Shown piece by piece: positions 1 through 38,135 of a stretch of 38,135 bases of DNA (within the stretch, counting starts at the first letter, position 1; the number at the start of each line of letters is the position of its first letter). The notes under the pieces were generated by a model. It worked only from the letters and a program-made list of their open reading frames with translations. It had not been told where the DNA came from and did not search any database. Source of the DNA: Candidatus Hinthialibacter antarcticus (lineage in GTDB: Bacteria; Hinthialibacterota; Hinthialibacteria; Hinthialibacterales; Hinthialibacteraceae); contig JAVCCE010000036.1 in NCBI GenBank assembly GCA_030765645.1, forward strand, positions 1-38,135, given 5' to 3'. The translations under genes were made by a program, and so were the position numbers.

Positions 1-37
1 CCTTATGCACAGGCGCTCCCAGAGTTCCACCCATGCC
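1..37. repeat. Partial copy of ~80-nt palindromic repeat (family P80)
   Basis: This is the right half of an imperfect palindrome whose complete copies lie at 15343-15421 and 37998-38077. It ends in the shared inverted terminus ACCCATGCC. The window begins inside the element, so the left arm (GGCATGGGT) is missing. The 49 bases that follow (41-89) are diverged but alignable with 38086-38135, so the repeated unit of this subtype extends beyond the hairpin. The two copies differ at many positions, so they are separate genomic copies and not an assembly overlap. Confidence 0.8.
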
Positions 38-113
38 TGATTTATCAATTTTTGAAATACCGGAGCCTGTTTCTGAATAAAAATTATGACCATCCATCAA
101 TGTAAGTACTCAC

Positions 114-401
114 TTACCGGATGAACCTTAATTCTTTTAAATTGTTGTGTATCGTTTTGTCTTTAATTTTCAAGTTTAAAGTTCGCGTATTATGGGCATA
201 TTGAATTGACCATAATGCAATCAAAGATACTGCGACAAAAATCCACAAAAACCAATGTGGTACATTGCTAAGAAGATTATAATTATCTGGCAATAAACCC
301 AATATCCCTTTTACTCCAGAAACAGTACCTCCGATGATAAATAGGTAGATATACCAGCGTATTCCACCAATTTCTTGCAATGTTTTAAACCATTCTATCA
401 T
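114..401 (-). CDS. Small hypothetical membrane protein (95 aa)
   Basis: I recognise no family. After a short amphipathic N-terminus, residues about 16-37 form a hydrophobic segment, and residues about 49-66 form a second one separated by a short polar loop. This predicts a two-pass inner-membrane protein with a basic C-terminal tail. The ATG at 401 lies 27 nt after the stop of the glycosyltransferase upstream on the same strand, so the two could be cotranscribed. The gene is clearly more AT-rich than the glycosyltransferase and borders a repeat, which suggests later acquisition. A short inverted repeat (GTAAGT/ACTTAC) overlaps the stop codon. It may be a real small protein or a decayed fragment. 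Confidence 0.55.
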   Translation of the reverse strand: MIEWFKTLQEIGGIRWYIYLFIIGGTVSGVKGILGLLPDNYNLLSNVPHWFLWIFVAVSLIALWSIQYAHNTRTLNLKIKDKTIHNNLKELRFIR

Positions 402-428
402 TGAATTTCCCTTAAATTGTTATCAAAG

Positions 429-1493
429 TCACCCAACAATTAGCTCATGCACATCCTGGCGGACGGTTTGTAATTTTTGTTCGATGTCGGGGTGGGCGAG
501 GCGGCGGTAGTGTTCGTCGGTGTACGCCCAGGTTTGGTCGGGGTGCGGGAAAAACTGTTCGAAGATTTCCTCGTCGCTGACGATGCGGCGGGATTGCACC
601 CCCTCGCGTTTTTCGCGCCATTGCGGGAGCCCATCGAAGAACGCCTGTACGCCGCGCAAGGTCGATAGCCCGTCGCTGCTGTAGCGCATCGGCAGCCCCG
701 CGCCTGCGATGCCGCGCGCGCGGATCACCGCATCGCGCATGGCGCTGGCGGTCAGTTTGGCGGCGTGGGCGTCGTCGAGGTTTTTGTAGAGCGTCGCCAA
801 GCTGTTGCGTTCTAAATAGATTGCCTTGCGGGCGTAATCGACTTTTTTTAGCGAAGCGTGTCCGCGATGAAAGACCTGCGCTTTCGGCGCCAGCCAGACG
901 CTTTGCCCGAACAAGCGCATTCGCCAGCCCAGGTCGATGTCTTCATAGATCATAAAGTAATCGTCGTCGAATCCGCCTGCGTCGAGGAAAATCTCTCGCC
1001 GCACCATCATGCCGCAGCCGCAGGGAAAGAAAATTTCGTAGGGGTCGCTGCTTTCGAGTTCGAAGGCTTCGAAGCCTTTGCCGAACAGGTTGGTCCAGCC
1101 GCCGGCGAATTGGGTTTCGCGTCCGTCCCACGAGAGCAGATGCGACGAAACGCAGGCGGCGTTTGTTTCACTGGCAGCTGCCAATAGTTGAGTGAGCCAA
1201 TCCACCGCAACATGAATATCGTTGTTGAGAAAGACCAGCCAGTCGCTATTCACCCGCCGCGCACATTCATTCAACGCCGGGGCGAAGCCGAGGTTCTCTT
1301 CAAATTCGATGAGTTCTATTTCGGGGAATTTGTTGCGCGCGAATTCACGCGAGCCGTCGCTGGAGTTGTTGTCGGCGATGATGATGTTCACGTCGGCGCC
1401 GTCAGTTTCAATCGCCGTCAATGATTTCAGCAGCGGCTTCAGATGCGCCTTGCCGTTATGGTGCGGAATGATAATCGAAATGGATGTTGACAT
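429..1493 (-). CDS. Family 2 glycosyltransferase (rhamnosyltransferase-like)
   Basis: This 354-residue GT-A fold enzyme would transfer a sugar from an activated nucleotide donor to a glycan acceptor, probably in surface polysaccharide synthesis at the cytoplasmic face of the membrane. The N-terminal strand SISIIIPHHN is typical of GT2. DNNSSD (residues 41-46) is the nucleotide-binding motif, FLNND near 89-92 sits at the metal-binding DxD position, and YEDIDLGWR near 185 supplies the acidic catalytic-base region seen in GT2 rhamnosyltransferase-type enzymes. There is no C-terminal membrane segment, so it is probably soluble or peripheral. The last ~80 residues do not resemble the catalytic domain. 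It is separated from a second glycosyltransferase (3293-4792, same strand) by an unrelated ATPase/DUF4276 pair, which may have split an original glycosyltransferase cluster. Donor and acceptor cannot be inferred. Confidence 0.9.
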   Translation of the reverse strand: MSTSISIIIPHHNGKAHLKPLLKSLTAIETDGADVNIIIADNNSSDGSREFARNKFPEIELIEFEENLGFAPALNECARRVNSDWLVFLNNDIHVAVDWLTQLLAAASETNAACVSSHLLSWDGRETQFAGGWTNLFGKGFEAFELESSDPYEIFFPCGCGMMVRREIFLDAGGFDDDYFMIYEDIDLGWRMRLFGQSVWLAPKAQVFHRGHASLKKVDYARKAIYLERNSLATLYKNLDDAHAAKLTASAMRDAVIRARGIAGAGLPMRYSSDGLSTLRGVQAFFDGLPQWREKREGVQSRRIVSDEEIFEQFFPHPDQTWAYTDEHYRRLAHPDIEQKLQTVRQDVHELIVG

Positions 1494-1516
1494 GGCGTTA
1501 TTACGCTCGCTTTGTC

Positions 1517-2074
1517 TTAAAAATCAATTAATTTTTTGACGCCATTAATTAACATTTTGAAACTGAGAGATTTGTTATTGTTCAAATCTAGATGAGGAGC
1601 AATGGCGCGAGAACCCGATACTTTTTGATATGCGCCTTTTGTCAAGTTGGATAATTCCATAGATGGAGTTCCTAAACGGTCTGGATGTCGGAATTTTTCC
1701 TTGTTTTGTTTCTGGCTGAGGCCTGGTATTTTTAATCCTTTTTCGACAGCCTCGAGGTCGCCTAAATAGAAACTTTCTAATTCACGGCAGGCGATACGAA
1801 CCATTACAGGGGAATTGGTTGCATTATCGCATATTTGAAATAGCGTTTCTTTGATTATTTTACAGTCTCCTGAATCCTGGTCCTGCAGAATCATGAAGAC
1901 ACAATCCGGTGTATTCCATGCGCGTAGGATTTTCCCAAGGTTTTTTTCTAAATCTTGTTTGCCTTCGAATATCTTGAAGTCGGGATAAATGCCCTCTGGA
2001 ATGACTTTGGGCAATACTCCTTTTAGCATTTCTTTCGCAGAAGGTTCTTCTAAAAAGAAAACAAGCGTTTTCAT
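1517..2074 (-). CDS. DUF4276 family protein, probable Toprim-like partner of AAA ATPase
   Basis: This 185-residue protein matches the DUF4276 pattern. A first strand ends in FLEEPSAK (E9, E10). A later strand carries LQDQDSGD (D65, D67). A third motif, ACRELESFYLGD, has E98 and E100. The acidic residue followed by a DxD is the arrangement expected of a Toprim-like metal-binding site, as in RloB and OLD nuclease domains. The fold assignment is my inference from the motifs. The start codon overlaps the stop of the upstream ATPase gene by 4 nt (ATGA), which indicates translational coupling and probably a complex. By analogy with ATPase plus Toprim pairs such as PARIS (AriA/AriB) and Gabija/OLD-like systems, it is likely the nuclease effector of an anti-phage or stress module. 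Base composition is lower in GC than the flanking glycosyltransferases, consistent with transfer. Confidence 0.82.
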   Translation of the reverse strand: MKTLVFFLEEPSAKEMLKGVLPKVIPEGIYPDFKIFEGKQDLEKNLGKILRAWNTPDCVFMILQDQDSGDCKIIKETLFQICDNATNSPVMVRIACRELESFYLGDLEAVEKGLKIPGLSQKQNKEKFRHPDRLGTPSMELSNLTKGAYQKVSGSRAIAPHLDLNNNKSLSFKMLINGVKKLIDF

Positions 2075-3258
2075 TGAGGATCAACCTCTTCAAAAAAACC
2101 TTGCTTCCATAGGTATCCCATTTGGCTGCCTTCATCCATTAACGCGACGATTTGTTTATCATCTTCCGCTCGTTTGATTTGTGTATAGCCGTCTTTTTTT
2201 ATCAACCAAAAAACTTCATTGACTTTTGCGGCATTTAGTAAATCCGGCGAATGCGTAGATACTAATACTTGGCCTCCACGCAATGAATATAACCGGAATT
2301 CTTCAGCCAGTTCCCAAAGCAATTTTGGGTATAGCTGGTTTTCGGGTTCTTCAACGCAAAGCAACGGGTGAGGTGATGGATCGTATAATAGTGTCAAATA
2401 TGCTAGCATCTTAATCGTGCCATCAGATACATAGCGGGCTAAAAATGGGTCTTCAAATGAGCCGTCTTGAAATTTAAGCAAGACGCGGCCTTCTTCCGTC
2501 GTTTTGGATTCAACGTTGGTGATTCCAGGTACGCGCATTTTTAATTTTTGGAGAATGTCGTCAAAAATTTCGCGATGATGGTTGTGTAAATACTCAATGA
2601 CAAGCGAGAGGTTTTCTCCTTCACGCGAGAGGTGTTCAGCGTACCCTGCTTCTTGTTCAGGTCTTGCTTTACTGATATGGAAATCTGAAACGTGCCAGTT
2701 TTCAATCAGATTACCTAATGCCACAACGGCGGGGAATTTTTCAAATTGCGCCAGCCCTTTGATAGCTAATAAATCGCTGGATTTCAACGTTTGATTTTCA
2801 CGCTGTAGGTCTTTGTCTTCTTGTACTTTTTCTAACTCATTGGTAACCGCTGAGCCTTCGCCGTTGGTGAAATCTAAGAAATGCCATGGTTGGCCTGAAC
2901 TGCCTCGCCGATATTTTAACACTTCGCGTTCAACATACGCGCGGGCGTTTTTTTCGTTAATTTGTAGATAGTAAGTGATTAAAGGCTTGTTTGGTTTATC
3001 GCGGAATTTCATTTCGATTTCGATAGGACCATCTGAATTTCGGCTGCGGACTTCTTTGAATCCACGGCTTCCGCCTAATTTCATTAATGCCGTATTCACG
3101 TTGCTTGTCATTGCGTCGCGCAGAAACCCAAACACGCTGAAGATGGTGCTTTTTCCGGTGCCGTTTGCGCCGACAAATACGCAAAAACTCGGGAGATTGG
3201 AAATTTCAATGTCTTGAAATGCTTTGAAATTTTTCAGACGGATTGATTCAATCTTCAT
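2071..3258 (-). CDS. AAA family ATPase (AAA_21/RecF-like, defence-associated type)
   Basis: This 395-residue ABC/SMC-type ATPase has the AAA_21/AAA15 layout. The N-terminal strand MKIESIRLKNFKAF is followed by Walker A GANGTGKST (30-38). A signature-like YVSDGTIK lies near 277, Walker B LLCVEEPE near 300-307 and the switch histidine STHSPD near 333-338. The segment between Walker A and the signature is helical and probably forms a short coiled coil. The start is supported by GAGGTG five bases upstream of the ATG. The stop overlaps the start of the DUF4276 gene (ATGA), so the two proteins are made together. In known systems of this kind the ATPase senses a foreign protein or DNA structure and controls the nuclease partner; that role is inferred here. 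There is no DUF4435 or helicase gene nearby, so this is not classical PARIS or Gabija. Composition is AT-richer than the flanks. Confidence 0.9.
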   Translation of the reverse strand: MKIESIRLKNFKAFQDIEISNLPSFCVFVGANGTGKSTIFSVFGFLRDAMTSNVNTALMKLGGSRGFKEVRSRNSDGPIEIEMKFRDKPNKPLITYYLQINEKNARAYVEREVLKYRRGSSGQPWHFLDFTNGEGSAVTNELEKVQEDKDLQRENQTLKSSDLLAIKGLAQFEKFPAVVALGNLIENWHVSDFHISKARPEQEAGYAEHLSREGENLSLVIEYLHNHHREIFDDILQKLKMRVPGITNVESKTTEEGRVLLKFQDGSFEDPFLARYVSDGTIKMLAYLTLLYDPSPHPLLCVEEPENQLYPKLLWELAEEFRLYSLRGGQVLVSTHSPDLLNAAKVNEVFWLIKKDGYTQIKRAEDDKQIVALMDEGSQMGYLWKQGFFEEVDPQ

Positions 3259-3292
3259 GAATCACCTCGTTGCGTTTCAATTTACGCTCACG

Positions 3293-4792
3293 CTACACGC
3301 CCCAGAGGCGTTGCCACCAGCTCTTGCCTTGCGGCTTGGTTTTAATGATCGGGCGGCGAAAGCGGGGGATGATGCCCGACTTGTCGTCGCGGCCCGGGAA
3401 CGCCCAATTCAACCACATCTCATCCACGCGGTGAAAGGGCTGCCCGCCGCGAAATTCGCGCTCGACGTTGTCGGAGGCGCGCACTGGATTTTCCACCCAG
3501 TTTAACAGCGGCTGCGTGGTGGATTCGAAGGAGAAATATTCATACGCAAAACGCTTGGCTTTAACCGCCCGCGCTTTGGCCTTGGCGGGATTCGCGGCCA
3601 TTTCGAGAATTTTCGCCGTCGCCAGTTTCTCGTCGCCAGTGGGGATTCCGACGATTAAACCTTCGCGGGACAACAGGTGAGAGATTTCGGTGGTTAGCGT
3701 ACTCAATATCGGTACGCCGCATTGCATCCAATAGAGAAAGCGGTTGCGGCTGCCTAGCACGGATTCATAAATGGGCAGGTCGATGTTAATGCCAAGGTCG
3801 CATTCCAGCGTGAGTTGGGCGACGTCTTCGTTGCTGACCCAGCCCATCAGGTGAAAGCGCGACTCATACGCGCTTTTTGAAATCAAACTGCGAAAGCGGT
3901 TATAGCCGTCTTCATGGTGTCCGGCGATGGCGCCGCCAGTGACCACGCATTGAACGCGGCGGTTTTTTTCCATCGCGCCTTCAATGGCGAGAAAGAGAGT
4001 GTCTACGTCAGCCCAGGTGTTGAAGCCGCCGCTGCATAAAACCAAAAAGTCGCTGGAGTTGACTTCACCGCCGCGCAGGATGGATTCGCCGCGCACTGGC
4101 GAAATTTCGCCGTTCAACGCGCAAGGGATGGTCCAGACCAATTCTTCCGAAAGCGTGTAGCGGTTGAGACGGCCAATCAGACCCAACTGGCCGATGGCGG
4201 CGCCGCGCTGCATCTCTGAGACCACCGAAAAGCAATCGCCGCGCAGCAACACCCGCGAAAGCGTCTGATGAAAGTGTTCGATCTGTAAGGCGTCGCGCAT
4301 GAACGGGCTTTTGGCTTGCACCTCGGCGAACAGGTCGCCGAACATGTCCATCCAGACCGGAACGTCGGTTTTTAAATAGGACGCCAAATTGGTGGCGATG
4401 GACGACCCGGCGGTGATGATGGCGTCGGGGCGCTTGCGGGCGATCAAGTCTTCGAGCCGCGTCAGGATCAGGTTGGTATTGCGTACGTTGGGTTCGGGCA
4501 GGGCGACGTGTTCGAGGTCGCCCCAACTGCTGGGATCGGTCTGATAATCAATATTGATATTGGTTTCGCGTTGGACGCCGAATTCGCAGGTCGCCAATAC
4601 GACGTGGTGTCCCGCCCGCAAGAGCGGCAGGGCGAACTGCCAGGCGCGGATGCCGAATCCGTACAGTCGGTCGGAATTATAGAACGGCAGCGGTCCGACG
4701 CCGATCAGCAACAGCGTTTTAGCCAAAAGTTTCACAGCCTCGCATGGATTTTTCGTCAAAGAAAACTTGTGAGACGCTTTACAGGTTAGCAT
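3293..4792 (-). CDS. Family 4-type glycosyltransferase (GT-B fold)
   Basis: This ~499-residue protein resembles GT-B glycosyltransferases. The N-terminal Rossmann region includes LLLIGVGPLPF and GFGIRAWQFALPLLRAGH, the 'retrieve names at the left, hide acceptor' half of a GT1/GT4 enzyme. The C-terminal half has the donor-binding pattern with LVLCSGGFNTW, LGINIDLPIYES and SRNRFLYWMQCGVPIL, typical of GT4. It probably acts in surface glycan assembly with the GT2 enzyme at 429-1493. The start is uncertain: an in-frame TTG lies at 4816, the ATG I used at 4792, and a GTG at 4735 is closest to the conserved core. None has a convincing ribosome binding site. A basic C-terminal tail (KTKPQGKSWWQRLWGV) could bind membrane. 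Substrates are unknown. Confidence 0.85.
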   Translation of the reverse strand: MLTCKASHKFSLTKNPCEAVKLLAKTLLLIGVGPLPFYNSDRLYGFGIRAWQFALPLLRAGHHVVLATCEFGVQRETNINIDYQTDPSSWGDLEHVALPEPNVRNTNLILTRLEDLIARKRPDAIITAGSSIATNLASYLKTDVPVWMDMFGDLFAEVQAKSPFMRDALQIEHFHQTLSRVLLRGDCFSVVSEMQRGAAIGQLGLIGRLNRYTLSEELVWTIPCALNGEISPVRGESILRGGEVNSSDFLVLCSGGFNTWADVDTLFLAIEGAMEKNRRVQCVVTGGAIAGHHEDGYNRFRSLISKSAYESRFHLMGWVSNEDVAQLTLECDLGINIDLPIYESVLGSRNRFLYWMQCGVPILSTLTTEISHLLSREGLIVGIPTGDEKLATAKILEMAANPAKAKARAVKAKRFAYEYFSFESTTQPLLNWVENPVRASDNVEREFRGGQPFHRVDEMWLNWAFPGRDDKSGIIPRFRRPIIKTKPQGKSWWQRLWGV

Positions 4793-4869
4793 AAAGGCGC
4801 CACGACTTATAAACAAGGAAGCGATTGCTTGCCTCGATACGGATCCCGGCGATTTTTTCCTCTCTTATC

Positions 4870-4898
4870 TTGACCGGAAAGCGGGGGCGCGCCATGCT
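4870..4898 (+). promoter_or_regulatory. Possible sigma-70 promoter for the Trm112-like gene
   Basis: TTGACC at 4870-4875 is separated by 17 bases from CATGCT at 4893-4898. The -35 box is good and the -10 box poor. It lies in the divergent spacer between the GT4 gene and the Trm112-like gene, about 45 bases before the latter's start. Confidence 0.28.
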
Positions 4899-4943
4899 TT
4901 GGGGTACGCATTTGACGATTGAATCTGTTTGGAGCCTAAGAAG

Positions 4944-5171
4944 ATGCCCATCAGCGAAAAGTTATTAGAAATATTGGCTTGTCCGCTTTCGAAAGCCCCG
5001 ATTGTGCTTGACGGCGAATGGATCGTCTCAACTGACGCCGCCACCCGCCGCCGCTATCCTGTTAAAGACGACATCCCGGTGATGTTGGTTGACGAGTCGG
5101 AAGAAATGAGTGAACCCGACTGGAAAGCGGTGATGGACAAGCACAACGTCGCCCCCGCCGCTGCGTCGTAA
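4944..5171 (+). CDS. Trm112/UPF0434 (YcaR-like) small protein
   Basis: This 75-residue protein matches the UPF0434/Trm112 family: LLEILACP near the N-terminus, then YPVKDDIPVMLVDE, the conserved (F/Y)P(I/V)xDxIPVML block. Family members are small proteins; eukaryotic and archaeal Trm112 activates methyltransferases, and bacterial members are mostly uncharacterised. In zinc-binding members a CxxC and further cysteines bind metal. Here only C11 remains (CPLS replaces CPxC, and the later cysteine position is Ser), so zinc binding is unlikely; cysteine-poor versions are also known in other bacteria. GGAG at 4931-4934 lies nine bases before the ATG at 4944, which decides this start over the in-frame TTG at 4929. 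The aminotransferase gene follows on the same strand. Confidence 0.85.
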   Translation: MPISEKLLEILACPLSKAPIVLDGEWIVSTDAATRRRYPVKDDIPVMLVDESEEMSEPDWKAVMDKHNVAPAAAS

Positions 5172-5288
5172 GTTACGCTTCACGCGCTTTCGCAGCCTCT
5201 GCTCGCCCGGTTGAAAAAACGGGCTACAATTTACTCATTCATACCAATCCTGAAAATGCGTTTTCCGGTTGCGGAAACGCGAAAAACT

Positions 5289-6704
5289 ATGACCTTCGAT
5301 CTTCGCGCCGTTCTCTCGGATTCTATCGGCAACGCCCGTTCGCTGCATGACGAGTTTGGCAACACCGTCTTCGCTCGCGTGTTGGAACTGATTGGTTTCA
5401 ACCATGAATACGTCAGCGGCGAGGGGTGTTATATCGAAACCCTGGACGGGCGAAAAATTTACGATTCGCTGTCCGGCTATGGCGTGTTTGGCATGGGGCG
5501 CAACCACCCCGTTATGAAAGACGCTCTCCGCCAGGCGCTCGATTTGAACCTGCCCAATCTGGTGCAGATGGATTGCGTTCTGCTGAGCGGCCTGCTCGCA
5601 GAAAAATTAATCTCCATCGCGCCGGGCGACCGCTTGCAGCGGGTGTTTTTCACCAATTCCGGCACAGAAGCGATGGAAGGCGCCATTAAATTCGCCCGCG
5701 CCGCCACCAAGCGCACGACGATTCTGTTCCGCAAGGGTGCGTTTCACGGCCTCAGCACCGGCGCGTTGGCGTTGAACGGAGACGATTCATTCCGCAACGG
5801 CTTTGGTGATTTATTGCCGGGATGCGAACAAGTTGAGTGGGAAAATTTATCGGAATTAGAACGCAAACTGCGCACAAAAACCGTCGCCGCAGTGGCGATT
5901 GAACCGGTGCGCGGTAAAGGCGTGTTTTATCCTGAGAATGAATCTCTCTATCAGAATATTCAGCAATTATGCCGCGAAACGGGCACGCTGTTCATCGCCG
6001 ATGAAATTCAATGCGGCCTGGGTCGCACCGGCAAATGGTGGGCGTGCGAGCATTGGCGTCTGTCGCCGGATATTTTATTGACCTCAAAGGCGCTCAGCGG
6101 CGGCATAGTCCCCGTCGGCGCAATTTTATATTCTGATGAAGTCTATCGCGGCGTGTTCAATACGCTCGACCGCTGCGTGGTGCATTCCAGCACCTTCGGT
6201 CAGAACGTATTCGCGATGGTCGCCGGGCTGGCGGCGCTTCACGTCATCGAGACCGAAGGGCTGGTCGAACGCTCTGCGGTTTTGGGTGCGCGGCTGTTGA
6301 AGGGCTTGAACGCCTTGAAAGAGAAGCACGAGTTCATCAAAGACGTGCGCGGCAAGGGCCTCATGTGCGCGGTCGAATTCGGATCGCCGCGTTCGATGCG
6401 GCTCAAACCCGCCTGGATGCTGCTGCACGCCGCTGAAAATGGCTTGTTCGCGCAAGCCGTGGTGATGCAATTAATCAAAAATCATGATATCCTTAGCCAG
6501 GTGGCGGGCCATCATCAAGAAGTCGTTAAATTTTTGCCGCCGCTGATTTCCAGCGAAGAGGAACTTGACCGGTTGGTCGATGCGTTGGATTCTGTATTGA
6601 ATGAATGCCGCCGCTTTCCCGGCCCGTTGTGGTCGGTCGGCAAACAATTAGCGGGAGCGGCAGCCAAACAACATCTTTTCGCGCGGGCCGCCGGCCGCTC
6701 GTAG
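5289..6704 (+). CDS. Class III pyridoxal-phosphate aminotransferase
   Basis: This enzyme of ~471 residues has the full class III (ornithine/acetylornithine aminotransferase-like) fold. FFTNSGTEAMEGAIKFAR is the cofactor phosphate-binding segment, FHGLSTGAL the substrate loop, and FIADEIQCGLGRTGKWWA carries the Asp that contacts the pyridine nitrogen. LLTSKALSGG carries the Schiff-base lysine K267, and HSSTFGQN follows. It would transfer an amino group between an omega-amino substrate and an oxo acid; the exact substrate cannot be told. Upstream in-frame starts at 5211 (TTG) and 5256 (ATG) would add 26 or 11 residues. None has a clear ribosome binding site, and the family N-terminus fits 5289 best. 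It lies in a same-strand run with the Trm112-like gene before it and the MMPL gene 19 nt after it. Confidence 0.92.
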   Translation: MTFDLRAVLSDSIGNARSLHDEFGNTVFARVLELIGFNHEYVSGEGCYIETLDGRKIYDSLSGYGVFGMGRNHPVMKDALRQALDLNLPNLVQMDCVLLSGLLAEKLISIAPGDRLQRVFFTNSGTEAMEGAIKFARAATKRTTILFRKGAFHGLSTGALALNGDDSFRNGFGDLLPGCEQVEWENLSELERKLRTKTVAAVAIEPVRGKGVFYPENESLYQNIQQLCRETGTLFIADEIQCGLGRTGKWWACEHWRLSPDILLTSKALSGGIVPVGAILYSDEVYRGVFNTLDRCVVHSSTFGQNVFAMVAGLAALHVIETEGLVERSAVLGARLLKGLNALKEKHEFIKDVRGKGLMCAVEFGSPRSMRLKPAWMLLHAAENGLFAQAVVMQLIKNHDILSQVAGHHQEVVKFLPPLISSEEELDRLVDALDSVLNECRRFPGPLWSVGKQLAGAAAKQHLFARAAGRS

Positions 6705-6723
6705 CAGAGAACGCCGACGCGAC

Positions 6724-9552
6724 ATGAGACATGCAATTTTCCATCTAATCCACGCCATCGTGGCCCGGCATCCAATTGCGGTGGCGCTGCTGTCCGTCAT
6801 TGCGGCTGGCGCGTTGGGTTGGTACGGCGCGGTCAAGATGGAACTCATCACCGACCAGGACAAACTGCTCTCTCCCGAACTCGAATATCACCGTCGATAC
6901 ATGGATTTTATGGAGCGCTTCGGCGATCTGGAATTTCTCTATATTCTCATTGAAGGCCCCGACAAACAAAGCATGACCGATTTCGCCGACTCGTTGGCGC
7001 AGCGCCTGCGTGGAAGCGAAGACGTTAAATCAGTCGTGTATACCTTTCCCACTGCATGGATGCGCGAATACGTCTTGCATTACGCTCCGCTTGATGATTT
7101 ACAGACGCTCGACTCAGAACTCGCCGCCAACCGCGAAGACATTCAAACGCTCTATGACTATCAAAACATTGATCTGGTGTTAGATGAAATCGGGGACGGC
7201 ATCAGCGCAAACGCGATTGCCTCATCGACCCAAAGCGCCGCGACCGGCGAGTTGGAAACCATCATCGAGGCGTTGAATGGTACGTTCAAAGACCCATTCG
7301 CGGCGTTTCAGCAATTAGAAGACGAACTCGACAAAGCCTTGCCCGGCGACGCGCAATATATGTGGTCTGATAAAGGCAACTCGCTGTTGATGTTGGTCAT
7401 GCCCTCGAAGGATTTTTCAACTCTAAGCGTGATCGAGAAGCCGCTGCGCCGCATCCGCGCCGATATCCAACTGACCGAGTTGGATTTTGACCGCAAAGTG
7501 ACCGCCGGGTTGACGGGGCGCCCGGCGCTGCAAGCCGATGAAATGGCGACCACCAACCAGGACATGCTCAACGCCAGTTTCTATGCGCTCATCGGCGTCT
7601 CGATATTGTTTGTCTTTTTCTTCCGTGAAGTCAGCCGCCCTGCGTTGACGATGTTGACGCTGTTGATGGCGATGGGCTGGACGTTCGGCTTTGTTGCATT
7701 GACGTTGGGGCACCTCAATTTGCTTTCGACGGTTTTCGCGCTGGTGCTCATCGGTCTGGGCGTTGATTTCGGCATCCATTTTCTACACCGCTATCAGGAA
7801 GAACTGGGCTCGACCGGCGACCCGAAAGAAGCCGCGCTGTTTTCGCTGCAACACGCTGGCTCGGGCATCGTCACCGGCGCGCTCACCTCGTCGATTGCGT
7901 TTTTGTTGGCGCTGTTTACCAATTTTCTGGGACTGGCCGAGCTGGGCTACGTCGCGGGCGTCGGCATTCTCTTTTGCCTGGCGGGCATGTTAATCACGCT
8001 GCCTGCGTTGCTGATTGCGTTTGATACGCGTATTGGCGCGCTGCATGTTCCGACGCCGGTCCACCTGTTGGGGCTGCGCCACGGCGTACGGCATCCCCGC
8101 ACCTTGGCGCTCGTCTTGGTCGCGCTTTCGATTTACGCGGCGCCGAGTGCGATTCATGTGCGCTTTGACGACAATCTTCTCGATTTACAAGCAGACAATC
8201 TGGAGTCGGTCGAATACGAGCACAAATTGATGGAAGAATCCGACTATTCCACCTGGTATTGCGCGTTTCAGGAACCGGACATGGAGTCGGTGCGCGAAAC
8301 AATCGCTTTGTTGAAGGCTGATCCGACTGTCGCGGGGATGGAAAGTCTGGCGGACGTGATGCCCAAAACGCCTGGACAAACCCAACCGCTGCTGGATTCC
8401 ATTCAAAAAAATCTTTCGCAATCCGCCGCGTATGAAGCAGTCGAATATTTCCCCAATGTTTATGTGGCGCGCGGCTTGCGCGATTCGATCTCCGCGTTGT
8501 TGCTAAAAATCGAACGCATGAAGCAACAAGCCGAGCAGGCCAGTCAGGCGCCGCAATCCGGCGCGTCCGGCGGCTTGTCGTTGGAAGACATCCCCCAAGA
8601 GCAATTGGCGATGATGACGCCTGAGCAGATTGCCCAACTCAAAGCCATGCAAGAGGCCGCGCAATCGGGGCGGACGGTTGAGGCGCCTACGTTTGAAATC
8701 AGCGAAAGCGAACAGGCGAGGCTCGATCAACTCAGCCGCTTGGCGGAGGCCCTGTCGGGCAATAAGGAAGCGCTGAGCCAAAAATTAACCCGCGCCAATG
8801 CGCTGTTATTTGAGAACGCCCGGTCTAGCCTCAAGCGAGTGGCGCAATGGGCGGCGGCCCCGGCGCCCACGCCGGAGACTCTGCCCGAAGAATTTCAAAT
8901 GTTGTACGTCGGGCGGGACGGCTCGCTCCTGGTAATGGCGTTCCCCAAAGAAAACATCTGGGTCACTGAACAGATGGAAGCCTTCGTCGGCGCCATGCGC
9001 GAGATTGACCCCCTTGTGACCGGGACGCCGATTCAGGTGTATGAATCCAGCATCCTGATGCGCAATGCGTTTGCCCAGATCGGGCTGCTGTCGCTGGCGG
9101 CGGTGGCGGTGATGGTGTTTTTAGATTTTCTTTCGATCAAGGCCCTGTTTTTCGTCATGGGGCCGCTTTTGTTGGGCGTATTTTGGATGATGTGCGTCAT
9201 GGGAGAGTTTGGGCTGCACCTGAATCTCGCCAATTTCTTCGCCATTCCGATTTTGATTGGCATTGGCGTCGATAACGCTGTGCATTTTTACCACCGCTTT
9301 GAAGAAACCCGCGACGTCGAGAAGACTATGTACACCACCGGGACGACTTTAACGCTGACGACGTTGACCACATGCGTTGGTTTTGGCAGCCTGATATTCG
9401 CCTCGCATAAAGGCCTCGCCAGTTTTGGCGCGTTGATGGCGCTGGGGACGGCGACCTGCTGGTTCTCGTGTGTGATTGTCTTGCCAGCGATGCTTAAATT
9501 ATTCGGCATGGGCGGCGACCACCACCGCTATTCGATTGATTCGACCGGATAA
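6724..9552 (+). CDS. MMPL/RND superfamily membrane transporter (HpnN-like)
   Basis: This 942-residue protein has the duplicated RND layout. TM1 lies near residues 12-35, a large periplasmic loop at about 40-275, a bundle of membrane helices at about 280-440, a second TM near 455, a second periplasmic loop at about 475-770 and a last bundle at about 780-935. Each bundle carries the proton-relay motif of the MMPL/SSD group: GLGVDFGIHFLHR near 345 and GIGVDNAVHFYHR near 847. These pumps use proton-motive force to move lipids or hydrophobic molecules; HpnN-type members carry hopanoids. Loop 2 contains a Gln/Ala/Ser-rich insert at about 600-650, probably an extended or helical linker. It is followed by lptE-like and holA genes. 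The lipid link with LptE is suggestive, but the cargo is unknown. Confidence 0.9.
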   Translation: MRHAIFHLIHAIVARHPIAVALLSVIAAGALGWYGAVKMELITDQDKLLSPELEYHRRYMDFMERFGDLEFLYILIEGPDKQSMTDFADSLAQRLRGSEDVKSVVYTFPTAWMREYVLHYAPLDDLQTLDSELAANREDIQTLYDYQNIDLVLDEIGDGISANAIASSTQSAATGELETIIEALNGTFKDPFAAFQQLEDELDKALPGDAQYMWSDKGNSLLMLVMPSKDFSTLSVIEKPLRRIRADIQLTELDFDRKVTAGLTGRPALQADEMATTNQDMLNASFYALIGVSILFVFFFREVSRPALTMLTLLMAMGWTFGFVALTLGHLNLLSTVFALVLIGLGVDFGIHFLHRYQEELGSTGDPKEAALFSLQHAGSGIVTGALTSSIAFLLALFTNFLGLAELGYVAGVGILFCLAGMLITLPALLIAFDTRIGALHVPTPVHLLGLRHGVRHPRTLALVLVALSIYAAPSAIHVRFDDNLLDLQADNLESVEYEHKLMEESDYSTWYCAFQEPDMESVRETIALLKADPTVAGMESLADVMPKTPGQTQPLLDSIQKNLSQSAAYEAVEYFPNVYVARGLRDSISALLLKIERMKQQAEQASQAPQSGASGGLSLEDIPQEQLAMMTPEQIAQLKAMQEAAQSGRTVEAPTFEISESEQARLDQLSRLAEALSGNKEALSQKLTRANALLFENARSSLKRVAQWAAAPAPTPETLPEEFQMLYVGRDGSLLVMAFPKENIWVTEQMEAFVGAMREIDPLVTGTPIQVYESSILMRNAFAQIGLLSLAAVAVMVFLDFLSIKALFFVMGPLLLGVFWMMCVMGEFGLHLNLANFFAIPILIGIGVDNAVHFYHRFEETRDVEKTMYTTGTTLTLTTLTTCVGFGSLIFASHKGLASFGALMALGTATCWFSCVIVLPAMLKLFGMGGDHHRYSIDSTG

Positions 9553-9638
9553 GGTGATTTCAGACAACCGCTCTAGAAAAAAAACGGCGAATTCATTAGT
9601 CTGATTGAAATGAGTGAAATTCTGAATTGGACTATTCA

Positions 9639-10127
9639 ATGAAACAGCCTATCTCTCTCTGTTTGATCGCGGCGTTTGCGCTGATTCTGGCGTCGTGCGG
9701 CGCCCATTCGCCGCGCCTTCTTGACGAACAATACGCTACGATGCATATCAGCGTGGTCGAAAACCAGACCTTTGAAGTCGCGCTCGAAGAAAGCTTTACC
9801 CGCGACTTGATTAAAGTCTTCAAGCGCGATGGGCGTTTGCGTCTTGCGACGAAGTCCAACGCCGATCTGCAAATGACCGCGACCATCTCGAAAGCGCGCA
9901 TTTACCCGCTCGCCTTCAGCGACCTCGACCGCGCAGTGGGGTATTCATTGGATGTCGTCCTGCTGGTCACGGTGGAAGATTCAAGCGGCGATCTATTGCT
10001 GAATCAGCGCCCGTTTGTTGGCTCTGGAGTACAAATGATTACCCAGGACGAAAGCGCGGGCGGGTTGCAAAACGTGTCCGAGCAAATTGCCTCAGATGTA
10101 TTGAGTTTTCTGCTGGAAGGCTGGTAA
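9639..10127 (+). CDS. lptE: LptE-like outer-membrane lipoprotein
   Basis: This 162-residue lipoprotein has a signal peptide ending in lipobox LASC (Cys20), followed by Ser/Pro-containing sequence. The body fits LptE/RlpB: an early strand with VVENQTFE, FTRDLIKVFKRDGRLRLATKSNADLQMTATI and a strand-rich C-terminal half. LptE plugs the LptD barrel and helps insert LPS in the outer leaflet. Similarity to proteobacterial LptE is low, as is normal for this family, but position supports the call: holA starts 10 nt downstream, the order seen in Escherichia coli (lptE-holA). A TTG four codons upstream is the alternative start. The ATG at 9639 gives the standard signal peptide. It implies an LPS-bearing diderm cell. 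Confidence 0.78.
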   Translation: MKQPISLCLIAAFALILASCGAHSPRLLDEQYATMHISVVENQTFEVALEESFTRDLIKVFKRDGRLRLATKSNADLQMTATISKARIYPLAFSDLDRAVGYSLDVVLLVTVEDSSGDLLLNQRPFVGSGVQMITQDESAGGLQNVSEQIASDVLSFLLEGW

Positions 10128-10137
10128 CCCGCAGCGC

Positions 10138-11142
10138 ATGTCTGCTTCGGCCCCTCTCGTAACGGTTTTGGCGGGCGGCGATTCGCTGCAACGCCAGGCC
10201 GAAATCAAAAAAATCGCCAAACGCGCCTACAACGACGACGACTACGAAATCATGCGCTTTGACGCCGCGCAAAAGCAAACCATCCGCGCGGTCGAAGAGC
10301 TGCTTTCCTTCTCGATGTTAGACCCGAACCGGGTCGTCGTGCTTGAAAATGCGGATACCGTAAAAAGGCGGGTCGGCGCCGCCGCCGCTGATGATGACGA
10401 CGGGCCGGTCGGCAATGACTTGGCGGCCTTGCTCGATTTTATTAAATCGCCGCGCGGCGAAGCGCCGTTGGTGTTGCTCGTTGAATCTGAAAAAGATTTA
10501 TCGGCGGTCATCAAAAAAGCGCTCCCCCCCAAGACGGTCGTCAAACTGGCCAAGACCAGCACAAACAAAATTCGCGAAGCCGTTCTCAAACGCTGCAAGC
10601 AAGCGGGCGTTGAAATCAACCCCGACGCCGTGAAATTCTTTCTCGACCAATGCGGCGATGACGCCGCCGCCGCCCAACGCGAACTTGAAAAATTGTTGTT
10701 ATGGGCGGAAGACGGGCAAACCATCACCCTCGACGACTGTCGCCGCCTGATCGAGACCGAAGACGAAGAGAGCGTTTGGGAACTCACCGCCGCAGCGGGA
10801 CAAAAGAAAACCCGCGACGCCTTGATGCGCCTTCATCAATTATTGGAGCAGGGAGACCACCCCATTAAAATTATGGCGGCGCTGTCCAACCACTTTCGAA
10901 TGCTCTACTCATGCCGCGCCTTAATGGCGGACGGCGTCGACCGCAATCAGTGGGCCAAGCGTTTGGGCAAGCCGCCCTGGATGATTGACCGCGCGGGACG
11001 CCAGGCGGGGCAGTTTAGTTTAGACGCCATGCAAAACGCCGTGCGGCTGCTGCAACAGGCTGACGCTGATGGCAAGGGCGGTAAGTCGAATGAATTTCTG
11101 GTGGTTGAGCGTTTGGTGATTGACTTGTGTCGCCTTGCATAA
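10138..11142 (+). CDS. holA: DNA polymerase III delta subunit
   Basis: This 334-residue protein matches HolA throughout: an N-terminal LVTVLAGGD strand, FDAAQ and the region RAVEELLSFSMLDPNRVVVLENAD (the 'sums of sizes' helix and strand typical of delta). Then come LLVESEKDL, a middle helical domain with VKFFLDQCGDDAAAAQRELEKLLLWA, and a C-terminal collar domain with HPIKIMAALSNHFRMLYSCRAL. Delta opens the beta sliding clamp as part of the clamp-loader complex. It follows the LptE-like gene by 10 nt and is probably cotranscribed. A short Asp-rich insert (residues about 80-95, AAAADDDDGP) breaks the N-terminal domain and is unusual. Length is normal for the family. Confidence 0.93.
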   Translation: MSASAPLVTVLAGGDSLQRQAEIKKIAKRAYNDDDYEIMRFDAAQKQTIRAVEELLSFSMLDPNRVVVLENADTVKRRVGAAAADDDDGPVGNDLAALLDFIKSPRGEAPLVLLVESEKDLSAVIKKALPPKTVVKLAKTSTNKIREAVLKRCKQAGVEINPDAVKFFLDQCGDDAAAAQRELEKLLLWAEDGQTITLDDCRRLIETEDEESVWELTAAAGQKKTRDALMRLHQLLEQGDHPIKIMAALSNHFRMLYSCRALMADGVDRNQWAKRLGKPPWMIDRAGRQAGQFSLDAMQNAVRLLQQADADGKGGKSNEFLVVERLVIDLCRLA

Positions 11143-11332
11143 CCGTCGCGCATGGTGACGTTTGCGGGATTTTGTACTATTCTCACAAGGAACGGGGAAT
11201 CGGCCCGCTGGATTCGTGAAAATTGCGGTTTAGTGAATTAAGCCGATTGGCGATGTAGACATTTACTATGCTACACGCCCATACTATGCCTATATCGAAC
11301 CCCCGATTGCATCGTTGCATGGAGAAGAAAGA

Positions 11333-13831
11333 ATGAAACACCGTGTTGTTTTCGCCGCACTGCTGATTGTTTGCATTGGAGGGGCGCTGGTATGGCAAAC
11401 GCCGACGGCGCATGCACAAGCCAAAGGCTGGTGCGAAGAAATTTATCTCGCGCGTGAAACCGCCATCGGGCGCCGCGTCTCAACGCCCGCCATCACCGCT
11501 GACGGCGACAATGTATTTGTCGTGTACCGCCAGGGCGAGATTCGGTTTCTCTCATCGACAGACCGGGGCAAGACCTGGAACGGCCCGATCTCGGTGACGC
11601 CGGGCAACGCCGCCAATGGGGCGCCCGCGATTGCAAAAATCGGTAATAAACTGGTTGTGTCATGGCCTGCCGTGGTTGAAGTCGGCTCGGGCATGAGCGC
11701 CTTTCAATTGTTCTATTCTCAAAGCGTTGATAATGGAAAAACCTGGAGCGCGGCGGAGCGCATTCACGAATCGCGCGATGACGCGATGATGCCGCGAATG
11801 TTGCCAGTCGACGGCCAGTTGTTTTTGCTATGGTTAGAAACCCCGCTCAGTGAAACGTTGGGCAAACTCTCGCTGCAAGAGCGCTTGAATATTACGCCCG
11901 AATCAATCGAAACGCTGCGTAACGCCAATGCGCGCGGCGGCCAGTTGCAACAACAAATGCGTCAGGTCCAATCGATCATGTACGTGTCCTCGTTTTCGCC
12001 CACGGGCGGAACCTTCTCTCCGGCCAATCGCGTGGAGCAGGCCAACAGCCAGACCTTGCCGCACGTGTTCAATATTTTCGGGCCGTATCGCGGCAGCCTG
12101 TTTGTGACCGTGAACGAAAACACTGACCTGAAATTGTATGAATCAAAAGACGGCGGACAAACTTGGCGGCCCAATTTCCAGGGCGCGCCGTTTTTAAGTA
12201 CGCGGATGCAGTCGGACATCAAAATCGTCGACGGCAAAGCGGTTACGGTTTGGACGCGGCGCGATCCATTTGAGCGCATTCCGGTCAATTTTGAGGCGGA
12301 CGCATCCGACAGCAATTCGCGCAGCGCTCAACTGTCAGTTCCCCATTATGTGCGTTCGGTGCCGCGTATCGCCCAGAGCGACAACGACTATCACGTCGTC
12401 TGGGAAGCGGGCGAAAGCGAAGACAGCTGGTTAACTTATATTCGCACCGATGACGACCGCCCCACTTCGTCAATCAATCACCCCAGCAGCGGCGATATCG
12501 AAACCCGTACCATGACGTTTCAATGGAACGGCGACGACAATATTTCCGCCAGCCGCAATCTGAAATATTCATACACCTACGGCGAAGAGCCTTGGACGCG
12601 GCCTCAACCGCAAAATCAAGCCACATTGCAAACGCCGCCTGATGGGGAATATACCTTCAAAGTGCGCGCTGAAGACGTGGCGGGCAATATTCAAGAGCCG
12701 CCGGCGGAATTTGCGTTCAATACCATTAAGTCGGCGCCAGTCACTCAATTGACCAATGCGCCAGTCAACGGGTCGGAAGTTGAAACCCGCCAATTCACGC
12801 TTGAATTCATCGGCAGCGATAATAACGATTCGATGGACCAGTTGGAATATTCAGCCAAGTTAGACGACGGCGACTGGACGCCTTATCAGAAGGGGACCAG
12901 CCATACGTTCTCGAACCTCGCCAATGGTTCCCGTACGTTTGCGGTTCGTATGCGCGACGCGCGCGGCAATGTTGAACAAGAGCCGCCTTCGTGCAACGTG
13001 ATCGTAAAAATCGGTATGGAACTGGTCTTGGAAACAAAGCCGGACGTCATCACCAGCGATGAGGCGCTCGACTTTGGTTGGAAGGCCATTGATGACAAAG
13101 GCCAGCCAGTCAAAATCAGTTACCGCTATCAATTAGATGAAGATGAAGTCAAGACGTTGGAAGAACCCAAATTGCAAATCAACGACCTCGAAGAAGGCGT
13201 TCACGTTTTGCAGGTGTGGGGCATTGATGCCTCGGGCGACCAAACCCCGAAGGTTGAATACAAATGGATGATCGACCGTACGCCGCCTGATCTCGCGGCC
13301 CGTTTTGCGAAATCGTATCAAAACGGCTTCCCGGTGCTCACGATGAATGCCAGCGATCCTGCGTTGCCGGACGGCGCCGACCCCGGCGTCCCGACGATGT
13401 TCCAATATAAAATGGGCGGCGACTGGATTGATTTCAACCACCAGGGTTCCATCTGGCTGGCGCCGAAGAAACTCGCGTTTTATTCGCTGGGCTATTCGAT
13501 TGAAATTCGCGCCATTGATGACGCAGGCAATGTTGACGTCGCCCCGGCTGTGGTCGGGTTGCAAATCTGGGCGCGTACCAACCCGTTGATTTTCTACCCC
13601 ATCGTGGTTTTGGTTGCGGTCGCGTTGATCGTGTTATTGTTACGCTTCATTCCGAGAGGGTCGTCGCGTAAGAGTTCGCTGGCAACCTCGCCTGCGCTTG
13701 ATTCAGACGAAAGCGACTCGTCGTTCGCCGATGACGATAGCTCAAGCGATTTCGATTATGGCTCTGATGACTCTTCGTTCTCGTTTGATGACGATGACGA
13801 CAAAAAGAAAGATGAAGACCCGTATGCGTAA
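11333..13831 (+). CDS. Sialidase-like (BNR-repeat) exported protein with C-terminal anchor and acidic tail
   Basis: This ~832-residue protein starts with a Sec signal peptide that probably ends near AHAQA (residues 24-28). Asp-box repeats of beta-propellers follow: STDRGKTW near 75, SVDNGKTW near 133 and SKDGGQTW near 271. Residues about 380-740 form three or four Ig/Fn3-like modules; phrases such as GEYTFKVRAEDVAGN and GSRTFAVRMRDARGN recur. A membrane helix at about 751-773 is followed by RFIPRGSSRKSS, a basic stop-transfer signal. The last ~50 residues are almost only Asp and Ser. The predicted topology is a large extracytoplasmic propeller plus stalk with a short acidic cytoplasmic tail. 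Catalytic sialidase residues are not evident, so a binding or sensing role is as likely as hydrolysis. GGAG eight bases before the ATG at 11333 fixes the start. The next gene overlaps its end. Confidence 0.85.
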   Translation: MKHRVVFAALLIVCIGGALVWQTPTAHAQAKGWCEEIYLARETAIGRRVSTPAITADGDNVFVVYRQGEIRFLSSTDRGKTWNGPISVTPGNAANGAPAIAKIGNKLVVSWPAVVEVGSGMSAFQLFYSQSVDNGKTWSAAERIHESRDDAMMPRMLPVDGQLFLLWLETPLSETLGKLSLQERLNITPESIETLRNANARGGQLQQQMRQVQSIMYVSSFSPTGGTFSPANRVEQANSQTLPHVFNIFGPYRGSLFVTVNENTDLKLYESKDGGQTWRPNFQGAPFLSTRMQSDIKIVDGKAVTVWTRRDPFERIPVNFEADASDSNSRSAQLSVPHYVRSVPRIAQSDNDYHVVWEAGESEDSWLTYIRTDDDRPTSSINHPSSGDIETRTMTFQWNGDDNISASRNLKYSYTYGEEPWTRPQPQNQATLQTPPDGEYTFKVRAEDVAGNIQEPPAEFAFNTIKSAPVTQLTNAPVNGSEVETRQFTLEFIGSDNNDSMDQLEYSAKLDDGDWTPYQKGTSHTFSNLANGSRTFAVRMRDARGNVEQEPPSCNVIVKIGMELVLETKPDVITSDEALDFGWKAIDDKGQPVKISYRYQLDEDEVKTLEEPKLQINDLEEGVHVLQVWGIDASGDQTPKVEYKWMIDRTPPDLAARFAKSYQNGFPVLTMNASDPALPDGADPGVPTMFQYKMGGDWIDFNHQGSIWLAPKKLAFYSLGYSIEIRAIDDAGNVDVAPAVVGLQIWARTNPLIFYPIVVLVAVALIVLLLRFIPRGSSRKSSLATSPALDSDESDSSFADDDSSSDFDYGSDDSSFSFDDDDDKKKDEDPYA

Positions 13832-14705
13832 GAGCGCGGGCTTCGACCAATGGACGCTCAAGGCCGCCGCGTGTTTCGCGACGGCCTTTTTCCTGGCGGT
13901 GTGTCCAGCGAGCGGGCGTCCGGTGGTGTTGGAACTGTTTATCGCAAACAGCGGTTGTTCTAACTGCCGCTTCTCGATTGAGGCGGTGCAGCAATTACGC
14001 GAAGAATTCAGCAAAGATGAGTTGCACGTGTTGGTGCACCCCATTCTCGCATCAGACGCTCTGACAGAGTCAGAACGCCGGGTGCGCTTTCTCAACGCAA
14101 ACGCGCGCCCGACGGCGGCCCAACTGCCGTTGGCGGTGTTCGATGGATTTCAGCGAATACCAGGAGCGTCTGGAGGTATCTTTCACTCTTACAGTGAAGT
14201 AATCCGTGCTCGACAGGCGCAAGCCAACGAGGGGGCGCTTGAGGCGTGGATGGACGTTAGCGGCGGTGGGGTGATCGCTTCCGCGACGTATGTCGGCTCT
14301 GTCACGCCGACGCCGGGCAGTTTTCAACTCCATTTGGCGATTACCCAAGAGCGCTCCAGCGACCAAATGCCGATTGTGCGGTATTTTGAGACGCTCACCC
14401 CAGAGCACCACCAACAAGTGGAGCGCAATTTATCGTTTGTGTTTGATGAACCTTCGCTGGATGTGTACTTGATTCTACAAGACGAAATTCTACAAGACGA
14501 AAAATCGAAAAAAATTCTGGTTTCTATCCGCGCTACGCCGCAGGCGTCTATCAGTGTTGATCTCAATAACGACGGGCGTTTGGATGCGCGAGACGCCTTC
14601 TTTTTTGCGCTGCTGTGGGCGAAGCGCGACCCCAAGGCCGACATCAACGTCGACGGCTTGATTAACGGGCTTGATATACTCAATCTGATTGGCCCCCGCC
14701 CATAA
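13812..14705 (+). CDS. Secreted thioredoxin-like (DUF1223-like) protein with C-terminal dockerin
   Basis: This protein of ~297 residues has a basic N-terminus, a hydrophobic signal peptide to about PASG (residue 35), then PVVLELFIANSGCSNC with a CxxC pair at C49 and C52. This resembles the start of DUF1223 thioredoxin-fold proteins (ELFTSQGCSSC). The C-terminus (about 252-297) carries two dockerin-like calcium-binding repeats: DLNNDGRLDARD and DINVDGLINGLD. Dockerins bind cohesins or mark cell-surface sorting in non-cellulosomal bacteria. The gene overlaps the end of the BNR gene: ATG at 13812 (used) or 13824, with the upstream stop at 13829-13831. The two are therefore translationally coupled and may act at the same surface site. 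Redox activity is plausible but unproven. Upstream in-frame codons inside the BNR gene would give a highly basic, unlikely N-terminus. Confidence 0.75.
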   Translation: MKTRMRKSAGFDQWTLKAAACFATAFFLAVCPASGRPVVLELFIANSGCSNCRFSIEAVQQLREEFSKDELHVLVHPILASDALTESERRVRFLNANARPTAAQLPLAVFDGFQRIPGASGGIFHSYSEVIRARQAQANEGALEAWMDVSGGGVIASATYVGSVTPTPGSFQLHLAITQERSSDQMPIVRYFETLTPEHHQQVERNLSFVFDEPSLDVYLILQDEILQDEKSKKILVSIRATPQASISVDLNNDGRLDARDAFFFALLWAKRDPKADINVDGLINGLDILNLIGPRP

Positions 14706-14831
14706 ACCGCGATACAACCGGAAAAAATTGCTTGCTTTCCTGCGGCATCTTCTACCCGATCCCTCTGTGCTCTCGATGAGTCAAATTCTATAAGTTCAAT
14801 TTTTTGAGTACGTTATTTCTCGTCTTTTGAA

Positions 14832-14847
14832 TTGGTATAGCCATTGC
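14832..14847 (+). promoter_or_regulatory. Sigma-54-like -24/-12 promoter
   Basis: TTGGTATAGCCATTGC keeps the GG and GC dinucleotides at the sigma-54 spacing and has the TTGC of the -12 box. The -24 box is imperfect (TGGTAT against TGGCAC). A start site about 12 bases downstream would leave a ~25-nt leader with the AGGAGG ribosome binding site of the next gene. I saw no enhancer-binding protein gene nearby. Confidence 0.3.
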
Positions 14848-14883
14848 GCTCTTGAAAGAAAACAAGGCGATCAGGAGGCGGTT

Positions 14884-15186
14884 ATGGCTCAAGTCATTAC
14901 AATGCCAGCGCGGAAAAGCGGCATCCAATATAAAGACAGGCTCAAGACCCAGGGCGAGCGTTTTTCTGTCATGGAACGCAAGTTGGTCGATCAGGCCGAA
15001 TTTTACGAAGCAATGATTCTGGTGCTGGACGACGTCCGGCTGCAGAACATTCGCAAGCGCGATTATGCCATGATGGACATCATCGCTGAGGAAATTCCCC
15101 GTTATCAAAAGCGTTTGGATGAAGTGAAAGATATGCTCGACAAATTGCGGGCTGAGTTCCAGATGCAGCAGGTTGCGGCTAACTAA
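14884..15186 (+). CDS. Small charged helical (coiled-coil) protein, unknown function
   Basis: I do not recognise the family. The 100-residue protein has a short variable N-terminus (AQVITMPARKSG). From about residue 20 to 95 it is almost wholly helical with heptad-like spacing of hydrophobic residues: RFSVMERKLVDQAEFYEAMILVLDDV, then IIAEEIPRYQKRLDEVKDMLDKLRAEF. There is no signal peptide or membrane segment, so it is probably a cytoplasmic oligomer. AGGAGG at 14873-14878, five bases before the ATG, is the strongest ribosome binding site in the window and suggests high expression. A possible sigma-54 promoter lies just upstream and a strong terminator 67 nt downstream, so it looks like a monocistronic, well-expressed gene. 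It could be a small regulatory or structural protein. Confidence 0.75.
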   Translation: MAQVITMPARKSGIQYKDRLKTQGERFSVMERKLVDQAEFYEAMILVLDDVRLQNIRKRDYAMMDIIAEEIPRYQKRLDEVKDMLDKLRAEFQMQQVAAN

Positions 15187-15252
15187 AGCCGTGTTGGATT
15201 AACAAAAACGTAACGTAATACCAAACAAATATACCCTCACCCTTTTTGATGA

Positions 15253-15301
15253 ACGGTATGAGACGTCTGTGTTATGACGCTCCTCATACCGTCTTTTTTT
15301 T
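15253..15301 (+). terminator. Rho-independent terminator
   Basis: A perfect 10-bp stem (ACGGTATGAG at 15253-15262 with CTCATACCGT at 15283-15292) encloses a 20-nt loop and is followed by CTTTTTTTTT. It ends the transcript of the small coiled-coil gene. Confidence 0.85.
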
Positions 15302-15342
15302 TGTTATTTTTCATTGCAAATATTCGATCTTTCACTATATCA

Positions 15343-15421
15343 GGCATGGGTACAACTCTGCTCGCTTCAGTGCGGGCTTTCAGGCCCTTTGCACAGGCGC
15401 TCCCAGAGTTGCACCCATGCC
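15343..15421. repeat. Complete copy of ~80-nt palindromic repeat P80
   Basis: The termini GGCATGGGTaCAACTCTG and CAGAGTTgCACCCATGCC are inverted repeats with one mismatch. The inner part (GTGC with GCAC and partly complementary GC-rich stretches) can extend the stem with bulges around a GGGC/GCCC core. Nearly identical copies are at 37998-38077 and, truncated, at 1-37. This copy is followed by TGTCATTGACTTAAG, which also follows the remnant at 35632. No transposase lies nearby, so it is a REP- or MITE-like non-autonomous element. Confidence 0.85.
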
Positions 15422-15467
15422 TGAATCAATGTCATTGACTTAAGAACACCAAAGCCCTTCGACAGTG

Positions 15468-15547
15468 TTATTGCGAGGAGACCAAAGGCCGACGCGGCAA
15501 TCTCACCCATCAATAAAGCGAGATTGCTTCGCTTCGCTCGCAATGAC
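15468..15547. repeat. Palindromic intergenic element of the ATTGCGAG...CTCGCAAT type
   Basis: ATTGCGAG at 15470-15477 and CTCGCAAT at 15537-15544 are exact inverted ends. The inner parts (CGGCAATCTC and GAGATTGCTTCG) also pair, giving a long imperfect hairpin. This sequence type recurs in intergenic regions of many unrelated bacterial genomes. It sits 46 bases right of the P80 copy. Confidence 0.8.
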
Positions 15548-15582
15548 ACAGATGCGGTAAAGGGTGATGATCCGTTAAAGTT

Positions 15583-15681
15583 CCGCCCCCAAAGATTGGG
15601 GGCGGTTAGGCGGGGGTTGACTGGCGGCGTAGCCGACAGCAATTCAAAAAATCCCCCCCCCCGAACTTTGGGGAGAGAACC
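15583..15681. repeat. GC-rich hairpin and poly-C/poly-G inverted element
   Basis: CCGCCCCCAA (15583-15592) and TTGGGGGCGG (15596-15605) form a perfect 10-bp stem with a 3-nt loop. A second pairing joins GGCGGGGGTT (about 15609-15618) to AATCCCCCCCC (about 15650-15660). The tail TTGGGGAGAGAACC (15668-15681) recurs exactly at 36067-36080, so this belongs to a dispersed family. Confidence 0.7.
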
Positions 15682-15690
15682 TGTGAATTT

Positions 15691-16007
15691 TGAGGCGGAT
15701 AAATCCACCTTACTCGCGTGCGGCGTCGAACTTGACTTTTTTTATCTATTTTATTAGGTTTGGTTATATACTATCTTTTGAATGTTTTGTTATTTCACAT
15801 CATTTTGCGCAAAGCAACTTGCCGGATGTTTTTCACCATGAATTTTCATTGTTAGAGCGGTTGTCAAAAATATGTGCGTAAAGCGCGCCCGTAGCCTGCC
15901 TATCGCAGGTAGGGGCTCAGCGATAGATTCCGTTACGGAAACTCAATCCGCGCATAATTCTGGTAATCACTATAAGACCAGTCGCCAATCGAGTGGGGGG
16001 AGAAAAC
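15691..16007. other. AT-rich spacer upstream of the DUF1549 gene
   Basis: I see no gene here. A possible weak promoter is TTGACT at 15732-15737 with TAGGTT 17 bases later. A small hairpin CCTGC/GCAGG lies at 15895-15909 and a perfect short palindrome TTCCG-tta-CGGAA at 15928-15940, about 70 bases before the GTG start. The latter could be an operator or RNA stem. No terminator points into this region. Confidence 0.4.
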
Positions 16008-17717
16008 GTGAACCGTATCCTATTATGGTTTTGCATCATCGCAATGAGTGCATCTCAGATTATCCGTGCAGACGAACAGTCTGCGTATCAACAGGCTATA
16101 GACTCCGCCAAGGCGGCGGCGCATGTGCTTGAGCAGGCCGAGAAAGCCCATCAAGCCTCGCAAGAGTCGCTGAAAGCGGCGCGCGAAGCCGCGCAAAACG
16201 CCGACGCCGTCGCGCAAAAGGCCTACCTGGAATTAAAGCAACGCAAACGCAGCGAACGGGTGGCGGGATTGCCCAAACCGCCGCAGCCTCCCGCTGTGGA
16301 TGTCCCTGCGTTCAATGAAATTGACCGCTTCATCACCGCGCAATGGCCGCAAGACAGCGACCCGCAATTGTGCAGCGACGAAGTTTTCTTGCGCCGCATT
16401 TTTCTCGACGTTGTCGGGTATATCCCAAAGCCGGATGAAGTGACCAAGTTTCTCAATGACGAGAGCGGAGACAAGCGGGCGCAATGGATCGACAAACTGC
16501 TCGCCCGCGATGAAGACTACGCCGCCAACTGGTCGCAGTTCTGGGAAGACGCGCTGTGCAGCAACGGCAAACACCAGGGCGGCGTTGGGACGCGGGGCGA
16601 CTTTCAGCCGTATATCATCGAAAGTTTTCGACGGAACATTCCGTATGACGTGTTTGTGACGCAGTTGATCGACCCTAACGCGGCTGGGTATTACGGCGGA
16701 TACGTCAAATCGAAAGACCATCTCGAGTCCACCCAAACGGCGGCGAATATCGGTCAGGTGTTTTTAGGGACGCGCCTCAAATGCGCCAGCTGTCACGATC
16801 ATTTTCTCAATTTTGAATGGACCCAAAAGCGCTTTCTGGGTTTTGCCAGTTTCTTTAACGAAGACAATCTGGAAGTCATTCGTTGCGAGGTGAAGCACGG
16901 AGAGTTTGTTAAACCGGCGTTCATTTTTGAAAACGGTTCGGTTGACGCCGCCCAGTTAGATTCTCTCGACAAGCGCCTTGAAGTGGTCTCGAACCTGATT
17001 GTAGACCCTGCCAACCCGCGGTTTGCCGCGTCATTCATCAACCGGGTGTGGAAACGCTCGGTGGGGATGGGGCTGGTAGAACCGGTAGACGACTTCCGCG
17101 AAGATACAGAGGCGTCTCATCCCAAACTGCTGGCGTGGCTGTCGTATGAATTCGCCGCCAGCGGATACGATATCAAACATATCATGCAGTTGGTGTTGAA
17201 TTCTCGAACCTATCAGTTGGAGTTTAACGAAGCGCTTGCCGACAAATGGAGCGAAGGCGAAGACTTGCCGCGTTATTTTCTCTCGCCTGCGCAACGGCGT
17301 TTGACGTGTGAACAGGCGCTGGATTCCATCGCGGCGGCGGTCGGACTGCAACGCAAACGCACCACCTTTGATGAGAGTTCGACCCCGCTGACCCGCTCGC
17401 TGGGCAAGCCGGAAACCCGCAACGAAGTCATCACCACCCGGTCAGAAGAAATCGCGGTGATTCAGTCGTTGCAACTGATGAATAGCCCCGAATTTCACGA
17501 AATGATTTACGGTTCGCCGTTGCCGATACGCCTTGCCAAGACGCAAGATAGCGGCGAAGCGTTGCGCTTGGCGTATTTGCGGGTGTTGAGCCGCGAACCC
17601 AACGCCAGCGAGCGCAAAGCCCTGCTGGCGCAGCTGGGCGAGAACCCCCAAGCCGATGAATGGGGTGATTTGTTGTGGGCGTTGGCGTCGTCGCCGCAGT
17701 TTCATTACATCAATTAG
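16008..17717 (+). CDS. DUF1549/DUF1553 domain exported protein with CxxCH motif
   Basis: This ~569-residue protein belongs to the planctomycete-type DUF1549-DUF1553 group. A signal peptide covers about 1-21 and an Ala/Glu/Lys-rich coiled coil about 24-85. DUF1549 runs from about 100 to 290, with FLRRIFLDVVGYIP, NWSQFWEDAL and the haem-type motif CASCHDH (C259, C262, H263). DUF1553 runs from about 325 to 565, with NPRFAASFINRVWKRSVGMGLVEPVDDFR and HPKLLAWLSYEFAASGYDIKHIMQLVLNSRTYQ. Many relatives are 700-1100 residues with an extra PSCyt1 cytochrome domain; this one is compact and lacks it. Function is unproven; these genes are nearly always paired with DUF1501 genes in polysaccharide-degrading bacteria, as here. 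GGAG five bases before GTG at 16008 selects this start over the GTG at 15993. Confidence 0.9.
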   Translation: MNRILLWFCIIAMSASQIIRADEQSAYQQAIDSAKAAAHVLEQAEKAHQASQESLKAAREAAQNADAVAQKAYLELKQRKRSERVAGLPKPPQPPAVDVPAFNEIDRFITAQWPQDSDPQLCSDEVFLRRIFLDVVGYIPKPDEVTKFLNDESGDKRAQWIDKLLARDEDYAANWSQFWEDALCSNGKHQGGVGTRGDFQPYIIESFRRNIPYDVFVTQLIDPNAAGYYGGYVKSKDHLESTQTAANIGQVFLGTRLKCASCHDHFLNFEWTQKRFLGFASFFNEDNLEVIRCEVKHGEFVKPAFIFENGSVDAAQLDSLDKRLEVVSNLIVDPANPRFAASFINRVWKRSVGMGLVEPVDDFREDTEASHPKLLAWLSYEFAASGYDIKHIMQLVLNSRTYQLEFNEALADKWSEGEDLPRYFLSPAQRRLTCEQALDSIAAAVGLQRKRTTFDESSTPLTRSLGKPETRNEVITTRSEEIAVIQSLQLMNSPEFHEMIYGSPLPIRLAKTQDSGEALRLAYLRVLSREPNASERKALLAQLGENPQADEWGDLLWALASSPQFHYIN

Positions 17718-17739
17718 ATATACCCAGGGAGATACGATT

Positions 17740-19173
17740 ATGGCCCGCGTCAAATCTACGCGTAGACAGTTTATTCAACAGACTTCACTGGCGGCGACTT
17801 CGCTTTTCGCAACCAGCAAATACGCCGCCGCCAATGCGGCGAAGGCGCTCAATCCAAGCGCTGACTCGATGATACTCATCTGGCTGCCGGGCGGCGTCGA
17901 CCAATGGGATACGTTTGATCCCAAAAAACACACGCCCTACAAAGCCGGAATGAAAGGCAGCGAGTTGTACTCGACCTTCCCGTCGATCCCGACGGCGGCG
18001 GACGGAATTCATCTCAGCGAGGGTTTGGACAATATCGCGTCGGTGATGGATAAGGGCGCCATTTTACGTACGCTGACCTCCGACACCAAGTTCGGGGCAA
18101 TCCACTTACGCGCCCAACATTACATGATGACCAGCTATGAGTTTCCGGCGGGCGTGCAGGTGCCTTCGATGGGTTCGGTGGTCGCCAAGTCGCTGGGGCG
18201 GCGCGACCCGTTTGTGCCTGCGTACATCGACATTGGCCGCGACATCACCACCGCTGACCAGGACATGCTATTCATCAGCCAATACCAGGGGCCGGGGTTT
18301 CTTGGCGTGAAGTATGCGCCTTTCATGGTGCCCAATCCAGAAGAGGGAATCCCCACGCTCAACGCGGTGGCGGGCATGACGCCCGACCGTTTGGACCAGC
18401 GTCAGAAATATCTGGAACTCATTACCGGAAATTCAACCAAGCAGTTGCGCGAAGCCAACAAGACCAAAGAATACATGCAGGTCATGGAAGACGCCCGCGC
18501 CATGATGGACTCGCCGGTCAAGAGCACCTTTGATCTCAACGAAGAGTCGCAGCAAACTATCGACGCTTACAAGATCGACCACCGCTTCGGCATGGGCTGT
18601 TTGCTGGCGCGGCGCTTGGTCGAAACCGGCGCGCGTTTTGTTGAAGTCGAATATCAGTACGAGCCATTCGGCGGATTTGATACTCACGAAAACGGACACA
18701 CCCGCATGGCGGGCATGAAATCGCAAATCGACCGCCCCATTGCGCAGTTGGTGCGCGACCTCGACCAACGCGGGTTGCTGGAGCGTACGCTGGTGGTGGT
18801 GATGACCGAGTTTGGGCGCACCATCGCCGATAAGCCGTCCGCCGGGCAAGAGGCGTTTGGCTTTGATGAAAGCCAGACGGGCGAATCGCTGGTCGTTGAA
18901 GATGAACGCCTGTATGGCCACCACGGCCATTTCAGTTCGGCGAATTGCATGTTGTTCTTCGGCGGTGGCTTCAAACAAGGATATGTACACGGCAAAACCG
19001 CCCCGGAACACCCGATGCTGCCAGTCGAGGACCCGGTCTACTTGACCGACGCCTACGCCACCATCTACCGCGCGTTGGGAATCCCTGCTGACCAATTTTA
19101 TATTACTGAAGACCGTCCGTTTTATGTCACCAAAGATGGAAAAGGCAAGGTCGTCGAAGGCTTATTGGCCTAA
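17740..19173 (+). CDS. DUF1501 family Tat-exported protein (sulfatase-like fold)
   Basis: This ~477-residue protein begins with a twin-arginine signal: TRRQFIQ (residues 7-13), a hydrophobic stretch and a cleavage site near AAANA, so it is folded before export. The mature part has DSMILIWLPGGVDQWDTFDPK, RTLTSDTKFGAIHLRAQHYMMT, FGGFDTHENGH and VVVMTEFGRTIADK, followed by LYGHHGHFSSANCMLFFGGGFKQG. These are hallmarks of DUF1501, which resembles the alkaline phosphatase/sulfatase superfamily and keeps clusters of Asp and His likely to bind metal. It follows the DUF1549/DUF1553 gene by 22 nt with AGGGAG as ribosome binding site, so the two form an operon and probably work together in the periplasm. 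The substrate is unknown. A terminator follows directly. Confidence 0.92.
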   Translation: MARVKSTRRQFIQQTSLAATSLFATSKYAAANAAKALNPSADSMILIWLPGGVDQWDTFDPKKHTPYKAGMKGSELYSTFPSIPTAADGIHLSEGLDNIASVMDKGAILRTLTSDTKFGAIHLRAQHYMMTSYEFPAGVQVPSMGSVVAKSLGRRDPFVPAYIDIGRDITTADQDMLFISQYQGPGFLGVKYAPFMVPNPEEGIPTLNAVAGMTPDRLDQRQKYLELITGNSTKQLREANKTKEYMQVMEDARAMMDSPVKSTFDLNEESQQTIDAYKIDHRFGMGCLLARRLVETGARFVEVEYQYEPFGGFDTHENGHTRMAGMKSQIDRPIAQLVRDLDQRGLLERTLVVVMTEFGRTIADKPSAGQEAFGFDESQTGESLVVEDERLYGHHGHFSSANCMLFFGGGFKQGYVHGKTAPEHPMLPVEDPVYLTDAYATIYRALGIPADQFYITEDRPFYVTKDGKGKVVEGLLA

Positions 19174-19195
19174 CGCGGTTCCACATTGCACACGC

Positions 19196-19230
19196 AAAGC
19201 CGTCGGCGAAATTGTCGGCGGCTTTTTTTT
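19196..19230 (+). terminator. Rho-independent terminator
   Basis: AAGCCGTCG (19197-19205) pairs with CGGCGGCTT (19216-19224), one G-U pair, 10-nt loop, followed by an eight-base T run. It closes the DUF1549/DUF1501 operon. Confidence 0.85.
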
Positions 19231-19296
19231 GTCCTTGACGGGCGGCGCTGCGTTCAACACCATACACTGTTGGCATTTCAGATGGAGCGTGTGTTG

Positions 19297-21390
19297 ATGA
19301 AGGCGATGAAGACCGTCGGCGTGTTTGGGTTGTATCTCGCGTTTGCGGTTGCGCGGACGTTCCCATGGGTTTTGCGCCTGGGCGATGCGACCCAGGAGGA
19401 CGCGCTTGATTCGTTGCTGGTCGCCTGGATGATCGGCTGGAACCATCATGCGTTTGCTCATGGCTTTGGCGGCTATTTCAACGCCAATATTTTTTATCCC
19501 CATGAGAACGCGTTTTTGTTTTCAGAATTGATGCTTGGCCCGGCGTTGGCGACGGCGCCGTTGTATGGGTTGGGGTTCGGCCCGCTCTTTTGTTTGAACC
19601 TCTTCTTATTGATCGCGCTCGCGTTGAATGGGCTTGCCGTCTATTTGCTCGCCAAAGAAATTGGCTGCCACGCCGAACCCGCGTTTTTCGGCGGCGCGGC
19701 GTTTTCGATGACGACGTACGCATTGATGGCGTTGCGGCGTCCGCATTTTTTGTTTATGTTTGCGCTGTTGTTCGCGCTTTTGTTTTTGTATCGGTTTCTT
19801 GAACAACGGCGTTTGCGTTGGCTCGCGGCATATATGGTTTGCGCATTATTTTTATTGACGTGCAACATGTATTTGGCGGCGGCGTTGGTCCCCGCTTCGG
19901 GCTTATTGCTGTTATTCTCTACTCGAAAAAATATCACGTGGACGCCGCTTGTCGCGCTGGGCGGCGTTGTGTTGTTGCTGGCGTTGGCGTATGGATGGCA
20001 ATATTCATTGCGCCGCAGCGCGATTGTTGAGGCGGGGTTGTTAGGCCCGCCTGATGCGGCCCAATTGACGATCTCGACCATCACTTTCGCGAACTTGGTT
20101 TGGCCGTCTGGCAGCAACTCGTTCTATCAAGGGCGCATCCCCATCGCGCATTTGACCTTTGCGGAACTGCGCTTCTTTCCGGGCTTTCTGGTTTTGTTTT
20201 TGTGCGGCATCGAGTTCGCGTCGATATTTCGCGCGCGCCAAAACCGCAGGCGTTCAAGCGCGTTGCATTTTATGGCGTGGTGCGTGTGTAGTCTGTTGAT
20301 GATTTCGGTGGTGGTTTTGTCTTGGCAGAAAACGCAGACGGTGTTGTATCACCAAATCCATTTACTGCTCATTGCCGTATTCTTCGGGCTGGCGTTGCTG
20401 TTGCCGTCATGGCGAAGAGGCATTATTCAGTGGTTGAAAACGGCGCATCCGCTTCTCGCGTCGCTGGCGCTCTTTGCGTTTTTTCTGATGATTTATTCGA
20501 GCCGTGAATTTTCGGCGTTGCTATTTCAATGGGCGCCGCAATTGGCGTTTATCCGAATCCCGGGGCGTTTTGGCGTTGTCCCGCTATTGGTCATCTGCTT
20601 GTTTGCGGCGGCGGCGCTACACCGGGCGTTGAGTGTGATGCAGCCTCTCATGTTTAAGCGGGGTGTTGTGCTCGCTCTGCTGATGGTCCTTTATTTGGAA
20701 ACCACCGTCTCAACGCCGCTGATGTTTGTGGATACACCGACGACCAAGCCCGCTGTGTATGACTGGCTTTCGCAACAAGACGACATTCAAGTGATGGCTG
20801 AAATGCCTATGCAAACCCATTTGCAAAACTGCATGGCGCAGTATCGCTCGAGCTTTCATTGGAAGAAATTGGTGAATGGATATAGCGGGTATTTCCCCTA
20901 TGAATTTGCCACCCTGCGCGACCAGATGAAAGCGTTTCCGTCGCGCGAGTCGCTGCAAGCGCTGCACCAGCGCGGCTGTGATTGGGTGGTGGCGCACAAG
21001 AATGAAATGCCGCCGCTGCGGTTCGCGCAGGTGGCGTTTTTCGCTAAGACGGCGCCGTGGATTCATGTTGCGTATGAAGACGAAGATAGCCTCGCGCTAC
21101 AACTTCTACCGATGGAGGGAGGCCGCGCCGTCCGCATTGATGTGGGGCGTTCTGATGGGCGGGCGAGCGAATGGCGGTTGCAGTCAGGCGAGGTTTCCAT
21201 GCCGCTGCCGGTTGATGAGAACGGCGTCATCGAATTGCAGGACATGCCGCCGGGGACGTATTCGGTCAGGCAACAAACAGCCGCCGCGCCTGTGTTGCGT
21301 CTGCGGTTTTTGCTTTCAGAAAAAACGGGCGAGCAGGTCGATTTTCAATTGGTTGGAGATCAGGTGATTTTGATTGACGACGCTGATTAA
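19297..21390 (+). CDS. Polytopic membrane protein, glycosyltransferase/YfhO-like architecture
   Basis: This ~697-residue protein has about 10-12 membrane helices spread from residue 5 to about 490, then a ~200-residue soluble C-terminal domain. The early loop after TM1 contains GDATQEDALDSLLVAWMIGWNHH and later NANIFYPHENAFLFSELMLG. Acidic residues in the first loop and a FYPHEN-type stretch recall GT-C glycosyltransferases and YfhO-like proteins that handle lipid-linked sugars. The C-terminal part includes YDWLSQQDDIQVMAEMPMQ and RGCDWVVAHKNE, a common pattern in such uncharacterised membrane proteins. GGAG nine bases before ATG 19297 supports this start; 19282 is also possible. It starts 66 nt after the terminator of the previous operon, so it has its own promoter, and ends 9 nt from the convergent hydrolase gene. 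The function is a guess from architecture. Confidence 0.75.
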   Translation: MKAMKTVGVFGLYLAFAVARTFPWVLRLGDATQEDALDSLLVAWMIGWNHHAFAHGFGGYFNANIFYPHENAFLFSELMLGPALATAPLYGLGFGPLFCLNLFLLIALALNGLAVYLLAKEIGCHAEPAFFGGAAFSMTTYALMALRRPHFLFMFALLFALLFLYRFLEQRRLRWLAAYMVCALFLLTCNMYLAAALVPASGLLLLFSTRKNITWTPLVALGGVVLLLALAYGWQYSLRRSAIVEAGLLGPPDAAQLTISTITFANLVWPSGSNSFYQGRIPIAHLTFAELRFFPGFLVLFLCGIEFASIFRARQNRRRSSALHFMAWCVCSLLMISVVVLSWQKTQTVLYHQIHLLLIAVFFGLALLLPSWRRGIIQWLKTAHPLLASLALFAFFLMIYSSREFSALLFQWAPQLAFIRIPGRFGVVPLLVICLFAAAALHRALSVMQPLMFKRGVVLALLMVLYLETTVSTPLMFVDTPTTKPAVYDWLSQQDDIQVMAEMPMQTHLQNCMAQYRSSFHWKKLVNGYSGYFPYEFATLRDQMKAFPSRESLQALHQRGCDWVVAHKNEMPPLRFAQVAFFAKTAPWIHVAYEDEDSLALQLLPMEGGRAVRIDVGRSDGRASEWRLQSGEVSMPLPVDENGVIELQDMPPGTYSVRQQTAAAPVLRLRFLLSEKTGEQVDFQLVGDQVILIDDAD

Positions 21391-21399
21391 GCAATTGCT

Positions 21400-21963
21400 C
21401 TACACAATCAATTTTCGCGCGGCTTTGAAATCGTCGGTTCCCGCTTCAACCAATAATTCAAAAATGACGGATTCAATATTGGTGATGATCGCGCCCGCGT
21501 CGCGCATCCGGGCGATAGCGTTATCTCGGTTGGCGTCGTCGCGCGAGCAAGTGGCGCCGATGGGCAAATGGACTTGATAGCCGTTCGCGAGCAAATCTAA
21601 AACCGTTTGCATGACGCACACGTGGGTTTCGATTCCCGTGACGACGATTTGTTTTCGTTTGGTTTCTTCCAATTGCTTCCAGAACGCTTCTTCTCCACAG
21701 CAACTGAAGGTCATTTTTTGTGAAATCTGGCTGGCGTCGACCTGCTGGGCGATGCTGTCCAGCGTGGGGCCGAGACCTTTGGGATATTGCTCGGTTACTA
21801 AGACGGGAACGCTCAAAATCTGCATGGCCTGAACCAGGCGCTCGATTTCACTGGTGACTTGCGGGCCGTTTTTCATGACATCGACGATGCGTTGTTGATA
21901 GTCAACAACGAGCAAGACTGCGTCGTCGCGGCGCAGGATGGTTTCGTGTCGTTTGCGGCCCAT
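21400..21963 (-). CDS. Isochorismatase-like cysteine hydrolase
   Basis: This 187-residue enzyme has the isochorismatase-fold catalytic triad: D21 in LLVVDYQQ, K83 in SQKMTFS and C116 in GIETHVCVMQT. The cis-peptide region VVTGIETHVCV is typical. Relatives include nicotinamidase, YcaC and other amide hydrolases; the HVCV version with short loops is closest to the YcaC-like group of unknown substrate. AAGGA six bases before ATG 21963 selects this start over an upstream in-frame codon at 22029. It is the last gene of a three-gene operon with the solute-binding protein (10 nt upstream) and DUF2225 protein, and is convergent with the membrane protein gene. A link to peptide or amide uptake is possible but speculative. 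Confidence 0.9.
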   Translation of the reverse strand: MGRKRHETILRRDDAVLLVVDYQQRIVDVMKNGPQVTSEIERLVQAMQILSVPVLVTEQYPKGLGPTLDSIAQQVDASQISQKMTFSCCGEEAFWKQLEETKRKQIVVTGIETHVCVMQTVLDLLANGYQVHLPIGATCSRDDANRDNAIARMRDAGAIITNIESVIFELLVEAGTDDFKAARKLIV

Positions 21964-21973
21964 TTCTGTTCCT

Positions 21974-23557
21974 TTAATTCTCAATTGATACCGGCCACAG
22001 GTAATGCAGCGCCATCGGGTGTAAGACAAAGCCTTTGATGTTTTGGCGCAATGCGGCGAAATCTTTGGTGGTGTTTAAGAAGAGCCACGGCGCTTCGTCG
22101 AGAGCGATGGTTTGCGCCTGTTGGTAAATTTTCAGCCGCTCGTTTTCGTCGTAGGTTTGTTGTCCCAGCCGCACCAGGCGGTTGAACTCTTCGTGTTTGA
22201 ATTGCGAGCGGTTTTCGGGATTCGCCAACAAAGCGTAGGCGAAGTTGTCGGGGTCGCCGTTGTCGGTCGACCAACCCAACATGCAGATTTCAAAGTCGTG
22301 GTTGAGCGACCGTTGCAATAACGTGCCCCATTCGACTTGCGATATTTTGACGCGGACGCCGATCTCGCTCAGATCATTTTGCACGACTTCCGCCAAGCGC
22401 GCGCCGATGGGGTTGTAGGGGCGCGGCACGGAATAGGTCATGATTTCAATATCAAATCCGTCGGAGTATCCGGCCTCGACGAGCAGCGCTTTGGCTTTGT
22501 CAGGGTCGAATTCATAGGCGCGGCTGTCGGGGTCGTGGCCCAAGACGCTGGGCGGAAAAATGCCGCGCATGGGTTCTGCATAGCCTTCGAACAGGTGGTC
22601 GCAGATGGCCTTTTTGTTGACGGCGTAATTGATGGCTTGGCGCACGCGTTTGTCTATTAATGGGCCTTTTTCAACATTCATATACGCGAAACTGATATTC
22701 ACGCCGGGCTGTTCGAGCAAGGTGAGGTTTGGATTTTTTTTGACTTCAGCGGCGGTTTGCGGGTTGATGCCGACCATGATTGACGCTTCGCCCCGGGCAA
22801 CGCTGAAGAGCCTCACTTCGGGATCGCGCAACACTTTGTAAATCACTTGTTGGGTTTTGGCGGGAGCGCCCCAATACTCATCGTAGCGGGCGAGCACGAC
22901 TTCAACGTCGCGCGTCCATTTCACAAAACGGAGCGGGCCTGTTCCGACGGGATGTACGCTGTATTCCTCGCCGTATTTTTTCAGCGCCGCCGGGCTGCTG
23001 ATGAAGCAGCAGAACATAGCGAGATTTTTCAACAGCGGCGCGTAGGGTTCATATAAAATCACCCGTACGGTCATATCGCCGTCGGCGACGACCTCTTTGA
23101 CGATGCCGCGTAACGCCATGTCGGCGTAGGGCATGCGCCCCGCAAGATGATAGGGATGGTTTTCGTCAAGCAGGCGCATCAGTGACAGGACGATGGCTTC
23201 AGAAGTCAGCGTGGTCCCGTCATGAAATTTGACGCCGGGGCGTAAGTAGAAGGTCCATTCGCGACCATCGCCGGAGGTTTCCCAGCGCTCCGCCAAGGCG
23301 GGTTCGATTTCGAGAGAACCGTTTTTGAATTTGACGAGGCCCTCGAACATTTGCTGGGCGATGTTGGCCGAGTAGCCGTCTTCCATTGAGCCGGGGTCGA
23401 GGTTGACGGCGTCGCTGCCGTGGGCGAAGACCAGCGAGTCGGTTTCAGGCGCAGACGGCGGCGCGCCGCAATTGGTAAATCCAATAAGAAATGCAAAACC
23501 CAACAACGCGAGCCGGGCCGCATGTGGGAGCGTTTTGAATGACGGGATATATTTCAT
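21974..23557 (-). CDS. Family 5 extracellular solute-binding protein (peptide/nickel ABC type)
   Basis: This 527-residue protein has a hydrophobic leader with a cysteine at C30 (GFTNC). The lipobox is atypical, with Asn at -1, so lipid attachment is probable but not sure. The mature protein is a full SBP_bac_5 domain: DSLVFAHGSDAVNLDPG, MFEGLVKFKNGSLEIEPALAERWE, FYLRPGVKFHDGTTLTSEAIV, VRQAINYAVNKKAICDHLFEGYAEPMRGIFPP, GWSTDNGDPDNFAYALL. Such proteins deliver oligopeptides, nickel or other solutes to an ABC importer. No permease or ATPase genes lie in this window, so it must use components coded elsewhere or act as a stand-alone sensor. Its ATG overlaps the upstream DUF2225 stop by one base (TAATG), which couples their translation. 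Confidence 0.93.
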   Translation of the reverse strand: MKYIPSFKTLPHAARLALLGFAFLIGFTNCGAPPSAPETDSLVFAHGSDAVNLDPGSMEDGYSANIAQQMFEGLVKFKNGSLEIEPALAERWETSGDGREWTFYLRPGVKFHDGTTLTSEAIVLSLMRLLDENHPYHLAGRMPYADMALRGIVKEVVADGDMTVRVILYEPYAPLLKNLAMFCCFISSPAALKKYGEEYSVHPVGTGPLRFVKWTRDVEVVLARYDEYWGAPAKTQQVIYKVLRDPEVRLFSVARGEASIMVGINPQTAAEVKKNPNLTLLEQPGVNISFAYMNVEKGPLIDKRVRQAINYAVNKKAICDHLFEGYAEPMRGIFPPSVLGHDPDSRAYEFDPDKAKALLVEAGYSDGFDIEIMTYSVPRPYNPIGARLAEVVQNDLSEIGVRVKISQVEWGTLLQRSLNHDFEICMLGWSTDNGDPDNFAYALLANPENRSQFKHEEFNRLVRLGQQTYDENERLKIYQQAQTIALDEAPWLFLNTTKDFAALRQNIKGFVLHPMALHYLWPVSIEN

Positions 23558-24618
23558 TAACTGGCTTCTTCTTCTCCCTCTTCGCCTTCGTCAACTTCCG
23601 CCGTTTTGATTTTTTCTTTGAACAGAGCGTCGGTGTTGTTGACGAAGTTTTGTTGGTTAGTGCTTGAGATTCGTTTCATGCGGTTGTCGGCGTAGTTTTT
23701 CGCAAAGCGCAGGCATTTTTCGCCGTCGTCTTTTTTGTCAAACATATAATGCAGTTTGGCCAACAGCAGATTCAGGCCGCCGTCTTTGGTCTCAAGGGGA
23801 ATCGAGCCGACGTCATCGTTGTCTTGGCAATACTTAAAGTATTTATGCGCATGTTGCCAGTGATAATCAAGTAATTCTTGAAAATGTTGTTCATCGTCAT
23901 CGTAAACTTCTTTGTTCAATTTTTCGAGATAAAAGATTGATTCTAAATGGTTCATGCCGATGTAATAGAAGCGCGGCTCTGCTGATTTCATCGACAATGA
24001 TTCTTCATCAAATTTGGCTTCAATCGCTTCTTTCATTGTTTTAAACGACCAGTTGTCTGGCTCGATGTCGTTGTTAAAACAAATACGCACCATTTGAAAA
24101 TAGCGGTCCATGGTAAACAACACGACCACCGCCGCCAGGTCGCGCGGTTCTTCGAAGATTTTCTGAAAGAATGGAACGCCGATTTGGTCGCGGTTTTCCC
24201 ATATTTTTTCAATCGTGGCTTTGGTGCGGGTGTTTTTGGGGCGATTGCGTTTTCCGTCTAATACGGAACACTCTTTTTCGAGTTGCCCAAAACCTTCGGC
24301 TAGCAGTTTGGCGCGGTCATCGGCGCAGTTCTCAAAATATTCCTTCATCTGGTTATTTTTGGTCGGGCTTTTAAAGAAGCGGCTATAGTCTTCAACGCCG
24401 CAACTATATTCGTTCGACGCCGTCAAACATTTTGGGCAGATGGTGGTTTTTAATTCGTCAGGGAAGTGTTCATATCCGCCGATGGCTTCGGTGTGGGGCC
24501 TCATCCATTCATCGACCACGATCACTTGGCTCTTGGTCATGAATTGATAATTAGTCATTTGGGTTTCGCAGACCAAACAGGGGGTCTCGCGTTTCCAAAG
24601 CGTTTTTTTCTTAGGCAT
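23557..24618 (-). CDS. DUF2225 family protein with two CxxC pairs
   Basis: This 353-residue protein fits DUF2225. Two zinc-ribbon-like cysteine pairs lie at C14-C17 (PCLVC) and C61-C64 (ICPKC), followed by a mostly helical, charged body with TPR-like helices, for example LESIFYLEKLNKEVYDDDEQHFQELLDYHWQHAHKYFKYCQDN and LNLLLAKLHYMFDKKDDGEKCLRFAKNYADNRM. The C-terminus is acidic. DUF2225 proteins are cytoplasmic and of unknown function. GGAGG five bases before ATG 24618 fixes the start. It leads an operon with the solute-binding protein and the cysteine hydrolase, an unusual grouping. The body is somewhat lower in GC than its neighbours. Confidence 0.82.
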   Translation of the reverse strand: MPKKKTLWKRETPCLVCETQMTNYQFMTKSQVIVVDEWMRPHTEAIGGYEHFPDELKTTICPKCLTASNEYSCGVEDYSRFFKSPTKNNQMKEYFENCADDRAKLLAEGFGQLEKECSVLDGKRNRPKNTRTKATIEKIWENRDQIGVPFFQKIFEEPRDLAAVVVLFTMDRYFQMVRICFNNDIEPDNWSFKTMKEAIEAKFDEESLSMKSAEPRFYYIGMNHLESIFYLEKLNKEVYDDDEQHFQELLDYHWQHAHKYFKYCQDNDDVGSIPLETKDGGLNLLLAKLHYMFDKKDDGEKCLRFAKNYADNRMKRISSTNQQNFVNNTDALFKEKIKTAEVDEGEEGEEEAS

Positions 24619-24684
24619 TATGGCCTCCCGTGCTTCCACCGACAGATTGTTGAATGGTTCCCCTCAAACAAACATTACAAGACA

Positions 24685-24714
24685 AGTATATATTTTAAAG
24701 TAATTTACTCGCAA
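24685..24714 (-). promoter_or_regulatory. Probable sigma-70 promoter for the DUF2225 operon
   Basis: On the minus strand TTGCGA (24714-24709) is separated by 18 bases from TATACT (24690-24685), in an AT-rich spacer. The predicted start site is about 60 bases before the DUF2225 ATG. The -35 box almost touches the stop codon of the GT4 gene upstream on the same strand. Confidence 0.45.
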
Positions 24715-24716
24715 AC

Positions 24717-25916
24717 CTAAGTCTTTCCTAGACGTTTATTTAGAAGCCGCTGGTAAAATTCAACCAACTGTTTTGTGAGTGTTTGATACGCCCATTCGGT
24801 TTCGGCGGTCTGGCGGCCTTTGGCTCCCATTTCATGCGCCTTGGATGGTTGGTTGAGCAACTCGACGCAAGCCTGAGCGAAGTTGTTTGGATTGTAGGCC
24901 AGAATGCCCGCTTGATGCTGCTTGATGAGGCTGGCGGTTTCTCCGACATGGGAGGCGACCACCGGGCGCCCGCTGGCGAAATAGTCCGCCAGTTTATTCG
25001 GAACTCTCGCCCGGTTGGCTAGCGTGTCTTCCAAAGGCAACAACAAAACGTCGCAGGCGGCGAGGTAGGCGGGCACTTGTTCAAATGGAATGACGCCGGG
25101 CAAGAGCACGTCGGCGTCAGGTTGAAAGCGTTCACGCAAGGGTTGCAGGGCGCTGTCTTCGACGCCGCCGCCAATCGCTAACAGCAGAGCGTCATTGCGT
25201 TGTTCTTTTACGGCGGCGAACAAATCGGCGAGTAGTTGGATGTCCCACAGCGAATAGCCGATGAACCCTAATAACGGTTTGTCGGATGCGATGCCCAGTT
25301 GGTTTCGGGCGTCTTGTTTCTCGATAACGGGAAACGCATCGCTCATCACGCCTGCGGGCAACGTCAACAGCCGCTCGTCTTCGATTCCCGCCGACCGTGC
25401 GCGTTCGCGTAAGACGGAACTGATGACGGTGACGCCGTCGGAGATTTGCTTGCTGCCGACTTCGATGCGTTGTTCAAGCCGGTCAATCCAGGCGAACGGG
25501 CGCCGCGCAGTGGTGATGCCGCCTTCCGTCCACCAGTCGCACCAGTCGCTGACGAACAACGGCGGTTGGGACGAAAACCGGGTGAGGCTGCGTTGTAAAA
25601 ACCAGGGAAGCAATACGTTGGGGCGATGGTCGAAGGCGTGGATTACGTCCCATTGATCGATTGAGATCGAAGCAAGCCGCGCGAGGTTGTCGAGCAGCGC
25701 ATAGCCGCCGTCGTGGCGTCCGGGTCGGCCCCAGCGCGGCGTCTGCCAAATGCGTACGCCGTCGAGTGGTTCGACGCAGCCGCTGCTGTTCCATTCGCGG
25801 GACACCGTCCACAAGTCAACCTGGTGGCCTTGGCGCGCCAGTTCGCGGGCGAACCCCATGCAGCGAAAAAAAGTTCCCCGCCAGATCAAATTATGGTTTA
25901 ACAATAGAATACGCAT
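24717..25916 (-). CDS. Family 4 glycosyltransferase
   Basis: This ~399-residue GT-B enzyme starts with MRILLLNHNLIWRGTFFRCMGFARELARQGHQVDLWTV, the acceptor-side Rossmann start of GT4 proteins. The donor-side half contains LGFIGYSLWDIQLLADLF, VLLPGVIPFEQVPAYLAACDVLLLPLEDT and the hallmark KLADYFASGRPVVASHVGETASLI, with the acidic residue that holds the nucleotide sugar in the ...GxxLPLExT/.. region. It ends with TEWAYQTLTKQLVEFYQRLLNKRLGK. It has no membrane helix. An in-frame upstream start at 26006 would add 30 residues that do not fit the family and would overlap the methyltransferase gene. It is divergent from the methyltransferase. It probably glycosylates a surface polymer or lipid; donor and acceptor are unknown. 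Confidence 0.9.
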   Translation of the reverse strand: MRILLLNHNLIWRGTFFRCMGFARELARQGHQVDLWTVSREWNSSGCVEPLDGVRIWQTPRWGRPGRHDGGYALLDNLARLASISIDQWDVIHAFDHRPNVLLPWFLQRSLTRFSSQPPLFVSDWCDWWTEGGITTARRPFAWIDRLEQRIEVGSKQISDGVTVISSVLRERARSAGIEDERLLTLPAGVMSDAFPVIEKQDARNQLGIASDKPLLGFIGYSLWDIQLLADLFAAVKEQRNDALLLAIGGGVEDSALQPLRERFQPDADVLLPGVIPFEQVPAYLAACDVLLLPLEDTLANRARVPNKLADYFASGRPVVASHVGETASLIKQHQAGILAYNPNNFAQACVELLNQPSKAHEMGAKGRQTAETEWAYQTLTKQLVEFYQRLLNKRLGKT

Positions 25917-25989
25917 CGTGGTTGCATTGTATCCAGTCGCACGGTTGTGGTATATCTTTAAGTCAACCTGATGAGCGAGAGTTTTGATT

Positions 25990-26535
25990 ATGGTGGAATA
26001 CGGCATTGTCCTGCTCGTCTTTATTGCGCTGGTGAATGGCGCCGCCTATCTGGGGGCGCCGGAATGGGTTTCGCTCGTTCTGTTACTTCTGCTCGCAGCG
26101 CCGACGCTGTACGGCGCCTGGTTTGGCGCACCCTATATTCCCTCCGCCAACCCCGCTGTTGAACGGGCGCTCGGTCTCGCTGAATTGAAGCCGGGGGACG
26201 TTTTTATTGATCTGGGTTGCGGCGATGGACGATCTCTTCGCGCCGCCAAAGCGCGCGGCGCTCAAGCGATTGGATATGAGATTTCGCTTTTCATGTATTG
26301 CATTGCGAAACGATTGAGAGGGTGCGAGGTGCGGCTGGGCAACTTCTGGAGCGCGGACCTTTCGGAGGCGGACGTGGTGTATTGCTACCTGACCCCGAAA
26401 GCGATGGAGCGTATTGAACGTGAAATCTGGCCGAAACTGAAGCCCGGATGCCGACTGGTTTGCAATACCTTTAACATGCCGACCCTCGCGCCGGATGAGA
26501 CGCGAGGGCCGATGTATCTCTATCGAAAGTTCTAG
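25990..26535 (+). CDS. Membrane-anchored class I SAM-dependent methyltransferase
   Basis: This ~181-residue protein begins with two hydrophobic segments (residues about 4-20 and 27-43), then a compact methyltransferase domain. VFIDLGCGDGRSLRAAKARG (about 69-88) is motif I, the AdoMet-binding loop. IGYEIS carries the acidic residue that contacts the ribose, and ADVVYCYLTPKAMERIEREIW is motif IV-like. It resembles small 'class I SAM methyltransferase' proteins with N-terminal membrane hairpins. The target may be a lipid, quinone or membrane protein. It starts 74 bp from the divergent GT4 gene and its TAG overlaps the convergent Spy-like gene stop (CTAG). A TTG at 25984 is an alternative start. 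Confidence 0.85.
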   Translation: MVEYGIVLLVFIALVNGAAYLGAPEWVSLVLLLLLAAPTLYGAWFGAPYIPSANPAVERALGLAELKPGDVFIDLGCGDGRSLRAAKARGAQAIGYEISLFMYCIAKRLRGCEVRLGNFWSADLSEADVVYCYLTPKAMERIEREIWPKLKPGCRLVCNTFNMPTLAPDETRGPMYLYRKF

Positions 26536-27254
26536 TTCTCTTTCGGCAGGTCTTCTTTCAACATTTCATCATCAAAAGGCATCGCTCCCGGCGGCGGGCC
26601 TGGAGGCGGCCCCCAGCCGCGAAATCGGCGTCCGCCTTTTTTATCGTTTAAAATATGTTGAGGGGCCCGTTCGACCAACATTTCGATGAAGCGGTTTTTG
26701 TGTTCGATCTTCTTTTCAAGAAATAATTTGAGCCGGTCGAGCTTTTCTTGCAATAAGTGAATTTCCATTTGCTGCCGTTTGATATCGAGCGCAAACATTT
26801 CATCAAACAATGGGCGCAGGATGGCTGCGACTTCTTCATCCGGCTCATTGGCCTTGTCTGGCGGAAGTTCTTTGACTGCTGTGCGAATTTTTAATTCCTG
26901 ACGGCGTATGGATTCATGCAACTCAGCCAATTCAGGGTTTTCACGTCGCATTTCGTCCATGCGTCGCATCATTTCATCTTGTCCCCGGCCCCGCCAGAAC
27001 GGAGGCGGCCCGCCAGGTCTGCCAGGCCCGTCGCCCATTCGCTCGCCTCGGGGCGGGCGGTTTGGGTCATCATTGTCGCGACCGCGTCCCCACCCGCGTC
27101 CCCAACCACCGCGCGGTTGTTGGTCTGTTGCGGCGGCGATTTGCTCCGGCGCAGGTTTGGGGGCGTCGTTGGCCCGCGAGATTATGATAGCGGTTGTTGA
27201 AATGAGCAGCGCAATGATAACGGCTGCATATAGCAATATCGTTCGCGTGTTCAT
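26532..27254 (-). CDS. Periplasmic Spy/CnrX-like heptad protein with Gly/Arg/Pro-rich regions
   Basis: This 240-residue protein has an N-terminal membrane or signal helix (about 7-27). A low-complexity region (about 45-90) is rich in Gly, Arg, Pro and Trp. A long helical region (about 93-205) follows, with MRRMDEMRRENPELAELHESIRRQELKIRTAV and IKRQQMEIHLLQEKLDRLKLFLEKKIEHKNRFIEML. The tail is Gly/Pro-rich. Helical periplasmic proteins of this type resemble Spy/CpxP and the metal sensor CnrX. Its start overlaps the stop of the anti-sigma-like gene (ATGA), and the sigma gene is first in the operon, so it is probably the periplasmic sensor or modulator of the sigma pathway. Metal ligands are not obvious (few His, no clustered Cys). 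The disordered Arg/Gly segment is unusual. Confidence 0.68.
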   Translation of the reverse strand: MNTRTILLYAAVIIALLISTTAIIISRANDAPKPAPEQIAAATDQQPRGGWGRGWGRGRDNDDPNRPPRGERMGDGPGRPGGPPPFWRGRGQDEMMRRMDEMRRENPELAELHESIRRQELKIRTAVKELPPDKANEPDEEVAAILRPLFDEMFALDIKRQQMEIHLLQEKLDRLKLFLEKKIEHKNRFIEMLVERAPQHILNDKKGGRRFRGWGPPPGPPPGAMPFDDEMLKEDLPKEN

Positions 27255-27763
27255 GAGGTTAATCCTGAAAAAGCGGATTCAAAGTCTGTTTCAAAATCGC
27301 TGAAGAGTTCAGCCATTTCTTCATCAAGGGTTAGAAGTTCCTCTTCGATGGTTTCGGTTTCCCAGGTGGTTTCCGTCGTCCATGAGAGGTCGGCTTTGCG
27401 TTGGAACTCAGCCGAGCCGCCCCACATGACCACCAAGAAGATGGCCGCCCACGCCCAGCGCCAGCCGTTGAAACTCCAGTTGTTCGCTGCGTCCAATGTC
27501 GGCATCGGCGTGACGGTCCGGTTGGTGCGCGCCGCTAGTAAGACGTTATCGCGAATGCTGAGGCGCGGTTCGCGTTGCGGCAGGGCTTTGCCCGCTGCCA
27601 TCAGGGCGTTTAAGTCCTGCCATTCCAATTGCAGACGCTCGGACTGGCTGCATTGGTCAAGAAACGCCCGTTTTTGCGGCGCCTCATCCGGCAGGTCGAG
27701 CATAAGGAGCATGTCGTCCGCCGATGGCTCGCTGATGGGATGAAACAACGGGTGTACTTTCAT
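27251..27763 (-). CDS. Probable membrane anti-sigma factor
   Basis: This 170-residue protein has a cytoplasmic N-terminal part (about 1-105) with helices such as LDLPDEAPQKRAFLDQCSQSERLQLEWQDLNALMAAG. A single membrane helix follows at about 112-130 (WRWAWAAIFLVVMWGG). The short C-terminal outer part is strikingly acidic and rich in Thr, Glu and Asp. This single-pass topology directly after an ECF sigma gene is that of an anti-sigma factor. The zinc motif HxxxCxxC of ZAS-type anti-sigmas is absent, so it is not of that class. GGAGG seven bases before ATG 27763 fixes the start. The ATG lies 19 nt after the sigma stop, and its stop overlaps the Spy-like gene. The acidic tail may bind the Arg-rich periplasmic partner. 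Confidence 0.72.
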   Translation of the reverse strand: MKVHPLFHPISEPSADDMLLMLDLPDEAPQKRAFLDQCSQSERLQLEWQDLNALMAAGKALPQREPRLSIRDNVLLAARTNRTVTPMPTLDAANNWSFNGWRWAWAAIFLVVMWGGSAEFQRKADLSWTTETTWETETIEEELLTLDEEMAELFSDFETDFESAFSGLTS

Positions 27764-27782
27764 GGTTGCGTCCTCCAACCGC

Positions 27783-28403
27783 TTATGCGGTTTCTTCCGC
27801 CAATTGATTATCGGCGCAAAGTTGTTTTTGTAAAAATTTTACCGCCTGGCTCATTCTCGATAACACGGTGCCGAGCGGGGCCTCTTGTATTTCCGCGATT
27901 TCTTTAAATGGAACTTCTTCGATTGAACGCAACAGGTACACTTCCCGAATCAACGGCGGCAGCAGCTCGACGGCTTGTTCGAGCCGCGCCAGGTCTTCTT
28001 GTTCGACCGCCTGGTCGAGCGGCGTCGGGTCGGCGCCGGGAATGCGTTCAATCAAAGCGACATGTTCTTCGTCTTCGTTCCAATCTCTGGCTTCGACAAA
28101 ATGCTTGTCTTTTCTGAACCGGTCGAGGCAATGGTTGTGGGCGATCCGGTACAGCCAGGCGGAAAACTGGCCTCGATCTTCGTATTTATCTTTCTGCGCC
28201 AGCAACTTAAACCAGACCTCTTGCAGCGCATCTTCGGCCTCGTGCTGTCGCCGCAGCATCCGTAAGAGGAAGTTAAACAAAGGTTTATGAAAAGTTTCCA
28301 TCACTGTTTCAAAGGCGGCGATATCGCCTTTGTCGCGATATTGGATGAATAACTTCCCGGGGTCGATGGCAGTGTCTTTTATCATGGCCTTTGTACTTAT
28401 CAT
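27783..28403 (-). CDS. ECF-type RNA polymerase sigma-70 factor
   Basis: This ~206-residue protein has the two conserved ECF domains. Sigma region 2 spans FHKPLFNFLLRMLRRQHEAEDALQEVWFKLL to WLYRIAHNHCLDRFRK; the DALQEVW and AHN..DRFR motifs bind core polymerase and the -10 element. Region 4 spans LPPLIREVYLLRSIEEVPFKEIAEIQEAPLGTVLSRMSQAVKFLQ, a helix-turn-helix for the -35 element. No extra C-terminal domain is present. The start is ambiguous: ATG at 28403 (used) or ATG at 28385, neither with a strong ribosome binding site. It is the first gene of a three-gene operon with a membrane anti-sigma-like and a Spy-like protein, and divergent from the VWA protein gene. Likely role: response to envelope stress or metals, and self-regulation. 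Confidence 0.9.
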   Translation of the reverse strand: MISTKAMIKDTAIDPGKLFIQYRDKGDIAAFETVMETFHKPLFNFLLRMLRRQHEAEDALQEVWFKLLAQKDKYEDRGQFSAWLYRIAHNHCLDRFRKDKHFVEARDWNEDEEHVALIERIPGADPTPLDQAVEQEDLARLEQAVELLPPLIREVYLLRSIEEVPFKEIAEIQEAPLGTVLSRMSQAVKFLQKQLCADNQLAEETA

Positions 28404-28424
28404 AACGCAATTCAAGTGGTTTTA

Positions 28425-28453
28425 TTGACTGGAAGCCAGAAAAAAGTCATAAG
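28425..28453 (+). promoter_or_regulatory. Probable sigma-70 promoter for the VWA protein gene
   Basis: TTGACT (28425-28430), a 17-bp spacer and CATAAG (28448-28453) lie in the divergent spacer between the sigma operon and the VWA gene, about 70 bases before its start. The boxes match 5/6 and 4/6 positions of consensus. Its -35 side is only about 22 bases from the sigma gene start. Confidence 0.45.
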
Positions 28454-28522
28454 CCGGAGACTCGCATCGTACTACGAGGACGGCTAAGATGGCCGAGGCC
28501 AACTTTTTACCTTAAAGGACCG

Positions 28523-30775
28523 TTGGTCAAGCGACGAATATCGAGGAAGTTTGATTTGTTAGGATTTGCCGCTGCTGTCCTATTGATTTGTTTGTACTTG
28601 TACTCGGTGCGTTTTCTTGATGCGCCGCTGGGGGCGGGTCTGCGCGCCCTTTTGACGGTTAGCCGCCTGGTCGTGCTGATTTTCATGCTTTATCTATTGA
28701 CCTTGCCTCAAACCCATGAACAAATTGAACGCGCCGTTTCGCCGACGCTGTATGTTTTGTTAGATGATTCACAAAGCATGGCGGCGCCGCTTGACCCCGT
28801 TTCTGACGATTCGCCCTCACGCTGGCAAACCATGTTGCAAAGTCTTAACGAAGACGGCCTGCTGCAAAATTGGGAGGCCAAGGGGTTTCCGCTTCAGTTT
28901 GCTTTATTGAGCGAGGCGTCGAACCTCTCGCTCTCCCGTTCGGCCTGGAAGCCGGGGTTGCCTGAAAATGTTGGGCCGACGCTTGATTCAACCGACTTGG
29001 CGGGCGCGATCCAGTCATTTAACCAATCAACGCTGCAACAACAAAATGCCTATCTCTTATTGTTCACCGATGGCCGTTGGAACCAGGGCGGGGCGCCAGA
29101 CGCCGCCGTCAATCAACTAAGTATGATTCAGTCTGGAATGCAAACCGCGCCGGACCGCCGCGTCTTTTCGTTCGGCATCGGCCCGGTGATTTCGCTGTTT
29201 GACATTTCGCTCGACCGCATCGAAGCGCCTGCACGATTGCGGGCGGGAGAAACCAGCGCATTGAATGCGTCTGTGTCGGTTCATGGCGAACTGCCCGAAG
29301 CCCCCTTGCAACTGCGCGTTCGCATTGTTGACGATCAAGCCAACGAAATCAGCCTAATTGAAGAGCAAATTAATTGGTCGGAGGGTGCGGCGTCGCAGCA
29401 AGTTTTGCTGGCGTTGCCGGAACTCGAAGCAGGTGAATATACCCTACAGGCCGAAGTGGTTCCAACCAGCATTGAGCGAATCGTTGACAACAACCGCAAA
29501 GAACTCCCGCTGAAAGTGCGCCGCTCGCAAGACCGTTTGTTGCTGCTGACTTCGGCGCCGGACGCGGATTTCAAATTTCTGAAACGAGCGCTTGAAGACA
29601 ATCAGACCATTGATCTTCATGCGTATATGCGCCATGAGTCGCGCCTGGTTGCGCTTGGCGACCGGGGGTGGGTGCAGTCGCAGCGTGGCGAAGATGTCGA
29701 AGAGCCTGCGCAAACGATTGACGAAATCATGGACTCCGAGCAGCCCTGGTCTGCGGTGGTGCTGCATAATTTTGTATGGAGCAGCGAACTGGCCCCGTTT
29801 GCGGAATGGCTGAGCGGTTACATTGAAAATGGCGGCGGGGCGTTGTTTGTTCCCGGCGCGGGCAATGCTCAACCGGCGCCGCAGGCGCTTGAGGACATGC
29901 TGCCTGCGCCGTTAGCGATTGCGTACAATGTGGTCCCCGCGCAAGCGTTGATCGAAGCGGCGTCTGTGCAGTCGGAATCACTGCGGGCGGCGTGGCAAAA
30001 CCTGCAAGGCGGCGCGCTGCCGCCAGTGGGGCCGTTGTATCGCCCCAGCCAACAATTGTTGACCGCTTCGCCGTTGCTGTTGGGCGCGGCGGTGGGCAAC
30101 GCGCAACAACCGTTGATGGAGCGCCACCGTTATGGATTGGGTTCGATTGTCGTCTCTCGCGCGGCGGGGTTATGGAAACTCGGATTATTCACTGAACAAG
30201 ATTGGCTGACGCCGTTTTGGACTTCAGCGCTCAATGAGAGCAACCCGCAGTTGCGCGGCGAGTTGGGTGAACTGATGACGGACCGCTTTGCTTATAATTT
30301 ATACGACGCCGTCCAGGTGCAATACGCCGCGCCGGAAGCAGTATCGAGCGTCACGGCGAACGGGCAATTTGTTGTGATTCAAACGCCTTCAAAACGCGAA
30401 TCGCTTTGGCTGGCGCCGACTTCGGGGCTGTCGAGCGGCTTTGAAGGCCGCTATACGGCGGTGGAGGCGGGCGATTATGTCGTCTCGGAACCGGCCGCTG
30501 GCGTCACCACCACATTTCGCGTCGAAGCGGGCGCGGTTGAAACCGCCAACCTGACCCAAAATGTTGAGGGGCTGCGCGCGTTGGCGGCGGCGGGCGGCGG
30601 CGAATATGCAAACCAGACCGCATGGAAGCAATTGTCCAATAAAATTCCCAATTTGACCCGGCGGGTTCGCGAAGATCGCTCGTTCTTCTTGGGCGAAAAA
30701 TGGTGGGCGGCGGCGCTGTTGATCGCATTTCTCGGCTTCGAGTGGTTTTTGCGCTGGCGTCAGGGAATGCCGTAG
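28523..30775 (+). CDS. Large membrane VWA-domain protein
   Basis: This 750-residue protein has two N-terminal membrane helices (about 12-30 and 42-62), then a von Willebrand A domain. LYVLLDDSQSMA contains the metal-ion-dependent DxSxS (D81, S83, S85), and LLLFTDGRWNQGG lies near 178-190. After about residue 230 comes an Ig-like region (LRAGETSALNASVSVHGE). A Rossmann-like region with VVLHNFVWSSELAPFAEWLSGYIENGGGALFVPG near 410-445 resembles class I glutamine amidotransferase-like domains. The last helix (about 724-742) anchors the C-terminus. This layout is common in Bat/MoxR-associated proteins, but no MoxR ATPase lies here. The start is a TTG with AAGGA just upstream; no ATG fits. It is divergent from the ECF sigma operon and may be one of its targets. 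Confidence 0.82.
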   Translation: MVKRRISRKFDLLGFAAAVLLICLYLYSVRFLDAPLGAGLRALLTVSRLVVLIFMLYLLTLPQTHEQIERAVSPTLYVLLDDSQSMAAPLDPVSDDSPSRWQTMLQSLNEDGLLQNWEAKGFPLQFALLSEASNLSLSRSAWKPGLPENVGPTLDSTDLAGAIQSFNQSTLQQQNAYLLLFTDGRWNQGGAPDAAVNQLSMIQSGMQTAPDRRVFSFGIGPVISLFDISLDRIEAPARLRAGETSALNASVSVHGELPEAPLQLRVRIVDDQANEISLIEEQINWSEGAASQQVLLALPELEAGEYTLQAEVVPTSIERIVDNNRKELPLKVRRSQDRLLLLTSAPDADFKFLKRALEDNQTIDLHAYMRHESRLVALGDRGWVQSQRGEDVEEPAQTIDEIMDSEQPWSAVVLHNFVWSSELAPFAEWLSGYIENGGGALFVPGAGNAQPAPQALEDMLPAPLAIAYNVVPAQALIEAASVQSESLRAAWQNLQGGALPPVGPLYRPSQQLLTASPLLLGAAVGNAQQPLMERHRYGLGSIVVSRAAGLWKLGLFTEQDWLTPFWTSALNESNPQLRGELGELMTDRFAYNLYDAVQVQYAAPEAVSSVTANGQFVVIQTPSKRESLWLAPTSGLSSGFEGRYTAVEAGDYVVSEPAAGVTTTFRVEAGAVETANLTQNVEGLRALAAAGGGEYANQTAWKQLSNKIPNLTRRVREDRSFFLGEKWWAAALLIAFLGFEWFLRWRQGMP

Positions 30776-30928
30776 TTTATCTGCGCCGCAATTGCACAGC
30801 ACGATGGGTTGGTTGTGTGTATAAATAGATATCTAGACAAATATTAAAGTTGAGCAACAATGTAATACGAACTGCAATTTAATCATATTTTTTGTTGTCA
30901 TCGAATCAACTCTTGGGAGCCGTTGCTT

Positions 30929-31552
30929 ATGAACGCCGAATCACAGGCGTTTTCTACATCCCGCATTGAAAATTTGTTATCGCTTGATATTGAATCGGTG
31001 CGAAAACAAGCGAAGCGCATGTTGATCAAACGGGCTTTGCATGTCGCTCGTGATGACCGCAATTTTGTGCTTGCCTCCGGCCAGCCGTCAAAATACTTTG
31101 TCGACGGAAAACGAGTTACCATGCGGGCGGACGGTTTGGCGATTCTCTCGCGTCTGGTGTGGGAAGAGATTCGGGATTTAGACATTGACGCTATTGGCGG
31201 CCCAACCCTTGGGGCCGATCCACTGGCGGCGGGCGTGTCGATGATGAGCTACATGGCGGGCCGCCCCATCGACTTTTTCGTTGTCCGCAAAGAACGGCAA
31301 CAGCATGGACTCGGGCGACGGATTGAGGGCGCGGATATCGCGAACAAACGGATCGCCTTGCTTGAAGACGTGATTACCACTGGCGCGTCGTTGCTCAGCG
31401 TCATTCAGGCCGTCCGTGAACAGGACGCGGAGGTGAAGAAGATTGTTGCTGTGGTGTGTCGTCAAGATACCGCTGCGGAAACCTTCGCCAAAGGCAATAT
31501 GGAATATACGTCTTTGTTCTCTCTTTCCGAATTACTCGACGCCGCCCTCTAA
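30929..31552 (+). CDS. pyrE: Orotate phosphoribosyltransferase
   Basis: This 207-residue enzyme converts orotate and PRPP into orotidine 5'-phosphate in pyrimidine synthesis. LASGQPSKYFVDGKRVTM is the N-terminal substrate loop (family: SGxxSxxYxDxR/K). IGGPTLGADPLAAGVSMMS is the family GG.. strand and helix, FFVVRKERQQHGLGRRIEG the catalytic flexible loop with its lysine, and RIALLEDVITTGASLL (near 143-158) the PRPP-binding signature. A ~45-residue N-terminal extension before the conserved core is longer than in E. coli PyrE. The ATG at 30929 follows GGGAG; a TTG at 30923 is less likely. No other pyr gene lies nearby. It heads a same-strand run with the enolase-type gene 55 nt on. Confidence 0.94.
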   Translation: MNAESQAFSTSRIENLLSLDIESVRKQAKRMLIKRALHVARDDRNFVLASGQPSKYFVDGKRVTMRADGLAILSRLVWEEIRDLDIDAIGGPTLGADPLAAGVSMMSYMAGRPIDFFVVRKERQQHGLGRRIEGADIANKRIALLEDVITTGASLLSVIQAVREQDAEVKKIVAVVCRQDTAAETFAKGNMEYTSLFSLSELLDAAL

Positions 31553-31607
31553 GCCAATGCGGCGCCTTTCCCTATAATCAAGAAAACCTTTGAGTGAGGG
31601 AACTGCT

Positions 31608-32969
31608 ATGTCGTTGCCTGTCCATATTTGCGATGTTAAGACATCCTATGAAGATCACGCCTACCGCGCACCGTTAAAATTCGGCGGCATCGTGACTGAC
31701 AAAGTGACGCTTTTGAATGTGGTTGTCCGTGTTGAGGACGCGCAGGGGCGCAGCGCGCAAGGCTTTGGCTCGATGCCGTTAGGCAACGTGTGGTCGTTCC
31801 CGTCGAAAGTGCATAGTTACGATGAAACCTTGGCGGCAATGAAAGCGCTTGCTGACGCAATTCAGTCCATCACAAATTCGTGCAGTGAAAGCGGTCATCC
31901 GGTTGAACTCAGCGCGATGTTAGAACCGCACTATCTCAAAGCCGCTGAACAAGTATCCAACCAACTCCAACTCAAAGAGCCGATCCCGAAACTATGCGCA
32001 CTGGTGGTCGCTTGCACATTTGATGCGGCGATCCATGACGCTTATGGAAAATTGCACGGCGTCAGTTCGTATGCCGCGTTGGGCGGAGAATTTCTCACTA
32101 GCGATCTAAGCGAATTTTTGGATGAGCGCTTCAAGGGCGAGTCGCTGCAGCAATACGTTTCGCCTGAGCCGAAGCCGCGCATGCCCTTATATCATTTGGT
32201 GGGTGCGGTGGACCCGTTGGAAGAGTGCGATATTGCCAAACGCCTCAATGACGGGATGCCCGAAACGCTGCCGGAGTGGATTCGCCATGATGGATTAACG
32301 CATTTGAAAATCAAATTGAATGGCGACAACCTCGATTGGGATGTTGAGCGCGTCGCCCGCGTTGACCAAATTACGGAAGAAACCCAACGTGAACAGGGCG
32401 TAGACGACTGGGTCTATTCGCTCGATTTTAACGAGCGTTGTGAAAGCGTTGATTATTTGCTGGCGTTTCTGGCGAAGATCGAAGAACGCGCCCCCCGCGC
32501 CATGCAACGCGCGCAATATATCGAGCAGCCCACCGCGCGCGATTTGAAAGCGCATCCTGAAAATAAAATGCACAAGGCGGCGGCGATTAAGCCCGTCGTG
32601 ATTGATGAGTCGCTGGTCGATTATGAAACCTTGCTGCTGGCGCGTGAACAAGGCTACACCGGCGTCGCGTTAAAAGCGTGTAAGGGAATCTCGCAGGCGT
32701 TATTGATGGGCGCGGCGGCGCAGAAGTTTGATATGTTTTTATGCGTACAAGACCTGACATGCCCCGGCGCGTCGTTCTTGCTTTCCGCCGGGTTGGCCGC
32801 GCACGTCCCGCCGGTCGCGGCGATAGAAGGCAATGCGCGCCAGTACGTCCCCGGCGCCAACCACGGCTGGGCGGACCGCTATCCAACAGTGTTCACGGTT
32901 GCGGGCGGCAGTATTGATACATCAAGCATCAATGGCCCCGGCTTGGGAGTCGAACCGCTTTCGTCATGA
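31608..32969 (+). CDS. Enolase-superfamily (mandelate racemase/muconate lactonizing) protein
   Basis: This ~453-residue protein has an N-terminal capping domain and a TIM-barrel with the superfamily's acid/base residues. KIKLN near 234 is the KxK motif. The Mg ligands are Asp in SLDFNE (~273), Glu in YIEQPT (~304) and the Asp/Glu in VIDESL (~331). ALKACKG (~356) supplies the opposite lysine. This KxK...K arrangement is the muconate lactonizing/dipeptide epimerase type. The reaction is abstraction of a proton alpha to a carboxylate; the substrate is unknown. It is longer than usual (~350-400), with an extra segment in the capping-to-barrel region (about 150-215). GAGGG before ATG 31608 supports the start. 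The stop overlaps the CgeB-like gene by 4 nt (ATGA). Confidence 0.87.
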   Translation: MSLPVHICDVKTSYEDHAYRAPLKFGGIVTDKVTLLNVVVRVEDAQGRSAQGFGSMPLGNVWSFPSKVHSYDETLAAMKALADAIQSITNSCSESGHPVELSAMLEPHYLKAAEQVSNQLQLKEPIPKLCALVVACTFDAAIHDAYGKLHGVSSYAALGGEFLTSDLSEFLDERFKGESLQQYVSPEPKPRMPLYHLVGAVDPLEECDIAKRLNDGMPETLPEWIRHDGLTHLKIKLNGDNLDWDVERVARVDQITEETQREQGVDDWVYSLDFNERCESVDYLLAFLAKIEERAPRAMQRAQYIEQPTARDLKAHPENKMHKAAAIKPVVIDESLVDYETLLLAREQGYTGVALKACKGISQALLMGAAAQKFDMFLCVQDLTCPGASFLLSAGLAAHVPPVAAIEGNARQYVPGANHGWADRYPTVFTVAGGSIDTSSINGPGLGVEPLSS

Positions 32970-34714
32970 GTGAAAACTTGAATGCGCCGCCTTGGTCGGC
33001 GAATTTTCAGATCATTGATGCTATGTATCCTGGAATCGCTCAGGCAATACGCGACGTTGACGCGGCGTCGACGTGCGGCGCGGATGCGTTGTCGGCTCAC
33101 GCAAACCGCGAGATCGAAGCGCAATGGTCGGACGACGTCGATTTGTTTATCGTTTTTCGCTTTTCTCTGGGGACGCTCGCCCAACAATTATTTGACAAAA
33201 TCAATTTGCATGAAGCGGGCGATTTGCGCGGGCGCCGCCTGTTGTTAATGGATGACGACCCGCAGCGGTTTCGGTGGGGGATGGAGAATAACGACTGGAC
33301 GTTAATGCTTGAGTCTGACCGTTGTTTGTTTCATTTGTGCGACCCTGAGTTTCATCAACTCAACCGCCTGATTGGAAAATATCGCCACCTGACTCAAGTC
33401 AATTATGCGTTGCTCAATGCTGACCCTGGCTCTCCCGCGCAATCGCTGTCTATTATTCGCGAGCGTTTTGATATCACGCGGGATGACACAAAAGAGCGAA
33501 TTGATGGAGCGGTGAGGGAATTACAGGGCGTTGCGGCGCCGCCGTTTCCGAAGACGGTGCGGTTTTTTGTTCCCGGTCACAACATGCTTCAGGATGCTTG
33601 CGTTCGTTCGATGAAGGCGATGGGCTATGGCGTTGAGCGCTTGCAGTGGCAGAACCCGTTGTATCGCTTTATCCGCTCGTACGCCTGGTTGAATCCCGTA
33701 CTCGAAGAAAAAATTGATACGGCGGTTTTTTTGAATGCGACGCCGAAATCCTTTAATCAAAATGGCCTCTTCGAACGTCTGCCCCTCAAGGCATTGTCGT
33801 GGTTTGTTGACAATCCAAGGCGATACGTAAAAAGCGCAGATGATTTTCGTGGATGCGACGCCGTCGGCGTGTTTGACGCGACGTATATCCCGTATGTAAA
33901 AGAACGGACAGGCGCTCCGGTTGTTGAAGCGCGCACCGGGCATAGCGTCAATCATGCGCTGGCGAAAGTCGATGAAGCGTTTCAAGCCATCGACGTCGCC
34001 TTCGTGGGTGAATTGGGGGCGCGCGGTTTTTCGCCGTATGAAAGGGCGTTTGCGGTCACGCAACCCGAGAGGCTGCAGCAGGTGAACGAGTTGCTGCGTC
34101 AACATGACGTCTCACAATTGACCGACTGGAACCCACTGGCGGAAGCGTTGTTCGCGCAATTTGGCGAGCCTTATTTTGGAACCTGGGTCGAGTTTCTCGA
34201 AAACAAAGCCACGGCGGTGCGGCGGCGGTATTTTCTCGAAGCGGCGCGTCCGTATGGATTGACGATTTTCGGCGACGAAGATTGGGCGATGCCGGAATTC
34301 GCCGGGACGTTAGTCGATTATTTCGCCGGACGCCGGATAGATTACCATACGGAATTGCCGCGATTATACGCCTCAGCGAAAATCAACATCAATATCTTTC
34401 ACGCGCAATGTCTCAAGGGGCTGAACCCCCGCGTCTATGACGTTTTGGCGTGCGGCGGTTTTTTACTCACGCAATATAACCCAGGTATCGAAAATGAGTT
34501 TGAGATTGGTCGCGACCTCGATGTTTTCCACACGCGAGAGGATTTGAAAGAGAAAATTGAATACTATCTTGACCGCCCTGAAGAGCGCGCCGCCATCGCG
34601 CATTGCGGGCAGGTTCATTCGCTTGCGAAATGCGGTTACAGTGTTAGAATCCAAACCTTACTAAACGCCTTAAGTTTTGTTTCAGGAGATTTAGATGGCT
34701 ATCTTTGCGGATAA
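32966..34714 (+). CDS. CgeB-like glycosyltransferase
   Basis: This 582-residue protein ends in the GT-B donor half of CgeB/spore-maturation-type glycosyltransferases. [52 protein letters not shown] and [26 protein letters not shown] (about 460-560) are the family hallmark. Residues about 150-330 form the first Rossmann domain. The first ~150 residues have no similarity I recognise. In other species such enzymes glycosylate spore coat, flagellin or surface glycans. The start overlaps the enolase-type gene by 4 nt and the stop lies 20 nt inside sucD, so translation of three genes is coupled. No spore or flagellar gene lies nearby; the acceptor is unknown. Confidence 0.85.
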
Positions 34715-35564
34715 GTCGACCCGGCTAATTGTTCAGGGCATCACGGGAAAAGAAGGTTCATTTCATACTGAGCAATGTATGGCTTATGGTACGAACGTGG
34801 TCGGCGGCGTGACTCCCGGCAAGGGAGGCAGCGAACACTTAGGCGTTCCTGTGTTTAACACAGTGGCGGAGTCGGTCGAAAAAGCGGGCGCCAACGCGAC
34901 GGTGATTTTTGTTCCGCCGCCCTTCGCTGCGGACGCAATCATGGAAGCAGCCGACGCGGGCATTCAATTGGTGATTTGCATCACCGAAGGCATCCCCACG
35001 CTCGACATGGTCAAAGTGAAGAAATTCGTGACGTCTAGGGGCGTCCGGTTGGTCGGCCCCAATTGCCCCGGCGTGATCTCGCCCGGCAAGTGCAAAATCG
35101 GCATCATGCCCGGCTCGATTCACATGGAAGGCTGCGTTGGCGTTGTCTCGCGCAGCGGTACGCTGACCTACGAAGCCGTCCAGCAAATTTCTGACATCAA
35201 ACTGGGTCAATCCACTTGTATCGGCATCGGCGGCGACCCCGTGATTGGAACGACATTTATTGATGCGCTGACGGCGTTTAATGATGACGATGAAACCAAG
35301 GCAGTTGTGATGATCGGTGAAATCGGCGGCAGCGCCGAAGAAGAAGCGGCTGCGTTTATCAAAGCCAATATGAAGAAACCTGTGGTCTCGTTTATCGCAG
35401 GCAAGACGGCGCCTCCAGGGCGACGCATGGGCCACGCAGGCGCCATCATCGCGGGCGGAAAAGGCACGGCGGACGAAAAAGAGCGCGTCTTGCGCGAGTC
35501 GGGCGTCTCGGTTTGTGAAAGCCCCGCTGAAATCGGCGAACGCATTCAAGCCGCGCTGGCATAA
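34695..35564 (+). CDS. sucD: Succinate-CoA ligase alpha subunit
   Basis: This 289-residue protein matches SucD along its full length. [45 protein letters not shown] is the CoA-binding Rossmann start, [21 protein letters not shown] the family core, and MGHAGAII contains the phosphorylated histidine H247, equal to the E. coli residue. The enzyme makes ATP or GTP from succinyl-CoA in the citric acid cycle and needs a beta subunit (SucC). SucC is not adjacent here, although sucC-sucD is the usual order. Instead the start lies 20 nt inside the CgeB-like gene, with AGGAG nine bases before the ATG. A terminator follows 23 nt after the stop. Confidence 0.95.
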
Positions 35565-35587
35565 GAGAATCTGTCATTCAAGACTCC

Positions 35588-35619
35588 AAGCGCCTCGAAG
35601 AAATTCGGGGCGCTTTTTT
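35588..35619 (+). terminator. Rho-independent terminator after sucD
   Basis: AAGCGCCTCG (35588-35597) pairs with CGGGGCGCTT (35606-35615), one G-U pair and an 8-nt loop, followed by a run of Ts. It ends the pyrE-sucD transcript. Confidence 0.85.
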
Positions 35620-35631
35620 GTTTAACGAACA

Positions 35632-35701
35632 GGCATGGGTACGTCTCTCTTCGCTTCGGAATAATTCGCAAGCCGTTTCGATCAACTGTCATTGACTTAA
35701 G
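35632..35701. repeat. Remnant of repeat P80 with conserved flank
   Basis: GGCATGGGTAC (35632-35642) is the left terminus of the P80 element. The interior has been replaced by unrelated sequence and the right terminus is lost, but ACTGTCATTGACTTAAG follows as at the 15343 copy. It is a degenerate or deleted copy directly after the sucD terminator. Confidence 0.55.
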
Positions 35702-35710
35702 GCTTGTCGC

Positions 35711-35747
35711 CTCCCTCTCCCTCTGGGAGAGGGTTGGGAGTGAGGGG
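35711..35747. repeat. CCCTCTCCC palindrome, copy 1
   Basis: CCCTCTCCC (35713-35721) and GGGAGAGGG (35725-35733) form a perfect 9-bp stem with a 3-nt loop, followed by TTGGGAGTGAGGGG. This type of palindrome is widespread between genes of many bacteria. Confidence 0.8.
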
Positions 35748-35832
35748 CGGCCTCGCCGCATTTGTGCTGAGTCAATTTCAGCAATTAAATTTCATTTCAC
35801 CACGACTTCAACACAAAACACTGTATGAAAGA

Positions 35833-35868
35833 ACCCCTCATCCTAACCTTCTCCCAGAGGGAGAAGGG
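35833..35868. repeat. CCTTCTCCC palindrome, copy 2 (inverted)
   Basis: CCTTCTCCC (35847-35855) and GGGAGAAGG (35859-35867) form a 9-bp stem, preceded by CCCCTCATCCTAA. This is the flank of copy 1 in inverted orientation, so the two copies form a large inverted pair about 100 bases apart. Confidence 0.78.
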
Positions 35869-35869
35869 A

Positions 35870-36042
35870 TTACGTTGGCACTCATCCAGGGTAGGATGGA
35901 CTTCGCGCTAGCAGCCAATGAGATTGAATCATTCATTCAAGGGCTGACGCCTCCTTGTCTATGCCGCCTCGCCCTCCCCCGATGAAATTATATCTAAAAT
36001 GCAAAGAGTTTGTTGTGGTTCTAATTCAGCGTATTGCCGTTT
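35870..36042. other. Intergenic spacer without recognised gene
   Basis: I see no gene, RNA or strong promoter in this stretch between the repeat cluster and the cupin gene. Short open frames here run through repeat sequence and lack ribosome binding sites. Confidence 0.4.
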
Positions 36043-36043
36043 A

Positions 36044-36118
36044 CCCCAATACAGGTTTTGGTACTATTGGGGAGAGAACCATAATCAGTATTGTAGGGTG
36101 GGTTCTTAACCCACCATT
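36044..36118. repeat. Two tandem hairpins incl. GTAGGGTGGGTT-type repeat
   Basis: CCCCAATA (36044-36051) pairs with TATTGGGG (36065-36072), followed by AGAGAACC, which is shared with 15674-15681. Then GGTGGGTT (36097-36104) pairs with AACCCACC (36108-36115), a widespread bacterial intergenic palindrome. They lie 50-120 bases before the cupin start, so they could shape its leader RNA. Confidence 0.7.
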
Positions 36119-36165
36119 GTTTACTGAACGCTTCGTTGTGAGTGCGTAATTGAGGAGAGTGCACC

Positions 36166-36636
36166 ATGATTCAAATATTAGATACCGCAAAAATGGAAGG
36201 CATGCGCTTTCCCGCTAATCGCAGAGGACGCGGATTCACCGGTCCCAATTTATTTGAGAACGTCGGGTTCCGAACCGGTTGGATCGAACTCGACCCTGAG
36301 AACGGTCAGGTGCCTTGGCACAACCACCCCGAAAACGAAGTCTATATCATGATCGAAGGCGAGAACATTCAAATCGCGCTCGAAGGCGAGGGCGTGGCGT
36401 CTTTGAAGAAGGGGCAAGCGGTGAAAGTGCCGTCGGGCAAGTTCCACCAACTGACCAACCTGGGTAACGAACGCGCGACCTTTCTCTATATCTATGAAGG
36501 CAACGGCGACGTCGACCATTGGCGGCAAGAACTCGACGGCGAGTTGCCGAAAGCGGGCGTCGGCGAGATTCCCTCATTGCCCGAAGGCGCGTTTCGGCAA
36601 TGCCCAGAAAGCACAAAAAACAGCCCTGACGCGTAA
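36166..36636 (+). CDS. Cupin-domain protein
   Basis: This 156-residue protein is a single-domain cupin: the two conserved motifs give metal ligands H52, H54 and E58 in WHNHPENEVYIMIEGE and H94 in VPSGKFHQLTN. The barrel spans about 35-115. Cupins of this type can be dioxygenases, isomerases or sugar-binding proteins, so the reaction is not predictable. GGAG eight bases before the ATG supports the start. It is followed by a Gfo/Idh/MocA oxidoreductase 33 nt downstream, a pair often found in sugar or inositol catabolism, so they probably share a pathway. Confidence 0.88.
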   Translation: MIQILDTAKMEGMRFPANRRGRGFTGPNLFENVGFRTGWIELDPENGQVPWHNHPENEVYIMIEGENIQIALEGEGVASLKKGQAVKVPSGKFHQLTNLGNERATFLYIYEGNGDVDHWRQELDGELPKAGVGEIPSLPEGAFRQCPESTKNSPDA

Positions 36637-36669
36637 ATGAATAATTGAACTTCTTGAAAGGACACACTC

Positions 36670-37818
36670 ATGGCTACCATTGAAATACCCATTTATATGC
36701 GAGGCGTAACCGGACGCATGGCGCGCCGCCAACACCTGGAGCGCTCGCTGATGGCGATTGCGAAAGAGGGCGGTCTCAAGACGCCCGGCGGCGATGTGAT
36801 CGTTCCCAAGCCGTATCTATTAGGCCGCAGTGTAGAAAAACTCAAACCGCTTGCGGACGAATACGGCCTGCCTTGCGGCGACGACATCAATGTTGCGTTT
36901 GAAGATACAAATGAGTTTCGCGTATTTTTCGAAGGCGCGATCACCAAAGTCCACCATGCGGGCATCACCCAGGCGATTGATGCGGGGATGAATATATTTT
37001 CAGAGAAGCCCATTACGCTGACGATTGACGAGGCGATCGATGTCGCCAAACGCGCTGCCGCCAAGGGAATCAAAGGCGGCGTGGTGCAAGATAAGCGCTA
37101 CCTGCCCGGCACCGCCGCGCTGGCGCATGTCATCAACTCCGGCATGATCGGCGATCCGTTTCATGTTCAACTCGAATTCGGCTACTGGGTGTTTCCTGAC
37201 AGTGGAACCCGCCCCGATTGGAACTCAGACAAAGAAGCGGGCGGCGGCATCGTCTATGACATGGTGGCGCATTGGGATTACGTTTTGCAGATGTTGGTCG
37301 GGCGCCCGGTGAACGTGTCGGCGTTGACCGACATGGCGGTCAAACAGCGAACCCGCGACGGTCAGCCCGTCACCACGACGGCGGAAGATTCGGTCTATGC
37401 GACATTCAAATCTGAACAAGGCGTGATCTGCTCGACGGCGTCATCCTGGTGTCGGCGTCCGCGCAAACGCGGTTTGCTCGAGATCAAAGTGCAGGGAACC
37501 AAGGGCGCGGCGGAAGCCTATCTCGACCGTTGTTTCGTCATGACAGACGAACGGACGCCGGTCATCGCCTGGGACCCTGACACCGCATCCCGCGTTGAAT
37601 TTGACGACGGCTGGGAACGCATCGAAGCGCCGGAGGTTCCGGCGAATGCGTTTCGCTATCAGTGGGAGAAGTTCCTGATGCACTTGGTCTGCGACGGCGA
37701 GAATCCCGCCGACCTGGTCGAAGGCGCCCAAGGTGTCGAGGCCTCCGCCCGCGCGTATGAATCAGCGGAAAAGAACGGCGCCCCAATTAATATCCGAGAC
37801 ATCCGTTCAATTTTGTAA
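36670..37818 (+). CDS. Gfo/Idh/MocA family NAD(P)-dependent oxidoreductase
   Basis: This 382-residue enzyme has the Gfo/Idh/MocA layout. The N-terminal Rossmann segment uses MRGVTGRMARRQH, a GxxGRM fingerprint instead of the common GxGxxG. EKPITL (E113-K-P) is the family signature with the catalytic lysine, and VVQDKRYLPG follows. The C-terminal alpha/beta domain has FHVQLEFGYWVFPD and GGGIVYDMVAHWDYVLQMLVGRPVNVSA; the DMVAHWDY region supplies the catalytic His. Such enzymes oxidise or reduce sugars, inositols or sugar acids. It lies 33 nt after the cupin gene. A 12-bp GC-rich hairpin without a T run follows the stop. Confidence 0.92.
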   Translation: MATIEIPIYMRGVTGRMARRQHLERSLMAIAKEGGLKTPGGDVIVPKPYLLGRSVEKLKPLADEYGLPCGDDINVAFEDTNEFRVFFEGAITKVHHAGITQAIDAGMNIFSEKPITLTIDEAIDVAKRAAAKGIKGGVVQDKRYLPGTAALAHVINSGMIGDPFHVQLEFGYWVFPDSGTRPDWNSDKEAGGGIVYDMVAHWDYVLQMLVGRPVNVSALTDMAVKQRTRDGQPVTTTAEDSVYATFKSEQGVICSTASSWCRRPRKRGLLEIKVQGTKGAAEAYLDRCFVMTDERTPVIAWDPDTASRVEFDDGWERIEAPEVPANAFRYQWEKFLMHLVCDGENPADLVEGAQGVEASARAYESAEKNGAPINIRDIRSIL

Positions 37819-37837
37819 TAGAGAATTGTTTGGTAAG

Positions 37838-37868
37838 GCGGGCTTGTCCAATATGCGGATGAGCCCGC
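37838..37868 (+). other. GC-rich hairpin without U-tract
   Basis: GCGGGCTTGTCC (37838-37849) pairs with GGATGAGCCCGC (37857-37868), two G-U pairs and a 7-nt loop. No T run follows on either strand, so it may stabilise the mRNA end or be a Rho-dependent stop. Confidence 0.55.
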
Positions 37869-37897
37869 AAAACCTTAAACAAAAATAACGTTTCAAG

Positions 37898-37928
37898 TAG
37901 GGTGGTGTTGAGCGAAGCGAAACCCACC
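37898..37928. repeat. GTAGGGTGG...CCCACC intergenic palindrome
   Basis: GTAGGGTGGTG and AAACCCACC form the arms of the widespread 'GTAGGGTGGGTT' type of palindrome around a GAGCGAAGCG loop. A shorter copy is at 36093-36115. Confidence 0.65.
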
Positions 37929-37997
37929 AATAAAAATGTGGTTCTTCCGTAAATTGGATACTTTTTTTATAAATTGAATTGAGATTTTGCTGCATGT

Positions 37998-38077
37998 GGC
38001 ATGGGTACAACTCTGCTCGCTTCAGTGCGGGCTTTCAGGCCCTTATGCACAGGCGCTCCCAGAGTTACACCCATGCC
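37998..38077. repeat. Complete copy of ~80-nt palindromic repeat P80
   Basis: Termini GGCATGGGT (37998-38006) and ACCCATGCC (38069-38077). The interior is almost identical to 15343-15421. It is followed by ~50 bases (38086-38135) related to the flank of the copy at the left end of the window (41-89). Confidence 0.85.
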
Positions 38078-38135
38078 TGGTTTGGTTTGTCAATTATTGA
38101 TACGCCGGAATACGTTTTCGGAATCAAAATCATGA

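Follow-up and report, generated by a model that had tools for sequence, protein, structure and literature searches.

A conserved gene trio of an ECF sigma factor, a class I anti-sigma factor and a coiled-coil protein in Candidatus Hinthialibacter antarcticus as a proposed envelope-stress circuit

The question raised by this locus is what kind of signalling circuit is encoded by three consecutive genes in the window, i.e., the whole stretch of 38,135 nucleotides of Candidatus Hinthialibacter antarcticus DNA that was analysed. The original prediction had described a sigma factor, an anti-sigma factor and a Spy-like sensor in an arrangement recalling CnrYXH-type metal sensing, with the sensor docking electrostatically onto the anti-sigma tail. 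Our analysis supports a real set of sigma, anti-sigma and helical-protein genes, based on the Pfam sigma domains, the class I homology and the conservation of the trio, and favours, with a probability of about 0.6, an autoregulated circuit for envelope stress, where the coiled-coil protein would gate the anti-sigma factor via the outer helix of the latter. The open reading frames were confirmed as originally described, on the minus strand, with the exception of the sigma start, for which ATG 28403 had been given. The features of the sigma and anti-sigma genes are as follows:

27783-28385, minus strand: ECF sigma factor gene, 200 aa, start ATG 28385 (Pfam, relationship to SigW, orthologues)
27861-27863, minus strand: codon for Leu175, the counterpart of SigW K170, within the recognition helix of region 4 (GTV-L-SRM) (SigW alignment)
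27251-27763, minus strand: gene of the putative single-pass class I anti-sigma factor, 170 aa, start ATG 27763 (NF052375, position adjoining the sigma gene, helix prediction, zf-HC2 in distant members)
27632-27655, minus strand: decayed zinc motif QCSQSERL, anti-sigma residues 37-44 (alignment to the relatives G003 and G008)
27401-27457, minus strand: anti-sigma transmembrane span, residues about 103-121 (hydropathy; predicted helix 100-125)
27254-27388, minus strand: acidic outer tail of the anti-sigma factor, residues 126-170, net charge -14, predicted helix 136-166 (helix prediction, charge)

The sigma factor contains regions 2 and 4 as the only sigma domains found by Pfam (Sigma70_r2, E=3e-18; Sigma70_r4_2, E=2e-10), which places it among the ECF (group IV) factors. 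Its closest solved relative is SigW (E=2e-22), and it shares 42-61% identity with its orthologues. ATG 28385 is more likely to be the start than ATG 28403, because the latter falls within the -10 element of a conserved promoter and the starts of the orthologues correspond to 28385.

The anti-sigma factor matches NCBIfam NF052375 with E=6e-5, as do six of its seven orthologues (best 1e-7), in all cases under the curated cut-off, while Pfam contains no family for either the anti-sigma or the helical protein of the window. The anti-sigma factors of distant trios match zf-HC2. A structural model of moderate confidence consists of four cytoplasmic helices, a transmembrane helix and the outer helix 136-166; its best fold match is RsiW, which is non-significant (E=3.1) and therefore a mere hint. 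With good support from homology that scores below the curated thresholds, the protein is probably a class I anti-sigma factor (RseA/RsiW, ZAS type) with a helical cytoplasmic domain of about 100 aa, and these sub-threshold scores together with the position of the gene point to anti-sigma activity. That the protein lacks the zinc motif, as originally noted, was borne out: at the motif site the window has QCSQSERL as opposed to HCSLCERC in G003 and HLAICPEC in G008. The motif Hx3Cx2C is kept in 25 of 32 trio anti-sigmas, which, together with the zf-HC2 matches of distant members, identifies the window copy as a loss within a zinc-type family. Such a loss is ordinary, since zinc and non-zinc members intermingle inside class I groups; the zinc motif is missing from about 44% of the class I domains (PMC7406223). 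The described single-pass topology with an acidic tail also holds, with one hydrophobic span being recognisable. For the placement of the tail outside the cytoplasm, the inner flank of the span is more positive in 28 of 33 anti-sigmas; the flank charges of the window protein itself are ambiguous (+1 vs +2), so that the orientation of its tail is deduced from its orthologues and from the presence of the cytoplasmic domain.

The third gene of the trio encodes the helical partner, for which the following features were assigned:

26532-27254, minus strand: gene of a 240-aa periplasmic coiled-coil protein with a signal anchor, which is proposed to act as sensor or gate (AF2 hairpin, anti-sigma neighbour, no Pfam family)
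26970-27122, minus strand: Arg/Gly/Pro-rich disordered stretch, residues 45-95, net charge +3 (pLDDT mostly <55, charge)
26640-26987, minus strand: conserved core of the protein, residues 90-205, forming a helical hairpin in the model (mostly pLDDT 89-96, alignments)

The start of this gene is joined to the anti-sigma stop by the ATGA overlap that had been pointed out at the outset, and ATGA or similar overlaps occur in the window, in G005 and at the loci L149 and L156. The protein carries an N-terminal hydrophobic segment, and the AF2 model shows a hairpin of residues 90-129 and 140-205 (mostly pLDDT 89-96) with disordered arms. Distant members have in common an FDLR-like turn, a conserved Arg and a C-terminal ...W. 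Comparison with the PDB by sequence and by fold gave no significant match. The Spy-like label did not hold, as the LTxxQ family of Spy and CpxP is unmatched in seven family members and six distant ones. The topology, the outer helix and the hairpin of the two proteins are predicted.

The expected conservation of the trio was found in 9/9 genomes of the window's family and order, the class being represented by about 14 sampled genomes. With this conservation and a tail predicted to lie outside, neither of the two outcomes named at the outset as refuting the original prediction was obtained. A first scan of the genome contigs with the window sensor yielded no relatives; with a profile of the helical core, relatives were detected in 31 of the 386 genomes sampled, including 21 from other classes, and in 20 of the 82 genomes of one other phylum. 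Beyond the class, at least 13 families contain complete homologous trios. Of 43 homologous loci, 37 have a co-directional ECF gene upstream in the 1.5-kb flank, and the loci without one are mostly at contig ends. The helical-protein gene nearly always adjoins the anti-sigma gene, including in very distant genomes. Among seven weaker core matches found later, outside the profile building, four have the trio, whereas G364 is without a sigma gene, G149 is doubtful and G283 lies at a contig end. In the 7.4-Mb single-contig genome G286, a 339-aa relative with two helical-core matches (L052, G286:C1) sits behind a 549-aa open reading frame and a divergent ECF sigma gene, possibly an expanded form of the module.

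The search for an ECF promoter motif upstream of the operon, proposed as a check of the original prediction, gave a positive result with a -35 box containing AAT:

28402-28428, minus strand: promoter-like element TCAATAAA-N12-GCGTTAT, with the -35-like part at 28421-28428 and the -10-like CGTTAT at 28402-28407 (close and distant loci)

The pattern TCAATAAA-N12/13-(G)CGTTA or a near match is present in 7/7 distinct close loci, 37-64 nt upstream of the sigma start. In the distant trios, AATA-N13-17-CGT[AT] was found in 24 of 29 of the 250-nt upstream stretches, compared to 1.1 expected from dinucleotide shuffles, with the consensus ACAATAAA-N13-CGT(T/A) and equal spacing in 21 of these 24; no recognisable motif was seen in the remaining five of the 29, and a later independent set of trios had it in two of four cases. 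AAC and CGT are the hallmark boxes of ECF promoters (PMC8103513). The canonical CGT of the -10 box occurs at a fixed spacing in both close and distant loci, CGT itself being part of the search pattern, while the canonical AAC of the -35 box is replaced by AAT in the consensus, 16 nt upstream of CGT. In the papers searched, CAATAA does not occur together with ECF and a promoter motif. The idea that the motif serves ECF genes of the window's genome in general was rejected, since its strict form stands before none of the 20 other ECF genes and its loose form is present in two, far upstream.

In SigW and sigmaE, K170 and R171, respectively, contact the G opposite the -35 C, G'-31 (PMC6713349). The residue aligned with SigW K170 is Leu in all 30 motif-bearing trio sigmas. 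At the same position, 18 other ECFs of the window's genome have Lys or Arg in 11 cases and Leu in one, and among the trios lacking the motif G264 has Lys, G286 has His and two have Leu. The trio sigmas group in the ECF tree (7 changes vs 15.1 in shuffles), with 31 of 34 within one group of SH-aLRT 96 that also contains four other sigmas; therefore, the motif and Leu counts are not independent and common ancestry is partly the reason for them. The AAT box and the Leu covary, and one may have brought about the other. Likewise, the promoter is conserved, and it would be used by the trio sigma. Leu also occupies the -35-reading position in another ECF of the window's genome (L207, G000:C76), which clusters close to the trio sigmas; it is without the upstream motif, and no helical partner gene was recognised for it in that genome.

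With the form TCAATA-N14-16-CGTTAT, 32 matches were obtained in six family genomes as opposed to 10 for the reversed control. The intergenic matches stand before secreted or envelope genes, including a DUF4405 membrane protein gene. Many further matches lie within genes or on the wrong strand, which makes the regulon list tentative, and a regulon of such genes under the trio sigma is suggestive only. In the window's genome, the motif precedes a MauG-type di-haem cytochrome c peroxidase (L098, G000:C4:41570-41597) and a secreted intradiol-dioxygenase-like protein (L116, G000:C25:11662-11688), both possible regulon members. Orthologous secreted O-methyltransferases of two other genera (L065, G001:C74; L099, G002:C54), one of which carries an EF-hand extension, have the motif 50-70 nt upstream; before the G005 orthologue it was sought and not found. 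Two secreted proteins rich in Arg, Gly and Pro (L103, G004:C14; L111, G002:C64), each with a coiled coil at the C terminus and one with RGRGPREDAP repeats, also have the motif upstream, and both are reminiscent of the Arg/Gly/Pro arm of the sensor.

On the other side of the promoter lies a divergent neighbour, whose membership in the circuit is not implied by its place:

28523-30775, plus strand: gene of a membrane protein of about 750 aa that contains a DxSxS motif of the vWA type (conserved neighbour of the trio)

In the family and order genomes, this gene is kept beside the trio wherever the contig extends far enough, and its product has no Pfam match at E<=0.001. The possibility that the trio sigma also controls it was rejected, as no motif stands before it in six genomes. 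In the window and in G005 it is followed by a pyrE-like gene.

The mechanism we propose begins with the class I anti-sigma factor, which, judging by homology, would keep the ECF sigma factor at the membrane via its cytoplasmic four-helix domain, zinc-free in this lineage. Its conserved acidic outer helix would serve as the input end, which the translationally coupled, signal-anchored coiled-coil protein may bind or shield, in a role likened to that of RseB on RseA or CnrX on CnrY. An envelope signal would alter this hold, and the sigma factor would be freed by a conformational change or by regulated proteolysis. The free sigma factor would then read ACAATAAA-N13-CGT(T/A) before its own operon, leading to more of all three proteins. 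That the third protein is the gate and not the output is suggested by its fixed place beside the anti-sigma gene and by the translational coupling.

If it were instead an output, the helical protein would be a sigma-induced periplasmic chaperone or scavenger with a Spy/CpxP-like role, and the anti-sigma factor itself would be the sensor. Spy and CpxP are helical periplasmic proteins induced by stress, the operon appears to be autoregulated as judged from the promoter motif, and elsewhere in the family the motif also stands before genes of secreted proteins, several being Arg/Gly/Pro-rich. However, even in very distant genomes the gene directly adjoins, and often overlaps, that of the anti-sigma factor with hardly an exception, and the short outer helix is the sole conserved outer feature of the anti-sigma factor. 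This constant adjacency and the conserved short helix suggest a dedicated partner, and we consider the output role less likely than that of a gate.

Electrostatic docking of the Arg-rich sensor segment onto the acidic tail, as originally proposed, is improbable. The acidic tail is universal in the 32 trios counted (mean -10.8, range -19 to -1), a count that left out three loci with doubtful frames or gene choice, two of them with tails that read as positive, and an Arg-rich stretch is present in the window and in some relatives. The Arg/Gly/Pro-rich segment of the earlier description does exist at residues 45-95, but its net charge is merely +3 and it is absent or unlike in the close relatives G003 and G005. 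The net charge of the sensors varies from -15 to +17 over the 32 trios, that of the window sensor after its signal segment is 0, and tail and sensor charges are uncorrelated (Spearman rho -0.01). Given this lack of correlation, the neutral window sensor and the unconserved segment, charge complementarity is not a conserved principle and was rejected; what is conserved is an acidic outer helix beside a coiled-coil hairpin.

The likeness to CnrYXH of Cupriavidus metallidurans holds in outline for the three roles of sigma, anti-sigma and helical periplasmic sensor, yet metal sensing with a diverged CnrX is very improbable, as the genes are ordered anti-sigma, sensor, sigma there and sigma, anti-sigma, sensor here, CnrY wraps its sigma with two helices (PMC4598750) and belongs to another structural class than the class I anti-sigma of the trio, the metal ligands and Metal_resist fold of CnrX (PMC4598750, PMC7689651) are unmatched in the trio sensor (Metal_resist PF13801 matches one of seven family members, merely with E=0.63, and, in line with the initial remark on missing ligands, no conserved His or Cys was seen in the core alignment), and no metal-efflux gene was found among the neighbours examined.

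The gated circuit that we favour resembles the RpoE-RseA-RseB system of E. coli sigmaE in its order of sigma factor, single-pass class I anti-sigma factor and periplasmic partner, and in the autoregulation of the ECF factor proposed for the trio. It differs in that the outer domain of RseA is longer, RseB is not a coiled-coil hairpin, and the -35 box there is AAC instead of AAT. SigW-RsiW of Bacillus subtilis provides the nearest solved sigma factor and, short of significance, the best fold match for the anti-sigma factor, and RsiW has a zinc-type class I domain as in the trio family. RsiW retains the zinc motif, unlike the window anti-sigma, and to our knowledge has no coiled-coil partner gene; SigW reads AAC with K170, whereas the trio sigma would read AAT with Leu. 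In Azospirillum brasilense, an operon of rpoE8, a hypothetical protein and a 'periplasmic heavy metal sensor' was reported merely as upregulated on RpoE6 overexpression (PMC12826043). By annotation, this operon has the order and the apparent roles of the trio, with its sensor annotated as a heavy metal sensor.

On the basis of sequence comparison, the as yet unnamed family of sensors, its distribution and the combination of Leu with an AAT -35 box appear to be new; the ECF group may already be numbered. With the same reservation, we tentatively suggest, at somewhat less than even odds, that the trio sigmas represent an undescribed multi-phylum ECF group in which a change from Lys/Arg to Leu accompanies a change from AAC to AAT, and in which the sigma factor is tied to an unnamed coiled-coil family that would gate a class I anti-sigma factor via a short acidic helix. 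An uncertain gene trio would become a defined signalling module of wide occurrence, whose input, the outer helix and its coiled-coil partner, and output code can both be tested. The joint change of a sigma residue and a promoter base over many lineages would offer a natural test of -35 recognition by ECF factors, and with the promoter string regulons could be searched for in uncultured bacteria by sequence alone.
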